Assembly (NCBI GenBank): GCA_020253445.1
Contig: JADCBP010000005.1
Location: forward strand, 558,001 to 622,000
Length of the DNA stretch: 64,000 bases
Source of the DNA: Methylobacterium sp.
Lineage (GTDB): Bacteria; Pseudomonadota; Alphaproteobacteria; Rhizobiales; Beijerinckiaceae
Direction of reading: 5' to 3'
This document shows, piece by piece, positions 1 to 64,000 of the stretch (position 1 is the first letter of the stretch; each line of letters begins with the position of its first letter). A program made the position numbers and the translations under genes. Under the pieces are notes generated by a model that did no database searches, was not told the origin of the DNA, and saw nothing but the letters and a program-made list of their open reading frames with translations.

Positions 1-200
<200 letters not shown>

Positions 201-203
201 GAC

Positions 204-1655
204 ATGCCGATCCTGCCGAAACTGCCGGCGCGCAAGGAAGCCATGCGCATCGCGGGCAAGCTCGTCTCCACCGATGACGTGATCGAGGTGAAGAACCCCT
301 TTGATGGCTCACTCGTCGGCAGCGTGCCGATGGCGCGGCCCGAGCATGTGCGCGAGGCCTTCCGGAAGGCGAAGGATTTCAAGCCGAAGCTTTCGCGCTA
401 CGAGCGCCAGCAGATCCTGCAGAAAACCGCGCAATTGCTGGCTGACCGGCGAGAGGAATTCGCGCGGCTCATTTCGGCGGAATCGGGCCTTTGCTGGAAG
501 GATGCGATCTACGAATCCACCCGCGCCTATGATGTCTGGTCCTTCGCGGGCCAGCTCGCCATCAAGGATGATGGCGAGCAATTCTCCTGCGACATCTCCC
601 CCAACGGCAAGGCGCGGAAGATCTTCACCACCCGCGTGCCGCTGCTGGGCGTGATTTCGGCCATCACCCCGTTCAACCATCCGCTGAACATGGTCAGCCA
701 CAAGCTCGCCCCGGCGATCGCCACCAATAATCGCCTCGTGCTGAAGCCGACCGAACTCACCCCGCTTACGGCGCTGGCGCTGGCGGATGTGCTCTATGAG
801 GCCGGCCTGCCGCCGGAAATGCTCTCGGTCGTCACCGGCAATCCGCGCACGATGGGCGACGCGATGATCACCGATCCGGCGGCGGATCTCATCACCTTCA
901 CCGGTTCGGTGCGCGTCGGCAAATACATCGCGGAGAAGGCGGGCTATCGGCGCATCGTGCTCGAACTTGGTGGAAATGACCCGCTGATCATCATGGAGGA
1001 TGCCGACCTCGACAAGGCCGCAGAGCTGGCGGTGCAGGGTGCCACGAAGAATTCCGGCCAGCGCTGCACGGCCGTGAAGCGCATTCTCTGTGTGGAAAGC
1101 GTCGCCGATGAATTCGTGAAACGCGTCGTCGAGAAGGCATCGAGGTTGAAATGCGGCAACCCCGCCGATACCGAGGTCGATCTCGGCACGGTGATCAACG
1201 AGGGTGCCGCGAAACTCTTCGAAGCGCGGGTGAAGGATGCCGAAAGCCAGGGTGCGGAGGTGCTCTATGGCCACCCGCGCGAGGGCGCGCTGTTTCCCCC
1301 GACCGTGGTGGACAAGGTGCCCTTCATGGCCGAACTCGTGCACGAGGAGACCTTCGGCCCGGTCATCCCGATCATCCGCGTGCCGGACAACATGGATGAG
1401 ATCATCCGCATCTCGAATTCCACAGCCTATGGCCTATCTTCCGGCCTGTGCACGAACCGCATCGATTACATCCAGCGCTTCATCGCGGAACTTGATGTCG
1501 GCACGGTCAATGTCTGGGAGGTGCCGGGCTATCGCATCGAGATGAGTCCGTTCGGCGGCATCAAGGATTCTGGCCTCGGCTACAAGGAGGGCGTGTGGGA
1601 AGCGATGAAGAGCTTCACCAATGTTCGCACCTGGTCGATGCCCTGGAGCGCATGA
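204..1655 (+). CDS. phnY: Phosphonoacetaldehyde dehydrogenase
   Basis: An aldehyde dehydrogenase of 483 residues that should oxidise phosphonoacetaldehyde to phosphonoacetate with NAD, the middle step of the PhnW-PhnY-PhnA route for 2-aminoethylphosphonate. Family motifs are intact: the general base in LELGGND (E254) and the nucleophile in [11 protein letters not shown] (C288), with Arg after Gln. A GGAGG sits 8 nt before the ATG and overlaps the end of phnA, so the two are translationally close. The substrate is inferred from the neighbours, phnA just upstream and a phosphonate transporter just downstream; the fold alone would also fit a succinate-semialdehyde or lactaldehyde dehydrogenase. 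phnW is not in the window. Confidence 0.85.
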
Positions 1656-1775
1656 GAAGCCTGAATAACCAGGCGCAGATACCGTTTCGGCTTGTCATGG
1701 AACGGTCTTTGCGCTGCAATGAACAACGGAGCCCGAGGAGCGGGGAGCGCTCTTCAAGAGGACAGGGAGAATACA

Positions 1776-2807
1776 ATGAAACAGGGTTGGCTGGCCGGCG
1801 TGGCGATGGGCCTCGTTCTGGCCATGGGATGGAGCAGCGCGGCAGACGCGCAGGGTCGCACCCGTGTGACGGTTTATACGGCGTTGGAGAACGACCAGCT
1901 CCAGCCGTTCAAGCAGGCGATCGAGGCCGATGTGCCGGATGTGGAAATTTCCTGGGTGCGTGACTCCACCGGCGTGATCACCTCGCGCTTCCTCGCCGAG
2001 AAGGACAATCCCCGCGCCGATATGGTGCTGGGTCTTGCCGCCACTTCGCTGCTGCTCTTCGAGAAGATGAACCTTCTCGAGGAATACAAGCCTGCCGGTG
2101 CCGATGCGCTGAAGGCGTCCTATCGCGACAATTCCGGCCCCTATACCTGGACCGGCATGGATGCCTTTCTCGCGGTCGTCTGCTTCAACACGGCGGAAGC
2201 CGCGAAGGAAAAGGTCGCAGCGCCCACCTCGTGGATGGATCTCACCAAGCCCGAGTTCAAGGGCAAGATCGTGATGCCGCACCCGGCCTCCTCGGGCACG
2301 GGCTATCTCAAGGTCGCGGCCTGGCTGCAGATCATGGGTGAGCAGGCCGGCTGGGCCTTCATGGACAAGCTGCACGACAACATCGCCGTCTACACCCATT
2401 CGGGTTCGGCGCCTTGCGTGCAGGCCGCCAAGGGCGAACGCATGGTGGGCATCGGCTTCGACATGCGCGGTGCCCGCGAGAAGACGCAGGGCGCGCCGAT
2501 CGACCTCATCCTGCCGAAGGAAGGCGCGGGCTGGGACATGGAAGCCACGGCCATCGTGAAGGGCACCAAAAACCTCGCCGCCGCGAAGAAGGTGGCGGAT
2601 TGGGTGGCCACGAGGAAGGCGAACGAGCTTTATGGCCGCTACTATGCCCTCGTCGCCCATCCCGATGTGAAGAGCGCCCCGCCGAACTACCCGGCCGATG
2701 CCGAGGCCAAGATGGCGAAGAACGACTTCACCTGGATGGCCGAGAACCGCGAGCGCATCCTCGCGGAATGGACCAAGCGCTACGACAGCAAGGCAGCGCC
2801 GCGCTAA
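1776..2807 (+). CDS. phnS: ABC transporter substrate-binding protein, probably for 2-aminoethylphosphonate
   Basis: Periplasmic binding protein of 343 residues in the iron/AEP-type family (extracellular solute-binding protein family 1). The track start at 1692 is too early: the ATG at 1776 has AGGGAGAA just before it and begins a classic signal peptide with a hydrophobic core and AADA|Q cleavage near residue 25. The mature protein opens with RTRVTVYTALENDQLQPF, a pattern shared with Fe3+-type and AEP-type binding proteins. It is followed by an ATPase and a fused permease, and sits between phnA-phnY and a PbfA-like enzyme, so AEP or a hydroxylated derivative is the likely ligand. A perfect hairpin follows the stop and may set its high expression relative to the other transporter genes. 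Confidence 0.8.
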   Translation: MKQGWLAGVAMGLVLAMGWSSAADAQGRTRVTVYTALENDQLQPFKQAIEADVPDVEISWVRDSTGVITSRFLAEKDNPRADMVLGLAATSLLLFEKMNLLEEYKPAGADALKASYRDNSGPYTWTGMDAFLAVVCFNTAEAAKEKVAAPTSWMDLTKPEFKGKIVMPHPASSGTGYLKVAAWLQIMGEQAGWAFMDKLHDNIAVYTHSGSAPCVQAAKGERMVGIGFDMRGAREKTQGAPIDLILPKEGAGWDMEATAIVKGTKNLAAAKKVADWVATRKANELYGRYYALVAHPDVKSAPPNYPADAEAKMAKNDFTWMAENRERILAEWTKRYDSKAAPR

Positions 2808-2821
2808 GCGAAACGGACTGG

Positions 2822-2848
2822 GGCCGGCATGCCTCCTGCATGCCGGCC
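2822..2848 (+). promoter_or_regulatory. Perfect GC-rich intercistronic hairpin after the binding-protein gene
   Basis: GGCCGGCATGC, loop CTCCT, GCATGCCGGCC: an 11-bp perfect stem beginning 14 nt after the phnS stop. No T tract follows, so it is not a standard intrinsic terminator. Its place between a binding-protein gene and its ATPase gene fits an mRNA-stabilising or partial attenuation element that keeps the binding protein more abundant. Confidence 0.6.
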
Positions 2849-2877
2849 ATTCCAGTTCTCGCGCCTCCGGGGGGCTC

Positions 2878-4014
2878 ATGCCGAACCATGCCGCAATGAC
2901 ATCCGAGGCGCCCCGCGCGCCCGAACGGTCTTTCCTGTCCATCCGCAGCCTCACGAAGAGTTTCGGACAATTCCAGGCCTTGAAGTCCATCGATCTCGAG
3001 ATCAGGGAGGGGGAGTTCGTCTGCTTTCTCGGCCCTTCGGGCTGCGGAAAAACCACGCTCCTGCGGGCCATTGCGGGCCTCGACCGGCAATCGAGCGGCA
3101 ATATCAGCTTGCGCGGGAAGGATGTCTCGAACGCGCCGCCCTCGGCGCGCGATTTCGGCATCGTGTTCCAGTCCTATGCCCTTTTCCCCAACCTCACGGT
3201 TGCGGACAATGTGGGCTATGGCCTCGTGAACCAGAAGAAGCCGCGCGAGGTGATCGCCGCGCGCATCTCCGAACTGCTGGCGCTTGTGGGCCTGCCCGAT
3301 CAGGCCGGGAAATATCCCGCGCAACTCTCGGGCGGCCAGCAGCAGCGCGTGGCGCTCGCCCGTGCGCTCGCGACCTCGCCCGGTCTGCTGCTGCTTGATG
3401 AACCGCTTTCCGCGCTGGATGCGCGCGTGCGCCTGCGCCTTCGCGAGGAAATCCGCGCGCTCCAGCGGCGTCTCGGTGTCACCACCATCATGGTCACGCA
3501 TGATCAGGAGGAGGCGCTCTCCATGGCCGAGCGCATCGTGGTGATGAATCACGGCGTGATCGAGCAGGTCGGCACCCCGGAGGAGGTTTATGCCCGGCCG
3601 AAAACCGCCTTCGTCGCGGATTTCGTGGGCCGGATGACCTTCCTCTCCGGCGTGAGGGAGGGGCAGGCCCTCGTGCGCGTCGGCGATCAGGCCCTGCGCG
3701 TCGCCGATGCGCCGGGCTTCGCTCCAGGAGAGAAGGTGGAAATCGGCCTCAGGCCCGAGGCCGTGCGTTTCACGGAAAGCGCTGCCGGGGAGAACCGGCT
3801 GGCGATGCGCATCACCGATCTTGAATATCTCGGTTCCTTCGTGCGCGCGAAGCTGCAAGGCGAGGGCGCCTCGCCGCTCATCCTGCTCGCGGATCTGCCT
3901 TTCAACGTGATGCAGGATCGCGCCTACGAGCCGGGGCAGGCGGTGATCGCCGAATTGCCGGCCAGCGCCCTTCGCATCTTTCCTGCCCGGCCATTCTTTC
4001 CTGCCCGGCCATGA
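2878..4014 (+). CDS. phnT: ABC transporter ATP-binding protein (AEP type)
   Basis: The ATPase of the phosphonate importer, 378 residues from the chosen ATG at 2878, which has a G-rich stretch just before it; 2896 is a possible in-frame alternative, while the track start at 2698 lies inside phnS. All nucleotide-binding motifs are intact: Walker A GPSGCGKTT (about residue 52), signature LSGGQQQRVALARAL (about 150), Walker B LLLLDEPLSALD (about 171) and the switch histidine in MVTHDQEEA. The C-terminal third is a TOBE-like regulatory domain typical of the Pot/Fbp/Phn ATPases. The stop overlaps the permease start by ATGA, so the two are translationally coupled. Confidence 0.85.
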   Translation: MPNHAAMTSEAPRAPERSFLSIRSLTKSFGQFQALKSIDLEIREGEFVCFLGPSGCGKTTLLRAIAGLDRQSSGNISLRGKDVSNAPPSARDFGIVFQSYALFPNLTVADNVGYGLVNQKKPREVIAARISELLALVGLPDQAGKYPAQLSGGQQQRVALARALATSPGLLLLDEPLSALDARVRLRLREEIRALQRRLGVTTIMVTHDQEEALSMAERIVVMNHGVIEQVGTPEEVYARPKTAFVADFVGRMTFLSGVREGQALVRVGDQALRVADAPGFAPGEKVEIGLRPEAVRFTESAAGENRLAMRITDLEYLGSFVRAKLQGEGASPLILLADLPFNVMQDRAYEPGQAVIAELPASALRIFPARPFFPARP

Positions 4015-5693
4015 GCGCGAATTCCGCCTTTCTCACGCGGGATCGCGAGGCGTGGGTCGCAACAGCGTTGCTCGCTGGTCTGGCCTTCGTGCTGGTGCTG
4101 CTGATTGCGGTGCCGCTATGGTCGCTGCTGTCGAAATCCGTGCAGAACAGCAACGGGCAGTTTGTCGGTCTTGCCAATTTCGCGCGCTACATCGCCACGC
4201 CCGCGCTTGTGGTCTCCTTGTGGAACTCCATCTGGGTCTCGGGTCTCGTCGCGCTGATCGTGGTGCCGCTGGCCTTCCTCTATGCCTATGCGCTCACGCG
4301 CAGCCGCATGCCCGGGCGCGGGCTTTTCATGGCCGTGGCAATGACGCCGTTATTTGCGCCCTCGCTCCTTTCGGCCATCTCGCTCATCTACATCTTCGGC
4401 AATCAGGGCTTTCTGAAGAGCTGGCTCTTCGGTGCGAGCATCTACGGCCCGGTGGGCATCGTGCTGGCGGAGGCGGTCTATTGCTTCCCTCACGCGCTGA
4501 TGATCCTCGTGACAGCCCTGCGCCTCGCCGATGGACGCCTCTATGAGGTGGCGGAAGCGTTGGACACCTCGAAATCCCGCGTGTTCTTCACGGTCACGCT
4601 GCCTGGGGCGCGTTATGGCCTGATCAGCGCGATTTTCGTGGTGTTCACGCTGGTCATCACCGATTTCGGCATCCCCAAGGTGATCGGCGGGCAGTTCAAC
4701 GTGCTGGCGACAGACGCCTACAAGCAGATCGTGGGGCAGCAGAATTTCGAGATGGGCGCGGTGGTGGGCCTTATCCTTCTCCTGCCCGCGATCTTCGCCT
4801 TCCTCGTGGACCGGCAGGTGCAGAAGAAGCAGGTGGCCTTGCTCTCGGCGCGCGCCGTGCCCTATGAGCCGAAGGCCAATGCCAGGCGCGACTTCATCCT
4901 GCTCGCCTTCTGCCTTGTGATCGGCGGGTTGCTGATCGGAATGCTCGGCACGGCGATCTGGGCGAGCTTCATCCGCTACTGGCCCTACAATCTCACCTTC
5001 ACGCTGAACAACTACAACTTCGCCAATTTCGATCCGCAGGGCTGGGGCGCCTATCTCACCTCGCTGAAGATGGCGGGCCTCACCGCGATTTTCGGCACGG
5101 CGATCGTGTTCACCGGCGCCTATCTGGTGGAAAAGACCAAACCCGCGCCAGCGCTTCGCGGCTTCGTGCATTTCCTGGCGATGCTGCCCATGGCCGTGCC
5201 AGGGCTGGTGCTGGGCCTTGGCTATGTGTTCTTCGTGAATGCTCCCTGGAACCCGCTGAACATCTTCTATGGCACGCTGACGGTGCTTGTGGCCAACACG
5301 GTCGCGCATTTCTATACGGTTGCGCATATCACCGCCGTGACCCAGCTGAAGCAGATCGACGCCGAATTCGAGAGCGTTTCCGCCTCGCTGAAGGTGCCTT
5401 TCTGGATGACCTTCCGCCGCGTGACTTTGCCCATTTCGACGCCTGCGGTGCTTGATATCGCTGTTTATCTCTTCGTGAACGCGCTGACGACCGTCTCCGC
5501 CGTGATCTTCCTCTATGGCCCGACGACGAAGCTCGCTTCCATCGCCATCGTCCATATGGACGAGATGGGTGCCGTGGCTGCCGCCGCCGCGATGGCCACC
5601 TGCATCGTGTTCACCGCCATGGCGGTGAAGCTGCTGCATCTCGCGCTCGATCGGCTGGTCTTCGCGCGCTACCAGGCATGGCGGAAGCGATGA
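4011..5693 (+). CDS. phnU: ABC transporter permease, two fused permease halves (AEP type)
   Basis: A 560-residue inner-membrane protein with roughly twelve hydrophobic segments, built as two consecutive permease modules in one chain as in FbpB-like and PhnU2-like transporters. Each half carries an EAA-type loop for docking the ATPase, near residues 170-195 (EVAEALDTSKSRVFFTVTLP) and 455-485 (EFESVSASLKVPFWMTFRRV). It overlaps phnT by ATGA and the following PLP-enzyme gene by 4 nt or more, which makes the whole set one operon. The symbol follows TIGR-style naming of AEP permeases; substrate assignment is by context. Confidence 0.82.
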   Translation: MSANSAFLTRDREAWVATALLAGLAFVLVLLIAVPLWSLLSKSVQNSNGQFVGLANFARYIATPALVVSLWNSIWVSGLVALIVVPLAFLYAYALTRSRMPGRGLFMAVAMTPLFAPSLLSAISLIYIFGNQGFLKSWLFGASIYGPVGIVLAEAVYCFPHALMILVTALRLADGRLYEVAEALDTSKSRVFFTVTLPGARYGLISAIFVVFTLVITDFGIPKVIGGQFNVLATDAYKQIVGQQNFEMGAVVGLILLLPAIFAFLVDRQVQKKQVALLSARAVPYEPKANARRDFILLAFCLVIGGLLIGMLGTAIWASFIRYWPYNLTFTLNNYNFANFDPQGWGAYLTSLKMAGLTAIFGTAIVFTGAYLVEKTKPAPALRGFVHFLAMLPMAVPGLVLGLGYVFFVNAPWNPLNIFYGTLTVLVANTVAHFYTVAHITAVTQLKQIDAEFESVSASLKVPFWMTFRRVTLPISTPAVLDIAVYLFVNALTTVSAVIFLYGPTTKLASIAIVHMDEMGAVAAAAAMATCIVFTAMAVKLLHLALDRLVFARYQAWRKR

Positions 5694-7066
5694 GCGTCGG
5701 GCAATCCGAGAGCGATACCAACCTTACCTCGCGTCGGGCGCGCTGGCAGGCCGCGCGGCTGGATGCCGAAACGCAGGCGATGCTGGCGAAGGATACGCGC
5801 CATTTCCTGCGCCAATCCGTCTCCACCCCTTGCCTCAACGTCATCGGACGCGCCGAGGGCATCCACATCTGGGATGGGCAGGGGCGGCGTTACATGGATT
5901 TCCATGGCAACAATGTCCACCATATCGGCTATGGCCATCCCCGCGTGAAGGCCGCGATCACGCGGGCGATGGATGAACTGCCCTTCGCGCCGCGCCGCTA
6001 TACCTGCGAGCGCTCTATCCAGCTTGCGGAAAAGCTCGGGCAGATCGCGCCGGGCCGGCTCTCGAAATGCCTCTTCACCACCGGCGGGTCGGATGCGGTG
6101 GAGGTGGCCGTGCGGCTCGCGCGCGCTGCGACCGGGCGGTTCAAGACGCTATCCTTCTGGGATGCCTTCCATGGTGCCGGAACAGGCGCCTCCGCGCTCT
6201 CCGGCGAAATGCTGTTTCGCTCCGGCCCCGCCGCGCCGATGGTCGCGGGGGCAGAGCATGTCGCGCCCTTCGCATGCTACCGTTGCGCCTATGGCTACAA
6301 GACAGACGCAAATGGCAAGCCGCCGCTCGAACTCTGCAACACGGCCTGCGCGCGGATGGTGGATTACGTGCTCGCGCGCGAGGGCGATGTGGCCTGCGTG
6401 GTGGCCGAGCCCGCTCGCGCCGTGCCCTATATTCCGCCGCCCGGCTTCTGGGCAATCGTGCGCGAGGCCTGCCACAGACGCGGCGCGCTGCTGATCTTCG
6501 ATGAAATCCCCACCGGCCTTGGCAAGACCGGCCGAATGTTCGCCTCCGAACATGATGGCGTGGAGCCGGATATCCTCGTGATGGGCAAGGCGCTGGGCGG
6601 GGGCATCCTGCCCATTGCTGCGGTGATCGCGCGCGAGAATCTCGATGTCGCGCAGGACTGGGCCTTCGGGCATTACACGCATGAGAAGAACCCCGTGACT
6701 GCCGCCGCCGCGCTCGAGACCATCGCGGTCATCGAGGAAGAGGGGCTTGTCGAGAATGCCGCACGCGTCGGTCACGTAGCTCTGGAGCGCATGGCTGCGA
6801 TGAAGGCGAAGCACGAATGCATCGGCGATGTGCGCGGCCGCGGGCTTCTCCTCGGCCTCGAACTCGTGACGAATCGCGAGAGCCGGGAACCTGCGGGCGA
6901 CCTCGCGGAAGCCGTGCTCTACCGCGCACTGGATGCGGGACTTTCGTTCAAGACAACCATGGGTAATGTCTTGACGCTCACGCCGCCGCTCACAATCACG
7001 GAAAGCCAGATGCTCGCAGCACTGGACATTATCGATGCCGCGCTGGGCGCTGAGCAGTCAACCTGA
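5690..7066 (+). CDS. pbfA: Class III PLP-dependent enzyme, candidate (R)-1-hydroxy-2-aminoethylphosphonate ammonia-lyase
   Basis: A fold-type I, class III aminotransferase-like protein of 458 residues. The ATG at 5690 overlaps the permease stop as ATGA; the track start 5678 is an alternative. The PLP site is intact: LIFDEIPTGLGKTGRMF with the cofactor-binding Asp and ILVMGKALGGG with Lys300. A Cys-rich insert (CYRCAYGYKT then LCNTAC) occurs in the AGXT2-like phospho-lyase branch. PbfA converts R-hydroxy-AEP to phosphonoacetaldehyde, the substrate of PhnY, so a position in a phnY-phnA-transport operon fits well. Without alignment, a true AEP or other omega-aminotransferase cannot be excluded. 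Confidence 0.6.
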   Translation: MSVGQSESDTNLTSRRARWQAARLDAETQAMLAKDTRHFLRQSVSTPCLNVIGRAEGIHIWDGQGRRYMDFHGNNVHHIGYGHPRVKAAITRAMDELPFAPRRYTCERSIQLAEKLGQIAPGRLSKCLFTTGGSDAVEVAVRLARAATGRFKTLSFWDAFHGAGTGASALSGEMLFRSGPAAPMVAGAEHVAPFACYRCAYGYKTDANGKPPLELCNTACARMVDYVLAREGDVACVVAEPARAVPYIPPPGFWAIVREACHRRGALLIFDEIPTGLGKTGRMFASEHDGVEPDILVMGKALGGGILPIAAVIARENLDVAQDWAFGHYTHEKNPVTAAAALETIAVIEEEGLVENAARVGHVALERMAAMKAKHECIGDVRGRGLLLGLELVTNRESREPAGDLAEAVLYRALDAGLSFKTTMGNVLTLTPPLTITESQMLAALDIIDAALGAEQST

Positions 7067-7097
7067 AGGTTTGCCGAATAAACGACCTCTGGTTGCG

Positions 7098-7352
7098 CTA
7101 GGCGAGCGAGGAAATTTCAGCCAAGTCCGTTGTCAGATCGTCGACTTTCGCGTAGGCCAAGCTGATCTGTTCGGAAACATTCAGATAAATATTTCCAATA
7201 TCCTCGAATATCGCGCCCAGTTTCAGTAAATCTTCCCGGTCTTTTGGTGGATACTCCAAATTGATAAAAAGGATTTCGAGCGACTGAGCCTGAATCAGGC
7301 CCGAGGTTGCCAGAATTTGAGCCAGTCCATTTTTTGGAGCTTCGTTTTTCAT
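7098..7352 (-). CDS. Hypothetical small protein, AT-rich gene
   Basis: An 84-residue protein from the ATG at 7352; the track extends it to a TTG at 7436. It reads like a real gene: balanced, amphipathic composition (for example FEDIGNIYLNVSEQISLAYAK), no Arg-rich or Pro-rich shadow signature, and clearly lower GC than its neighbours. It is predicted mostly helical and cytosolic, with no signal peptide or recognised domain. It is transcribed away from the LysR gene, sharing a roughly 120-bp divergent promoter region. Base composition unlike the phosphonate operon suggests separate, perhaps horizontal, origin. Function unknown. Confidence 0.55.
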   Translation of the reverse strand: MKNEAPKNGLAQILATSGLIQAQSLEILFINLEYPPKDREDLLKLGAIFEDIGNIYLNVSEQISLAYAKVDDLTTDLAEISSLA

Positions 7353-7474
7353 TTTTCGGATTCTTAACTTCACGCTCTTTTTCGGATTCGACAAACATCC
7401 GAAAAATACTATTTGATGAGTGAGGCGGAAGTGCAAAAGTGATACAGGACCTGTGCGCAGGGAGCACAGCCATC

Positions 7475-8380
7475 ATGAAGAATTCTGTTCCGCTGGATGA
7501 GATCAAGGCGTTTGTCGATGTTGCGGAGGCCGGCTCGTTCAACGGTGCCGCCGCCAGGCTGAATGTCGCCCACTCCTCGCTCAGCCGAAAAGTTAACTTT
7601 TTAGAACAATGGCTTGGTGAGCGGTTGTTCCAGCGCACGCCCAGCGGAGTGGTGCTCACGGCTGCTGGCGCGCGGCATCTCCAGCACTTCGGGAACGCGC
7701 TCGAACTCATCCGTGGTTCGATCGGCACGGCAAGCCGTTACGGCTCGCTCAGGCCTGTGCAAATCTCGGCCGTCCCCGGCGTTTGCATGGCCCTGTTGCT
7801 GCCCCACCACACAGAGTTGTGCGAAAGCATCGACGGCCTCGCCATCCGTTACAATCTGGAGCGGCGGCTCACGGATTTCTCGGATGGCTCCGAATTGGCC
7901 GTTCGCTCTGGCGGTGGCTCCTGGCATGGCGCGAAATCCGCCCTGATTCTCGAAAGTTGGGTTCAGCCCTTTGCAAACCGGCGGTTGGCCACCATGCTTG
8001 GCCCGGATCCGGAACCGGCGCGCCTGCTGGATTATCCGCTCGTGCATCTCGCGGTTGAAACCGCCTGGCGCAACTGGTTCAGCCGGCGGGGCGTGAACTA
8101 TGCGCTCCGGGACATTGACCACGTAATCGGGGACGTTACGGTTTCCAATCATGCCGTCCATCATGGGCTGGGAATTGGTCTGCATCGCCGGGGGATTGAC
8201 CCGGAGCCTGCACCCGACAAGGTCCGCCTCGTGGGACAAGCGTCGATGGTGCCCGATTTCGGGTATTTTCTCGTTCGCCCGCTCGACAAGCCACTGAGAC
8301 CCATCGCGCAGCGCTATGCGCGTGGTCTCATGCAGCGCCTCGGGTGCACGACGGCGGAAATCGAGCGTTTCCTCGGCTGA
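7475..8380 (+). CDS. LysR-family transcriptional regulator
   Basis: A 301-residue regulator from the ATG at 7475, which follows CAGGGAGCA; the track's GTG at 7439 is less likely. The N-terminal winged helix-turn-helix reads FVDVAEAGSFNGAAARLNVAHSSLSRKVNFLE, and the rest is a periplasmic-binding-like effector domain. It lies just downstream of the phosphonate operon on the same strand, and LysR regulators are known next to phnWAY sets, so it may control them; alternatively it controls the divergent small gene. It abuts rppH tail to tail with no spacer and no visible terminator. Confidence 0.85.
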   Translation: MKNSVPLDEIKAFVDVAEAGSFNGAAARLNVAHSSLSRKVNFLEQWLGERLFQRTPSGVVLTAAGARHLQHFGNALELIRGSIGTASRYGSLRPVQISAVPGVCMALLLPHHTELCESIDGLAIRYNLERRLTDFSDGSELAVRSGGGSWHGAKSALILESWVQPFANRRLATMLGPDPEPARLLDYPLVHLAVETAWRNWFSRRGVNYALRDIDHVIGDVTVSNHAVHHGLGIGLHRRGIDPEPAPDKVRLVGQASMVPDFGYFLVRPLDKPLRPIAQRYARGLMQRLGCTTAEIERFLG

Positions 8381-8887
8381 TCAATTCCTGGCAAATCTCG
8401 CGAAAGCCTTCGCCATCTTCGCGTAATTCCGCCGTTTGTACGGCATCACGCCGGCCACGGCTTCTTCCAGCCTGGCCCAGCGCCATTCGGAGAATTCCGG
8501 CGAAAAATCCGCGCCGGTCGCGGCGAGATCAATCGCATTCTCCGTGCCCGTGAACCGGAACGCCGCCCAGCGCTGCTGCTGGCCGCGATAGGCTTCGAGC
8601 CGGTGGCCTGTGGGCGCATAGGGCTGGGGGAAATCATAGGCCCACCACTCATCCGTCACGGCGAGGAATTCGGCCTCGGTCACGCCGGTTTCCTCGGCGA
8701 GTTCGCGGCGCGCCGCGGCGATGATGTCCTCGGCGGGGTCGATGCCGCCCTGAGGCATCTGCCATTCGAAGCCGGGCAGCACATATTCCGGCCCGTCCGG
8801 GATGGACTTGCCGAGAAACACTTGTCCCCGCGCGTTGAACAGCGCAACGCCGACATTGAAGCGATAGGGCCGGGTTTCAAAGGTCAT
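8381..8887 (-). CDS. rppH: RNA pyrophosphohydrolase (Nudix)
   Basis: A Nudix hydrolase of 168 residues that removes pyrophosphate from the 5' end of triphosphorylated transcripts and so starts mRNA decay. The Nudix box is complete: GGIDPAEDIIAAARRELAEETGV (residues 47-69), and the downstream FDWAYDFPQPY-like and MPYKRRNY regions match the RppH subfamily rather than general Nudix enzymes. The true start is the ATG at 8887, which overlaps the stop of the EamA gene as ATGA; the long 263-residue track version is a read-through of that gene's other frame. Confidence 0.88.
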   Translation of the reverse strand: MTFETRPYRFNVGVALFNARGQVFLGKSIPDGPEYVLPGFEWQMPQGGIDPAEDIIAAARRELAEETGVTEAEFLAVTDEWWAYDFPQPYAPTGHRLEAYRGQQQRWAAFRFTGTENAIDLAATGADFSPEFSEWRWARLEEAVAGVMPYKRRNYAKMAKAFARFARN

Positions 8888-9729
8888 TGCACGCGGATCA
8901 TCACCAGACCGGCCAAGATGAGGCAAGCCGCGAGAATGCGGTTCCAGCGCAGGGGCTCCCCGAGAAACAGCACGGCGATGGCCGCCCCCCAGAGCACGCT
9001 TGTCTCTCGCACCGCCGCGACGAGCGGGATGGGCGCCACCGTCATGGCCCAGATCGCGATGCCATAGGAGCCGCAGGACATCGCCCCGCCCGCGAAACCC
9101 TGCGGCAGGTAGGCGAGCATGGGCCTCAGCCCGGCACGGCCCTTCCACCACAAAGCGAAAGCGCCAAGGCACAGACCGTCGAGCAGGAAGAGCGCTGCCG
9201 TGTAGCCATGGGGATCGCCCGAGACGCGTGCACCGATGCCGTCGCTGATGGTGTAGAGCGTGATGGTGACAGCCGTGAGCCCGGCAAAGAGCAGCGCCTT
9301 GCGGTCCATGTGGGTCGCATCGCGGGCGCTGCGGAGCGACATCACGAAAATGCCAAAGGCGAGGAGCCCGATGCCGATTCCACCCGTGACCGTCACCGGC
9401 TCGTTGAAGACCCAGACGCCGACGAGCCCGGTCATCAGCGGCGCCGAACCGCGCGCAATGGGGTAGACCTGCCCCATATCCGCCCGGGCATAGGCGGCCG
9501 AAAGCGCCATGTAATAGCCCAGATGGATGATGGTGGAGGCCGCGAGCCAGGGCCAGGCCTCGGCCTTCGGAAAGCCGAACCAGAACACCGCGGGCAGCGC
9601 GAGAATGGTGCCGCAGGTGTGGATCAGCACCATCGCCACGAAGGGCTCGAGTTTCAGTTTCAGCATGGCGTTCCAGCCGGCATGCATGGCAGCGGCAGCG
9701 AGAACGATGAAGAAGACCGTGAGGGACAA
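8884..9729 (-). CDS. EamA/DMT-family transporter
   Basis: A 281-residue inner-membrane protein with about ten hydrophobic helices arranged as two EamA repeats, the drug/metabolite transporter fold. The repeat hallmarks are visible in SAAYARADMGQVYPIARGSAPL (first half) and AIAVLFLGEPLRWNRILAACLILAG (end of the second half). These proteins usually export metabolites or amino acids; nothing here points to a specific substrate. It shares a 4-nt overlap with rppH, so the two are probably cotranscribed although they have no obvious functional link. Confidence 0.82.
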   Translation of the reverse strand: MSLTVFFIVLAAAAMHAGWNAMLKLKLEPFVAMVLIHTCGTILALPAVFWFGFPKAEAWPWLAASTIIHLGYYMALSAAYARADMGQVYPIARGSAPLMTGLVGVWVFNEPVTVTGGIGIGLLAFGIFVMSLRSARDATHMDRKALLFAGLTAVTITLYTISDGIGARVSGDPHGYTAALFLLDGLCLGAFALWWKGRAGLRPMLAYLPQGFAGGAMSCGSYGIAIWAMTVAPIPLVAAVRETSVLWGAAIAVLFLGEPLRWNRILAACLILAGLVMIRVQ

Positions 9730-9803
9730 GGCAGGCTCGAAGCGGCGGAATGTTCAGGAATGCGGATTGTGGGTCGCGATGGAAGGCAATTTCCGCTCTC
9801 GCA

Positions 9804-11462
9804 TCAGGCTTTTGCCTGCCGCAAGCGCGACTGGCGGATTTCGCCTCTCGCCTCGAGGATGGGGTGAGCCACCGAAGTGATATGCGCGTTGATGCGCTTG
9901 AGGTCGCGCAGGATATCGAGATGCAGCGAGGAGGTCTCGATCGAGGCGGGCGTGCCTTCGCGCAGGCGCGCGAGGTGCCGCTCCGTCGCCACCTTCTCCA
10001 GCGCGCGGATATTGTCCTTCTCGGCCACGAGATCGCGCGCCATCGTGATGTCGCGCGTCATGAAGAGTGTCATCGCGAGTTTCATCTGCTTGACGATGCG
10101 CGCGTGGAATTCGGTCAGTTCCGCCCATCCGGCATCGGAGAATGCGAGACCGAAGCGTTGCTTCTTCGCCGCCAGTTCGAGCAGGTTCTTGCAGATGATG
10201 TCGCCGACATGCTCGAGGTTGGTGGTAAACAGGATGAGGTTCACCGCCTGCTTCTGGTCGGCCTCGTCGGTCACCACGCGGGTGAGGCGGGTGAGGTAGA
10301 GCTTGATCGCCTCCTGAAGCGAATCCACCTCGTCATCGAGTTTGTGGATGGCGTTGCGGCGCGTGTCGTCGATGTCCTGAAAGGTGAGGATCGTCTCGCG
10401 CAGCATGGTCTCCACGCGCTCGGCGAGCCGGATGACCTCGCGGGACGCGGCGCCCAAGGCAAGATGCGGGCTTTCGAGCAGGGAATCATCGAGATGCAGG
10501 GGCCGCGCCGCCGCTTGTCCCTCATCCGGCAGGTCGGGCAACTGGCGCAACAGCATCCGTGCCGCGAGATCGAGCAGTGGCAGGAAGAGGATCGCGAGGC
10601 CGATGTTGAAGATCGTGTGGCTCGCGGCAATCGCGCGTTCCGGCGCCAGCGGCAGGGCAGCCACCCCCTCCTGCACCCACGGGAGGGCCAGCAGGCAGAG
10701 CAGCACCCCGGTGGCGCGGAAGACGATATTGCCGACGAGAATGCGCCGCGCAGCGCGCGGCTCGCGCCATCCCAGTCCCAGTGGAATGAGGCCCGCGCCA
10801 AGATTGGCACCGAGCAGGAATGTCACGCCCAGCGAGAGCGGGATCAGCCCCGAACCGACGAGACTCACGATCAGCAGCACCATCGCCACGGAGGAATGCA
10901 AGAGCCATGTCAGCCCCGCGCCGATGATGATCGCCAGAACGGCCTCGTTCGCCAGGCGTGACATCACCAGCACCAGCGTCGGATCGGTGCGGAGCGAGGA
11001 GGAAGCCTGCACGATCATTCCCAGCGAGAGGATCATCAGCGCGAGGCCGATCACCACGCGGCCAACCTGCCGCAGGGTCGCGTTCGAGGAGAGCATGAAG
11101 GCGCCCACGCCGCCGACCAGCAGCACGGGCACGAAAGCCTTGAGATCGAAGCTGAGCGCCTGAACCACGAAAGTCGAGCCGATATCCGCGCCGAGCGCCA
11201 CCGCGAGCGCCGGTACGAGCGCGATCAGCCCGCGCCCCGCGAACGAGGTGAGCAGCAGCAGGGCCGCCGTGGAACTCTGCATGGCCAGCGCAACCAGGGC
11301 GCCGAGCCCAACAGCACGCAGGCGGTTCTCCGTGGCCTGCATCAGCCAGCCGCGCAATTCCTCGCCGAAAGCGCGGGTCACACCCGTCTTCACGAGCCGC
11401 GTGGACCAGAGAAGCAGCGCGATCGCGCCCAGGAGGTTGAGGAGAATGGAACCGCCGCCCAT
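9804..11462 (-). CDS. Na/Pi cotransporter family protein with PhoU-like domain
   Basis: A 552-residue protein whose first 300 residues form two repeats of the NptA/SLC34-like transporter, with the QSSTA signature in VALAMQSSTAALLLL and a diverged second copy, LLHSSVAMVLL. The remaining 240 residues are helical and resemble a PhoU domain (for example LDDEVDSLQEAIKLYLTRLT). Such fusions carry out sodium-linked phosphate movement, often efflux, sensed by the PhoU part. I chose the ATG at 11462 because the transporter begins there (MGGGSILLNLLG); the upstream track extension is basic and not family-like. No strong ribosome site is visible. A link with phosphate released from phosphonates nearby is only suggestive. 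Confidence 0.82.
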   Translation of the reverse strand: MGGGSILLNLLGAIALLLWSTRLVKTGVTRAFGEELRGWLMQATENRLRAVGLGALVALAMQSSTAALLLLTSFAGRGLIALVPALAVALGADIGSTFVVQALSFDLKAFVPVLLVGGVGAFMLSSNATLRQVGRVVIGLALMILSLGMIVQASSSLRTDPTLVLVMSRLANEAVLAIIIGAGLTWLLHSSVAMVLLIVSLVGSGLIPLSLGVTFLLGANLGAGLIPLGLGWREPRAARRILVGNIVFRATGVLLCLLALPWVQEGVAALPLAPERAIAASHTIFNIGLAILFLPLLDLAARMLLRQLPDLPDEGQAAARPLHLDDSLLESPHLALGAASREVIRLAERVETMLRETILTFQDIDDTRRNAIHKLDDEVDSLQEAIKLYLTRLTRVVTDEADQKQAVNLILFTTNLEHVGDIICKNLLELAAKKQRFGLAFSDAGWAELTEFHARIVKQMKLAMTLFMTRDITMARDLVAEKDNIRALEKVATERHLARLREGTPASIETSSLHLDILRDLKRINAHITSVAHPILEARGEIRQSRLRQAKA

Positions 11463-11718
11463 CAGAGGCGATCCCGGCAGGCAAACCCGATGAGCATGGT
11501 GTCTCGACCTTTTTCGCGCGCCTTTCCGGGCGCGCCTTGCCTCACGCAGAATCGCGATCATGTTATTCGCCGGCTAAAATATCAAGCGGCAAATCAGCCC
11601 GTCGGCATCCCTATCTCTTGCCGGCTTTTGGCGGTTGCCAAGCCCATTCCGGCTGTCATGATTGCAACAAGAAGAGCCGCGCGCGAAATGCGCGCAGAGC
11701 AGGCGACGGGGAGCGGGC

Positions 11719-13086
11719 ATGGCGGGGAATCTGACCTTCGAGGCGCTGAAGGTGGCCGTGAAGGCGGGCGAGATCGACACGGTTCTCGTCTGTTTCGCGG
11801 ATATGCAGGGGCGGCTCATCGGCAAGCGCTTCCACGCGGAATTCTTCGTCCAGGGCGGCCACGAGGAAACCCATGCCTGCGACTACCTTCTCGCCAACGA
11901 CATCGATATGGAGCCGGTTCCCGGCTACAAGGCTTCGAGTTGGGAGAGGGGCTATGGCGATTTCGTGCTGAAGCCGGATCTCTCCACGCTTCGCCATGTG
12001 CCTTGGCTGGCAGGCACTGCCCTGGTGCTCTGTGATGTCGAGGATCACCACCATCATGATCTCTCGCATTCCCCGCGACAGATGCTGAAAAAGCAGCTCA
12101 GGCGGCTCGATGAGCGCGGCTACATGGCCCATTTCGCTTCAGAGCTGGAATTCTACCTCTTCGACGAGAGTTTCGAGGCCATCCGAGCCAAGCGCTACCA
12201 TGAGCCGAAGACGGCGGGGCAATATATCGAGGATTACCATATCCTGCAGACCTCCAAGGAGGAGGAGGTGATGCGCGCGATCCGACTGGGCCTCGCCGGC
12301 GCGGGCATCGCGGTGGAAAACTCCAAGGGCGAATGGGGGCCGGGGCAGGAGGAAATCAATGTCCGCTACGCCGATGCCCTCTCGATGGCCGATAACCACA
12401 CCATCCTGAAGAACGGCATCAAGGAGATCGCGTGGTCGAAGGGCAAGGCCGTGACCTTCATGTCGAAATGGCGCTACGACCTTGCGGGCTCGTCGTCGCA
12501 CATCCACATGTCGCTCTGGGACAAGGCGGGGAAGACGCCGCTTTTCCTCGATCCTTCCGCCGAATTCGGCATGAGCGCGCTGATGCGCTCCTTCGTGGCC
12601 GGGCAGATCAAATATGCCCGCGACATCACGTGGTTCCTCGCGCCCTATATCAACTCCTACAAGCGCTTCATGGCCGGCACCTTCGCGCCGACCAAGACCG
12701 TGTGGAGTAGAGACAACCGCACGGCGGGCTTCCGGCTGTGCGGGGAGGGCACTAAGGCCATCCGCATCGAATGCCGCATCGGGGGCGCGGATCTCAACCC
12801 CTATCTCGCCTTCTCGGCGCTGATCGCGGCGGGGCTTGCGGGCATCGACGAGAAGCTGGAACTCGGCAAACCCCATTCCGGCGATGCCTATGGCGGGCGG
12901 AAGCTTCCCGAGATCCCCAAGACCTTGCGCGAGGCCGCCGAAGCGCTCGACAAATCGAAGCTTCTTCGATCCGCCCTCGGCGATGATGTGGTGGATCACT
13001 ATGTCCACACCGCGCGCTGGGAGCAGGCGGAATATGATCGGCGCATCACCGATTGGGAATTGTTCCGCGGCTTCGAACGGTACTAA
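11719..13086 (+). CDS. Glutamine synthetase family protein (gamma-glutamyl-amine ligase type)
   Basis: A 455-residue protein of the glutamine synthetase fold, shorter in its N-terminal domain than GlnA and closer to PuuA/GlnT-like ligases that join glutamate to an amine. GGGGAG lies 6 nt before the ATG at 11719; the track start 11662 is too early. Motifs include the metal/glutamate site ELEFYLFDES, an ATP-site-like SSSHIHMSLWD and the arginine-rich IRIECRIGGADLNPYLAFSALIAAG. It heads an operon with an aldehyde dehydrogenase and an Fe-alcohol dehydrogenase, which argues for an amino alcohol or amine as substrate rather than ammonium. Confidence 0.8.
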   Translation: MAGNLTFEALKVAVKAGEIDTVLVCFADMQGRLIGKRFHAEFFVQGGHEETHACDYLLANDIDMEPVPGYKASSWERGYGDFVLKPDLSTLRHVPWLAGTALVLCDVEDHHHHDLSHSPRQMLKKQLRRLDERGYMAHFASELEFYLFDESFEAIRAKRYHEPKTAGQYIEDYHILQTSKEEEVMRAIRLGLAGAGIAVENSKGEWGPGQEEINVRYADALSMADNHTILKNGIKEIAWSKGKAVTFMSKWRYDLAGSSSHIHMSLWDKAGKTPLFLDPSAEFGMSALMRSFVAGQIKYARDITWFLAPYINSYKRFMAGTFAPTKTVWSRDNRTAGFRLCGEGTKAIRIECRIGGADLNPYLAFSALIAAGLAGIDEKLELGKPHSGDAYGGRKLPEIPKTLREAAEALDKSKLLRSALGDDVVDHYVHTARWEQAEYDRRITDWELFRGFERY

Positions 13087-13110
13087 ACCGGCACCAGCCG
13101 AGGACAGATC

Positions 13111-14496
13111 ATGACCGACATCACCTGCATCTCCCCCATCGATGGCGCGGAAGTCGCGCGCCGCGCAATCGCCAGCGCGGCCGAGATTGCCGCCGCACTG
13201 GCCGCCGCACGCGCGGCGCAGGCGGAATGGCGGCATGTTCCGCTTGCCGAACGGCAGGCGATGGTCGGTCGCTTTGTCGAGGCCATGCTCGCGATGAAGG
13301 ACGAGATCGGCCCCGAACTCACGCGCCAGATGGGCCGGCCGATCCGCTATGCCGCGGGCGAACTCAACGGTTTCGCGGAACGCGCGCGACACATGATCGC
13401 CATCGCCCCGCAGGCGCTCGCCGATATCGTGCCGGAAAGGCGCGAGGGCTTCACGCGGTTCATCCGCCGAAACCCGGCGGGCATCGTGTTCACGATTGCG
13501 CCATGGAACTATCCGTATCTCACGGCGGTGAACACGGTCGTGCCGGCATTGGTCGCGGGCAATGCGGTGATCCTGAAGCACGCGGCGCAGACGCTTCTTG
13601 TGGGCGAGCGCTTCCAGATGGCGGCCGATGCCGCCGGGCTGCCCAAGGGCCTGTTCCGCACGCTTGTGCTCGGCCACGAGGAGACGCTGAAGATCATCTC
13701 CTCCGGCTCGGTCAATCAGGTCTGCTTCACCGGTTCCGTGGAGGCGGGCCGGGTGATCGAGCGGGCGGCGGCCGGCACCTTCACCGGTGTGGGGCTGGAG
13801 CTCGGTGGCAAGGACCCGGCTTATGTTCGCCCCGATTGCGATTGGCAGAATGCGGTCGAAACCGTGGTGGATGCCGCCTTCTTCAATTCCGGGCAATGCT
13901 GCTGCGGCATCGAGCGGGCTTACGTGCATGCTGACATTTTCGACAGGTTCGTGGCCGACGCGAAGGCGCTTGTGAAGCAATATGTGATGGGCAACCCGCT
14001 GAGCGAGGCCGTGACGCTGGGCCCGATGGCGCAGTTGCGCCTCGCCGATGTGGTGCGCGCGCAATCCAACGCCGCGATGAAGGCGGGGGCGAAGCCGCAG
14101 CTCTGCCCGGTGGATTGGGCCGCGAACCGCGACGGCACGCCCTATCTCGCTCCGCAGATCTTCACAAACGTCACCCATGACATGGCGGTGATGAGCGAGG
14201 AGAGCTTCGGCCCCGTGCTCGGCATCATGCCCGTGCGCGATGATGACGAGGCGATCCGCCTGATGAATGACAGCAGATACGGCCTCACCGCCGCGATCTT
14301 CACGCGGGATATCGCGGCGGCCGAGCGCATCGGCGACCGGCTCGAAACAGGCACGGTCTTCGCGAACCGGGCGGATTATCTCGATCCCGGCCTCGCCTGG
14401 ACCGGGTGCAAGGAAACCGGGCGCGGCGTTTCGCTCTCCGTCCTCGGCTATGATGCGCTGACCCGCCCCAGGAGCTTCCACCTGAAACATGTGTAA
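13111..14496 (+). CDS. Aldehyde dehydrogenase family protein
   Basis: NAD(P)-dependent aldehyde dehydrogenase of 461 residues, starting 24 nt after the ligase stop. It has the general base in LELGGKDP (E230) and the thiol in NSGQCCCG (C264 most likely), and the FAPWNYP-type cofactor loop as FTIAPWNYPY. In context it would oxidise an aldehyde made by the downstream alcohol dehydrogenase, for example gamma-glutamyl-aminoaldehyde to the acid. The substrate is inferred only from the operon. A degenerate repeat follows its stop and separates it from the dehydrogenase gene. Confidence 0.84.
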   Translation: MTDITCISPIDGAEVARRAIASAAEIAAALAAARAAQAEWRHVPLAERQAMVGRFVEAMLAMKDEIGPELTRQMGRPIRYAAGELNGFAERARHMIAIAPQALADIVPERREGFTRFIRRNPAGIVFTIAPWNYPYLTAVNTVVPALVAGNAVILKHAAQTLLVGERFQMAADAAGLPKGLFRTLVLGHEETLKIISSGSVNQVCFTGSVEAGRVIERAAAGTFTGVGLELGGKDPAYVRPDCDWQNAVETVVDAAFFNSGQCCCGIERAYVHADIFDRFVADAKALVKQYVMGNPLSEAVTLGPMAQLRLADVVRAQSNAAMKAGAKPQLCPVDWAANRDGTPYLAPQIFTNVTHDMAVMSEESFGPVLGIMPVRDDDEAIRLMNDSRYGLTAAIFTRDIAAAERIGDRLETGTVFANRADYLDPGLAWTGCKETGRGVSLSVLGYDALTRPRSFHLKHV

Positions 14497-14502
14497 CGCC
14501 AC

Positions 14503-14631
14503 CGTCCTTGCGAGGAGGGCGCGCAGCCCCCGACGCGGCAATGCAGAAAAAAGGGCTGGATTGCTTCGTCGCCATAGTCCGTTTGAAGAACGGATGTTCT
14601 TGCAATCGCCCTATCGCTTCACGCAATGACG
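14503..14631. repeat. Degenerate REP-like intergenic inverted repeat
   Basis: The spacer between the two dehydrogenase genes begins CGTCCTTGCGAGGAG and ends CGCAATGACG, with an internal GGATTGCTTCGTCGCCAT. These are the hallmark words of the extragenic palindromes common in Hyphomicrobiales genomes, here diverged. Arms are imperfect and separated by an insertion-like middle part. It does not look coding and may act as an mRNA stem between the two genes. Confidence 0.6.
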
Positions 14632-14650
14632 CCTATGAACGGAAAAGGTC

Positions 14651-15808
14651 ATGATCCTTCGCGGCAACTGGAACTACCCCACCTCCGTGCGTTTCGGCGC
14701 GGGGCGCATCTCGGAACTCGCCGATGCGGTGAGGAAGGCGGGCTTTTCGCGGCCCCTGCTGGTGACCGACCCCGTGCTTGCGAAGATGCCGATGGTCGCG
14801 GCCGCCAAGGCGCAGCTGGATGCGGCGGGTTTGCCTTGCGCCATCTTCTCCGATGTGAAGCCAAACCCGGTGGCGGCGAATGTGGAAGCGGGCATCGCGG
14901 TGCTGCGCGCGGGGCAGCATGATGGCGTGGTGGCATTCGGCGGGGGCTCGGCGCTCGATGCCGGCAAGGTCATCGCCTTCATGGCCGGGCAGACCCGCCC
15001 GATGTGGGATTTCGAGGATGTCGGCGATTGGTGGACGCGCGCAGACCCGGCCGGCATTTTCCCCATCGTCGCGGTGCCCACCACGGCCGGCACAGGTTCG
15101 GAAGTGGGTCGCGCCGGCGTTATCACGGATGAGTTCACGCATACGAAGAAGGTGATCTTCCACCCGCTGATGATGCCGAAGATCACGATCTGCGATCCCG
15201 AACTCACCATCGGCATGCCCCGCTTGATCACGGTCGGCACGGGCATGGATGCCTTCGCGCATTGCCTCGAAGCCTATTGCGGGCCGTTCTACCATCCGCT
15301 GGCCGATGGCATCGCGCTCGAGGGGATGCGCCTTGTGAAGGAATATCTGCCGCGCGCGGCGAAGGACGGCGCGGATCTCGAGGCCCGCTCCCACATGATG
15401 AGTGCTGCTGCGATGGGCGCAACCGCCTTCCAGAAGGCACTTGGCGCGATCCACGCGCTCTCGCATCCCGTGGGCTCGCTCTACAACACGCATCACGGCA
15501 TGACGAACGCCGTCTTCATGCCCTATGTGCTGGAATTCAATCGCCGCGCGATCGATGAGAAGCTCACGCGCGTCGCGGCCTATCTCGGGCTGCAACCGAG
15601 CTACTCTGCCTTCCTCGATTTCGTGATGAAGCTGCGCGCGGAACTCGGCGTGCCGCACACGCTGAAGGAACTCGGCGTGCAGAGCCCTGATGTCGCGCTG
15701 ATGGCCACGATGTCCCCCAACGATCCCACCGCCGGCGGCAATCCCGTGCCGCTGACGGAAGAGGCCTGCGCCGACCTCTTTCGGCGGGCCATCGAGGGAC
15801 GGGTGTGA
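14651..15808 (+). CDS. Iron-containing (group III) alcohol dehydrogenase
   Basis: A 385-residue Fe-ADH. The NAD-binding loop FGGGSALDAGK (about residues 96-106) and TTAGTGSEVGRAGV are present, and the metal ligands can be placed at D200 and H204 (GMDAFAHCLEAY), H268 (GAIHALSHP) and H282 (NTHHGMTN), matching FucO spacing. It should oxidise a primary alcohol to an aldehyde; next to the ligase and aldehyde dehydrogenase this fits stepwise oxidation of an N-glutamylated amino alcohol. GGAAAAGG precedes the ATG. A repeat-bearing 154-nt gap separates it from the previous gene, so it may also be expressed alone. Confidence 0.86.
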   Translation: MILRGNWNYPTSVRFGAGRISELADAVRKAGFSRPLLVTDPVLAKMPMVAAAKAQLDAAGLPCAIFSDVKPNPVAANVEAGIAVLRAGQHDGVVAFGGGSALDAGKVIAFMAGQTRPMWDFEDVGDWWTRADPAGIFPIVAVPTTAGTGSEVGRAGVITDEFTHTKKVIFHPLMMPKITICDPELTIGMPRLITVGTGMDAFAHCLEAYCGPFYHPLADGIALEGMRLVKEYLPRAAKDGADLEARSHMMSAAAMGATAFQKALGAIHALSHPVGSLYNTHHGMTNAVFMPYVLEFNRRAIDEKLTRVAAYLGLQPSYSAFLDFVMKLRAELGVPHTLKELGVQSPDVALMATMSPNDPTAGGNPVPLTEEACADLFRRAIEGRV

Positions 15809-15958
15809 TTTCAACCGATTGGGGCAAGTTCATCTTTACCTTGCAACCAATAATTGTGAATCGGCGATGCATGCAACCGTGTGTCGCTATTTCCGTTTTC
15901 CGGCGCTCTCAGGGTCTGAAATGGCGTATTTGCGCGATTTTGCCGCGCATTTGAATGA

Positions 15959-15973
15959 AACTTCCGGGAAGTT
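15959..15973. promoter_or_regulatory. Perfect palindrome upstream of the TadG-like gene
   Basis: AACTTCCGGGAAGTT has 7-nt arms around a central G, 91 nt before the TadG-like start, in a comparatively AT-rich 255-nt spacer where I see no credible gene. Size and position fit a dimeric repressor or activator site; no known operator is recognised. Confidence 0.35.
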
Positions 15974-16063
15974 CGCTCTCGCGGCTCCGCGATCGATTTA
16001 AAACTTTGTTCCGGTTTTGGCGCGAGCGTTCGGGCCTGAAATCCCGTTTCCACGAGGTCAGCC

Positions 16064-17530
16064 ATGGGTCGCCAAAAGCTTTCTACCTTGACGCGTCGCT
16101 TCGCGCGAGACCGCCGCGGTCATGTCGCCATGATCTTCGCCCTGAGTTCCGTGGGATTGATCGGCGTCACCGGCCTTGCCGTGGATTATGCACGCGGCTC
16201 GCAAGCGAAATCCTCGCTTTTCTTTGCGGCCGACGCGGCCGCCCTCGCGGGAGCCCGCCTCGTCGGAACAGAGGCCGAGCGCGAGGAAGCGGCGAAGCAG
16301 GTTTTCGAGGCCAACCTCAGTCAGAGTGAAAATGATCTGACCAAGATCTCGATGAAGCCGGAGAACATCGTGAAGGATGGGCGCAACTACGGCTTTCGCG
16401 TCACGGCCTCGGCCGATATCCCAACCACGATGAGCCGCATTCTCGGCTTCCAGGAACTCGGCGTTTCCACCCTCGCGGAAGCGATCGGCGTGCTCACCAC
16501 GCCTACCGAGGTGGTGCTGGCGCTTGACACGACCTTTTCGATGACCGGCTGGAAGGTCGCGACGCTCAAGGATGCCGCGACCAAGCTGATCGACGATCTG
16601 AAGCCCCTGGCGCTGGACCCGGACAAGCTGAAATTCGGCATCGTGCCCTTCGGGCAATATGTGAATATCGGCGTCTCGAACCGCAACCAGCCGTGGATGA
16701 ATGTGCCGCCGGATTCCTCGACCACGACGACCAGTTGCGCGATGCAACAGAAGGTGATCGGCAATACGAACTGCAAGCAGGTCTGGGTGCCCCCGCAGCC
16801 AGCGAAGCCGCCGGGCACCTGCTATAATGACGGTGTTCCCTTTACCTGCGGAGGCTCTGCCGCCAAGGCCGGGTACTTCGAGAACAAGTGCGACGCGGTT
16901 TACGGGCCGCCGACGCAAGTCTGCAAGACCACGACCGCCACCTTGAAATGGAACGGCTGCGCCGGCTCGCGCAATTACCCTCTCGACACGCAGGACGGCA
17001 GCTACGGCACGCGCATCCCGGGCCTCATGAACATCAACTGCGGCACGGAGATTCTCGATCTGACCACCGATGCAACCTTGGCGAAGGCCCGCATCCAGGC
17101 GCTCACGCCGAATGGCGAGACCTATATCCCGGGCGGCCTGATCTGGGCCTGGCGCATGCTTTCGCCGCAGGCACCGCTCAGCAACGCCGCGACCCGCACA
17201 TCGGCGAACCCCGTGCGCAAGTTCCTGATCCTGATGACGGATGGCCTGAACACCAAGTCGCCGAACTATCCCACCCATAACGGCTCGAATGGTGCGATCT
17301 CGAACCAGCTCGTCAAGGAGATCTGCAAGAACATCTCCAAGGATACGGCCAACGCCATCACCATCTATTCGGTGGCCTTCGATGTGAGCGACGTGCCCAC
17401 CAAGGACCTCCTGAAGACCTGTGCCCTCGATACGGGCGGCCAGTTCTTCGATGCGAAAAATGCGGCGGACTTTCTTGCAGCCTTCTCGAAGATCGGCATG
17501 AATATTGGCGAGCTTCGCCTGACGAAGTGA
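16064..17530 (+). CDS. TadG-like pilus-associated protein with von Willebrand factor A domain
   Basis: A 488-residue protein with one N-terminal membrane helix (about 21-42) preceded by RRFARDRRGHVAMIFAL, the TadE/TadG signature for Flp pilus assembly proteins, followed by the usual DAAALAGA stretch. The exported part has a VWA domain with a MIDAS-like DTTFSMTG (from D155) and KFLILMTDG. A Cys-rich, Pro-rich insert (about residues 220-320) interrupts the VWA fold and may form disulfides outside the cell. No other tad genes are adjacent, so it is an orphan copy, possibly an adhesion protein. A strong terminator follows. Confidence 0.82.
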   Translation: MGRQKLSTLTRRFARDRRGHVAMIFALSSVGLIGVTGLAVDYARGSQAKSSLFFAADAAALAGARLVGTEAEREEAAKQVFEANLSQSENDLTKISMKPENIVKDGRNYGFRVTASADIPTTMSRILGFQELGVSTLAEAIGVLTTPTEVVLALDTTFSMTGWKVATLKDAATKLIDDLKPLALDPDKLKFGIVPFGQYVNIGVSNRNQPWMNVPPDSSTTTTSCAMQQKVIGNTNCKQVWVPPQPAKPPGTCYNDGVPFTCGGSAAKAGYFENKCDAVYGPPTQVCKTTTATLKWNGCAGSRNYPLDTQDGSYGTRIPGLMNINCGTEILDLTTDATLAKARIQALTPNGETYIPGGLIWAWRMLSPQAPLSNAATRTSANPVRKFLILMTDGLNTKSPNYPTHNGSNGAISNQLVKEICKNISKDTANAITIYSVAFDVSDVPTKDLLKTCALDTGGQFFDAKNAADFLAAFSKIGMNIGELRLTK

Positions 17531-17574
17531 CGCGCCGGAGGATGGGCCCTGCCGGAGCGCGGGCCCCATCGCGA

Positions 17575-17606
17575 AGACCCGGCAGCGATGCCGGGTCTCT
17601 TGTTTT
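17575..17606 (+). terminator. Intrinsic terminator after the TadG-like gene
   Basis: AGACCCGGCA, GCGA loop, TGCCGGGTCT, then CTTGTTTT: a perfect 10-bp stem with a T-rich tail 45 nt after the stop. A second, bulged stem (GATGGGCCC / GGGCCCCATC, about 17541-17570) precedes it. It also separates the gene from the converging GGDEF-EAL gene. Confidence 0.85.
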
Positions 17607-17626
17607 CAGGAACGGGCAGGCGAGGC

Positions 17627-20281
17627 TCAGGCCACCTTGCGATCGGCACCCGCCGCGAATTCCGGCCCGAATTGGGCTTCGGCCGAAAGCGGGCGACCAA
17701 ACAGGAAGCCCTGGGCATAGCGCGCGCCTTCGAAGATCAGAATGTCGCGCTGATGGGTGGTCTCGACGCCCTCGACCACGACATCCACGCCGAGATCGTG
17801 CCCAAGGCCAAGGATCGCGCGGCGGATCGCCATGTTCATGGTGCCGTCATCGGTATCGTGCACGAAGGAGCGGTCGATCTTGATCTTGTCGAAGGGGAAT
17901 TTCTGGATGTAGCTCAGTGAGGAATGGCCGATGCCGAAATCGTCAAGCGCGATCTGCACCCCTAGCAGGCGAAGCTGTCGCAGGATGTCGAGCGTGCGGT
18001 TATCGTCGATCAGCAGCACGGATTCCGTAATCTCGATGATCAGCCGATGCGGGGCGAGGCCGGCCATCGCCAGCGCGTTGATGACCGACACCGCGAGCTG
18101 GTGGTTGCGGAACTGAACCGATGAAAGGTTCACGCAGACGGACAATTCTGCCGGAAGCTTCGCGAAGGTGCGGCAGGCCTGCCGGAGAACGATTTCGCCG
18201 ATCTGCAGGATGAGCCCGCTCTCCTCCGCGATTTCCACGAAATAGGCCGGCGACAGCAGGCCCTTGCGTGGATGGTTCCAGCGGATCAGCGCCTCGTAGG
18301 CAATCGGCTGGTTGCGCTCGAGATCGATGATCGGCTGGTAGTAGAGCACGAACTCGTCGTTCTGGATGGCGCGGCGCAGTTCCTGCTCCACCTCCCGCCG
18401 CGCGCGGATCGCCGCTGTCATGCCCTCATCGAAGAAGGCATAGGTGCCGCGCCCGTCGCGTTTTGCGCGATAGAGCGCGATATCTGCCTTCTTGAACAAT
18501 TCATGCGGATCGGTGCCATCGGCCGGGGAGAGGGCCACGCCGACGCTGGCCCCCACGAAGACGCGCTTGCCTCGCACGCGGTAGGGCATGGAAAGCTTGC
18601 GGATGATGCTCTTGCACAGCTGCACCACCGCCTCCCTTTCCCGTAATTCCGGCAGGATCACCGCGAATTCGTCGCCGCCGAACCGCGCGGCCATCCCGGC
18701 TTGCGCCACCACGCGCGAAAGGCGTCGCGCCGCGAGCTGCAGCAGCACGTCGCCCACATCATGCCCCATCGTGTCGTTCACGTCCTTGAAGTGATCGAGG
18801 TCGAGGCAAAGGATCGCGAGCTCATTGCCGCGCCGGTTGGTGGCGATGGCATTGCCCAGTTTTTCGAGAAAGAGGGTCCGGTTCGGAAGGTTCGTCAGCA
18901 CATCGTGCAGGGCGAGATGCTGGATCTCGCTCTCGGCCTTCTTGCGGTCCGTCGCGTCGATGACCATGCCCTCGTAATAGAGCGGATTGCCTTCGTCATC
19001 GCGCACGATCCAGGCCGATTCAGACACCCAGACCCGCTCGCGCGTTCGGATCCGATAGACCTCGGAAACGAAATCCGAGACACGGCCTTCCTTCTGCATG
19101 ATGGCCGCGAATTCATCACGACGATTGGGGTTCACATACCAGTCGCGGGCCGGATACTCACCCGATTGCAGCATCTCTGCCTCGGAGGCAAAACCGTTGA
19201 GCCGGGCCAGCGCCGGATTGGCGCGAAGCTGCCGTCCGTCGATCGTCGACCGGTAGATCCCCACGATGGAATTTTCGAATAGTGAGCGGAATTCCGCCTC
19301 GGCCCGCTGGATGCGATCCCCGTGCTGGCGCGCATCGGTCACATCGGTGAAGGTGCGAACCGCGCCGCCATCCGCCATGGGGATGGTGCGGATGTCGAGC
19401 ACGCGGCCGTTCGGTCGCTTGTGCTCATAGGCCAGGAACTTGTCCAGAACGCCGCCATTGCGCACGAAATGGACAAATTCCTCGCTCTGGCCTTCGAATT
19501 CGCTGTTGCGGAACTGGAACTCGGTCAATTCGCGGAACGGCATGCCCAGCCGGAGGATGCCCTCGGGAAGACCCAGAAGCTCCACCACGCGGGCATTGAA
19601 GAATTCGATCCGCCGGTCGGCGCTGATCTTCAGCACGCCTTGCGTCACATGCTCGATCGTTTCCTCGAGCAGGCGGCGGGCCTGCTCCACCTCGCGCTGG
19701 CGGGAGATGATATCGGTGATATCCGACAGGACGCGAACCTCGCCACCCTGTGGCAACCGGCGCGTCTGCACGCGCAACACCGTGCCATCCGGCCGGGTAT
19801 GCTCAAGAATGTGATTGTCCGGTTGTTGGGCCGAGGTGTTCAACCAATGGCGGAACCCGGCTTCCGCGCGGTCGAACTCGCCCCTGGCCATCATGCGATC
19901 CAAGACCGTGCGGAAAAGCGGGCGACTGCGGCATTCCTGGTGCGTCAAACCCGCAAATTCGACGAAGCGGGAATTGTAGCTGCTGATCCGCCCCTCGCTG
20001 TCGGTCATCACGATGCCCTGGTCCACATTGTCCAGGGTCATGTTCAGTGCATCAGTCGCCTCGGCCAGCTCCGCCGTGCGGGCCGCCACCAACGCCTGGA
20101 GGCTGCGATTGAGCTGGTCGACTTCCTCGATCATCACGGCGATCGAATGTTCGTTGCGCCGCTGCTCGCGTTCGGCCTCGGCATAGGCCGCGGTCACGAG
20201 CTCCCCCAGCCGAGCGAGATCCACGCTCTGGTCGGGCCGGGTCGCTTGCGCGAGTTGCTTTTCGTAGAGACGGTGGGACAT
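17627..20281 (-). CDS. PAS-GGDEF-EAL cyclic di-GMP signalling protein
   Basis: An 884-residue soluble protein. After a coiled coil (about 10-75) come three PAS domains (about 75-190, 205-315, 325-445), then a GGDEF domain with intact RFGGDEFAVI and an EAL domain with YEALIRW, LDDFGIGHSSLSYI, KIKID and VVVEGVET. Both cyclase and phosphodiesterase motifs are therefore present and either activity is possible. The ATG at 20281 overlaps the FIST gene stop (TGATG); the track's TTG at 20284 is less likely. Translational coupling to a FIST sensor suggests the pair works as one unit, with FIST perceiving a ligand and this protein setting c-di-GMP. Confidence 0.88.
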   Translation of the reverse strand: MSHRLYEKQLAQATRPDQSVDLARLGELVTAAYAEAEREQRRNEHSIAVMIEEVDQLNRSLQALVAARTAELAEATDALNMTLDNVDQGIVMTDSEGRISSYNSRFVEFAGLTHQECRSRPLFRTVLDRMMARGEFDRAEAGFRHWLNTSAQQPDNHILEHTRPDGTVLRVQTRRLPQGGEVRVLSDITDIISRQREVEQARRLLEETIEHVTQGVLKISADRRIEFFNARVVELLGLPEGILRLGMPFRELTEFQFRNSEFEGQSEEFVHFVRNGGVLDKFLAYEHKRPNGRVLDIRTIPMADGGAVRTFTDVTDARQHGDRIQRAEAEFRSLFENSIVGIYRSTIDGRQLRANPALARLNGFASEAEMLQSGEYPARDWYVNPNRRDEFAAIMQKEGRVSDFVSEVYRIRTRERVWVSESAWIVRDDEGNPLYYEGMVIDATDRKKAESEIQHLALHDVLTNLPNRTLFLEKLGNAIATNRRGNELAILCLDLDHFKDVNDTMGHDVGDVLLQLAARRLSRVVAQAGMAARFGGDEFAVILPELREREAVVQLCKSIIRKLSMPYRVRGKRVFVGASVGVALSPADGTDPHELFKKADIALYRAKRDGRGTYAFFDEGMTAAIRARREVEQELRRAIQNDEFVLYYQPIIDLERNQPIAYEALIRWNHPRKGLLSPAYFVEIAEESGLILQIGEIVLRQACRTFAKLPAELSVCVNLSSVQFRNHQLAVSVINALAMAGLAPHRLIIEITESVLLIDDNRTLDILRQLRLLGVQIALDDFGIGHSSLSYIQKFPFDKIKIDRSFVHDTDDGTMNMAIRRAILGLGHDLGVDVVVEGVETTHQRDILIFEGARYAQGFLFGRPLSAEAQFGPEFAAGADRKVA

Positions 20282-21429
20282 CAAGCTTCGTCGCTCGTTT
20301 CCGAGACCGTCACGACGGTCATGGTCTGGTTATGCAATTGCGCGAAGCCGGATTGGGCATGCGGTGAAATCTCGTCATAGGAATAGAAGCCGATCAGCGC
20401 ATGCTGGACTGCCATGGCTTCCGCCGCGGCCTCGACCTCGTTCACCGCGCACTGGCCCATCAGCAGGCGCCGCCCAATGCAGGAGACCAGAAGCGCCAGT
20501 CCTTCCGCCTCGCTCGCCCTTGGCTGCGCCTGACGCATGGCCTCGGCGGCACTCTGGGCCATCCTTGCGGAGTTGCCACGCATCAATTGTGCGCTCCAGC
20601 CCTGCGGCATGTCTCCGGCGAAGGTCATCTCGCCGCTCGCCTGATCGATCGAGAGGATCGTCCGCACCACATCCTGCCCGGTCTGGCCTTGGGGCTCGAT
20701 GCGCAACGGAAAAAGCAAGGCCGAACCGGGGAGGGCGCGTAGATCTTCCTCGTCGAGATAGCGACGATAGAGTTCGAAAGCCGGCCGGCCATCGAGTTCC
20801 TGCAGCAAATTGCCCTGTGACCGGGTGATGACGCGGCGGGGGCCGAAAGGCGTCCAGCCGCCGGCATGGCCGGTCTGGATCGAGAGATGATCGCCATAAA
20901 GGCCGATCGCCACGACGCAACCGCTTGCCGGCGGCGCGTTGGCCCCCACGAGCGTTCGTTCGAAGGCGGCTCCATCGCCGGCAAGCCCGCCGCTGATGGT
21001 CACCATGGGGCTCACGGCGTCCTGTAAGCCGGCGACAAGGGCCGTGCCGTTGACGCTCAGACCATCGGAGAAGACCAGCATCGCACGCAGGTCGAGCGCG
21101 GCCAGTTGCCGGCCAAGGGCAGCGCCGGCCTCGGCCGAGTGGCTTGGTGACCTGACCTCGACCGAGGCGAGCCGCACGCGGGATTCATGGAACCCCACCG
21201 CGACCGCCAGCACCCGATCGTCGCAGATCTGCGTCTGGTCGAACTGGCCACCGGTGGAGCAGCCAACGAGAGCCGTGTGGGGAAAGGTCTGGCGCAGGGA
21301 ATCGTAGCAGGCGGGATCGGACAGCAGCGCGCGCGACCCAAAATACAGGACGAAATCGGGCTCGAAGCCCGCTTCGCCCTGCCATGAAAGGCCAATGCCG
21401 GGTTTCCAATCAAATTGGCGAGTTCGCAT
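20281..21429 (-). CDS. FIST domain sensor protein
   Basis: A 382-residue protein with FIST_N (about 30-210, including VGCSTGGQF and ISGGLAGDGAAF) and FIST_C (about 220-360, ending near ALIGFYSYDEISP). FIST domains are sensory modules thought to bind small ligands such as amino acids and are commonly joined to signalling enzymes. No signal peptide or membrane segment is visible, so it should act in the cytoplasm. It is coupled by a 1-nt stop/start overlap to the GGDEF-EAL gene. It lies 132 nt downstream of tctA, so cotranscription with that transporter is possible but unproved. Confidence 0.85.
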   Translation of the reverse strand: MRTRQFDWKPGIGLSWQGEAGFEPDFVLYFGSRALLSDPACYDSLRQTFPHTALVGCSTGGQFDQTQICDDRVLAVAVGFHESRVRLASVEVRSPSHSAEAGAALGRQLAALDLRAMLVFSDGLSVNGTALVAGLQDAVSPMVTISGGLAGDGAAFERTLVGANAPPASGCVVAIGLYGDHLSIQTGHAGGWTPFGPRRVITRSQGNLLQELDGRPAFELYRRYLDEEDLRALPGSALLFPLRIEPQGQTGQDVVRTILSIDQASGEMTFAGDMPQGWSAQLMRGNSARMAQSAAEAMRQAQPRASEAEGLALLVSCIGRRLLMGQCAVNEVEAAAEAMAVQHALIGFYSYDEISPHAQSGFAQLHNQTMTVVTVSETSDEA

Positions 21430-21561
21430 GAAGACACCATGTTCTATGGCTCGAGCCTTTTTACATGCGCAATTCCTAAAGAAATGCCTTCTCTCGAAGT
21501 GCTTCGCCGCAGCCTGCCACCCTTTGGGAGGAGCACGGTCTTGCTGGCGGCCGGATTGGTT

Positions 21562-23052
21562 TCAGGCCGCTGCCTTGCGGCGCCTCAGCCTCCAGATGAT
21601 CGGAGACAGGATTGCAATCGCCGCCAGCACCAGCAGCGCGAGCGAGAGGGGCTTCTGCAGGAAGATCATCGGATCGCCGTTCGAGATGGTCATCGCACGG
21701 CGGAATTCCTGTTCCGCCATCGGCCCCAGGATCATGCCGATGATGACCGGCGATGTCGGGAAATCAAACCGGCGCATCATGAAGCCCATGAAGCCCACGA
21801 TATACAGCAGGATGAGATCCACCACCGAGCGGCTGATGCCATAAGTGCCGATCGTCGCCAGGACGAGGATGCCACCGTAGAGCAGCGGCTGCGGGATTTT
21901 CAGGATCTTCACCCACAGTCCCACCAGTGGCAGGTTCAGCACCAGCAGCATCACATTCCCGATGAAGAGCGAGGCGATCAGCGTCCAGACGAGCTGCCCT
22001 TGCGTCGCGAGCAGTTGAGGCCCCGGGTTGATGCCATAGCTCTGGAAGGCCGAGAGCATGATGGCGGCGGTGGCCGAGGTCGGCAGGCCTAAAGTGAGCA
22101 TCGGCACGAGCACGCCGGCGGCAGACGCGTTGTTCGCGGCTTCCGGCCCGGCCACGCCCTCGATGGCGCCATGGCCGAATTCCTCAGGGTTCTTCGCGAG
22201 CTTCTTCTCGGTGTAATAGGAGAGGAAGGTCGGAATTTCCGCACCACCCGCAGGCATTGCGCCGATGGGGAAGCCAAAGGCTGTTCCGCGCAGCCAGGGC
22301 TTCCAGGAGCGCTTCCAGTCCTCCTTCGTCATGCCCACCGGGCCCTTGATGTCGATGACTTCCTCTTCTGTCTTCCTTTGCGTCGCGAGATGCAGGGTCT
22401 CGCCCACCGCGAAGAGGCCGACGGCCACGATCAGCACGTTGATGCCATCCAGCAGTTCCACGATCCCGAAGGTGAAGCGCGGCTGGCCCGATTGCAGGTC
22501 GATGCCGATCATCCCGAAGAACAGGCCGATGGCGAGCGCGGTGAGCCCTCGCAGGGCGGATGATCCGAGCACCGCCGACACGGTGACGAAACAGAGGATC
22601 ATCAGCGAGAAATATTCGGCTGGCCCGAATTTCAGCGCCAGTTCCACGACGGGTTGGGCCAGGAAGGTGATGCCCAGCGTGCCGAAGGTGCCGGCCACGA
22701 ACGATCCCACGGCAGCCGTGGCGAGAGCCGCGCCGGCGCGGCCCTTCTTCGCCATCTTGTGGCCTTCCATCGCGGTGATGATGGTTGCGCTCTCGCCCGG
22801 TGTGTTGATCAGGATGGAGGTGGTCGAGCCGCCATACATCGCGCCGTAATAGATGCCGGCGAACAGGATGAAGGCCGAGGTCGGGTCCACCTTGTAGGTG
22901 ATGGGCAGGAGCAGCGCGATGGTCAGCCCCGGACCGAGACCCGGCAGCACGCCGATGGCCGTGCCGACGGTGACCCCTGCGAGCGCCCATAGCAGGTTCA
23001 TGGGCGTCAGCGCATTGGCGAAGCCCTGCATCAGAAGAGCGAGAGTATCCAT
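21562..23052 (-). CDS. tctA: Tripartite tricarboxylate transporter, large permease subunit
   Basis: A 496-residue membrane protein with about twelve helices and the TctA signatures [20 protein letters not shown] (about 35-54), [20 protein letters not shown], and [24 protein letters not shown]. It forms the transport channel of a binding-protein-dependent secondary carrier for a carboxylate. GGGGGGAAC precedes the ATG. tctB ends 57 nt upstream, so the order is tctC-tctB-tctA in one minus-strand operon. Substrate unknown: TctC relatives bind many carboxylates. Confidence 0.9.
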
Positions 23053-23109
23053 GATGTTCCCCCCGGAACGTCGCTTCGCCGCGAGGCGAGTCCCTGCCCA
23101 GTCCCTGCC

Positions 23110-23595
23110 TCAGAAGAGCTTCTCGATCAGCCCGGAGCCGATCTTGTAGCCGAGAATGCGGTCGAACCCGACATAGGAAATCAGCGCCAGCCCGAAGCCG
23201 ATCGCCGCATCCCGCAGGAGTTTCCGGCTGCCGAAGCCGCGCGCCACGCAGGCAAAGAGCAGCGTCGAGGACAGGATGAAGCCGATCCACTCGATGAGGA
23301 CGACATTGAGCACAAGCCCGAGGGTCACCCAGCCCAGCGAACCCCATTCGCTCAGCGTGCCTTCCTGGTCGGCTGCCCAGCCGCCGCGAAACGCCGCGAC
23401 GAGCAGCAGAGCGCCCAGCACCAGGAGGAAGCCCGCGACGAACCACGCGAAAACCGAAGGGCCGACCGTGGTGTAAAGAACCTGCGGAATGAGTGTTGAC
23501 TGCCATGCGGCCGCAAGGCCCAGCGCGATGACGCCGAAGGCCGCGAGCTTGTGCGGCAGCGTGGATTCGATGTGTTCGGATGATGAATCGGACAT
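23110..23595 (-). CDS. tctB: Tripartite tricarboxylate transporter, small membrane subunit
   Basis: A 161-residue protein with four hydrophobic helices, the size and topology of TctB. The start at 23595 has an excellent GGAGGAGCC just before the ATG, so the longer track version is rejected. The last helix ends in the GFGLALISYVGFDRILGYKI pattern typical of the family. It is poorly conserved in general and assigned mainly from its position between tctC and tctA. Confidence 0.85.
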   Translation of the reverse strand: MSDSSSEHIESTLPHKLAAFGVIALGLAAAWQSTLIPQVLYTTVGPSVFAWFVAGFLLVLGALLLVAAFRGGWAADQEGTLSEWGSLGWVTLGLVLNVVLIEWIGFILSSTLLFACVARGFGSRKLLRDAAIGFGLALISYVGFDRILGYKIGSGLIEKLF

Positions 23596-23706
23596 GGCTC
23601 CTCCAGTTCCCCCTCTGGATGCGCGAAAGGAGCGTCGCAGCGAAGCCCGGTTCGCCACGAATTTCAATGCCTTGCTTGAATGGCTTGAAAAGAGCGCTCC
23701 AGAAAG

Positions 23707-23735
23707 GGACGGGGCGATCCGTCATCGCCCCGTCC
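23707..23735 (-). promoter_or_regulatory. Perfect GC-rich hairpin after tctC
   Basis: GGACGGGGCGAT, 5-nt loop, ATCGCCCCGTCC: a 12-bp perfect stem 21 nt after the tctC stop and before tctB. On the minus strand it is followed only by CCTTTCT, not a real T tract. Like the hairpin after the phosphonate binding-protein gene, it may protect or over-represent the tctC message. Confidence 0.6.
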
Positions 23736-23755
23736 GGCAGGCCTGGCCCTGTGCC

Positions 23756-24733
23756 TCAGCTGGCGAGGCCGAGATCCTTCAGGATCGTGGTGGTGTCGGC
23801 GACGTTCTGCTTCACATATTCGCCGAACTTGTCGCCGGTGAGGTAGATGCCTTCCCAGCCGCGCGTCTCGAGCGTCTTCTTCCAGGCCGGGCCGTTGACC
23901 ATCCTGTCCATCAGCGCCACCAGCGCATCGCGCTGCGCGGTGGTGATGCCCGGAGCGCCGAACACGCCGCGCCAGTTCCAGAGCACGATATTGATGCCCT
24001 GCTCCTTGAGCGAGGGCACGTTGTGCTGTGCGGCTTCCGAGGAAACCGCCAGCGCGCGCAGCTTGCCGGCTTTCACCTGCTCCTCGAATTCGCCATAGCC
24101 CGACACGCCGGCCGAGACCTGGTTGCCAAGCAGCGCCGCCTGGGCCGGGCCGCCACCCGCGAAGGCGACGTAGCTCGTCTGGCGCGGATCGACACCATTG
24201 GCCTTGGCGATCTGGCCCACGAGGATGTGGTCGGTGCCGCCCGCCGAACCGCCGGCCCAGGAGACCGATTTCGGGTCCTTCTTGAGCTGCGCGACGAGGT
24301 CCGCCATCGTCTTGAAGGGCGAGGCCGCCGGAACCACCACCACGAGCGCCTCGCCGGTGAGGCGCGCGATCGGGGTCACGTCGAGGATGGTCATCGGGCT
24401 CTTGTTGGCGATGCCAGCGCCGACCATCACGAGGCCGCCGATCATGATCGCGTTGCCCTGGCCCCTCTTCTGGCCTGCGAAGCGCGGCAGGCCGACCATG
24501 CCGCCGGCGCCGCCGACATTCTCGATCCTGAACTCGCTCATGATGCCGTCGGCGCGCATCGCCGCTTCCATCGCGCGGCCTGTCGCATCCCAGCCACCGC
24601 CCGGTGCCGCCGGAATGAACATGTCGAGGCTGGTGATGGCCTGCGCCTGAGCCGGAATGGCCAGCGGCAGGCCAAGGCCCGCCAAGGTGGCGCCGGCTGC
24701 ACCCGCCTTCAGAATTTCACGCCTGGTCGTCAT
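23756..24733 (-). CDS. tctC: Tripartite tricarboxylate transporter substrate-binding protein
   Basis: A 325-residue periplasmic binding protein of the Bug/TctC family. The ATG at 24733 starts a Tat-like signal (TTRREILKAGAAGATLAGLG then AQAQA), and the mature part has the family's FIPAAPGGGWDATGRAMEAA ligand loop and VSWAGGSAGGTDHILVGQIAK. It binds a carboxylate and feeds TctAB. The track's longer version to 25135 runs into an Arg-rich region and is rejected. It leads the operon and is followed by a perfect hairpin before tctB. The 208 nt upstream, to the epmB stop, hold the likely promoter but no motif I can name. Confidence 0.9.
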   Translation of the reverse strand: MTTRREILKAGAAGATLAGLGLPLAIPAQAQAITSLDMFIPAAPGGGWDATGRAMEAAMRADGIMSEFRIENVGGAGGMVGLPRFAGQKRGQGNAIMIGGLVMVGAGIANKSPMTILDVTPIARLTGEALVVVVPAASPFKTMADLVAQLKKDPKSVSWAGGSAGGTDHILVGQIAKANGVDPRQTSYVAFAGGGPAQAALLGNQVSAGVSGYGEFEEQVKAGKLRALAVSSEAAQHNVPSLKEQGINIVLWNWRGVFGAPGITTAQRDALVALMDRMVNGPAWKKTLETRGWEGIYLTGDKFGEYVKQNVADTTTILKDLGLAS

Positions 24734-24941
24734 CTGGTTCCTCCCTATCTGAACCGTTCGTCTTGTTCTTGTAACGGAAACGAGAAGTCCTCCATCACTC
24801 CGCCATCTGTCAACCGGCCATGTGGCGGAATCGTGAATTCGGGAAGAAAGCCTGCTTGTTCTTGGAGGGTGACGTCCCTTTGGTGGTGTAGGTCGACGGA
24901 GCCGTGTTTCCTGTGGCGCGCGGAGATCCGACAAGGCTTGG

Positions 24942-25970
24942 TCATCCGGGATAGGCGCGCCAGAGGCCGGACGGGTCCCGGATTTCGAGGCCCTCCGGCC
25001 CCTGGCGCAGAGAATCCGGCCCGATCGGCACCTTGCCGTGCCCGCCTGGCAGATCGAGCACATAAGCCGGGATCGCGGGGCCGGAGAGCCGACCGCGCAA
25101 GCGCCCATAGATCGCCTGACCCTCCGCAATGCCAAGACGGAAATGGCTCGTGCCCGGCGCGAGATCAGGGTGGTGGAGGTAGAGCGGCCGGATGCGGTTC
25201 ACGACCATGGCGCGGAAGAGCGCCGCGAGCGTCTCGGTCTCGGCATTCACGCCCTTCAGCAGCACCGTCTGGCCCAGCAGCACGAGGCCGGCATCGGCAA
25301 GGCGGGCGATGGCGGCTTCGGCGGCGGGCGTGAATTCGCTTCGGTGGTTCGCGTGGATCGCGATGCTCACGGCCCTGCCGGGGATGGCGAGTGCGCGGAC
25401 CATCTCCGCGGTCACCCGCTCCGGCGCCACCACCGGCACGCGGCTATGCCAGCGCATGAGCTTCACATGCGGAATGCGCGCGAGCCGCTCGCCCATGGCA
25501 CCGATGCGCCGGGCCGAGAGCATCAGCGGATCGCCGCCGGTGACAATCACCTCGAAGATGCCGGGATGCGCCGCGATGTAATCGAAAATCATCTCCAGTT
25601 CGGCATCATCAAGCGTGCCGTCGCCGTTCGGCCCCACCATCTCGCGGCGGAAGCAGAAGCGGCAATAGACAGGGCAGGCATGGAGCGCCTTGATCAGCAC
25701 GCGATCCGGGTAGCGATGCACGAGGCCCTTGACGGGCGAATGTGAATGATCGCCGATCGGGTCGGGGTTTTCCGCCGGCATGGTCACGAGTTCGCGCGCA
25801 TCGGGCAGGAACTGTGCGGCGATGCCGGGCTCCCCCTGACGGATGAGCGCGGAAATCGCCGGGGTGATCGCGACGGCGTAGCGCGCCGCAACAGCCTCCA
25901 GTTCCGGTGTCGCGCCGTCTTCCAGCAGGGCCGCTGCTTCCAGGTCATCGATGCTGCGCAGCGTCTTCAT
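24942..25970 (-). CDS. epmB: EF-P (R)-beta-lysine-forming aminomutase
   Basis: A radical SAM, PLP-dependent lysine 2,3-aminomutase family protein of 342 residues, the size of EpmB rather than of catabolic KamA. The iron-sulfur cluster motif is ACPVYCRFCFRREM (C99, C103, C106), followed by EVIVTGGDPLML; the PLP lysine lies in LDLPGGHGKVP near the C-terminus. EpmB converts lysine to (R)-beta-lysine, which EpmA attaches to elongation factor P. It overlaps epmA by ATGA and faces efp, so all parts of the pathway except EpmC are together. Confidence 0.92.
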   Translation of the reverse strand: MKTLRSIDDLEAAALLEDGATPELEAVAARYAVAITPAISALIRQGEPGIAAQFLPDARELVTMPAENPDPIGDHSHSPVKGLVHRYPDRVLIKALHACPVYCRFCFRREMVGPNGDGTLDDAELEMIFDYIAAHPGIFEVIVTGGDPLMLSARRIGAMGERLARIPHVKLMRWHSRVPVVAPERVTAEMVRALAIPGRAVSIAIHANHRSEFTPAAEAAIARLADAGLVLLGQTVLLKGVNAETETLAALFRAMVVNRIRPLYLHHPDLAPGTSHFRLGIAEGQAIYGRLRGRLSGPAIPAYVLDLPGGHGKVPIGPDSLRQGPEGLEIRDPSGLWRAYPG

Positions 25971-27004
25971 CTACCCTCGCCAAAGGGAAAAGGCGTGGCA
26001 ATCACCTCCTGCACGCTCTCGACCCCCGCCGCGAGCATGGCCAGCCGATCGAAACCGAGGGCCGCGCCAGAGGCGGGTGGCATATGGGCCAGGGCTGAGA
26101 GGAAATCCTCGTCGAGCGGGTAGCTCTCGCCATAGAGGCGCTGCTTCTCGGCCATGTCTGCCTCGAAACGGCGGCGCTGCTCGGTCGGATCGGTGAGTTC
26201 GCCGAAGGCATTGGCGAGTTCGATGCCGCAGACATAAAGCTCGAAGCGCTCGGCGAAGCGCGGTTCATCCCGGCAAGCGCGGGCCAAAGCGGCCTCGGAA
26301 ACGGGATAGCGATCGAGGATCGTCGCGCGGCCCTGCCCGAGAAACGGCTCGATGCGCTCGGTGAGGATGCGCGAGAAGATGTCGCCCCATGTGTCGTCCG
26401 GGGCAACGCGCATGCCGATCCGCTTGGCCTCTGCCGCGAAGGCATCGCGATCTGCAAGGCAGGGCTCCAGCGCGATGGCGGCATGGCGCAAGAACGCGTC
26501 CACCAGTGACAGCCGCTCGGGTTCGGCGGTGAGGTCGCAGCGGCGATCACGGAAATGCGCCGCTCGCCGCCCGCCAATCTCGCTGGCGAGACGCAGCAGG
26601 GCCGCGCAATCGGCCATCAGGGCAGTGTAATCCTCCCCCGTCCGATACCATTCGAGCATCACGAATTCCGGCGCGTGCAGGCGCGAGGCTTCCCGCGCGC
26701 GAAAGACCGGCGCGAACTGGAAGAGGCGCTCCTCGCCCGCCGCCAGCAGCTTCTTCATCGCGAATTCGGGCGAAGTGTGAAGATAGCCGCGCGCGGCCTC
26801 GCCAGCGGCATCGACCCAATGCGCCTCGAAGGCATGGAGATGCGTCTCGTTGCCGGGCGAGACCTGCACGAGCCCCGTCTCGACCTCCCAGAAGCCCTGG
26901 CCCTCGAAATGCGCGCGGATCGCGGCCTTGAGGCGCGCGCGCAACCGCAAGGCCGGACGACGGCGCTGATGGGTTTCGCGGTGCCAGAAGGGCGTGGCGG
27001 GCAT
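25967..27004 (-). CDS. epmA: EF-P beta-lysylation ligase
   Basis: A class II lysyl-tRNA-synthetase-like protein of 345 residues without the anticodon-binding domain, as in EpmA (PoxA/GenX). Motif 2 is seen in [25 protein letters not shown] and motif 3 in [16 protein letters not shown]. It activates (R)-beta-lysine and transfers it to a lysine of EF-P to relieve stalling at polyproline. Transcribed with epmB (4-nt overlap) and divergently from efp across 106 nt. Confidence 0.92.
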
Positions 27005-27110
27005 GGAAGCTCCGGATTCCTCCTGCGAAAGGGTTGGCGTTTCTCAAGGAAGCGGCTATGGAGCCGGACTTTCCGAAAAGCAATCGCGCTTCCATCAGAC
27101 GGGGATATCC

Positions 27111-27680
27111 GTGGTCAAGGTCATCGCTTCCTCCATCCGCAAGGGCAATGTCATCGAGGTGGATGACCGGCTCTATTCCGTCATTTCCGCGGAAAGCTTC
27201 TTCCCCGGCAAGGGCACGCCCACAACCCAGATCGACGGCCGCCGCCTTTCGGATGGCGTGAAATCCACCTTCCGCTACCGCACGACGGAGCAGGTGGAGA
27301 AGGCCTTCGTGGAAGAGAAGGATTACTCCTACCTCTACCCGGATGATAACGGCTACATCTTCATGGATCAGGAAAACTATGAGCAGGTGACCGTGCCCGG
27401 CGACGTGATCGGCGATGGCGTCGCCTATCTGCAGGAGGGCATGATCGTGAAGCTCGGCGTGTTCAACGGTGCCGCCGTGACGATCACGCTGCCGCAGCGC
27501 GTCATCCTCGAGATCACAGAGACCGAGCCGGTGACCAAGGGCCAGACGGCCTCCTCCTCCTACAAGCCCGCGATCCTTTCGAACGGCGTGCGCACGGCCA
27601 TCCCGCCGCATGTCACCGCCGGAACGCGCGTGGTGATCAACACGGAAGACGGCTCCTACGTGGAGCGTGCGAAGGATTAG
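27111..27680 (+). CDS. efp: Elongation factor P
   Basis: EF-P of 189 residues, starting at GTG 27111 with GGGG 7 nt upstream; the track start 26994 is too early. From this start the modified lysine falls exactly at position 34, in [11 protein letters not shown], as in the EpmA/B-dependent type. Three beta-barrel domains are present, ending with [22 protein letters not shown] binds between the P and E sites of the ribosome and lets polyproline be made; beta-lysylation of K34 is needed for full activity. The modifying genes lie directly upstream on the other strand. Confidence 0.96.
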
Positions 27681-27706
27681 TCCCTCGAACCCGGCGACAC
27701 CCCTCC

Positions 27707-28747
27707 ATGGCCAACCCCCTGCTGGTTGAAATCACGCGTGGCGGCATCGTCGAGAGCGGGCATCGGGGCGCGCTGGCGGTGGTCGATTCCGAAGGCCGGC
27801 TGGTCTTCGCGCTGGGCGATATCGAGCGGCCCATCTTCCCGCGCTCGGCCGTGAAGGGTTTTCAGGCCCTGCCGCTGATCGAAAGCGGCGCGGCGGATCG
27901 TTTCGGCCTGACGGATGCCGAACTCGCGCTCGCCTGCGCCAGCCATTCCGGCGAGGAGGAGCACACGAAGATGGCAGCCTCCATGCTCGCCAAGGCGGGG
28001 CGGGATGAAACCTGCCTCGAATGCGGCGCGCATTGGCCGATGCTGAACCAGCGCGCCCGTGAAGCAAAAGGACCGAATGGCGATCAGGCGCTTCAAGCCC
28101 TCGTCGCCGCCGGCCTCAAACCCTCGGCGCTGCACAACAACTGCTCCGGCAAACATGCGGGCTTTGTCTGCCTGGCGATTGCGACGGGGCACGACCCCAA
28201 GGGCTACATCCAGCCCGAGCACCCAACGATGCGGGAAATCACCGCCGCGCTTCAGGCCATGACCGGCTTTGATCTTGCGAAAGCCACGCGCGGCGTCGAT
28301 GGCTGCTCGATCCCGACCTTCGCGATTCCCTTGCGGTCTCTCGCGGCGGGCTTCGCGAAATTCGCGAGCGGCACCGGGTTGTCGCCGGCTCGCGCAGAGG
28401 CGGTCGAGCGCCTTCGCAAGGCGGTCGCGGCCGCACCGTTCCACGTCGCCGGGACAGGCCGCTTCGATACGGTGGTGATGGAAACCTTGCGCGAGCGCGC
28501 CTTCATCAAGACCGGCGCCGAGGGCGTCTATTGCGGCGCGCTGCCCGAACTTGGGCTGGGGATCGCGCTGAAAATCGATGATGGCGCGACCCGCGCCTCG
28601 GAGATCGCGATGGCCGCCCTGCTCACGCGGTTCCTTGCGCTCGGCAGCGAGGCGAAGGTCGTCACCGAGCGGCTCGATCATCGCATGGCCAATTGGAATG
28701 GAATCGAGGTCGGCCGGATGCGGCCTGTCGCTGCTTTACGGGGCTAA
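27707..28747 (+). CDS. ansA: L-asparaginase, Rhizobium AnsA/ReAV type
   Basis: A 346-residue asparaginase of the class found as AnsA/ReAV in Rhizobium etli, unrelated in sequence to the E. coli enzymes. Family motifs are PRSAVKGFQALPL, CASHSGEEEHTKMAA, the HNNCSGKHAGF loop and a final Gly-rich region. It hydrolyses asparagine to aspartate and ammonia in the cytoplasm. It begins 26 nt after efp and could be cotranscribed. Its last 12 bases overlap the tail of the converging pyroglutamyl peptidase gene, which is unusual. Confidence 0.85.
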   Translation: MANPLLVEITRGGIVESGHRGALAVVDSEGRLVFALGDIERPIFPRSAVKGFQALPLIESGAADRFGLTDAELALACASHSGEEEHTKMAASMLAKAGRDETCLECGAHWPMLNQRAREAKGPNGDQALQALVAAGLKPSALHNNCSGKHAGFVCLAIATGHDPKGYIQPEHPTMREITAALQAMTGFDLAKATRGVDGCSIPTFAIPLRSLAAGFAKFASGTGLSPARAEAVERLRKAVAAAPFHVAGTGRFDTVVMETLRERAFIKTGAEGVYCGALPELGLGIALKIDDGATRASEIAMAALLTRFLALGSEAKVVTERLDHRMANWNGIEVGRMRPVAALRG

Positions 28748-29347
28748 ACGGCTCGCCAGAACCAGCCGCCGCGCGATCGCCGCGCTGCCCGAGAGCAAGG
28801 GCCCGAAGGCGATGCCGCGCGGATCGCTGCTCTTCCTGACGCGCGGAACATGCACAAACACCACCGGCACCTTCGCTTTCGTGCCGCGAAGCGCGAAGCG
28901 ATAGGCTGCGTTGCACAGATAGGGCCCGGCATTCCGCGACAATCGAACCGGGTTGCCCGCTTCGCGCAGCAAATCCCGCAGGCGCGGCATCGGCGCGCGC
29001 CCCTTGAGGATCGCCGGGCCGGAATCGAGGCGCGCGAGCTTCGGCAGGCGTCCCGAGGCATCCCGCGCGGTGCGGCTTGTCCTGTTCCTCGCGACGATCT
29101 CCACCGTCACCGCCTTCCGCCTGGCCGCCACCCCGAACATCAGGATCGCGCGCGGCCGCTTCTCCAGCAGGGGCGCGAGGGCCGCCTCCGTCGGGCCATA
29201 GCTCACGGGGAGGATCGCGTGACGCACCTTCCAGCCCAACCATAGCCAGCCGGGCAGCCGCGCCAGCGCTTCCACGAGGCGGGCGGACGGGTTGACCGGC
29301 ACGCCCGGAAACGGGCCGAAGCCGGTGATCAGCAGGTCTGGCCGCAT
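28736..29347 (-). CDS. pcp: Pyroglutamyl-peptidase I family protein (C15)
   Basis: A 203-residue cysteine peptidase of family C15, which removes N-terminal pyroglutamate from peptides. It opens with LLITGFGPFPGVPVNPSARLV; the catalytic Cys is in GPYLCNAAYRFAL and the catalytic His in VVFVHVPRV; the Glu is in the region of EIVARNR. The ATG at 29347 is preferred to the track start 29431, because the family begins there and the mcm gene ends just upstream. It converges on ansA with a 12-nt overlap. The C-terminus is Ala/Arg-rich and somewhat longer than usual. Confidence 0.78.
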   Translation of the reverse strand: MRPDLLITGFGPFPGVPVNPSARLVEALARLPGWLWLGWKVRHAILPVSYGPTEAALAPLLEKRPRAILMFGVAARRKAVTVEIVARNRTSRTARDASGRLPKLARLDSGPAILKGRAPMPRLRDLLREAGNPVRLSRNAGPYLCNAAYRFALRGTKAKVPVVFVHVPRVRKSSDPRGIAFGPLLSGSAAIARRLVLASRLAP

Positions 29348-29351
29348 GTGC

Positions 29352-31526
29352 TTATTGCGCCGCCACCGGCGGCTGCGAATAACCAAGCTTCCGGTTGAGC
29401 CCATCGAGCAGGCTCGCGGCAGCCTCGGCAATGTTCGTGCCGGGCGGGAAGATCGCCGTCGCGCCCGCTTCCATCAGCGCGGCGAAATCCTGCGGGGGGA
29501 TCACGCCGCCGACAACGATCATGATATCCGCCCCGCCCTCGGCGATCAGCGCCGCCTTCAGCGCGGGCACGAGCGTGAGATGGCCCGCCGCGAGGCTTGA
29601 AACACCCACGACATGCGCGTGGCCGGCCACGGCCTGCTTCGCGACTTCCTCGGGCGTGGCGAAAAGCGGGCCGATCTCCACTTCGAAACCGAGATCGCCA
29701 AAGGCTGAGGCCACCACCTTCTGGCCGCGATCATGTCCGTCCTGCCCGATCTTCGCGACGAGGATCTTCGGTTTGCGCCCCTCGTTCTCGGCGAAAGCCT
29801 GCACCATGCCGGAAGCGCGGGCGACCGCGGGGTTATCCTTGCCGACCGTGTCACGATAGATGCCCGAGACGACGCGGATCTCCGCCTGATGGCGGTTCCA
29901 GGCCTTCTCCAGCGCAAGGCTGATCTCGCCTACGGAGGCGCGGGCGCGGGCGGCATCGACCGCCAGCGCAAGGAGATTGCCGTTGCCGGAACGCGCCGCA
30001 TTCTCAAGCGCGGCGAGCGCGGTGTTCACCCTGCCCGCATCACGGCTGGCGCGCAGCTGCTTCAGTTTCTCGATCTGCCGGGCCCGCACGGCAGCGTTGT
30101 CGACCTGCAGGATGTCGAGCGGCCTTTCATCGAGCGGCTTCAACTGGTTCACACCGATGATCGCCTGCTCGCCGGAATCGATGCGGGCCTGGGTACGGGC
30201 CGCGGCTTCCTCGATTCGCAGCTTCGGAATGCCGGCCTCGATGGCCTTCGCCATGCCGCCGAGCTTTTCGACTTCCTGGATATGGGCCCAAGCCCGCGCC
30301 GCGAGATCAGCCGTGAGCTTTTCGACCATGCGCGCGCCGCCCCAGGGGTCGATCAGGCGGCAGGTGCCGCTCTCCTGCTGGATGAGAATCTGCGTATTGC
30401 GCGCGATGCGGGCGGAGAAGTCACTGGGCAGCGCGAGGGCTTCATCCAGCGCGTTGGTATGCAGCGATTGCGTGCCCCCTTGCGTCGCGGCCAATGCCTC
30501 GACAAGCGTGCGTGGCACATTGTTGAACACGTCCTGCGCTGCAAGAGACCAGCCGGAGGTCTGGCAATGCGTGCGGAGTGCCAGGGACTTGTCGCTCTTC
30601 GGCTCGAAGCCCTTCACGATCTTCGCCCAGAGCAGGCGCGCGGCGCGCATCTTGGCGATTTCCATGAAGAAATTCATGCCGATCGCCCAGAAGAACGAGA
30701 GGCGCGGCGCAAACGCGTCGATATCGAGGCCGGCGGCCGTGCCGGCGCGGAGATATTCGAGGCCATCGGCCAGGGTATAGGCGAGTTCGAGATCCTGCGT
30801 CGCGCCCGCCTCCTGCATGTGATAGCCGGAGATCGAGATCGAGTTGAATTTCGGCATGTTCTCCGCCGTGAAGGCGAAGATGTCCGAGATGATCCGCATC
30901 GACCCCTTGGGCGGGTAGATATAGGTGTTGCGGACCATGAACTCCTTCAGGATGTCGTTCTGGATGGTGCCGGAGAGCTGCTTTGCCGGCACGCCCTGCT
31001 CCTCGCCCGCCACGATGAAGAGCGCGAGGATGGGCAGGACCGCGCCGTTCATCGTCATCGACACGCTCATGCGGTCGAGCGGGATGCCATCGAAAAGCGT
31101 GCGCATGTCGAGGATGGAATCGATCGCGACACCCGCCATGCCCACGTCACCGGCCACGCGCGGGTGATCGGAATCGTAGCCGCGATGCGTCGCGAGATCG
31201 AAGGCGACCGAAAGCCCCTTCTGCCCTGCCGCGAGGTTGCGGCGGTAGAAGGCGTTCGAATCCTCCGCCGTGGAGAAGCCCGCATATTGGCGGATGGTCC
31301 ACGGGTTCGTCACATACATCGTGGGGTAGGGGCCACGCAGGAAGGGCGCTGCACCGGGCCATGTCGAGAGGAAATCGAGGCCGGCGAGGGCAACCTCATC
31401 CGTCAGCGGCTGGATGGCGATGCCTTCGGGTGTCTCCCAGGCAGAAGCGCGGGCGGCATGCTCGCGCGCGGCCTGTGACGGCGCTCGGCTCGAAGGCTTG
31501 GGGAGGTTCGAGAAATCCGGGACCAT
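29352..31526 (-). CDS. mutB: Methylmalonyl-CoA mutase, large (catalytic) subunit
   Basis: A 724-residue adenosylcobalamin enzyme that interconverts succinyl-CoA and (R)-methylmalonyl-CoA in propionate metabolism. The barrel domain has [17 protein letters not shown] and the substrate site [14 protein letters not shown]; the C-terminal cobalamin domain has [20 protein letters not shown] with the DxHxxG lower-ligand motif. I prefer the ATG at 31526, 7 nt after GGGAG; the track's 31562 overlaps the small subunit. It is the second gene of a two-gene operon. Confidence 0.93.
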
Positions 31527-31540
31527 GGGCATTCTCCCGC

Positions 31541-33448
31541 TCACGAATTCGGCTCGATGCATGAATTTTCCAGGCCAGTCAGCAGATGATCGAGGAATGC
31601 GACCAGATCCATGCCAAAGGCAACATAACCGCTCACGCCGCTTTCCGCGAGCAGCGCTTCGAGGTCGCCAGGCTTGCCGGCCATCAGCAGGGGGGCGGCC
31701 CCGGCCGCGTGGAGGGCCTGCGCGATCGGGACGGCTTCCAGCTGATATTCCGCATCCGCCCCGACGAGGCAGGCGAGGGTGGTGCCAGAAGCCTTGAAGG
31801 CGCGGACGAGTTCATCGATATCCGTGCCGCCCGCCGAAAGCGGGAAGCCATCCGACAGAAGCGCCTCGATGCCGCCGGTCTCGAAGGCGTTCTTCGTGAA
31901 GGTCGCGCGCGGGGTGAAATCCGCGAGCCGGCCCAGGGGCGCCAGGAAGATGCGCGGTTTCGCGCCCCTTGCGGCAAGCGCATCGGCGCGGTCGCGCAGG
32001 GCTTCGAAGGGTGCGGCGAGCCGCATGCCGGGGAACTTGGTCTGGCTCGCGGAAGCGGCGGGCGCGGGCATCAGCACCGGGGTTTCCACTTCCGTGATGT
32101 TCGGGAACTCGCTCACGCCGGTCACCGGAACCGCACGGCTGGCAACAGCGCGCAGGCGGTTTTCGCGCGTGGCCGCGATCTTCCGGGCGAAGGCGCCGGT
32201 TTCAAGCGCCGCCGCCATGCCGCCGAGGCTGCCCGCGCGCTCGGCCTCGAGATGCTGGACGATGGCCCAGGCCTTCTCCTCCAGCGTCTCGGTGATCTCC
32301 TCGATCGCGCCGGAGCCGGAAGCCGGGTCGATCATGCGATGGAGGTTGGATTCACGCAGGAGGATGAGGCTCGTGTTGCGCGAGAGGCGGCGCGCATTGG
32401 AATCCGGCAGGCCGAGCGCCGCGCTATACGGAAGCAGCGTGAGCGAATCCGCCCCGCCCAGAGCCGCCGCGAGGCCGGCGATCGACACGCGCAGCATGTT
32501 GCCGTTGGGGTCGCGCCGCGTCATCATGCGGAAGGCGCTTTCGGCATGGATGAACGCGGGTGCGGGCTTCTTCACCCCGCAATGTTCGAGCACGCCGGCC
32601 CAGAGGCGGCGGAAAGCACGGATTTTCGCGAGCGTGAGGAATTGATTCTGATCCGCCGCGATGGTGAAAGCAATCAGCATCTGTGCTTTCTCCGGCGCGA
32701 ATCCACCCTTGCCGAGCAGGCGCAGATAGGTGATCCCTTGCGCGATCAGGCTTGCGATTTCCTGCGCCTCGCTGGCACCTGCTTCATGGAAGGGGCGGGA
32801 ATCCGCCATCAGGAACGGGCCCGTGAACCCGGCTTCAAGCAGCGCCAGAACCGCTTCGCGGATACGCGTGCAGATCGCAAGCCATGCTTTTGGAATCGCG
32901 CCAATGCGCGCCCAATCCGCCAGCGGGCGCATGCCGAACTCGACCTTCAGCGTCGCGCCCGGCAGGTTGCGGGATTTCGCATAGGTCCGGAAGAGGTCGG
33001 CCACCTCCGCCCCCGCGAAGGGCGGCGGATCAAACCTCAGGCGCACGAGATCGCAATGGATGCCCGCGAGCGCGGTCGCCAGCGCCTCCGCCCTCGGCGG
33101 CAGGCCGAAACCGCGCGCGGTGAGCGAACCCGCGAAGGCGAGGGTGAGCTGATCCGCCCCGCCCTCGAGATCGATCAGCGCGAGGCGATTGGCTTCTGCG
33201 GCATCGGGGTGATCCACCGTCGCGGCGATGCCCCAGGGGGCGGCGCCGCGCGCACCGGCGATCGGCTCGGCCTGCGCGTCACGCGGATAGATCGGCTGAA
33301 GCGCGATCCCATCCGCGGTGAGGGTCACGAGCTTCTTCTCGAAGGGCACGCCCTTCAGAACGCCATCGACCAGGCGACGCCAGTCGCCTTCGGTCACGGC
33401 CGGAAATTCAGAGGCAAGTTTCGGCGGGGTGAGATCGGGGGCATCCAT
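31541..33448 (-). CDS. mutA: Methylmalonyl-CoA mutase, small subunit
   Basis: A 635-residue paralog of the large subunit that forms the non-catalytic half of a heterodimer. The barrel region is diverged ([18 protein letters not shown] is a recognisable block), and the C-terminal cobalamin domain lacks DxHxxG: the matching region reads [21 protein letters not shown], so it should not bind B12. It is first in the operon, 14 nt upstream of the catalytic gene. Many related bacteria have only a single homodimeric mutase, so the heterodimer is worth noting. Confidence 0.9.
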
Positions 33449-33540
33449 GGACGGCTTCTATAACGCGAGCCTCGCCCAAGTTGAAATGGACTTTGGAAGG
33501 GGGCTGATCGCCCCCGTCAGAGGCATGAAAAAGCCTTGCG

Positions 33541-33567
33541 AAAAAGCCTCGCGCCCGCGCACGAGGC
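33541..33567 (-). terminator. Intrinsic terminator for the Gly-rich protein gene
   Basis: On the minus strand the sequence reads GCCTCG, an 10-nt loop, CGAGGC, then TTTTT, 28 nt after the stop of the gene ending at 33595. A second stem without T tract (GGGGGC / GCCCCC, 33499-33515) follows in the same direction. Confidence 0.65.
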
Positions 33568-33594
33568 CTTGAAATCCGCCTGGGTCCGATGGCC

Positions 33595-33987
33595 TCAGAC
33601 GAACTGGCTGAGGCCCGGGATGGCGCCCACCAGCGCGCCCATCGCGTCTTCGCCGGCCGTCTCGCGGCCATAGGCGAAGACTTCCTTGGAGAGAGACTGG
33701 ATCTGTCCCATGCCAAGGCCCGCGCCCATCAGCTGCTGGCCCAGCGCCATCACGCCGCCACCGCCGCCCATCATGCCCATCAGCCCGCCGAGGAGACCGC
33801 CGCCGCCTTCCGAAGCGGCATGGGCCGCCGCCAGTTCGGCCGCGCCCGGCATGGCAGCGAAGGCTTCGCCCGCGGCTTCCGGCGCTTCCTTCTGCAGGAA
33901 GGCGAGGATCATCCCCACGGCCTTCTCGGCCAGAGCGGGGTCAAGCCCGACATTCTGAACCACGCGGTTGATGAGTTCCTGCATCAT
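33595..33987 (-). CDS. Gly/Met-rich hypothetical protein (DUF2780/DUF2267-like)
   Basis: A 130-residue protein from the ATG at 33987, which follows GGGAGGATCG; the track start is too early. The N-terminal 45 residues are helical (INRVVQNVGLDPALAEKAVGMI); the middle is a flexible GGLMGMMGGGGGVMAL stretch; the end is again helical. The layout resembles DUF2780/DUF2267 proteins, which have no assigned function. No signal peptide or membrane helix is convincing. A terminator follows. Confidence 0.7.
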   Translation of the reverse strand: MMQELINRVVQNVGLDPALAEKAVGMILAFLQKEAPEAAGEAFAAMPGAAELAAAHAASEGGGGLLGGLMGMMGGGGGVMALGQQLMGAGLGMGQIQSLSKEVFAYGRETAGEDAMGALVGAIPGLSQFV

Positions 33988-34236
33988 GATCGATCCTCCC
34001 CGGATGAGACGTTGCCGGAGCGTTACGCGATCCCGCCGGGGCAGGCAAGGCAAGATTGTTTAGATGTAAACAAGTTCGGCTGCGCCGATCCCCTCACGCC
34101 TCGCCGATGGTCACGCGCGAAGCTTTCGACCAGATGAGAATGGCGCACGAATTTCGCTCGAATGCGATCTTTCCGAAATCGGGGCGAAGCGGATATATGC
34201 GCTGGTCGCCTCATGGAAAACGGCTGGAGAAAGACC

Positions 34237-35772
34237 TTGGCAGACGCGAAGACCATTCTGATCGGCAAGAGCGAGACCAAGTTCGAGGAATTGACCCTCA
34301 AGCTGGCCAATCGCCACGGCCTCGTGACCGGCGCGACGGGCACCGGCAAGACCGTGACGTTGCAGAAACTGGCCGAAGGCTTTTCGGCCAATGGCGTGCC
34401 GGTCTTCACGGCGGATATCAAGGGCGACCTTTCGGGCGTCGCCGCCATGGGCAATGCGCTCCCGCCCTTCGTGAACCGCGCGAAGGAGATCGGCGTCGAA
34501 TACAGGGCCGAGCAATATCCGGTCGTGTTCTGGGATCTCTTCGGGGAGCAGGGCCACCCCATCCGCACCACGGTGGCCGAGATGGGCCCGCTGCTGCTTG
34601 CGCGCCTGATGGAACTCAACGAGACGCAGGAAGGCGTGCTGAACATTCTCTTCCGCTATGCGGATGAGCATGGGCTGCTGTTGCTCGACCTGAAGGACCT
34701 CCGCGCGATGCTTGCGGAACTCGGCAACAACAAGGAATTGCAGGCCGATTTGCAGGCGACCTACGGCAATGTGTCCTCGGCCTCGGTGGGGGCGATCCAG
34801 CGTCAGCTTCTGGTGCTCGAGAACCAGGGTGGCGCGAATTTCTTCGGCGAGCCTGCGTTGGAGCTCGCGGATTTCATGCGCACGGATGAGGATGGCAAGG
34901 GCCACATCAACATTCTCGCCGCCGACAAGCTGATGAAGTCGCCGCGCCTTTACGCGACCTTCCTGCTGTGGATGCTCTCCGAACTCTTCGAGCAGCTGCC
35001 GGAAGTGGGTGATCCCGAGAAACCCAAGCTCGTCTTCTTCTTCGATGAAGCGCATCTCCTTTTTGATAACGCGCCCGCCGCGCTGATCGACGCGATCGAG
35101 CAGGTCGTGCGCCTCATCCGCTCGAAGGGCGTGGGCGTGTATTTCGTGACGCAGAACCCGCTCGACGTGCCGGACAAGGTCGGCGCGCAGCTCGGCAATC
35201 GTGTGCAGCATGCCCTTCGCGCCTTCACCCCGCGCGAGCAGAAGGCCTTGAAGGCCGCAGCCGAAACCTTCCGCCCGAACCCGAAATTCAGGACCGCCGA
35301 GGTCATCACCAATCTCGGCGTGGGGGAGGCGCTGGTCTCGGTGCTCGAGGGCAAGGGCGCGCCCTCGATGGTGGAACGCACGCTTGTAGCCCCGCCGGGC
35401 GGGCGCGTGGGGCCAATCACGCCGCAGGAGCGTGCGGCCCTGATGCGCGAGAGCCCGTTCCGCAACAAGTATACCGAGACGGCCGATCGCGAGAGCGCCT
35501 TCGAGATGCTGGCGGCGAAAGCCGAGGCAGCCGCCAGGGCTGCGCAGGGCGGCGGCGGCCTTTTCGACAATGTGCTCGGCGGCCTTTTTGGCGGCAGCGC
35601 GCCGGCGCCGGCGCCCACGGGACGAGGTCGCGCCGCGCCCCGCCCGCAACCGAGCATGGCCGAGAAGATCGCGACCTCCGCCGCGCGCTCCGTGGCAAAC
35701 ACGGTCGGCCGGCAGATCGGCACGGCCATCGTGCGCGGCGTGCTGGGTAGCCTGCTGGGCGAGAGGCGTTGA
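34237..35772 (+). CDS. HerA-like ATPase, DUF853 (YjgR family)
   Basis: A 511-residue P-loop ATPase with Walker [13 protein letters not shown] near the N-terminus and Walker [14 protein letters not shown]. The TTG at 34237 has GGAGAAAG 6 nt upstream and gives [12 protein letters not shown], the typical family start; the ATG at 34213 lacks a ribosome site. The C-terminal 80 residues are Ala/Gly/Pro-rich and basic. The family is called helicase HerA-like, but no activity is established and no nuclease partner is adjacent. Confidence 0.85.
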
Positions 35773-35785
35773 GCGCCTGCCAGCC

Positions 35786-36193
35786 TCAGTAGATTGTCAT
35801 ATCGACGTTGTAGCGCCGCGTTGACCCGTCGCTATAGACGAGCTGGAAACTGAACCTGTCCGAACCGCGATAGCCTTCCGTCGCCCGGTAAATGACCGTA
35901 ATGCCGGGCGTGCGGCGTTCAGAGCATTTCCTGAACGCCCCTTTATTGCCAAATTCGACGAAATCAGCTTTCTGAATGGCCTCTACCTTGCCGTTCTGCG
36001 GCGGTACAGGCAGGACCATGCGGATCTGACCGATGGGCTCGCAATTCTTTCGGACATGCCCCGCATGCAGGAAGTTCAGGGGTTGGGTCCCAACGGCATA
36101 GCGCAACCAGTTATAGGTCTCGTTTCGCGCCTGCGCGGCAGCGACCGAAGGAAGAATGGCAAGCGCAAAGAGCAAAGCAACAGCAAATTTCAT
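35786..36193 (-). CDS. Secreted hypothetical protein, paralog of the next gene
   Basis: A 135-residue protein with a signal peptide (KFAVALLFALAILPSVAAAQA) and a mature part of about 115 residues holding two cysteines, in RKNCEPIG and AFRKCSER. The C-terminal pattern YRGSDRFSFQLVYSDGSTRR resembles that of its neighbour, including the YxA..Y/F.G.D.F.F...Y.DG series, so the two arose by tandem duplication. The gene starts inside the stop of the upstream one (ATGA). No known domain recognised; possibly an Ig-like or beta-sandwich fold. Confidence 0.72.
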   Translation of the reverse strand: MKFAVALLFALAILPSVAAAQARNETYNWLRYAVGTQPLNFLHAGHVRKNCEPIGQIRMVLPVPPQNGKVEAIQKADFVEFGNKGAFRKCSERRTPGITVIYRATEGYRGSDRFSFQLVYSDGSTRRYNVDMTIY

Positions 36194-36645
36194 TGCGCTT
36201 TCCCTCCTCGCAAGACCGTGACCTTAACATCGAAATGTTTCGCCTTGCCGTCGAAGTAGACAATCGCGAAGCGGAATGCGTCGTCTCCCTGAAAATCGTC
36301 CCGCGCCTTGTAGGTGGCATATGTCGCCATGATCTTCTGGCTGTTGCAGGCCGAACGTGGATTGTCCTTCGGGTAGTTCGGGAAAGTTTCCAGCGATTTT
36401 TCCGTCAGTTCGCCTGATTTGGGAGCTGTGATCACCGCGATCCGATTTGGTTCTCTGACAGTGCAATCCCGCGCTAAGGCATAGCCGCGCCTCACCAGGA
36501 TTTCTTGCCCGGCCACCGCCGTGATCGTCACGGCTTCATATTGGATTTTTTCGGGAGGTGGTTCCGCTCCGCGCTTTTTCTGGGCAAGAGCGGGTGATAT
36601 TGTCAGGAGGATCGCCGATAGCAAAAGCAGGAAATGTTGGCGCAT
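36190..36645 (-). CDS. Secreted hypothetical protein, paralog of the previous gene
   Basis: A 151-residue protein from the ATG at 36645, which follows AAGGGGGGACT; the track's 36936 is too early. Signal peptide (HFLLLLSAILLTISPALAQ), then a mature part with two cysteines in ARDCTVREP and RSACNSQK, each matching a cysteine of the paralog. The shared C-terminal pattern is FQGDDAFRFAIVYFDGKAK. Both proteins are likely periplasmic with a disulfide. Translationally coupled to the downstream paralog. Function unknown. Confidence 0.75.
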   Translation of the reverse strand: MRQHFLLLLSAILLTISPALAQKKRGAEPPPEKIQYEAVTITAVAGQEILVRRGYALARDCTVREPNRIAVITAPKSGELTEKSLETFPNYPKDNPRSACNSQKIMATYATYKARDDFQGDDAFRFAIVYFDGKAKHFDVKVTVLRGGKAQ

Positions 36646-36718
36646 AAATAGTCCCCCCTTATGACAATGGCCACAGAAAACCATAACGGCGCTTTTGAGC
36701 GCAAGGGCTTGTTTTAGA

Positions 36719-37333
36719 ATGCTCCTGCCTTTCGTCACCGGGTTTGCCATTGGCGGATCGCTCATCGTGGCGATCGGCGCGCAGAACGCCTTCGTGCTGC
36801 GGCAGGGCATCAAGCGCGAGCATGTCTTCGCGGTCTCGCTGTTCTGCGCACTCTCGGATGCGACGCTGATCGCGCTGGGCGTCGCGGGGCTCGGCTTCCT
36901 GATCGAGAAGGTGCCGGGGCTGATCACGGCCGTCACGATTTTCGGTATCGTGTTCCTGCTGGCTTATGGCGTCATGGCAGCGCGCCGCGCGATGACTCCC
37001 GGTGCCATGGCCGTGGGGCAGGGCGCACCCCTCACGCTCAAGGCCGCGCTCTCGGCTTGCGCGGCTTTCACCTTCCTCAACCCGCATGTCTATCTCGATA
37101 CGGTCATCCTCGTCGGCAGCCTCGCGGCGGGCTATGCGGGGCAGGAGCGCTGGGCTTATGGCATGGGTGCCGCAAGCGCGTCCTTCGTCTGGTTTTTCGG
37201 GCTTGGCTATGGCGCGCGGGTGCTCACCCCGTTATTTGCAAAGCCGATGGCCTGGCGCATTCTCGATGCGATCATCGCATGCATCATGGGGATGATTGCG
37301 CTGAAACTCGGGCTGTGGATGATCAGGGGCTGA
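36719..37333 (+). CDS. argO: LysE/ArgO-family amino acid exporter
   Basis: A 204-residue, six-helix inner-membrane exporter of basic amino acids, related to ArgO and LysE. Typical motifs are IVAIGAQNAFVLRQGIKREHV near the N-terminus and FTFLNPHVYLDTVILVG in the middle. The ATG at 36719 is preferred to the track start 36695. Export of arginine or lysine is a family property, not shown here. It is divergent from the secreted-protein pair and 27 nt before the peptidase gene. Confidence 0.82.
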   Translation: MLLPFVTGFAIGGSLIVAIGAQNAFVLRQGIKREHVFAVSLFCALSDATLIALGVAGLGFLIEKVPGLITAVTIFGIVFLLAYGVMAARRAMTPGAMAVGQGAPLTLKAALSACAAFTFLNPHVYLDTVILVGSLAAGYAGQERWAYGMGAASASFVWFFGLGYGARVLTPLFAKPMAWRILDAIIACIMGMIALKLGLWMIRG

Positions 37334-37360
37334 AGCTCTCTACCCCGCGAAGGCCGAATC

Positions 37361-38743
37361 ATGTCCCTCCCTGCCGTTCTCTCGCGCCTGGATGCCAGCC
37401 ACGAGAACACCCTCGCCCGCCTGAAAGCCTGGCTGGCGATCCCCTCCATTTCCACCGATCCGGCCTACAGGGCCGAGGTGCGGCGCGCGGGCGCGCATCT
37501 CGTGGCGGACCTCACGACCATGGGCTTCGAGGCTTCCTTGCGCGAAACGCCCGGTCATCCCGTGGTGGTGGGCCATCGCCGCCGGCCCGGCAAGCCGCAC
37601 ATCCTCTTCTACGGCCATTACGACGTGCAGCCCGTCGACCCGCTGGAATTGTGGGAACAGCCCCCCTTCGAGCCGGTGGTGAAGGAGGTTTCACCCGGCG
37701 GGCCGGCGATCTGCGCGCGTGGCGCCTCGGATGACAAGGGCCAGATCATGACCTTCCTGGAGGCGTGCCGCGCCATCATCGCCGAGACGGGCGACCTGCC
37801 GGTATCGCTCTCGGTGATGATCGAGGGCGAGGAGGAGAATGGTTCCATCAACCTGCCGGAATTCCTCGAGAAGAATGCGGCGGAGTTCAAGGCGGATATC
37901 TGCCTTGTCTGCGATACCGGCATGTGGGATCGCGGCCGGCCGCAGATCACCTCGTCGCTGCGGGGCCTGCTCTATGAGGAGATCATCGTGCGGGCCGCGA
38001 ATCGCGACCTGCATTCCGGCCATTTCGGCGGCACGGCGCAGAACCCCCTCCACATCCTGGCGCGCATCATCGCCGCCATGCATGATGCCGAGGGACGGGT
38101 GGCCGTCCCCCATTTCTATGAGGGTGTTCACGAGACGGGCGACAACCGCAAGGCCTCGTGGGAGGCGCTCGGCCTCACGGAGGCGGATTTCCTCGGCACG
38201 GTCGGCCTGAAATTCGCCGCCGGCGAGAGGGGCCGGACGCTGATCGAGAAGATCCAGGCGCGCCCGACCTGCGATTGCAACGGCATCTGGGGCGGCTATA
38301 CCGAAGCCGGCACCAAGACCGTGATCGCGGCGCAGGCGCGTGCGAAGATTTCGTTCCGCCTCGTTCACGACCAGGACCCCAAGGCCATCCAGAAGAACTT
38401 CCGCGAATATGTCGCAGGCATGATCCCGCCGGATTGTTCGGTGGAGTTCATCGGCTACAAGGGCAGCCGCGCGGTGCAGGTGAGCGAGGACAGCCCCGAT
38501 ATGCGCCTTGCGGTTCAGGCCCTGCGCGACGAATGGGGCACGGAACCCGTGGTGCTCGGCCATGGCGGTTCGATCCCCGTCGTGGGGGATTTCAAGCGCC
38601 TGCTGGGGCTCGATGCGCTGCTGATCGGCTGGAGCCTCGACGATGATCGCATCCATTCGCCGAACGAGAAATACGATCTCGAGAACTTCTATCGCGGACA
38701 GAAAAGCTGGGCGCGCATCCTTCTCGCGCTGGCGAACCGCTGA
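37361..38743 (+). CDS. M20-family metallopeptidase (dipeptidase-like)
   Basis: A 460-residue zinc hydrolase of family M20. Metal ligands and catalytic residues are seen in ILFYGHYDVQP, GASDDKGQ, MIEGEEENGS, and LVCDTGMWD; the dimerisation insert carries DLHSGHFGGTAQNP. It should cleave dipeptides or N-acylated amino acids in the cytoplasm; the usual name is dipeptidase or acetylornithine deacetylase-like. It directly follows the amino-acid exporter on the same strand, so peptide-derived amino acids could be the exporter's substrate. Confidence 0.86.
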   Translation: MSLPAVLSRLDASHENTLARLKAWLAIPSISTDPAYRAEVRRAGAHLVADLTTMGFEASLRETPGHPVVVGHRRRPGKPHILFYGHYDVQPVDPLELWEQPPFEPVVKEVSPGGPAICARGASDDKGQIMTFLEACRAIIAETGDLPVSLSVMIEGEEENGSINLPEFLEKNAAEFKADICLVCDTGMWDRGRPQITSSLRGLLYEEIIVRAANRDLHSGHFGGTAQNPLHILARIIAAMHDAEGRVAVPHFYEGVHETGDNRKASWEALGLTEADFLGTVGLKFAAGERGRTLIEKIQARPTCDCNGIWGGYTEAGTKTVIAAQARAKISFRLVHDQDPKAIQKNFREYVAGMIPPDCSVEFIGYKGSRAVQVSEDSPDMRLAVQALRDEWGTEPVVLGHGGSIPVVGDFKRLLGLDALLIGWSLDDDRIHSPNEKYDLENFYRGQKSWARILLALANR

Positions 38744-38746
38744 GGC

Positions 38747-39406
38747 TCAATCCACCCCGTGAAGGTCGGGAACGATCTTGAGGGGCGGAAGGCCGGGATA
38801 TTCATCCGGCAGGCCGGTGCGATTGACCCAGATGGGCGTGAAGCCGGCCGCGAAGGCGCCGGCAATGTCCCAGCGGTTCGAGGAGACGAAGGTGATATCC
38901 GAAGGGTGGTCCGCCAGCGCAAGCCGGCTTGCGACGGCATAGACCGGCATGGCCGGCTTGAAATGGCCGGTCTGCTCGACCGAGATCACCTGATCGATGT
39001 ATCCGCCCAGTCGGCTCGCGGCGATCGCATTCTTCACCATGGCATGCGTGCCATTGGTGAAGACCACCGTGCGGTGACGCGCGGATTTCAGCCGCCCCAG
39101 GACCTTCGCCACATCCGGAAAGGCATCGAGCACGCGATAGGCGTCGAGCAAGGCGTTGCGCAGGGCCGGATCGCCAAGCCCGAAGCGTGCCATCGCGAAA
39201 TCCAGCGCGCGTTCGGTCAGCGTCCAGAAATCGGCGCTGCCGCCGCGCCCCATCGCGGTCAGAACCCAGCTGTATTCGAGCTGCTTCTGCCGCCACAGGG
39301 CGGAGAGTTCCTGCGCCTTGTCGCCCAGCGGCGCGCCGGCGCGAATCACTGCGGAGTGAACATCGAAGAGAGTGCCATAGGCGTCAAACATGAAGATGCG
39401 AGCCAA
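38747..39406 (-). CDS. Haloacid dehalogenase, type II (HAD superfamily)
   Basis: A 219-residue HAD hydrolase with the nucleophile Asp in IFMFDAYGTLFDV, motif II in VVFTNGTHAM, the Lys in HFKPAMPVYA, and motif III in FVSSNRWDIAGAFAAGF. These are the type II L-2-haloacid dehalogenase features, but the cavity residues cannot be judged and other HAD activities are possible. I chose the TTG at 39406: CGGAGGAACC lies just before it and gives MARIFMFDAYG; the track's 39655 extends into the upstream spacer. It ends 3 nt from the M20 gene, converging. Confidence 0.8.
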   Translation of the reverse strand: MARIFMFDAYGTLFDVHSAVIRAGAPLGDKAQELSALWRQKQLEYSWVLTAMGRGGSADFWTLTERALDFAMARFGLGDPALRNALLDAYRVLDAFPDVAKVLGRLKSARHRTVVFTNGTHAMVKNAIAASRLGGYIDQVISVEQTGHFKPAMPVYAVASRLALADHPSDITFVSSNRWDIAGAFAAGFTPIWVNRTGLPDEYPGLPPLKIVPDLHGVD

Positions 39407-39554
39407 GGTTCCTCCGCGTGATGCCAGGCCGAAGCCGATCATGGCTTTTGATCGGTTGATGATTTGTTCGAATAGCGCGGCCTGTAAAGCCCGGAGTGAT
39501 TGACCTTCCCCTGGCCTGCCGCTCGTATGGGGAAGTTTTATCCCGGAGGGCATG

Positions 39555-40409
39555 ATGGCGTGGTCTGAAACCTGGACGTTTTTCGAGGGGCGCTGGCTGG
39601 AGGGGAACCCGCCGCTGATGGGGCCGCGCAGCCATGCCTTCTGGCTCGCTTCCACCGTGTTCGATGGCGCCCGTGTCTTCGAAGGGGTCTATCCCGATCT
39701 CGATCGCCATGCGGATCGCCTCGTGCGCTCGGCGAGCAATCTCGGCCTCAAGGCCGGGGTCAGCCCGGAAGAGATCGTGGCGCTCACGAAAGAGGGCACG
39801 AAGAAATTCGCCGCCGATGCGCCGCTCTACGTGAAGCCCATGGTGTGGGCGGAAGGCGAGGGTGCCTCCACCATCCTGCCGAACCCGGATGATTGCCGCT
39901 TCGCCCTCTGCCTGTTCGTGGCGCCGATGCCCGAGCCGCGTGGCATGAGCCTGACGCTCTCGCCGTTCCGGCGCCCCTCGCTTGAATGCATGCCGACAGA
40001 TGCGAAGGCGGGTTGCCTTTACCCCAACAATGCGCGCTGCCTCTCGGAAGCGAAGTCGCGCGGCTTCGACAATTGCCTCGTGCGGGATCTGCTCGGCAAC
40101 ATCGCCGAGACCGCGACGGCCAACATCTTCATGGTGAAGGACGGCGTCGTCTTCACGCCCGCTCCCAATGGCGCCTTCCTCAACGGCATCACCCGCCAGC
40201 GCGTCATCCAGCTGATGCGCGATACGGGTATGCAGGTGGTGGAACAGGCGCTGGGCTACGAGGATTTCGCCCGCGCGGACGAGGTTTTCATCTCGGGCAA
40301 TTATTCGAAGGTGATGCCGGTCACCCGCCTGGACGGGCGGGAATATCAGGCCGGTCCGGCCTACCGGAAGGCGCGAGAACTCTACTGGGAGTTCGCCCAT
40401 GCCGCCTGA
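39555..40409 (+). CDS. Branched-chain aminotransferase-like protein (class IV)
   Basis: A PLP fold-type IV enzyme of 284 residues. The start MAWSETWTFFEG fits the family better than the ATG 3 nt earlier, and GGAGG is close upstream. The PLP lysine is in PTDAKAGCLYPNN (K151), followed by DNCLVRDLLGNIAETATANIFMV. It would transfer the amino group of a branched-chain amino acid to 2-oxoglutarate, but this short Hyphomicrobiales type might act on other amino acids. Monocistronic, with a 200-nt spacer after it that contains a candidate RNA. Confidence 0.84.
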   Translation: MAWSETWTFFEGRWLEGNPPLMGPRSHAFWLASTVFDGARVFEGVYPDLDRHADRLVRSASNLGLKAGVSPEEIVALTKEGTKKFAADAPLYVKPMVWAEGEGASTILPNPDDCRFALCLFVAPMPEPRGMSLTLSPFRRPSLECMPTDAKAGCLYPNNARCLSEAKSRGFDNCLVRDLLGNIAETATANIFMVKDGVVFTPAPNGAFLNGITRQRVIQLMRDTGMQVVEQALGYEDFARADEVFISGNYSKVMPVTRLDGREYQAGPAYRKARELYWEFAHAA

Positions 40410-40472
40410 TCACAGGCTCGTGTCTCAATTCGGGATATTGCCACAATCCTGGCCTGACGATTCCATAAAGGG

Positions 40473-40594
40473 GAATCATGCTTTGCAGATACAACGGATT
40501 TCACGTCTGTGAGCCCCCAGACGTCAGACGTGGTGTCCTCAAGAAGGTTCGAGACCCCTTCCGAAATCGGCCGCGGCAGAAACCGCGGCCTTTT
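40473..40594 (+). ncRNA. Candidate small RNA ending in an intrinsic terminator
   Basis: The 200-nt spacer holds a weak promoter-like pair (TTGCCA 40438-40443, 17 nt, TTCCAT 40461-40466) and ends in a strong terminator. In between, CACGTCTG (40502-40509) can pair with either CAGACGT (40518-40524) or, perfectly, CAGACGTG (40525-40532), two mutually exclusive stems. No reading frame here looks coding. An alternative is a long 3' UTR of the aminotransferase gene with the same terminator. Boundaries are guesses. Confidence 0.4.
40569..40594 (+). terminator. Intrinsic terminator
   Basis: GGCCGCGG, CAGAAA loop, CCGCGGCC, then TTTT: a perfect 8-bp GC stem with a T tail. It lies 160 nt after the aminotransferase stop and 16 nt before the end of the converging DUF305 gene; the T tract is on the plus strand only. 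Confidence 0.8.
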
Positions 40595-40609
40595 CGTTGG
40601 TGCAGCCGC

Positions 40610-40993
40610 TCACTGGCCCTTCTTCTTCAGCCAATCGCGCATGAAGGCGATCTCCTTCTCCTGCGCGGCGATGACCTCCTCGGCGAGCTTCCTCACTTCC
40701 GGGTCCTTGCCATGCTGGAGCACCACGCGCGCCATGTCGATCGCGCCCTGGTGATGCGGGATCATGCCCTTGAAGAAATCGATATCGGCATCGCCGGTAA
40801 AAGGGATGTCCATATCCTTGTGCATCTTGTCATTCGCGGCACGGAAGGCCTTTGTTGCGGCCGTCTCCGCCTTCGCGGTCGGCGCGGCGTGGGAGCCATG
40901 CGCATTGTGCCCGCCATGATGCCCGGAATGCTGCGCCTCGGCCGAAAACGCGCAAGCCGCGAGAACCGTTCCGGCCAGGATGATCCGCTTCAT
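40610..40993 (-). CDS. DUF305 family exported protein
   Basis: A 127-residue protein with a signal peptide ([16 protein letters not shown]) followed by a His-rich stretch ([16 protein letters not shown]) and a helical DUF305 domain with the hallmark [16 protein letters not shown]305 proteins are ferritin-like four-helix bundles; some, such as CopM, bind copper in the periplasm. The His-rich N-terminus fits metal binding here too. A second gene for a small membrane protein lies upstream on the same strand. Confidence 0.85.
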
Positions 40994-41071
40994 TGCCGAT
41001 GTCCTTTCCTCGTCATGAACCGTGACGGAAGATAGTCCAGCATTGTTTCAGCGGTGTTTCAATGGCATTGC

Positions 41072-41086
41072 CGACCGTGACGGTCG
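41072..41086. repeat. Perfect 15-nt palindrome
   Basis: CGACCGTGACGGTCG, 7-nt arms around one base, 15 nt after the DUF2892 stop in the 107-nt spacer before DUF305. It could be an operator for DUF305 or simply a stem in a shared transcript. Confidence 0.3.
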
Positions 41087-41100
41087 CCGGTGAAGCGCGA

Positions 41101-41310
41101 TCACCCGCTCTTCCGCTCGCAGGTCGAGACGCCGAGAATGGAATAGGCCGGGCAAGTGCCGAGAAATGCGGTGAGAAGCGGGACCACACCGATCCAGCCC
41201 ACCCAGTTCCAGCCGGTCTGTGAAAAGCCCAGCGGAATGGCATAAGCGATCAGCACGAGGCCGACCATCACGCGCAAGGCCCGGTCGATCGTTCCAACAT
41301 TGCGGACCAT
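41101..41310 (-). CDS. DUF2892 (YgaP-like transmembrane) protein
   Basis: A 69-residue membrane protein from the ATG at 41310, which has an excellent GGAGGG upstream. It starts NVGTIDRALRVMVGL, has two hydrophobic helices, and ends TCPAYSILGVSTC, the usual DUF2892 form. This family often sits next to rhodanese or sulfur-carrier genes and its role is unknown; here it precedes DUF305. The two cysteines might be functional. Confidence 0.85.
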   Translation of the reverse strand: MVRNVGTIDRALRVMVGLVLIAYAIPLGFSQTGWNWVGWIGVVPLLTAFLGTCPAYSILGVSTCERKSG

Positions 41311-41463
41311 GATTACCCTCCATCCAGTTCCATGGAATGACAGACATATATGATTGCATGAATTTGTTTGCAAGCAAGCCTTGAGCTATCTGGCGAATTC
41401 CTTTCCGGTGAGGCGCGAATCGCTCGGGTCGTGCCTGGTCAACCAGCTTCATGGAGGCGGCGC

Positions 41464-41778
41464 ATGCGCAATCTTGCTTTGGCCGGTGTTCTGCTCGGCG
41501 TCGTTCTCGTGGCCTCGCCGGCCCTTGCCTGGACCCCGCCGCCCGTTGGCGTTCCCTGTCATTCCGCGCGCCATTTCAAGGCCGATACGCTGGTGATCGC
41601 CGGGAATTACCTCGGGGGACGCGCAGTTCGCGATGGCGTGGTGGACTGGAAGTCCTTCCAGGCCTGTTTCCATGATGTCGCGAGCTGCGAGCAATGGCTG
41701 GTCCGCCAGGCTTCCGTCTATCCGCTGCGGCCGGGTTTCGCGCGCTGCACGCCCCTCCGCGTGGGCTACAAGCGCTGA
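41464..41778 (+). CDS. Secreted hypothetical protein
   Basis: A 104-residue protein from the ATG at 41464, which is preceded by ATGGAGGCGGC; the track's 41368 is too early. Signal peptide (LALAGVLLGVVLVASPALAW), then about 80 residues with four cysteines (VPCHSAR, ACFHDVASC, ARCTP), which suggests two disulfides in the periplasm. Its WxxxFQACFHDVASCEQWLV pattern is familiar from small Hyphomicrobiales secreted proteins but I know no function. Confidence 0.7.
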   Translation: MRNLALAGVLLGVVLVASPALAWTPPPVGVPCHSARHFKADTLVIAGNYLGGRAVRDGVVDWKSFQACFHDVASCEQWLVRQASVYPLRPGFARCTPLRVGYKR

Positions 41779-41831
41779 GTGGCCAGAGCGTTTTCCGACC
41801 AAACAGGCATCGAGATCGGATGCGTTATCTC

Positions 41832-42054
41832 TTTTCTTGATCGCATTTTCTTGACGCGAACCGGTGCCCACTTCGCTTGAAAATGCTTCTCTCTTTTCCT
41901 GATCGCATTTTCTTGGCGCGAACCGGAAACCACTTCGCTTGAAAATGCTCCAGAGCGCAAACCGATCTAACAATATTAGATCTGGCGCTCACTCTTCTTG
42001 TTTTCGCATCCGCTTTTTCCGCCAACCGGTATCCACTTGGCGGGCGGATGCTCT
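41832..42054. repeat. Array of three related hairpin repeats
   Basis: Two close copies (about 41832-41887 and 41893-41949) and a diverged third (about 41996-42054) share CGCATTTTCTTG..GCGAACCGG..CCACTTCGCTTGAAAATGCT. Each has GCATTTTC and GAAAATGC at its ends, so each can form a stem-loop. The core GAACCGG..CCACTT is a widespread intergenic word in Alphaproteobacteria. Between copies two and three lies another hairpin, GAGCGC..GATCTAA, CAATA, TTAGATC..GCGCTC (41953-41990). The spacer is non-coding, at the 3' ends of two converging genes. Confidence 0.75.
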
Positions 42055-43570
42055 AGCGGAAGCGCAGCGAAAGCCGCGCGATCCGCGCGCAGATCAGCAC
42101 GATCGCGCCATAGGCCAAGGCGCCCGCAACCGCATAGACCCCGAGCTTCAGATAGGCCGGGAGCGCGCTGAACGCCGCGCCATAAAACTCCCGCACCAGA
42201 AGCAGCGCCGCAACCAGCCAGATCGTGCCGATCAGCGCGACCCAGAGCTGCAAGGCGAGTTCGCCATCCGGCCTGGCCTTCTTCTGGCGGATGGCCAGCG
42301 CGGCGAGGATCAGCGCATTGGCGATCGCGCCCATCGCGGTGGCGAAAGCGAGGCCGGCCGCGCCATAATCGCGCCAGAGCAGCAGCTTCAGGCCGAGGTT
42401 CAGCGCGATCGCGGTGAGGGAAGCATAGAGCGGGGTGCGCGTATCACCGCGCGCATGGAAGCTGCCGACAAGCGAGCGGATCGCCACCACGGCGGGCAGG
42501 CCCCAGGCATAGGCCGCGAGAACGGCGGCAGAGCTTCGCACGGCCTCCTCGCCGAACGCCCCATAACCGAAAAAGCCGGCGATGATCGCCTCGGGGATGA
42601 ACAGGAAGGCGGCCGTGAAGGGAAGGGCCAGCATCAGCGAGATCGCCAGGCTCTGGTTCTGCGCCTTGTGCGCGCCGGGTTCGTCACCGGCCGCGAGGCG
42701 CTTCGACATTTCCGGCAGCAGCACCGTGCCGGCGGCCACCGCGATGACCCCGATGGGCAATTGATAGAGGCGATCGGCATAGTAAAGCGAGGAAGCTCCG
42801 CCCGGCGGCAGGAACGTGACGATGATCGTATCGGCGAGCATCGCAATCTGCACTCCGGCCGAGCCGATCACCGCAGGCCCGAAGGCGCGGAAGAATCGCG
42901 CCAGCTCGCCGTTCCATCGCGGCCAGACGGGCGGCGCGAGCAGGCCGGCGCGGAAGGCGGCGATCATCAGCAGGCCCGCTTCCAGCACGCCCGCGATCAG
43001 CACGCCCCAGGCGGCGGCATGCGCGCCGCTCGCGAAGAAGCCGGCGAGGAGCAGGGTGGAAATCATCGCCAGATTGAGGAGCACGGGCGCTGCGGCGCCG
43101 GCCGCGAAGCGCTTCTCGGCATTCAGAACGCCTGTCCACAGGACCACAAGCGAGACCAGGGCGAGATAGGGGAAGGTGATGCGCGTGAGTTCCACCGCCA
43201 GCCCCATCGCCGCGCCGGAAGCGGCGAAGCCCGGCGCGAGCAGGCGGATGAAGCCCGGCGTGAAGGCCAGCACCAGGACCAGCAGCAGGCCCTGCGCCAG
43301 CAGCATCAGGGCAAGCACCTCGCCCTGGAAGCGGCGGCTTGCAAGGTCGCCCGCTTGCGTGCGGATGCGGGTATAGGCCGGCACGAAGGCCGAGGAAAAG
43401 GCGCCTTCGCCGAAAATGGCGCGAAAGTGGTTCGGCAGGCGGAAGGCGACGGCGAAGGCATCCATCATCAGGCCCGCGCCCAGCAACCGGGCCAGAAGGA
43501 TATCCCTCAGAAATCCGGTGATGCGGGAGATCAGGGTCCAGAGGCTGACGGAGACGAAACCCCGGATCAT
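42053..43570 (-). CDS. murJ: Lipid II flippase
   Basis: A 505-residue polytopic membrane protein with about 14 helices, the MATE-like flippase that moves lipid II across the inner membrane for peptidoglycan synthesis. The start SLWTLISRITGFLRDILLARLLGAG is the family hallmark, and AIFGEGAFSSAFVPAYTRI and GSFHARGDTRTPLYASL are conserved. Normally an essential single-copy gene. It overlaps the GT2 gene by ATGA, so the two are cotranscribed and probably both serve envelope lipids. Confidence 0.92.
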   Translation of the reverse strand: MIRGFVSVSLWTLISRITGFLRDILLARLLGAGLMMDAFAVAFRLPNHFRAIFGEGAFSSAFVPAYTRIRTQAGDLASRRFQGEVLALMLLAQGLLLVLVLAFTPGFIRLLAPGFAASGAAMGLAVELTRITFPYLALVSLVVLWTGVLNAEKRFAAGAAAPVLLNLAMISTLLLAGFFASGAHAAAWGVLIAGVLEAGLLMIAAFRAGLLAPPVWPRWNGELARFFRAFGPAVIGSAGVQIAMLADTIIVTFLPPGGASSLYYADRLYQLPIGVIAVAAGTVLLPEMSKRLAAGDEPGAHKAQNQSLAISLMLALPFTAAFLFIPEAIIAGFFGYGAFGEEAVRSSAAVLAAYAWGLPAVVAIRSLVGSFHARGDTRTPLYASLTAIALNLGLKLLLWRDYGAAGLAFATAMGAIANALILAALAIRQKKARPDGELALQLWVALIGTIWLVAALLLVREFYGAAFSALPAYLKLGVYAVAGALAYGAIVLICARIARLSLRFR

Positions 43571-44598
43571 GGATGGGCGCGGGCTCTCGGCTTGGCGCGC
43601 AAGGGCACGGCCTCGGGCTTCTCGATCGGCTCGCCGCCGATTTCCTCCGCCACGATGTAGAGCGGCCGGCGCTTCACCTCCGCGAAGATGCGGCCGATAT
43701 ACTCGCCGATGATGCCGAGGAACACGAGCTGGATGCCCGAGAAGAACATCACCGACACCACGAGGGTCGGGAAGCCCGGCACATCCGAGCCCCAGATCAG
43801 CGTGCGCAGGGCGATGCTCACCGCATAGGTCATCGCGAAGATCGAGATGCCGATGCCGAGATAGGTCGCGAGCCTCAACGGCAGGGTGGAGAAGGAGGAA
43901 AGGCCATCAAAGGCGAAGCGTGTCAGCTTCTTGAGGCCCCATTTGGATGTGCCATGCAGGCGTTCCCGCACCTCGAAGGGCACGCCGATGGAGCGAAATC
44001 CCACCCAGGCATAGAGGCCTTTCGAGAAGCGCGCGCGCTCTCCCAACTGGCGAAGGGCCTCCACCACCTTGCGATCCATGAGGCGGAAATCGCCCGCCCC
44101 CTCGGGCAGCGGAATTTCGCCGAACTTGCGGAAGAGGCGGTAGAAGCGATCGGTCAGCCAGCGGCGGATCGCGCCATCGGTCGAGCGGTCGATGCGCTGC
44201 CCGTAGACCATCTCGTAACCCTCCCGCCAGCGCGCAACGAAGGTCTTCAGGATTTCCGGCGGATGCTGGAGATCGGCGTCAATCAGCGCCACGGCCTCGC
44301 CCCGCGCGTGATCGAGCCCGGCGGCCAGCGCGATTTCCTTGCCGAAATTGCGGCTGAAGCGCAGCGCACGGATGCGACCATCCGCCTCGGCAAAACGATT
44401 GATGCGAGAGAGCGTATCGTCGCAGGAGCCGTCATCCACGAAGAGGATTTCGAAAGAGGCGACACATTCCTCCAGCACCGGCACCAGATTGCCGATCAGC
44501 GCATCAATGTTCTCGCCCTCGTTGAAGGCTGGCACGACCACGCTCAACTCCGGCCTCAGCGGCCGCGATGCAGTGCCTGGACCCGTGGCAGGGCTCAT
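43567..44598 (-). CDS. GT2 polyprenyl-phosphate glycosyltransferase
   Basis: A 343-residue inner-membrane enzyme. The catalytic GT-A domain has ELSVVVPAFNEGENIDALI, ILFVDDGSCDDT, ALIDADLQHPPE, and RFSRNFGKEIALAAGLDHA; two C-terminal helices follow, as in DPM1/GtrB/ArnC-type enzymes that transfer a sugar from a nucleotide donor to undecaprenyl phosphate. GAGGAGGAAATC precedes the ATG at 44598; the track's 44742 is too early. It is coupled to murJ and divergent from a YdjC-type deacetylase, like the FlmF2/NaxD partnership. Confidence 0.87.
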   Translation of the reverse strand: MSPATGPGTASRPLRPELSVVVPAFNEGENIDALIGNLVPVLEECVASFEILFVDDGSCDDTLSRINRFAEADGRIRALRFSRNFGKEIALAAGLDHARGEAVALIDADLQHPPEILKTFVARWREGYEMVYGQRIDRSTDGAIRRWLTDRFYRLFRKFGEIPLPEGAGDFRLMDRKVVEALRQLGERARFSKGLYAWVGFRSIGVPFEVRERLHGTSKWGLKKLTRFAFDGLSSFSTLPLRLATYLGIGISIFAMTYAVSIALRTLIWGSDVPGFPTLVVSVMFFSGIQLVFLGIIGEYIGRIFAEVKRRPLYIVAEEIGGEPIEKPEAVPLRAKPRARAHP

Positions 44599-44741
44599 GA
44601 TTTCCTCCTCCCTCGCCGCGCGTTTCCACGCCGCTCCCCCGTTCTGTTTCTGAACGATCTGCGCCATAACGGAAAGCCCTTGCTGCCGGGTCCAAATCAC
44701 ATTTGCCGGTTGATAGTGTCCGGCGCATGAATGGAAGCCCA

Positions 44742-45596
44742 ATGCCGAACGCTACCCATTTCGTGCTGACCGCCGATGATTTCGCGCTGACGCCCGGTGT
44801 CAGCGCCGGCATCCTCGAACTTCTGGAGGAAGGGCGGATCAAGGCGGCGGGGGCGATGACGAACCGCCCTCATTGGCGGAGCGGTGCGGCGCTATTCGGC
44901 CAGTTTTCGGGCGCGGCCGATCTGGGCCTGCATTTCAACCTGACCTGCGGGGTGCCTCTGACGCGCATGAAGCGCCTCGCGCCGGCCGGAGAACTGCCGA
45001 AGCTGCCGGCCCTGCTGCGCGGCGGCGTTGCGGGCCTGCTGCCATCGGCAGAAATCGCTGCGGAATTCGAGGCGCAGATCGACGCCTTCGAGCAGGCGAT
45101 GGGCCGACCCCCGGATTTCATCGATGGCCACCAGCATGTCCATGCCCTGCCGGGCGTGCGCCGCGTGCTCGCGGATATCTTGCCGCGCCGCTTCCCGGAT
45201 GCGAAGCCCTATCTGCGCAATCCGGCCGACCGGCTCGCCTCGATCCGCGCGCGCGGGCGTCATGCGGCCAAGGCCATCTTGCTCGCAAGCCTTGCCGGGC
45301 CATTTGCCCCGCAGATGCAGGCGCTGGGCTTTGCCCTGAATGACGGCTTTTCCGGCTATTCGCGTTTTGATGCGAGGGCCGATTATGCAAGCGATTTCGC
45401 AAGCTACCTCGTCGCGCCCGGCCCGCGCCCCCTCGTGATGTGCCATCCCGGCTTCGTGGATGACGAATTGCGCGGCCTCGACCCGGCCACCGAAAGCCGC
45501 GAGGCCGAGATGGCCTTTTTCCTCTCCCCCCGCTTCACCGAGATCTGCGCGGCGGCGGGCATGCGACCCTCGCGCTTTTCTGAACTCGCCGAATGA
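44742..45596 (+). CDS. ChbG/HpnK (YdjC-like) carbohydrate deacetylase
   Basis: A 284-residue deacetylase. The metal-binding motif is LTADDFALTPGVSAGI at the N-terminus and the DGHQHVHALPGVR block in the middle; MCHPGFVDDEL is conserved at the end. Family members remove acetyl from N-acetyl sugars on chitooligosaccharides, hopanoids (HpnK) or undecaprenyl-phosphate sugars (NaxD). I chose the ATG at 44742, after GGAAG; 44727 is an in-frame alternative. Opposite a lipid-sugar GT2, so a lipid-linked N-acetylated sugar is the likely substrate. Confidence 0.83.
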   Translation: MPNATHFVLTADDFALTPGVSAGILELLEEGRIKAAGAMTNRPHWRSGAALFGQFSGAADLGLHFNLTCGVPLTRMKRLAPAGELPKLPALLRGGVAGLLPSAEIAAEFEAQIDAFEQAMGRPPDFIDGHQHVHALPGVRRVLADILPRRFPDAKPYLRNPADRLASIRARGRHAAKAILLASLAGPFAPQMQALGFALNDGFSGYSRFDARADYASDFASYLVAPGPRPLVMCHPGFVDDELRGLDPATESREAEMAFFLSPRFTEICAAAGMRPSRFSELAE

Positions 45597-45606
45597 AGGT
45601 TCTCCC

Positions 45607-45954
45607 ATGTCGCTGACTTCCGCCCACTGGATGCCGATTGCGCTGCTGCTCGCCTCCAACGTGTTCATGACGCTCGCCTGGTATGGCCACCTGAAATTCA
45701 AGGAGACCGCCCTGCCGGTGGTGATCCTTGTCAGCTGGGGCATCGCCTTCGTCGAATATTGCCTCGCCGTGCCCGCGAACCGCATGGGACATCAGGTCTA
45801 TTCGGCGGTGGAACTCAAGACAATCCAGGAGGTGATCACGCTTCTGGTTTTCGCCGGCTTTTCCGTGCTTTACCTCGGCGAGAAGATCACGCTGAACCAT
45901 CTCGTCGGCTTTTCCTTCATCTGCACAGGCGCATGGTTCGTTTTCCGCGGCTAG
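45607..45954 (+). CDS. DMT-family small membrane protein, DUF486
   Basis: A 115-residue protein with four predicted helices, of the DUF486 family, related in layout to the small multidrug/ArnE-ArnF type transporters. It has WMPIALLLASNVFMTLAWYGHLKF and GFSFICTGAWFVFRG at the ends. GGTTCTCCC is a weak ribosome site 10 nt after the deacetylase stop, so the two are probably cotranscribed. It could flip a lipid-linked sugar, but this is inference from the neighbours. The longer track start is rejected. Confidence 0.8.
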   Translation: MSLTSAHWMPIALLLASNVFMTLAWYGHLKFKETALPVVILVSWGIAFVEYCLAVPANRMGHQVYSAVELKTIQEVITLLVFAGFSVLYLGEKITLNHLVGFSFICTGAWFVFRG

Positions 45955-46044
45955 GAAGTCCAGTCCTGAACGGAGGGCGGATTGACGCGGGCGCACCCGC
46001 GCTGCAAAACGGTTCCAGATCTCAAGGGAACGGGGAAGGCCACC

Positions 46045-46266
46045 ATGACCAATTCAAGCTTCGAGCGTCCGCGCGAAATCATCACCTTCTGCCTCAAGCC
46101 CTTCGAGGACCAGAAGGGCACGACGGCTTATGAAGAAGCCTTCCGTCGCCTCGAACACGTGATCCGCACCTACCAGTCGCAGCTGATCAAGGCGAAGACC
46201 CCGGTGGCCGTGGATTTCTCCAATATGCCGACCGTGACCATCAACGAGGATGCCCACGGGCATTGA
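46045..46266 (+). CDS. Hypothetical small protein
   Basis: A 73-residue soluble protein from the ATG at 46045, preceded by GGGGAAGG; the track start 45982 lies in the spacer. It is helical in the middle (AYEEAFRRLEHVIRTYQSQL), and the C-terminal MPTVTINEDAHGH is probably flexible. Composition and a good ribosome site support a real gene. No domain recognised. A bidirectional terminator separates it from sodB. Confidence 0.6.
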   Translation: MTNSSFERPREIITFCLKPFEDQKGTTAYEEAFRRLEHVIRTYQSQLIKAKTPVAVDFSNMPTVTINEDAHGH

Positions 46267-46314
46267 GGGGAACGCGGGCGGGCAAGCGCCGGTCTTTTTA
46301 CCTCTCGGGAGAAC

Positions 46315-46342
46315 AAAAAACGCCGGGTTGCCCCGGCGTTTT
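46315..46342. terminator. Bidirectional intrinsic terminator
   Basis: AAAAAACGCCGGG, TTGC, CCCGGCGTTTT: a 7-bp perfect GC stem with an A tract on the left and a T tract on the right, so it can end transcription from both the plus-strand small gene and the minus-strand sodB. Confidence 0.88.
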
Positions 46343-46366
46343 GCATTCTTGCAGATCATGGCATGC

Positions 46367-46966
46367 TTACTTCACCGCCGCTTCGTACATCTCGGTGACG
46401 TATTCCCAGTTCACGAGATGATCGACGAAGGCCTTGAGATAATCCGGCCGGCGGTTGCGGTAATCGATGTAGTAGGAATGCTCCCAGACATCGCAGCCGA
46501 GGATCGGCTTCGCGCCCATCACCAGCGGGCTCTCGCCATTGGGGGATTTCATCACGACGATTCGGCCCTCCTTCACGGCGAGCCAGTTCCAGCCCGAGCC
46601 GAACTGCGTGATTCCGGCCTGGATGAAGTCCTCCTTCATCTTCTCGACGGAACCGAGATCCTCGATGATCTTCTTCTCGAGCTTGCCGGGGATCTTGCCG
46701 CCGCCATTCGGCTTCATCCACTTCCAGAAATGGATGTGGTTGTAATGCTGCCCGGCATTGTTGAAGAGGCCGGCATTCTTGCCATGCGAGCCGGTTACGA
46801 TCTCCTCGAGGGTCTTGCCCTCGAATTCAGAGCCCTTCAGCAGGTTGTTGCCGTTGTTCACATAAGCCAGGTGATGCTTGTCGTGATGATATTCGAGCGT
46901 CTCCTTCGACATATAGGGCTGGAGCGCATCATGCGCGTAGGGGAGATCCGGCAGCGTGAAGGACAT
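46367..46966 (-). CDS. sodB: Superoxide dismutase, Fe/Mn type
   Basis: A 199-residue cytoplasmic superoxide dismutase. Metal ligands are in LEYHHDKHHLAYV, GQHYNHIHFWKWM, and GCDVWEHSYYIDYRNRRPDY. The track start 47158 is too early; the ATG at 46966 starts MSFTLPDLPYAHDALQPYM as the family does. The AGQHYNH context (Gln near the metal) suggests an iron-preferring enzyme, but the metal cannot be settled by eye. It is monocistronic and ends in a shared terminator. Confidence 0.95.
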   Translation of the reverse strand: MSFTLPDLPYAHDALQPYMSKETLEYHHDKHHLAYVNNGNNLLKGSEFEGKTLEEIVTGSHGKNAGLFNNAGQHYNHIHFWKWMKPNGGGKIPGKLEKKIIEDLGSVEKMKEDFIQAGITQFGSGWNWLAVKEGRIVVMKSPNGESPLVMGAKPILGCDVWEHSYYIDYRNRRPDYLKAFVDHLVNWEYVTEMYEAAVK

Positions 46967-47187
46967 GGTTTGAAACCTCAGGAATGACGGGCCGCGAGGC
47001 GCGGCGGATGCACCGGCGAAAACGCCAGACGGCGAGAGAAATAGGCCCGCGCCAGCCCCAAGGCAATGCGCGCGAGCGGGGTTTCGTTCCACCATTTTGC
47101 CGAACGCAAGGAATAATTTACCCTGATGATCGAAATTAGTCTGATTTTTCAAGGACACGTCGTTCTGGTTTGGGGAGAAAAGGCATC

Positions 47188-48006
47188 ATGAAGCTCATTC
47201 ATGCCGGGGCTGGATTGCTGGTTCTTCTGGCGGCCACCGCGTTCTGGCTGGCCTTGCAGCTTATCCCCACCGATCTCGGAAACAGCTACCTGGTGGCCGC
47301 GTGCATTCTGTTCACGGGCGCTCTGGTCCTCGTTGCGTTGGCGTCGGTCGGCCGCGCGATTGTCCATGAAATCCACGCTTTGCAACTTGCCGTGATGCTG
47401 CCGCCGGCTGCACCGGAAGCGGCGATCCCGCCCTTGGTGGTGGCGCCGCCAGCAGCGCCCGAGCGCCCGGTCACCCCCGTTCCCGCCCAGGTTGGGGCTG
47501 GTGAGGCGCTTGGCGGGATGATGCGCGCCGACCGGTCTCCGGTATCCGAATCCAGGATCCTCGGAGATCTCGAGCGTGACCTCTTCGCCAAACTGAAATC
47601 ACCTCCGCTCAAGATTTCCCCGCTGCCGGATGAGCCAGCGCCGGCTCCCGTGATCGAGGGTGAGCCCAGGGCTTCCGGCCTGTCCGGTGCCATGCGGGCG
47701 AACAAGGCCGATACCGGCAAGAAGGATGATCCCATCCTTCCGCCCCTTCCGAAGTTGCCCGATTTCGAAGGCGGGCCTCCGACGCCCGGCCTCATCCATG
47801 ACGAGGATCTCGCACGGCTTTCAGAAGCCAAAGCCGAACTCGCGCCGCTGGAGACGCTCGATATTGTCGGTGCTTATGACAGTGCCGGCACGCGGTTCAC
47901 CATGTATTCCGACGGCTCGGTGACCGCGAAAGGCGAGGGGGTGGATCGCCGTTTCCGGAGCCTCGATGATCTGCGCGCCTTCATCGATAGCGGCATGAGG
48001 GTCTGA
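47188..48006 (+). CDS. Membrane protein with Pro-rich linker and C-terminal conserved domain
   Basis: A 272-residue protein from the ATG at 47188, after GGGGAGAAAAGG. Two N-terminal hydrophobic helices (about 5-27 and 33-56) are followed by a long Ala/Pro-rich linker with charged patches, then a 45-residue C-terminal domain ending FTMYSDGSVTAKGEGVDRRFRSLDDLRAFI. That last pattern recurs, from memory, at the ends of many uncharacterised Hyphomicrobiales membrane proteins. Function unknown. Transcribed toward the converging oligopeptidase gene. Confidence 0.72.
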   Translation: MKLIHAGAGLLVLLAATAFWLALQLIPTDLGNSYLVAACILFTGALVLVALASVGRAIVHEIHALQLAVMLPPAAPEAAIPPLVVAPPAAPERPVTPVPAQVGAGEALGGMMRADRSPVSESRILGDLERDLFAKLKSPPLKISPLPDEPAPAPVIEGEPRASGLSGAMRANKADTGKKDDPILPPLPKLPDFEGGPPTPGLIHDEDLARLSEAKAELAPLETLDIVGAYDSAGTRFTMYSDGSVTAKGEGVDRRFRSLDDLRAFIDSGMRV

Positions 48007-48068
48007 GGGAATTCGCGATCGCGGGCCACGTGACGCGGCTCTCTGCGCTTCCGGCGCTCGCGGGACCG

Positions 48069-50267
48069 TCAAGGTCCGCTCCGGTTCCCGGAAGCCCGGC
48101 GCCGGCTCCCACGGGCGAATTCCTGGCCCTTGCTTTCCAGCGCCGGGACCGTCCCCGTCACTTCCAGCGCAAAGGCATAGACCCGCGCGACATCATCGAG
48201 CTGGCGATAGCGGCCCGAGGCGCCGTCATGCCCCGCGCCCATATTGGTGCGGAACAGGATGGGCCCGCCGCCTGTCATGGTCGCGCGCAACTTCGCCACG
48301 AATTTTGCCGGTTCCCAATAGGTGACGCGCGGATCGGTGAGGCCACCGACGATGAACATCGGCGGGTATTCCTTCGCCGCGATGTTGTCGTAGGGCGAAT
48401 AGGCCCGCATGGCCTCGAAAGCCTTCACATCCTCGATCGGGTTGCCCCATTCCACCCATTCGGGCGGGGTGAGGGGCAAATTTGGATCAAGGATGGTGTT
48501 GAGGCTGTCGACGAACGGCACTTCGGCCACGATGCCCGCGAAACGATCGCCCGCCATGTTGGCGATGCCGCCCATCAGCATGCCGCCGGCCGAGACACCA
48601 TGCGCCACGAGGCGCCTTGGCGCGACATGGCCCTTCTGCACGAGGAAATCCGCTGCCGCGAGGAAATCCCGGAACGAGTTGATCTTCTTCTCGCGCTTGC
48701 CCTCGCGATACCAGCGGAACCCCTTCTCCATGCCGCCGCGGATATGCGCGATGGCATAGATGAACCCGCGATCGACGAGGCTCAGCCGGTCGGTCTCGAA
48801 ATCGGCATCCATCGCATAGCCATAGGCGCCATAGCCGTAGAGCAGGCAGGGCGCAGAGCCGTTGAGCGGCGTCGAGGCCAGACGCAGGATGGTGATCGGC
48901 ACGGTCTCACCATCCGGGGTCGGCGCATGGGCGCGTTCCACCGTATAGCGCGCGGCATCATGGCCCGACGGCACTTCCTGCCGCTTGAGGATCAACTCTT
49001 CGCCTGAATCCAGATTGTGGTCGAGCGTCACTTCCGGCTCGGCCGGCGAGGAGAAGGTGAGGCGCACGATCGCGCTATCATATTCCGGGCCGATGGCGCC
49101 GGAGATATCGCCGATGACGGCGCGCGGGCGGAACAGCTTCTCGGTGCCGTCGCGCCAGTTCCGCGCATGGATGGCCGGACCATCTTCCCCGAGGGTGGAC
49201 CAGATTAGCCAGTTCTTCAGCACATTCACCGACTGGATCGCGCGGCCCGGCATCTCATCCACCAGAACCTCAGCCTTCTCGGTGTCCGTCTCGCCGACCG
49301 GCAGGGCCAGAATGCGATAATCCTCGGGCTTCCGGCCGTTCTTGTCCGCATGGTTGGTGCGGATGATCAGCCGGCCTTCATGGTGGTCGATCTCGTATTC
49401 GATGCCGGCCTCGCGCGGGAAGACGGGAACCGGCACCTCGCGCGGATCATCCAGATCGAGCAGAAGGACCTCGGTGGTTTCATGGTCGTGGATGTCGATG
49501 AAGGCATAGCGGTCATCCTGCGTGCGATCGAGGCCGACGAACCAGCCGGAATCGGCCTCACGATAGATCTCGGCATCCGCTTCCTGCGGCTCGCCAAGCC
49601 GGTGGCGCATCACGCGATAGGGACGCTGGGAGGCATCCAGCTCGATATAGTAGAAGAAGCGCCCGTCACGCCCCCAGACGATATCGCCGGAGGTGCGCTC
49701 GAGCCGGTCATGGTCAATGCCCGTGCCGAGTTCGCGCACGCGGATGACATAGCTCTCCGACCCGGTGAGATCCGCCGCCCAGGCCATCAGCCTGTGATCG
49801 GGCGAGACGACGATGCCGCCGATATCGAAGTAATCAAGCCCGCGCGCCTCCTTCGGGCCATCGAGCATGATCTGCTCCCGACCGCCTTCCACGGGCTTTC
49901 GGCAGCAAAGCGTATATTGCGCGCCCTTGCGGTAGCGCTCGTAATAGAGGAACGGTCCGTCACGCCAGGGCGGGGCGCTTTCATCCTCCACCATCCGGCC
50001 GCGCATTTCGGCGATCAATTGCTTCTGCAGCGCTTTCATCGGGCGGAAGCCCGCCGCCGCATAACGGTTCTCGGCGCGGAGGTAGCGCGCGATGTCTGCG
50101 GGAACCTTTTCCGGGTCCTCGATCACCGCCTGCCAGTTCTTCGCGCGCAACCAGGCGTAGTCGTCATGCAGCGTTACGCCATGCACCATGCGGCGCGTGG
50201 GCTTGCGGGCCGCGCGCGGCGCGCGGTGATGGGCAAGGGCGGCAAAGGGGGGCATCGGCTTGTTCAT
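48069..50267 (-). CDS. ptrB: Oligopeptidase B-like serine peptidase (S9)
   Basis: A 732-residue prolyl-oligopeptidase family enzyme: an N-terminal beta-propeller and a C-terminal alpha/beta-hydrolase domain. The nucleophile is in AHGVSAGGMLMGGIAN, the Asp in VGGLTDPRVTYWEP and the His in MGAGHDGASGRYRQL. Oligopeptidase B cuts short peptides after basic residues in the cytoplasm. The ATG at 50267 (MNKPMPPFAAL) is preferred to the track's 50369. An Arg-rich tail follows the catalytic domain. The msrB gene lies 51 nt upstream on the same strand. Confidence 0.88.
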   Translation of the reverse strand: MNKPMPPFAALAHHRAPRAARKPTRRMVHGVTLHDDYAWLRAKNWQAVIEDPEKVPADIARYLRAENRYAAAGFRPMKALQKQLIAEMRGRMVEDESAPPWRDGPFLYYERYRKGAQYTLCCRKPVEGGREQIMLDGPKEARGLDYFDIGGIVVSPDHRLMAWAADLTGSESYVIRVRELGTGIDHDRLERTSGDIVWGRDGRFFYYIELDASQRPYRVMRHRLGEPQEADAEIYREADSGWFVGLDRTQDDRYAFIDIHDHETTEVLLLDLDDPREVPVPVFPREAGIEYEIDHHEGRLIIRTNHADKNGRKPEDYRILALPVGETDTEKAEVLVDEMPGRAIQSVNVLKNWLIWSTLGEDGPAIHARNWRDGTEKLFRPRAVIGDISGAIGPEYDSAIVRLTFSSPAEPEVTLDHNLDSGEELILKRQEVPSGHDAARYTVERAHAPTPDGETVPITILRLASTPLNGSAPCLLYGYGAYGYAMDADFETDRLSLVDRGFIYAIAHIRGGMEKGFRWYREGKREKKINSFRDFLAAADFLVQKGHVAPRRLVAHGVSAGGMLMGGIANMAGDRFAGIVAEVPFVDSLNTILDPNLPLTPPEWVEWGNPIEDVKAFEAMRAYSPYDNIAAKEYPPMFIVGGLTDPRVTYWEPAKFVAKLRATMTGGGPILFRTNMGAGHDGASGRYRQLDDVARVYAFALEVTGTVPALESKGQEFARGSRRRASGNRSGP

Positions 50268-50317
50268 TCCGTTCGGGCGAAAGCGTTCAGCATGCCGCCC
50301 GATGCCGGAAGAGCCTC

Positions 50318-50719
50318 TCAGCCCTCGTCCTCCAGCGGCTCGAAGCGGAGCGCGTGGCCGTTCATGCAATATCTCAGGCCGGTCGGTCGAGGCCCATCGG
50401 GAAAAACATGTCCGAGATGCCCGTCACACGAGGCGCAGCGGATTTCCGTTCGGCGCATCCCGAAGGAGCGATCCTCGAGCTCGCGCACGGCATCCGGCCC
50501 GATGGTCTGGAAGAAACTCGGCCAGCCGCACCCGGCATCGAATTTCGTGTCGGCCAAGAAGAGCGGGTTCTCGCATGCTGCACAGCGGTAAAGTCCGGCA
50601 CGTTCTTCATAGAGATGAGGACCTGTGCCGGGACGCTCCGTGCCGTGCTCTCTCAAGATATGATATTGTTCGGGCGTGAGAAGGTTGCGCCATTCGGCAT
50701 TGGATCGCTGGACCTTCAT
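50318..50719 (-). CDS. msrB: Peptide-methionine (R)-S-oxide reductase
   Basis: A 133-residue MsrB that reduces methionine-R-sulfoxide in proteins. Zinc cysteines are in [11 protein letters not shown] and [14 protein letters not shown], the substrate site is [11 protein letters not shown], and the catalytic cysteine is in [14 protein letters not shown], where the common RYCINS has become RYCMNG. The ATG at 50719 ([10 protein letters not shown]) has GGAGTGAT upstream; the track start 50812 is rejected. Likely cotranscribed with ptrB. Confidence 0.92.
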
Positions 50720-51109
50720 CAGTATCACTCCGTCTTGGTTCGCCTTGGCGTTGTTCTGGATATGGTTGCAATGCATCAAACGAGCAAGTGGCCGACGATG
50801 CAAAAATGCCATTCTTGCGCCTGAGGCCTGGAATTCGACACAAATTTTTCGATTTCATCACGTGATTCCTATAAATTTCTCAAGATGAACACCTGTTTTA
50901 GTTGCGTGACAGCATTTTCTCACGTATCTGCTGATTTCCATGGGTATGCGATTCACGATGCGTGTTCGATTTTCGTGATATCCCTCCCCAATTGCTTGAT
51001 GTGGCGCCTTGTTTTTCTGCGGCAATGCAAGGAGAACACCCCGAAGGCTGTCGCATAATGCGCTGGCGGAAAGAGCCGCCAGACAAAAACCGAGGAAGGA
51101 AAGAGAGTG
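50720..51109. promoter_or_regulatory. AT-rich divergent regulatory region between msrB and mucR
   Basis: 390 nt without a credible gene. The middle is AT-rich with repeated TCACG words (CATCACGTG, CTCACGTA, TTCACGAT, TTCGTGAT), including an inverted TCACGA (50953-50958) / TCGTGA (50973-50978) pair. Close to mucR is a perfect hairpin in the leader, CTGGCGG AAAGAG CCGCCAG (51063-51082), 28 nt before the start. MucR regulators commonly repress their own genes at AT-rich sites, so autoregulation is plausible. Confidence 0.45.
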
Positions 51110-51517
51110 ATGTTGGACAACAACGAATTGATCGAGCTGGCGGCCGAAATAGTCTCCGCCTATGTCAGCAACAATTCGGTCCCGGCCGCGGATCTGCCCG
51201 CGCTGATCAACGACGTCTACAACGCGCTGACGAAGGTCGGCACTGTTCCGGCAGAAATCGTGGTTGAGCCCGCAAAGCCGGCCGTTTCCCCCAAGAAGTC
51301 CGTATTTCCCGACTACATCATCTGTCTCGAAGACGGCAAGAAGTTCAAGTCACTCAAGCGGCATCTGCGCACGCAGTACAACATGTCTCCCGAACAATAT
51401 CGCGAGAAATGGGGCCTCGCCGCCGAGTATCCGATGGTCGCGCCGAACTATGCCGCGGCCCGTTCGCGCCTAGCAAAGGAAATGGGCCTGGGACAGAAGC
51501 GCAAGCGGGGTCGCTGA
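51110..51517 (+). CDS. mucR: MucR/Ros-family transcriptional regulator
   Basis: A 135-residue regulator with an N-terminal helical oligomerisation part ([18 protein letters not shown]) and a Ros-type finger region, [22 protein letters not shown]. In Ros the finger is CxxC..H..H; here the second Cys is Asp, as in many MucR proteins that do not need zinc, and the second His position is Gln ([10 protein letters not shown]). MucR proteins act globally as H-NS-like binders of AT-rich DNA and control envelope and motility genes. GAGGAAGGAAAGAG precedes the ATG at 51110; the GTG 3 nt earlier is an alternative. A strong terminator follows. Confidence 0.92.
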
Positions 51518-51540
51518 TTGGCTCGCCCCATCCATGAAAA

Positions 51541-51566
51541 GGCGCCCTCGCGGCGTCTTTTTTTTG
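51541..51566 (+). terminator. Intrinsic terminator after mucR
   Basis: AAAA, GGCGCC, CTCGC loop, GGCGTC (one G-T pair), then an unbroken run of nine T. It lies 24 nt after the mucR stop. Confidence 0.88.
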
Positions 51567-51812
51567 TGTGCCCTCACCGCTGCCCGACGCCCATGCGCGC
51601 GGAATCCTGCTCCCGAATGCGTCAAAGGCAGTGCAATAAAGTAAGAATATAATCATATTAAAAGACCAAATTGCGGGGATTTTCGGAATAAATTCTTATA
51701 AAAATGCGATTTTCCAGTTTACCGATCCTTAGCTTCTTCCTAACTTTCGCCATGAGGTGCGGCGGGCCGTTTCAGTCCTGAGCATCTGGGGCCGGGTTCG
51801 GGAGAAGGCGGG
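51567..51812. promoter_or_regulatory. AT-rich island before the DnaA-domain gene with a CtrA-like box
   Basis: About 245 nt, strongly AT-rich between 51636 and 51720 in an otherwise GC-rich region. It contains a perfect TATAAT (51648-51653) without a good -35, and TTAG-CTTCTTC-CTAAC (51729-51744), which matches the CtrA consensus TTAA-N7-TTAA at six of eight bases, 70 nt before the start. I see no gene. Confidence 0.4.
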
Positions 51813-52268
51813 ATGGTTCGGCAGCAGAAGCAGTACTTTCCGGTGACGGAACCGGTCACAATCACCCTTGCTCGGCGTTCGCGCGGCAGACCTCGAAAGG
51901 TGCCGCCCCCGCGCCGCTTTTCCGCGATCGAGTTGCAAGCGCGGCTTGGGCCGCGTCTTGCCGAAGCAGTTGCCGCCAACTGGCAGGGCTGTTCGTTGCG
52001 GGAATTGCGCGCTGGAACCCGTTCTGCGGCTCACGTCGCCGAAGCCCGCCAGGTGGGAATGTATCTTGCCCACACGCTGTTTCATCTGTCGATGACCCGG
52101 ACCGGCGCTGTGTTCGGGCGGGATCGCACCACGGTGCGGCATGCCTGCCAACTGATCGAGGATCAGCGCGATCGCCCCTTGCTCGATGAGCCTCTTCTGA
52201 TGCTTGAGGCCGCGCTCGCCCGCTGGGCCGCGGATTTTGCCCGCGTGCTGACGGAGGACGAACCATGA
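51813..52268 (+). CDS. Stand-alone DnaA domain IV-like DNA-binding protein
   Basis: A 151-residue protein. The first 45 residues are basic with GRPRK, an AT-hook-like element (RRSRGRPRKVPPPRR). Residues about 70-125 match DnaA domain IV: HVAEARQVGMYLAHTLFHLSM then GAVFGRDRTTVRHACQLIEDQ. The DnaA signature DHTTV is DRTTV here, so the His that contacts the DnaA box is Arg. There is no AAA+ domain, so it cannot itself initiate replication, but it might bind DnaA-box-like DNA. The next gene overlaps by ATGA. Confidence 0.82.
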   Translation: MVRQQKQYFPVTEPVTITLARRSRGRPRKVPPPRRFSAIELQARLGPRLAEAVAANWQGCSLRELRAGTRSAAHVAEARQVGMYLAHTLFHLSMTRTGAVFGRDRTTVRHACQLIEDQRDRPLLDEPLLMLEAALARWAADFARVLTEDEP

Positions 52269-53098
52269 GGCCCGCCTCGGAAGCCAAGGCTGGCGCGAAG
52301 GGGCGGGACGAGGATCGCCTGCTGGTCCTGCTCGCGGAGCCGGGTGCCCATGCGCGGCGCGATGAGGGGATCGTGCAGGTGGTCGTGTCGCGGAAGGGTG
52401 TCCCGCTGGTGCGCGGGCGCTTTCCCATGGCAGCGCTCGCGCCGCTGCTCTCGTCCGGCGCCGTGCGCTGCGACCAGGTGGCGGGATTGCCCCGCTATCA
52501 GCTCACGGCCGAAGGGCGCGCCGCCGCCTTTCGCCGCCAATCGGGCGAGGATGCCTTCGGCGACCAGCATCGCCTGCTGGAACAAGGGGCAGGCCCGGAA
52601 GGCGTGCCGGTGAAGCGCAACCTCCGGGAAGACCCCCTGGCTCTCCTCGCCCGGCAGCAGATCGGAAGCTTCGCGGTCGATGAAGCGAGCCACGAGGCCG
52701 GCGAGCGCCTGCGCCGCGACATTGAGATGGCCTGCCTGCCGCCGAAGGTGACGATCAACTGGGATCGCCTCGTGGTCGACGGTGCCGGGCCTGGTGCCGG
52801 CCTCACGATGACGGAGGCTCAGGCGCAGGCCAGGAAGCGCGTGCAGAAGGCCATGCTCGCGGTCGGGCCGGATTTTTCAGGGCCTCTGATGGATCTTTGC
52901 GGCTTCGGGCGCTCGGTCGGCGAGATCGAGCAGGGGCTCGGCCTGCCGGTGCGCTCGGGCAAGGTCGTGCTTTCGCTCGGTCTCCGGTCGCTGGCCCGCC
53001 ACTATGGCCTCTCGAGCATGGCACAGGGCACGGCCTGCCAGCCCATCCGTCATTGGGGAACGGCTGATTCGCGGCCGGCCTTCCCGAAAACGGCGTGA
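52265..53098 (+). CDS. DUF6456 domain protein with possible helix-turn-helix
   Basis: A 277-residue protein that overlaps the DnaA-domain gene by ATGA. The first 90 residues look like a winged helix (LAPLLSSGAVRCDQVAGLPRYQLTAEG), the middle is variable, and the last 130 form a DUF6456 block with RLRRDIEMACLPPKVTINWDRLVVDG and a Gly/Leu-rich end (SLGLRSLARHYGL). The family is restricted to Alphaproteobacteria as far as I recall and has no function assigned. With its partner it looks like a two-protein DNA-binding unit. It abuts sufE tail to tail. Confidence 0.75.
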   Translation: MRPASEAKAGAKGRDEDRLLVLLAEPGAHARRDEGIVQVVVSRKGVPLVRGRFPMAALAPLLSSGAVRCDQVAGLPRYQLTAEGRAAAFRRQSGEDAFGDQHRLLEQGAGPEGVPVKRNLREDPLALLARQQIGSFAVDEASHEAGERLRRDIEMACLPPKVTINWDRLVVDGAGPGAGLTMTEAQAQARKRVQKAMLAVGPDFSGPLMDLCGFGRSVGEIEQGLGLPVRSGKVVLSLGLRSLARHYGLSSMAQGTACQPIRHWGTADSRPAFPKTA

Positions 53099-53527
53099 TC
53101 AGCCTTTGGCGGCTTCCGCCTTGATGCGCGCGACCATCGAGGCGAGCCCGTTCGCACGCTGCGAAGTGAGGTGATCCTTGAGCCCGATGGTGGCGAAGAA
53201 GCCCGCTGCATCGAGCCCTGCGACTTCCGCCAGGGGGCGTCCATCAAACATGGCCAGCACAAGGGCGACGAGGCCCTTCACGATCAGAGCGTCGCTGTCG
53301 CCCTTGATCGAGAGAGAGCCATCGGCGTTCCGGCTCATGAGCAGCCAGACCTGGCTCGCGCAGCCGGGAACGCGATTGGCATCGGAATAGGCCTCGTTCG
53401 GAAGGGGGGCGAGCCGGCGGCCGAGATCGATCAGGTAGCGATAGCGTTCGTCCCAATCATCGAGGAAATCGAGATCGGTCACGATGCTCCGGAGGCGCGC
53501 ATTGCCGGGGGGAAGGGTGAAGGTCAT
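53099..53527 (-). CDS. sufE: SufE-like cysteine desulfuration protein
   Basis: A 142-residue SufE that takes persulfide sulfur from the SufS desulfurase for iron-sulfur cluster assembly. The acceptor cysteine is in NRVPGCASQVWLLMSRN. The ATG at 53527 (MTFTLPPGNARL) is preferred to the track's 53554. No other suf genes are nearby, which is usual for stand-alone sufE in this order. A DUF5330-like gene lies upstream on the same strand, a neighbour pair seen in other Hyphomicrobiales. Confidence 0.9.
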   Translation of the reverse strand: MTFTLPPGNARLRSIVTDLDFLDDWDERYRYLIDLGRRLAPLPNEAYSDANRVPGCASQVWLLMSRNADGSLSIKGDSDALIVKGLVALVLAMFDGRPLAEVAGLDAAGFFATIGLKDHLTSQRANGLASMVARIKAEAAKG

Positions 53528-53594
53528 GGCTGTGGCGCTTCGCTCCGGGCCCATTGGTTCCAGCCCCGCAGATGGGGCGAGCGGATGCGTCGGG

Positions 53595-53936
53595 TCAAGC
53601 CCCGGCAGGCGTGGAGCGGCGGCGCGGCGGCAGCGGCAGATGCGGGGCGGGCTCGCCCGGCGCAGCCGCCTGAAGGCCAGCCGGCGGAGCCGGTCTGACC
53701 GAAGCGGGCGAGGGCAGGCTGCCGGCCGATTTCACCACGCTCCCGGCGGCCTCTGCGCAAGTCTTGCGATGGGTGAGGCAGAAATCGAGCGCCTGCTTCG
53801 CGAGCCCGGCCTGGGCGGAGGGAGGATCACTTCCAGCCAGCGGGCCGGATTCGGGTGCGAGCCCGTTCCCGTTCCTGCCCCCACCGGAGACGAGAGAGAG
53901 CGCCAGCAGGGCCACCACGAGGCGAGTGATCATCAT
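53595..53936 (-). CDS. DUF5330-like secreted protein
   Basis: A 113-residue protein with an N-terminal hydrophobic signal (ITRLVVALLALSLVSGG), a small core with two cysteines in QALDFCLTHRKTCAEAAG, and a Pro/Ala-rich tail. The FCxxxxxxC core next to sufE matches the DUF5330 pattern I recall from rhizobia. ATG-ATG at 53936/53933 follows GGAGCAG. Function unknown; probably periplasmic. Confidence 0.6.
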   Translation of the reverse strand: MMITRLVVALLALSLVSGGGRNGNGLAPESGPLAGSDPPSAQAGLAKQALDFCLTHRKTCAEAAGSVVKSAGSLPSPASVRPAPPAGLQAAAPGEPAPHLPLPPRRRSTPAGA

Positions 53937-54262
53937 TCTGCTCCTATCCGTCTTCGGAATAACGGAAGGCCTTGAGACAAGCGTTCGGAAATTGATTCAA
54001 ATTTGATCGATCCTCCGCTTGGGGCGGGAAAGCAGCACCGGAATCGCAAACGCCGAGCGAGTTCGGAAGGTTGTTGTTCACCATAGGAATCGAAAGCCTT
54101 GCCTGCTGCCCTCCAGGAGCCTGATTTGGGCCAGCCGGGGCTTCCGGTTTCACGCGCGTTTAAGAAGCGCCGCGCGAGGTTCCGTCCAGCGGGGCGCTCC
54201 GGCGTCTCCGGATTCCCTTGCCGGAATGGCCGGCCCGGATTGAAAGGTTCGCCAAAGCCACC
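53937..54262. other. Intergenic region, 326 nt
   Basis: Divergent spacer between the DUF5330-like gene and the kinase-like gene. I see no gene or terminator. A TTGATTCAAATTTGATC stretch (about 53993-54009) is the only AT-rich block and may be part of a promoter. Confidence 0.3.
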
Positions 54263-55930
54263 ATGCGAATCGACTGGACCCAGACGCTGCTTGGGCAGGA
54301 TGGCCGGATTGCTGCTGCCGCCCTGCGGAGTGAGAATGCTGAATCGCGCGCCTGGTCGACTGCCCTGGCCGGCCGCATGGCGGGCCTTCTCGGCGCGGTG
54401 GTCTTCCTCGCCCTCGTGGTCGTTTTGGCACCGCTGCGACCTGAACTGGGCTGGCGCGTGGAAAATCTCGTCGCGCTGTCGGGCCTGCTCGTGCTGCAGG
54501 TGGTCGCATTCGCGCTGATGCGGCAAGGCCCCCGCCCGGCCTTGCTGCTGTTCGGCCCGATTTCCGCGGTGCAGATTCTGCTCGTGGCCGGGCTCGGTTC
54601 TCCGGTTGCCGCGCTTCTCTGCGCCATCTTGCTGGCGACGGCGGAATTCTTTGGCCTGCGCCTGCTCTTCCAGGGCCATGGCCGGATCGCGCGCATCCTC
54701 TTCTCCGCTGGTCTGGGTGCCGCGGCTGCCGGGTTGATCCTCGCATCCGCGCATGGGCCGACGGTGCTGATGATGATCGGCATGGCCGTTCCCACGCTGA
54801 CGATGCTGGCGCTGGCACCCACCCGTTCGCCGCTGCTCGACGCGCTGGAACCGGCGCCGCGCAGCATTCCGTTCGGCAAGGAGCCCTTCCGCGAGCACAA
54901 GGGGTTGGTGCTTTGTGTCGATTCGACCGGTCTGCTCGCAAGCGATCTCGAGCGCGCGCGCTTCGGCTGGCTCGCCTCGGCCGTGGAATGGCCTTATCCC
55001 TCGATCATTGACGCGGTGCTGGTCATCGACCGTCCGGCCCTTTTGCAGGCTTTGTCCTGCGCCATTCATCAGGGCGAGGCCACCCCGAAGCTCGCCTTGC
55101 GGCTGCGCCAGGATTCGAGCCAGGGCGGTGGGCGTTTCGTGGAGCGTGAATTGTCGGTCGCGCCGGCGCCGGATCTTCCGGGTCTTGCGCTGGTGGCCCT
55201 GGGGCAGGAGGTCGGGTCACTCCCGAACGCGCCCGAGGCCGAACCGCGCGCGAGCGCCGATCCGTCGCTGGTGCAGCGTGCGATGCATGATGCCGTCGCG
55301 CCGTTCAATGCGAGCCTGGGCTATCTTGAGCTCATCGCCGATCCGAAGCTCGCCCCGCGTGATCTCGCGAGCTATCGCCATTATGCCGAGGAAGCGCGCG
55401 GCGCGATGCTCGAGGCGCATCGCAACACGGCGCTGATGGGCCGCTGGCTGAAGCTGCTCGCCGGGCCAGCCGCCCCGGTGCGCGAGCGGGTGGACGTGGT
55501 GCGCCTCACGCAGGATGCCCTGCGCTTCATCCTCGCGGCTGAAGGTGGCGAGGGGGCGGCGATCCTGCCGGGTGAACCGGACGAGGCGCCTGCGGAGCTG
55601 CCCGGCGATGCCGCGCGTTTTGCGATCGGCGTGATGCTGCGCGGCGCGCTTCAGGATCATCCGGGCGTGGCACTGGAACTGTCCGTCGCCACCATTGGGT
55701 CGGATGTGCAGGTGGTCCTGCGCCGTGGCGATGGGGGCTCGCTCGCCGGTGGCCGCGAGGACGTGTTCCAGATGGCGCTGGAACAGGCCGCGATGGGCGC
55801 CTGCCGCGCTGTGTTCTCGGCCGATGCGGCGCAGCGCCGCGTGAGCTTCCGGGGCGTGGCCACGGTCGGAAAGACTGCGCGCCGCCGGGAACAGCCGCAA
55901 CCTCTCGCATCGGGGAGGCTGGCTTCATGA
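54263..55930 (+). CDS. Membrane histidine-kinase-like protein with degenerate catalytic domain
   Basis: A 555-residue protein from the ATG at 54263. The first 185 residues hold about six membrane helices; residues 205-315 look PAS-like; then a DHp-type helix pair with H-box MHDAVAPFNASLGYLELI (H342), which aligns with the usual HELRTPLNAIIGFSEL. The following region has the length of an HATPase domain but I find no N box or glycine-rich G boxes, so it probably cannot bind ATP. It heads an operon with a peptidoglycan-binding protein (ATGA overlap) and DUF1491. It may be a signalling scaffold or a phosphotransfer partner rather than a kinase. Confidence 0.68.
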   Translation: MRIDWTQTLLGQDGRIAAAALRSENAESRAWSTALAGRMAGLLGAVVFLALVVVLAPLRPELGWRVENLVALSGLLVLQVVAFALMRQGPRPALLLFGPISAVQILLVAGLGSPVAALLCAILLATAEFFGLRLLFQGHGRIARILFSAGLGAAAAGLILASAHGPTVLMMIGMAVPTLTMLALAPTRSPLLDALEPAPRSIPFGKEPFREHKGLVLCVDSTGLLASDLERARFGWLASAVEWPYPSIIDAVLVIDRPALLQALSCAIHQGEATPKLALRLRQDSSQGGGRFVERELSVAPAPDLPGLALVALGQEVGSLPNAPEAEPRASADPSLVQRAMHDAVAPFNASLGYLELIADPKLAPRDLASYRHYAEEARGAMLEAHRNTALMGRWLKLLAGPAAPVRERVDVVRLTQDALRFILAAEGGEGAAILPGEPDEAPAELPGDAARFAIGVMLRGALQDHPGVALELSVATIGSDVQVVLRRGDGGSLAGGREDVFQMALEQAAMGACRAVFSADAAQRRVSFRGVATVGKTARRREQPQPLASGRLAS

Positions 55931-56757
55931 GTGAACGGGTTTCTTCGGAGCGCAGGATGACACCCCGACGACAGGATGGGCGGATTTCCGTTCCGCCGCG
56001 AAAAGGCAGGCGGCATTCCCTTTTCACCCCCATGCGCCTTGCGGCTGCCGCCGCGACGGTCACCGGTCTCGTGATCGTGCTGAATGCCGTGATGTTCCAG
56101 ACCGAGCGACATCCCGAGCCTTTGTTCCGCCCTGTCGCGAAGACCGATATCTTCGTGCCGCCCCTGCGGCAGGACATGGCCAAGGCGGCGTTCGAGGCCC
56201 GCCCGTCGACGGGTGGCAAGCCCGTTCCGGTCGCGCCGCCGAACGCAGCCCCGGTTCCAGCTGCTGCCATCCCCGCGCCGAAGGCCGGGGAAAGGGCAAA
56301 GGCCGGCGAGACGACCGAAGCGCTGAATTTCGAAATCCAGCGGGAGCTTGCCAAGCGTGGATTCTTCAAGGGCGAGCCCGATGGCAAAGCCGGCCCGCGC
56401 ATGATGCAGGCGATCCGCGATTTCCAGTTCGCGCAGCGCGTCCCTGTCGATGGGCGGCCGAGCGAGGCGCTCCTGAAGGATATCGTCGCCACCCGGACCA
56501 CGATGAAGGATGAGCTTCTCGACCTCGTGAAGCGCGCTTCCGGCGATGAAACCTCTCCCCGCACCGTGAAGGATATCCAGCGCGCGCTGAACAAGGCCGG
56601 CTATGGCCCGCTGACCGAGGATGGCCAGTGGGGGCCGACCACGCGGCAGGCGCTGACGCGATTCGAACAGGATAATCGCCTTCCGGCCAAAGGTGAGCCG
56701 CGCGGCTCGAACCTGCGCATTCTGGCGCAGGTCACCGGCGTGCCAATCGCGCAGTAA
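55927..56757 (+). CDS. Membrane-anchored protein with two peptidoglycan-binding domains
   Basis: A 276-residue protein with a basic cytoplasmic N-terminus, one membrane helix (about 36-57), an Ala/Pro-rich linker, and two PG_binding_1 domains, IQRELAKRGFFKGEPDGKAG (about 138-180) and IQRALNKAGYGPLTEDGQWG (about 218-260). It should anchor to the murein in the periplasm and may link the upstream sensor-like protein to the cell wall. Overlaps the previous gene by ATGA and the next by TAATG. Confidence 0.85.
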   Translation: MSERVSSERRMTPRRQDGRISVPPRKGRRHSLFTPMRLAAAAATVTGLVIVLNAVMFQTERHPEPLFRPVAKTDIFVPPLRQDMAKAAFEARPSTGGKPVPVAPPNAAPVPAAAIPAPKAGERAKAGETTEALNFEIQRELAKRGFFKGEPDGKAGPRMMQAIRDFQFAQRVPVDGRPSEALLKDIVATRTTMKDELLDLVKRASGDETSPRTVKDIQRALNKAGYGPLTEDGQWGPTTRQALTRFEQDNRLPAKGEPRGSNLRILAQVTGVPIAQ

Positions 56758-57098
56758 TGCGGCTCACAAGCGAGTTCTTTGTTTCGGCCACCATCCGCCG
56801 GGCGGAACTCGGCGGTGCCTTCGCGGCTCTGCGCCGACGCGGGAGCGCGCAATCCGGGACGGTCTTCGTGGTGGTCGACCGGCTCGACGGCACCTGCATC
56901 CTGTTCGGTCCGGCGCCGCAATCGCTTTACGAGGGTGGGGACAGTGAACGCGCCTTCACCCGCCTCCACAAGGATGAAGCCGTAGCCAGGGATGAGGTGG
57001 AAGCGCGCCTCGAGAAGGAAATCCGCTTCGACCCCGACATCTGGATTGTCGAAATCGAGGCCCGGGACGGTCAAGCTTTTCTTGACCGTATCCTGTGA
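56757..57098 (+). CDS. DUF1491 family protein
   Basis: A 113-residue soluble protein of DUF1491, found in Alphaproteobacteria: RLTSEFFVSATIRRAELGGAFAALRRRG at the start and DIWIVEIEARDGQAFLDRIL at the end. Its start shares one base with the preceding stop, so translation is coupled. The family has no established role; the steady link to the peptidoglycan-binding gene is the only hint. Confidence 0.85.
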   Translation: MRLTSEFFVSATIRRAELGGAFAALRRRGSAQSGTVFVVVDRLDGTCILFGPAPQSLYEGGDSERAFTRLHKDEAVARDEVEARLEKEIRFDPDIWIVEIEARDGQAFLDRIL

Positions 57099-57251
57099 AA
57101 CGTGGACCGCGCCGCCTCAACCCAGAGTTTTCCTGCTCCGAAACCGGACGATTTTTAGGAGAGGTTTAACACTTCTCACCGAGTTTGGGTTCGACGAGGT
57201 GATTCGGAACTGCAACCTGATCCGACTCGCCTGCCAGAAGGAGCATGGGTC

Positions 57252-57449
57252 ATGGGCGAGATCATTCGCTTGCGGCCCCGACAGGAAGTCCGTTCCCGCC
57301 CGAAATCCGATGCAGAACTCGGCGGTGAGGGTGGAGGCGGAGCGGAGATACTCCTCTTCCTGGGCGTTCGTTACGAGCGCCATGACGGGCCAGACGCGGT
57401 CGCGGCCAAGGGGCACGCGAAACGCGGCAAGAACAGAAAAAGAGCCTGA
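57252..57449 (+). CDS. Small basic hypothetical protein
   Basis: A 65-residue protein from the ATG at 57252, 8 nt after AAGGAGC. It opens GEIIRLRPRQEVRSRP and contains GGAEILLFLGVRYERHDG, a pattern I recall from small conserved Hyphomicrobiales proteins; the end is Lys/Arg-rich. No signal or membrane segment. The 153 nt upstream hold no gene I can support. Confidence 0.55.
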   Translation: MGEIIRLRPRQEVRSRPKSDAELGGEGGGGAEILLFLGVRYERHDGPDAVAAKGHAKRGKNRKRA

Positions 57450-57494
57450 CGCGGCGTTTCGCGGCGGGTCAACACATTTGAACGGAGACCGGCG

Positions 57495-58373
57495 ATGGCA
57501 AGTCCTTTCGCTGGCCGTGACAAGTTCCGCGTTTTCAACCACGGCACAATATCGTTTTTCGCCGGGGCCATGTGCCTCGCGCTCTCGGGCTGCTATTCGG
57601 CCACGGGGGATTTCGGTCGCCCGCAGCAGGGCGTGTGGGAGAACTCCATCCTTCCCACCATGGGCATCCTGGCCGCGACCGCGCGCGGCGAGCCCGCCTC
57701 CTGGTATGCGCTGACGGAAGACGAGAAGGAATTGCGCGCCCGCGCCTGGAACTTCCTGATGCCGGAAACCGACGCTCCGGTTCTGACCCGGATGGAGGAT
57801 CACTTCGCCTATCATCGCCTTCTGCCGCCGCGCGAAAGTGACATCACGCTTTTCCACCGCACGATCATGGGTGGGCCGCAGCTCGGTGCCGGGGTTGGCT
57901 ACTCGCCCACCCTGCGGGTTCTCACCGGCGGGCAGAATTTCACCTCGCTCACCTCGCGCTACAACCGTGTGCGGGATGTCATCACCGCCGATCACGCCCT
58001 CGTCCCGCATTTCAAGCTGATTTCCGCGCAGGTCGTGCAGGCTGATCATGTGCGGGCGCGGAGCCTCGGCCATGTGGCCAATCTCACCGAGGTGCAGCAC
58101 GAGCAGGCGATCAGGCGGATCTGCGAGAATGCGCTGATCATCGCCCGCGTGCACTGGGCGTATCATGATCGTGCGGGGCAATATCGCTATTCCCTCGAGC
58201 ACCTGCTCGTGGAGGGCCCGGAACGCGAGGCGATCCCCGCCGAACGGGCCTTGATGGCCTTCGAGGCGGATATCAGCCGTTTCCGGAAGGATACCGTGCT
58301 GCCGCCGGTCTGCACCGCGCCGGTCGCCTTGCCCGAACCGCTGGTACCGCGTCCGCTCGTCCGGAAAGGGTAA
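57495..58373 (+). CDS. Putative lipoprotein, hypothetical
   Basis: A 292-residue exported protein with a lipobox ALSGCYS (lipidated Cys33) after a long n-region. The mature part is mainly helical, with DEKELRARAWNFLMPETDAP and a repeated YNRVRDVITADHALVPHFKL region; no known domain. Lipoproteins with the sequence EDHFAYHRLLPPRE are familiar only as hypothetical proteins. GGAGACC precedes the ATG. It converges on the DUF1254 gene with a 4-nt gap. Confidence 0.72.
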   Translation: MASPFAGRDKFRVFNHGTISFFAGAMCLALSGCYSATGDFGRPQQGVWENSILPTMGILAATARGEPASWYALTEDEKELRARAWNFLMPETDAPVLTRMEDHFAYHRLLPPRESDITLFHRTIMGGPQLGAGVGYSPTLRVLTGGQNFTSLTSRYNRVRDVITADHALVPHFKLISAQVVQADHVRARSLGHVANLTEVQHEQAIRRICENALIIARVHWAYHDRAGQYRYSLEHLLVEGPEREAIPAERALMAFEADISRFRKDTVLPPVCTAPVALPEPLVPRPLVRKG

Positions 58374-58377
58374 TGCG

Positions 58378-58935
58378 CTATCCGGGGAGAGCCTCGCTGC
58401 CGCATTGCACGGCCCGCAGCACATTCTCGGCATTCGCGCGGCCGGAGGGGCGATCCACCAGCACCTTGATGATCGCGATGCCTGTGCGATAGGGGGAAGG
58501 CACGCGGATTTCCTCGATCGCCTCACCCGATTCATCGAGCTCGGCGATGCGCCGCAACTGCTCGGGCGTCGCCAGCACGACATCGAGCGCGCCGCCCGTC
58601 GCCGCGCGATCCGAGACGGATGTGATGATCCCGCTTTGCTCGCGCGCGAAAACCACCGCGAGGAAGGTTTCCGAAAGGCCCGTGCGCACGCGGAACGGGC
58701 CGGCCGCGAGATCGAACCGGCAGACACCGATCGCGACATTCGGATCCACGAACCGCAACTGACGCACCCGCTCTTCGGGCATGAGAATGATGCCGTTGCC
58801 AGTCACCCAGCGCGAAAGGGTGGAGAACACATCGTCCGTCGTGGTGCGCGGCAGGGCGAAAAGCCCCCCGAGATGCACGAGGCCGGCCACGACCAGTGCA
58901 ATGAAGAGATGCAGCAAGAAGGTCATGCGGCGCAT
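58378..58935 (-). CDS. DUF1254-like membrane-anchored protein
   Basis: A 185-residue protein with one N-terminal hydrophobic helix and a periplasmic domain starting TTDDVFSTLSRW, then VDPNVAIGVCRFDLAAGPFRVRTG. This is the short DUF1254-type partner that in other bacteria is part of one protein with DUF1214. Its start overlaps the end of the DUF1214 gene by 13 nt. Two cysteines (VCRF and VQCGSE) may form a disulfide. Function unknown. Confidence 0.75.
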   Translation of the reverse strand: MRRMTFLLHLFIALVVAGLVHLGGLFALPRTTTDDVFSTLSRWVTGNGIILMPEERVRQLRFVDPNVAIGVCRFDLAAGPFRVRTGLSETFLAVVFAREQSGIITSVSDRAATGGALDVVLATPEQLRRIAELDESGEAIEEIRVPSPYRTGIAIIKVLVDRPSGRANAENVLRAVQCGSEALPG

Positions 58936-59501
58936 CCCAGCCGCTCGACTCGCGGCAGCTTTGCGCGATCCAGCACGGTAGCGGTTGCGGAAAGTGGCGT
59001 TTCATAGAGCCGCAGGGTGAGGATGAACGCGCCGTTGGCGGGAGCGGGAAGCCAGTTGCCGGCAAGCGGGCGCGAGCCGACTTCAATCGCGACGGCTTCA
59101 CCTGCGAAGCGCAGGATTTCCGCCGAGGTGAAGCTCGAACGGCCGAGGGGGGTATCGAGCAACTGTCCGTCCGGCGTGGTGATCGTGAGGGTCCAGAACC
59201 GCGCGGCGGGCAGGGGCCCGCTGACGCGATAGGTGCAGCGGGCGCTAAGCTTCTCTCCCTGATCATCCACGCTGGCGACAAGGCTGAAGCCTTCGCCATT
59301 GGCCAGCGGCAATTCGCCGGAAACGAGCATGCGGGCGCGGGCATAGGGGTCGATGTTTTCGCTGCCGATCCGCGCTGCGAAGCTCCAGGCCCCGAGCTGC
59401 TGCCGATCGAAGACGACACCATCGCGTGCGACCAGGGCCGTGAGGCCGAGGCCGGCCACAAGCCCGGCGAGCAGCGCGGCGATGAGGCTCAAAAAACGCA
59501 T
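58923..59501 (-). CDS. DUF1214 domain protein
   Basis: A 192-residue protein with an N-terminal signal anchor (SLIAALLAGLVAGLGLTALVA) and a DUF1214 domain with GNWLPAPANGAFILTLRLYETP near the C-terminus. In larger fused relatives DUF1254 and DUF1214 lie in one chain; here they are two overlapping genes, DUF1214 first. Probably periplasmic. It starts 8 nt after the stop of the PBP gene, so all three may share one transcript. Confidence 0.82.
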   Translation of the reverse strand: MRFLSLIAALLAGLVAGLGLTALVARDGVVFDRQQLGAWSFAARIGSENIDPYARARMLVSGELPLANGEGFSLVASVDDQGEKLSARCTYRVSGPLPAARFWTLTITTPDGQLLDTPLGRSSFTSAEILRFAGEAVAIEVGSRPLAGNWLPAPANGAFILTLRLYETPLSATATVLDRAKLPRVERLGCAA

Positions 59502-59508
59502 CGGACAA

Positions 59509-61689
59509 TCACGAACGGCCGGGCAGGGCCGGGGCTTGCGAAAGCGGGCGATCCGGCTTTTCGGACGGGTCCTCGGCGAGCGCCTCGATTTCCTTCAGCA
59601 GGTTGCGACCCGCCGGCGTGAGACGCAGCTTCAGCGCGCCCTCGCCCCTCGCCAGATCGGCCGTGCCCGCAACCTCCAAAAGCTTCGGGTCGCGCTGGGG
59701 CATCTCGTGTTCGAGGCCGAAGAGCGGCTTCAGCTCGGTATCGAGATGCGCGAAGGCCATCACGCGGGCAAAGGCCATGGCGGGCAGGGAGCCGCCTGTC
59801 ATGTTGTTGGTTGGGCTGAAATCGTCATTGCCGAACCAGACCACGGAAGTGAAGGTGCCGGAAAAGCCGCCATACCAGGCATTGCGATATTCATCCGTGG
59901 TGCCCGTCTTGCCGCCGGTCGGAACGCCGGGCAGGAAGGCGCGGCGGCCCGTGCCCTCGGTCGGCACTTTGGACATCATGTAGACGAGATCCTTCGCGGC
60001 CTGCGGCGGCATGACCTGATCATGGCGGATTTCCGGCGGATCAGGCCGGTAGATGACCTGTCCCTGCGCGTTCAGCACCTCGCGTGCCGCGTAGGGCTTC
60101 GCAAGCTTCCCGCCATTCGCGAAGGTGTTGAAGCCCGCGACCATGTCGATGACCGTCGCCTCGGAGGAACCGATGGGCAGGGAGGTCATGTCACGCAGGT
60201 CATTCTGGAATCCGACGGCCTTGGTGAAGGCGATGATCTTCTCGCGCCCCAGCTTGTTGTTCCCCTTGCCGATGGATGTGGTGAGTTGCACCGGAATCGT
60301 GTTGATCGACTTCGCGAAGGCCACCGTGGCGCTCATCGAGCCGGCATAGGAGCGGCCATAATTCGCGGGGCACCAGTTGCCAACGCAGGTGGGACGATCG
60401 GTCACGATGGTGTCTGGCTTCACGACACCTTCGGCGAGCGCTGCCGCATACACGAAGGTCTTGAAGGAGGAGCCTGTCTGCCGCATTGCCTGCGTCGCGC
60501 GGTTGAATTGGCTCTGGCCGTAATCTCGGCCACCGATCATCGCGCGCAAGCCGCCATCATGGTCGAGCACGACCATCGCGGCCTGCGAGACGCCGTATTT
60601 CGGGCCCTGCTCGCGCAGGATCGCCTCCAGAGAGCGCTCGGCATGGCGCTGGAGATTACGGTCGATCGGGGTGCGCACGGTCAGCACGCGCTCGTTGCCG
60701 AGCTTGCCGGCGGCTGCAAGCTGCCTGATCTGTTCGAAGGCGAAATCGAGCGCGTAATCCGCGACCGTATCGGTGTTGCGCTCGATGGGAGTCGCGGGGT
60801 TGCGAAGTGCGGCCGCGACCTGACCCGGCGTGAGGAACTTCGCCTCCACCATGTTCGAAAGCACATCCGCCGCGCGTGCGCGGGCGGCCGGCAGGTTCAC
60901 GGTGGGCGAAAAGCGCGAGGGCGCCTTGAAGAGGCCGGCGATCATCGCCGCCTCGGCGAGGGTGATATCACGCACATTCTTGCCGAAGTAATGCTCGGCC
61001 GCGGATTGCACGCCGAAGACGCCGTTTCCGAGATAGGCGCGGTCGAGATAAAGCCGCAGGATCTCGTTCTTCGGCAGGCGCGCTTCCAGCCAGAAGGACA
61101 GGAAGGCTTCCTTGATCTTGCGATCGAGCGTGCGCTCGTTGTTGAGGAAGAGATTCTTCGCAAGCTGCTGCGTGATGGTCGAGCCGCCCTGCACCACGCC
61201 GCCGGCGCGCGCATTCGACATCATGGCGCGGAAGAGACCGCCGATATCGATGCCGAAATGCTCGTAGAAGCGGCGATCCTCCGTGCCGAGGGCCGCCTTC
61301 ACGAGGTGCTCCGGCAATTGCTCGACCGCGACGGATTCAAGATGAAGGATGCCGCGCTTGCCCAGGACCTGCCCGCCGCTATCGAGGAAGGTGACGGCGA
61401 GATCGGTCTGCTTCAGCCAATTCTCCTCGTTCACGGCACGAAACGCCGGCTTCGCCAGGGCCGTGAGCAGAACCGCGCCGATCGTCGCATAGGTCAGCGC
61501 CTCGCAGGCGACCGTCACCATCACGCGGCCGAAAGGGGAGGGTTCCAGGCGGTCGGATGCGTGGCGGATACGCCAAAGCGCTTCGCCAAGGCGACGACCC
61601 AGCTGAAAAAGGCCGTGTTCCAGCGCCGCGTCCCAATCACGAAGACGACGCCGGAATCGCTCGGACCAGGTGACGCGGTGAAAATCCAT
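59509..61689 (-). CDS. Class A penicillin-binding protein (PBP1A family)
   Basis: A 726-residue bifunctional peptidoglycan synthase. After a cytoplasmic tail and one membrane helix, the GT51 domain has [48 protein letters not shown] and [14 protein letters not shown]; the transpeptidase domain has [11 protein letters not shown] (SxxK), KSINTIPV (SxN) and [15 protein letters not shown] (KTG). It polymerises and cross-links peptidoglycan at the inner membrane. The ATG at 61689 is preferred to the track's 61809. Divergent from the YcgN-like gene. Confidence 0.93.
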
Positions 61690-61793
61690 GCGCCCGAAAT
61701 CGCGTTGAGAGCGGCAATCTTCTAGCCCCTTCGTGGCCTGAAAGCCAGTGGCGGCAATTGACCGGCCCAAGTCATCTGGCGCAGGAGGGTAGA

Positions 61794-62306
61794 ATGAGCG
61801 ATCCGCCAAGGCCCTTCTGGCAAACCAAATCCCTCGCCGAGATGAGCGAGGCGGAATGGGAAAGCCTGTGCGATGGCTGCGGGCGCTGCTGCCTTGTCAA
61901 GCTCGAGGACGAGGATACGGGGCGCATCCATTTCACGGATGTCGGCTGCCGGTTGCTCGATGGCGAAAGCTGCCGGTGCCGCGATTATCCCAACCGTTCA
62001 TCCGTGGTGCCGGATTGCGTGACATTGCGGCCGGAGAGCATCGCCGATCTTCACTGGATGCCTCCAACCTGCGCCTATCGTCTGCTCGCGGATGGGCAGG
62101 ATCTGCCGGCGTGGCACCCGCTGGTTTCGGGCCGCCCGGAAAGCGTGGTCGAGGCCGGCATCAGCGTGAAGGGCCGTCTCTCGGGCCAAGAGGAGGACTT
62201 TTCCGTCCCCGAACTGGTCGAACGCATCCGCGCCTGGCCCGGGCGCTGGCCCAAGGGCGCGCGGCCGGCCCGGAAGGCGAAGGCAGACAGCAATCCCCGC
62301 AGTTAA
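61794..62306 (+). CDS. YcgN-family cysteine cluster protein (UPF0260)
   Basis: A 170-residue protein of the UPF0260/YcgN family. It opens [22 protein letters not shown] and has a cysteine set [36 protein letters not shown], and PPTCAYR that could hold an iron-sulfur cluster or zinc. Family function is unknown. GGAGGGT precedes the ATG at 61794; the track start 61758 is rejected. Divergent from the PBP gene over 104 nt. Confidence 0.87.
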
Positions 62307-62313
62307 GGTTAAT

Positions 62314-62330
62314 ATTCCTAGCATAGGAAT
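62314..62330. promoter_or_regulatory. Palindrome and GTTAA repeats upstream of the terminase genes
   Basis: ATTCCTA, GCA, TAGGAAT forms a perfect palindrome in an AT-rich patch, preceded by GTTAAGGTTAA (62302-62312), two direct copies resembling CtrA half-sites. It lies about 245 nt before the small-terminase-like gene, within a 268-nt spacer where the rest holds no gene I accept. It could serve as an operator for the downstream cluster, or a weak 3' stem of the YcgN-like gene. Confidence 0.35.
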
Positions 62331-62574
62331 TTAGTCATTGACACCGTCACGCTGATCGGGCATCCTCTCTTCACGCTCCCGAATTGTGACCAGGACGCCC
62401 GAGGCGTTTCAGCAGCGGGGGCTTCTCAGAGACCTTTTCATGATTGTCCTCCGGCCCGTTGCCGCGACGGGGCGGCATTTCGCGTTCTGCACGGAAATCA
62501 TCCGGGCGGATGGTGCGCCGTGCTTCGCCCCTGATGCCGAACAGGACGGCGCTGTTCCTTGTGGGGGAAACCGA

Positions 62575-62949
62575 ATGAACTCCAATGGATCCCATGCACC
62601 ATCCACCGCATCGCGCGGCAAGCGGCCGGGCCATGCCCGGCGACGGCGCATCGTCTCCCGCCTCTGGCAGACGGCGGAGAAGCAGGTGGATGAGGTGGAA
62701 AATCGCCTCGCCGCCCTGCGCGACGATCCGCAGGCCATGGAGCGCGAAGCCAAGACGCTCGCGATCATCGCACGCACGGTGCGCGATCTCGTGGCCATCG
62801 ACGACGAGGCCGGGGTTTCCCGCCTGGCGGAGAATCGGAATGAAAGCGACAACGCCGCGCCGGCCCGCGCCCTTGCCGAGTTCCGTCGCGAACTTGCGGA
62901 GCGCCTTGAGCAGCTGCGTCACGAGCGGGCAGGGCCCGGCGCTCCTTGA
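62575..62949 (+). CDS. Small-terminase-like protein of a gene-transfer-agent-type cluster
   Basis: A 124-residue protein from the ATG at 62575, after GTGGGGGAAAC; the track's 62386 is too early. A basic N-terminus (KRPGHARRRR) leads into helices with IVSRLWQTAEKQVDEVENRLAAL and REAKTLAIIARTVRDLVAIDD, a coiled-coil-like pattern. In alphaproteobacterial gene transfer agents the gene before the large terminase is g1, a small terminase; position and size fit. Its end overlaps the large terminase by about 44 nt in another frame. Confidence 0.62.
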   Translation: MNSNGSHAPSTASRGKRPGHARRRRIVSRLWQTAEKQVDEVENRLAALRDDPQAMEREAKTLAIIARTVRDLVAIDDEAGVSRLAENRNESDNAAPARALAEFRRELAERLEQLRHERAGPGAP

Positions 62950-64000
62950 GGGCCTTTCGCCGGCCGCCCTGCGCGCCTTCGCGACCGACTGGACGCTCTT
63001 CGCCCGCGAGGACCAGTTGCCCCCGGCGCGAGCACGGGATGGCGGAGCCTGGACGACCTGGCTGATCCTGGGTGGGCGAGGCGCGGGCAAGACCCGGACA
63101 GGTGCGGAATGGGTGAGGGGCCTCGCCCTGGGGTTGCCGCCCTTCAGCGCGAAGCCCGTGGGGCGGATCGCCATCGTGGCCGAGACGCAGAATGACCTGC
63201 GCGAGGTGATGGTCGAGGGTGTTTCCGGCCTGCGCGCGGTGCATCCGCCGGATGAACGCCCCGTCTGGAACACCAGCCGGAGGCGGCTTGAATGGCCGAA
63301 CGGGGCTGTTGCCCAAGGTTTTTCGGCGGAAGATCCCGAATCCCTGCGCGGGCCTCAGTTCGAGGCCGCGTGGTGCGATGAACTGGCGAAATGGCGCTAT
63401 GCCGAAGCGGCCTTCGACATGCTGCAATTCGGCTTGCGCCTCGGGGATCAGCCGCGGCAGATCGTCACGACAACGCCACGGCCGACACCCCTGCTGAAGC
63501 GGCTCGCCAATGACCCGCATGCGGCGGTGACGCGCGCTTCCACCCGGGCCAACGCGGCCAATCTCGCGCCGGCCTTCCTGGCGCAGGTGGTCGATCGTTA
63601 TGCCGGCACGGCTCTGGGCCGGCAGGAACTCGAGGGCCTCTTCGTCGAGGAGAACCCCGATGCGCTGTTCCGGCGCGAAACGATTGAACGCGGCCGGGTG
63701 GCCGAAGCGCCCGATCTCGAGCGGATCGTGGTGGCGGTTGACCCTCCTGCCGGCGGAAAGCGCGGCGGACGCAGCGGCATCGTGGTGGCGGGGCGGGCCG
63801 CTGATGGCGCGATCTATGTGCTGGAAGATGCTTCGCTGGAGGCAGCCAAGCCCGAGGCGTGGGCGGCGCGGGCCATCGCGGCCTTCCGCACGCATGAAGC
63901 GGACCAGCTTCTGGCCGAGATCAACCAGGGCGGCGACATGGTGGCCAGCGTGATTGCGGCCCTCGACGATGGCGTGCCGGTGACGACGGTGCGCGCGACA
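62906..64000 (+). CDS. Large terminase subunit, GTA/HK97-like (partial, runs off the window)
   Basis: An open frame runs unbroken to the right edge (365 codons visible); it is not in the ORF track because it lacks a stop here. The ATPase half has WLILGGRGAGKTRTGAEW (Walker A), AIVAETQNDLREVMVEG, and EAAWCDELAKW (Walker B), and then the linker and the start of the nuclease domain with IVVAVDPPAGG. It packages DNA into a phage or gene-transfer-agent head. The sequence style matches GTA gp2 of Alphaproteobacteria. The TTG at 62906 has GGAG 4 nt upstream; TTG 62894 is an alternative. Confidence 0.85.
   Translation, partial: MSSCVTSGQGPALLEGLSPAALRAFATDWTLFAREDQLPPARARDGGAWTTWLILGGRGAGKTRTGAEWVRGLALGLPPFSAKPVGRIAIVAETQNDLREVMVEGVSGLRAVHPPDERPVWNTSRRRLEWPNGAVAQGFSAEDPESLRGPQFEAAWCDELAKWRYAEAAFDMLQFGLRLGDQPRQIVTTTPRPTPLLKRLANDPHAAVTRASTRANAANLAPAFLAQVVDRYAGTALGRQELEGLFVEENPDALFRRETIERGRVAEAPDLERIVVAVDPPAGGKRGGRSGIVVAGRAADGAIYVLEDASLEAAKPEAWAARAIAAFRTHEADQLLAEINQGGDMVASVIAALDDGVPVTTVRAT

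Follow-up and report, generated by a model that had tools for sequence, protein, structure and literature searches.

In Rhodobacter capsulatus GafA (rcc01865), the activator of the gene transfer agent (GTA, a domesticated phage), is a single 42-kDa polypeptide, made of a DnaA-like N-terminal module and a DUF6456 C-terminal module, with a central region that binds RNA polymerase omega. The GafA homologue of the Hyphomicrobiales is usually of 22–32 kDa, with a small DnaA-like gene before it, sufE downstream and mucR upstream (Sherlock and Fogg, PMC9638019). In Caulobacter the corresponding pair, GafYZ, activates the GTA (PMC9632790, PMC11150451). There, GafY together with IHF and sigma-70 activates the GTA promoters, IHF binds both promoters, and GafZ is an anti-terminator working with NusA, NusG and NusE (PMC11150451). 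Caulobacter GafY was first named HdaB and tied to replication on overexpression, as far as the citation in PMC9632790 tells; the GTA authors argue that these effects are a consequence of GTA induction (PMC9632790). Caulobacter RogA (CCNA_00080), of about 213 aa, has an XRE-type HTH and an S24/LexA-like C-terminus whose catalytic residues are lost. It binds GGAA-N4-TTCC repeats, and RogA ChIP detected gafYZ and CCNA_02002 only, the GTA promoter not being seen.

The gene pair and its neighbours

The window analysed here, a stretch of 64,000 nucleotides from a Methylobacterium sp. genome, carries the following genes around such a pair.

51107..51517, + strand: mucR (ROS/MUCR regulator), kept upstream neighbour (PF05443, 175.7 bits; many related loci; PMC9638019)
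51813..52268, + strand: gafY, stand-alone DnaA domain IV with an N-terminal RGRPRK (AT-hook-like) extension (PF08299, PDB sequence matches, family alignment)
52265..53098, + strand: gafZ, DUF6456 protein, predicted anti-terminator and co-activator (PF20057, 113 bits; alignment of 20 homologues)
53099..53554, − strand: sufE-like gene, kept downstream neighbour and synteny marker (related loci; PMC9638019)

GafY is a protein of 151 aa in which PF08299 (Bac_DnaA_C) is the sole Pfam domain (50.7 bits, E 1.9e-13, residues 59–114). The Pfam search found no AAA+ domain in it, so GafY does not qualify as a DnaA initiator. It matches the DnaA domain IV structures 3PVP and 1J1V in sequence, more strongly with a family profile, and the stand-alone DnaA-box-binding fold proposed in the preliminary description is thus borne out at the level of sequence. 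PF08299 has exactly two matches in the genome, the full-length DnaA (contig C15) and GafY (contig C14, to which the window belongs). The recognition-helix motif reads GRDRTTV in GafY as against GRDHTTV in the DnaA of the same genome, and the His-to-Arg change, already noticed in the DHTTV signature, recurs in all full-length GafY relatives aligned. The alignment covered relatives within the family, which are 32–46% identical to GafY. The AT-hook-like N-terminus is also real, though the extension with its RGRPRK core is confined to the host genus and relatives from other genera are without RGRPRK.

GafZ has 277 aa and PF20057 (DUF6456) as its only Pfam domain; a control search with this model gave a match in Caulobacter vibrioides. 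Comparison of GafZ with solved structures returned no match, and the predicted structures of the pair are of low confidence (pLDDT 50 and 48; AlphaFold, few sequences). The two genes overlap by ATGA, in agreement with the coupling described earlier. AG-rich stretches (GGGAGAAGGCGGG, GGAGGA) at 51797-51812 and 52252-52264 lie before both start codons and fit translation of both genes. The upstream mucR is probably outside the gafYZ operon.

The order mucR, DnaA-like gene, DUF6456 gene, sufE shows no difference from that of the split GafA loci of the Hyphomicrobiales (PMC9638019, Figure S2), and is kept as mucR-gafY-gafZ-sufE in the close named relatives, which are MAGs labelled Methylobacterium sp. 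with a GafZ identity of 93%. As in the Caulobacter crescentus pair (CCNA_01111/01112), a DnaA-domain-IV gene is followed directly by a homologue of the GafA C-terminus, and the genome also has a GTA cluster, a putative RogA-like gene and, in front of gafYZ, predicted inverted repeats of the RogA type. Unlike in C. crescentus, the pair is flanked here by mucR and sufE, the GTA cluster lies ∼10 kb downstream (by locus number the two are far apart there), and a predicted RogA-type site accompanies the consensus −35 of the GTA promoter. The preliminary description had put the pair forward as a good candidate for an undescribed unit; as the gene order is published for the Hyphomicrobiales (PMC9638019) and GafYZ for Caulobacter (PMC9632790, PMC11150451), the pair is, with good support, a further example of an already described regulatory pair. 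From the domain content, the identical published synteny and the function of the homologues, the GTA cluster in the same genome, and the co-occurrence and the promoter and operator sequences given below, we are highly confident that the two genes are GafY and GafZ, a GafA split in two, and form the dedicated activator of the RcGTA-type GTA encoded just downstream.

The GTA cluster and its promoter

The preliminary description made no mention of a GTA, and yet a complete cluster of the RcGTA type begins within the window at ∼62.3 kb, about 9–10 kb past gafZ. The single Phage_portal match of the genome is 413 bases past the window end. The cluster comprises genes for terminase, HK97 portal, protease, capsid, head-tail connector, tape measure, baseplate hub and megatron, and a lysozyme-like gene. 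The GTA megatron model scored 1594 bits (cut-off 800) and the RcGTA tape-measure model 147.7 bits, which is below its threshold (cut-off 220). The frames of terminase, portal, protease, capsid, tape measure and megatron are open, so that the cluster, of ∼14 kb, looks intact. Its beginning has the following features.

62306..62321, + strand: predicted RogA-type operator in the GTA promoter, AGGTTAATATTCCTAG (PWM 19.1)
62323..62338, + strand: predicted RogA-type operator abutting the −35, ATAGGAATTTAGTCAT (PWM 25.3, site within the PWM training set; position kept in 33/33)
62338..62366, + strand: core promoter of the GTA cluster, TTGACA-17-CATCCT (element in 33/33 clusters)
62342..62354, + strand: candidate binding site for GafZ, the near-palindrome CACCGTCACGCTG within the −35/−10 spacer (position as the putative ZBE of Caulobacter; family consensus CAGCGTGACGCTG)
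62372..62388, + strand: conserved initially transcribed sequence CACGCTCCCGAATTGTG (family promoter element)
62575..62949, + strand: GTA small terminase-like gene (g1), 124 aa (position, and weak phmmer similarity to the first ORF of related GTA clusters; no match in PHROG or NCBIfam)
62906..64000 and on past the window to C14:622225, + strand: GTA large terminase, start uncertain (PHROG terminase large subunit)

A ∼65-bp element is present before the first GTA gene in 33 of 33 clusters, with scores of 38–54 out of 61 as against a shuffled maximum of 32; the consensus was drawn from these same 33 sequences, and the score therefore tells how well the element is conserved but does not test it independently. 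Its parts are ATAGGAAWWTNRTCC, the −35 TTGACA (in 31 of the 33 clusters), a CAGCGTGACGCTG-like spacer palindrome, a weak −10 and a conserved start CAYGCTCCAGAATTGYG; the palindrome is clear in many clusters, and in some it is degenerate. Tran and Le placed the putative GafZ element (ZBE) of Caulobacter at the same place in the promoter (PMC11150451), and we regard the spacer palindrome as a candidate GafZ site. Since the −35 found here already has the consensus sequence, whereas that of Caulobacter is degenerate and needs GafY, the exact role of GafY may differ in this organism.

Predicted operators and a putative RogA-like repressor

Upstream of gafY we noted four elements.

51641..51656, + strand: predicted RogA-type operator 1, GTAAGAATATAATCAT (GTA-promoter-only PWM 19.2; shuffle p<0.01)
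51669..51681, + strand: AATTGCGGGGATT, tentative GafY box, a weak lead (one-mismatch inverted copy at 62292-62304)
51682..51697, + strand: predicted RogA-type operator 2, TTCGGAATAAATTCTT, containing GGAA-N4-TTC (PWM 13.3 and 16.0; best match offset by 2 bp, on the − strand)
51718..51746, + strand: possible sigma-70 promoter of gafYZ, TTTACC-17-TAACTT, tentative (sequence reading)

The operator PWM was trained solely on the left part of the GTA promoters and then scanned over the regions upstream of gafY and gafZ. Of 21 extended loci, 20 had a match in the gafY/gafZ promoter, whereas at the same threshold 3 separate sites were found in a 194-kb control consisting of the other sequence of these loci, minus overlapping ORF regions beside the same promoters. 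The element recognized at the gafYZ or gafZ promoters and at the GTA promoters, AGGA-N6-TCCT, forms an imperfect inverted repeat and resembles the site reported for RogA, GGAA-N4-TTCC; we infer from this likeness that the protein binding it would be RogA. One genome had a strong match (25.2) at a place other than the gafZ and terS promoters (locus L041, 16316-16333).

The RogA-like gene of this genome, at C14:422393-423007, encodes 205 aa. It was missed by HTH_3 plus S24 at default thresholds, and was found with relaxed thresholds and with relatives. All its HTH matches are below the cut-offs and S24 is not significant, but the putative RogA-like protein can be aligned along its whole length with S24-matching relatives. 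Its Ser and Lys positions, which other genera keep, are apparently lost.

It could be argued that the AGGA-N6-TCCT element is instead an AT-rich UP element or an IHF site, as it abuts the −35, its middle is AT-rich, and both Caulobacter promoters are bound by IHF (PMC11150451). We consider this rather unlikely, though a serious competitor, because the element is an inverted repeat resembling the RogA site, and because a RogA-like protein nearly always accompanies gafZ (69 of 70 gafZ+ genomes vs 3 of 29 gafZ− genomes in the sample described below). The element was also found at the rogA promoters in all seven genomes tested outside the host genus (p up to 0.03); at the rogA promoters of the host genus it is not clear (p 0.05–0.56). 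If the element is a RogA-type operator, its position against the consensus GTA −35 means that the repressor may have a direct effect on the GTA, and such a site would be a difference from Caulobacter, where ChIP did not find RogA at that promoter.

The sites of GafY are less clear. The AATTGCGGGGATT / AACTGCGGGGATT segment is common to the gafY and GTA promoters of members of the host genus; it was not found in the other gafY+ genera, and the GafY box for this reason stays a lead. A GafY box of the form TTNNCGGGGATT had no occurrence in the window, the spacing of this pattern being wrong. In one other GafY-bearing genus (loci L063, L065 and L068) a conserved ACGTGTGGTATTT, resembling the DnaA box TGTGGATAA, lies upstream of the GTA promoter and could be the GafY site of that genus.

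Distribution in the family and the proposed control of the GTA

We compared 99 genomes of the host's family (GTDB sampling), of which 70 had a strong DUF6456 match and were counted as gafZ+ and 29 as gafZ−. A GTA-type capsid was detected in 62 of the gafZ+ genomes (in three as fragments) and in none of the gafZ− genomes (Fisher p 4e-18, phylogeny ignored). In all four members of the genus and in many other genera, the distance from gafZ to the GTA cluster is about 8–30 kb and the strand is mostly the same. A PF08299 protein lies beside gafZ in only 16 of the 70 genomes. A profile built from GafY found no GafY beside the remaining gafZ loci examined; at L012, for example, ∼120 bp separate mucR from gafZ. 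Gozzi et al. reported GafY adjoining GafZ in 494 of 759 cases, so that the absence of GafY is already known; in the host's family it is the majority state.

These distributions bear on the suggestion, made in the preliminary description, that the pair is a replication or cell-cycle control unit. A HdaB-like GafY might compete with DnaA or modulate RIDA at oriC and so control replication initiation, with the DUF6456 protein as its partner; the DnaA domain IV fold by sequence would fit this, as would the first description of the Caulobacter orthologue as HdaB, whose overexpression affects replication (so far as it is cited in PMC9632790). A core replication role does not, however, agree with the lack of a PF08299 protein beside gafZ in 54 of the 70 gafZ+ genomes, and the gene pair tracks the GTA genes. 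Moreover, all the aligned GafY proteins carry Arg in place of the key recognition-helix His, and the HdaB phenotype was put down to GTA induction by the GTA authors (PMC9632790). We therefore hold replication control to be very improbable; what stands of the suggested function is a transcription factor or other DNA-binding protein coupled to its partner. It is scarcely credible, too, that gafYZ is a degenerate leftover, the regulators being kept without a functional GTA. No GTA capsid was detected in 8 of the 70 gafZ+ genomes, several of which are fragmented assemblies, but the cluster described here looks intact with its main frames open, and the GTA promoter is conserved.

Reading the pair as a GTA activator, and extending the Caulobacter findings to the host organism by homology, we infer the following order of events. 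A RogA-like repressor would silence gafYZ. On relief of the repression, GafY would bind upstream of the GTA promoters, its DnaA domain IV serving for DNA reading only, and help the sigma-70 RNA polymerase to start. GafZ would bind the spacer between −35 and −10 and ride with the polymerase and the Nus factors through the terminators of the ∼14-kb cluster, and the resulting GTA expression would lead to particles and lysis. The repressor may also act on the GTA promoter itself through the operator abutting the −35.

It is possible that the control of the GTA has been rewired in this family. A GTA promoter that combines a consensus −35 with a predicted RogA-type operator of its own suggests that the repressor holds this promoter directly as well as that of gafZ, and the absence of GafY beside gafZ in about three quarters of the gafZ+ genomes suggests that GafY is dispensable, leaving RogA-GafZ-GTA as the core circuit. 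We give this reading an even chance. If true, it would be a new regulatory variant, and the family would offer a natural experiment on how a GTA manages without GafY. A stand-alone DnaA box-binding domain beside a DUF6456 protein marks a GTA control unit and not replication control, which corrects a tempting misreading, and the operator, the GafZ site and the transcribed leader are candidate cis-elements for GTA regulation across one Hyphomicrobiales family.

In three loci from genera with small genomes, an extra ORF of ∼170–200 aa with its own operator-containing promoter is present just upstream of the small terminase (L044 5773-5806, L056 5095-5130, L055 8404-8421), and is possibly an additional GTA gene.
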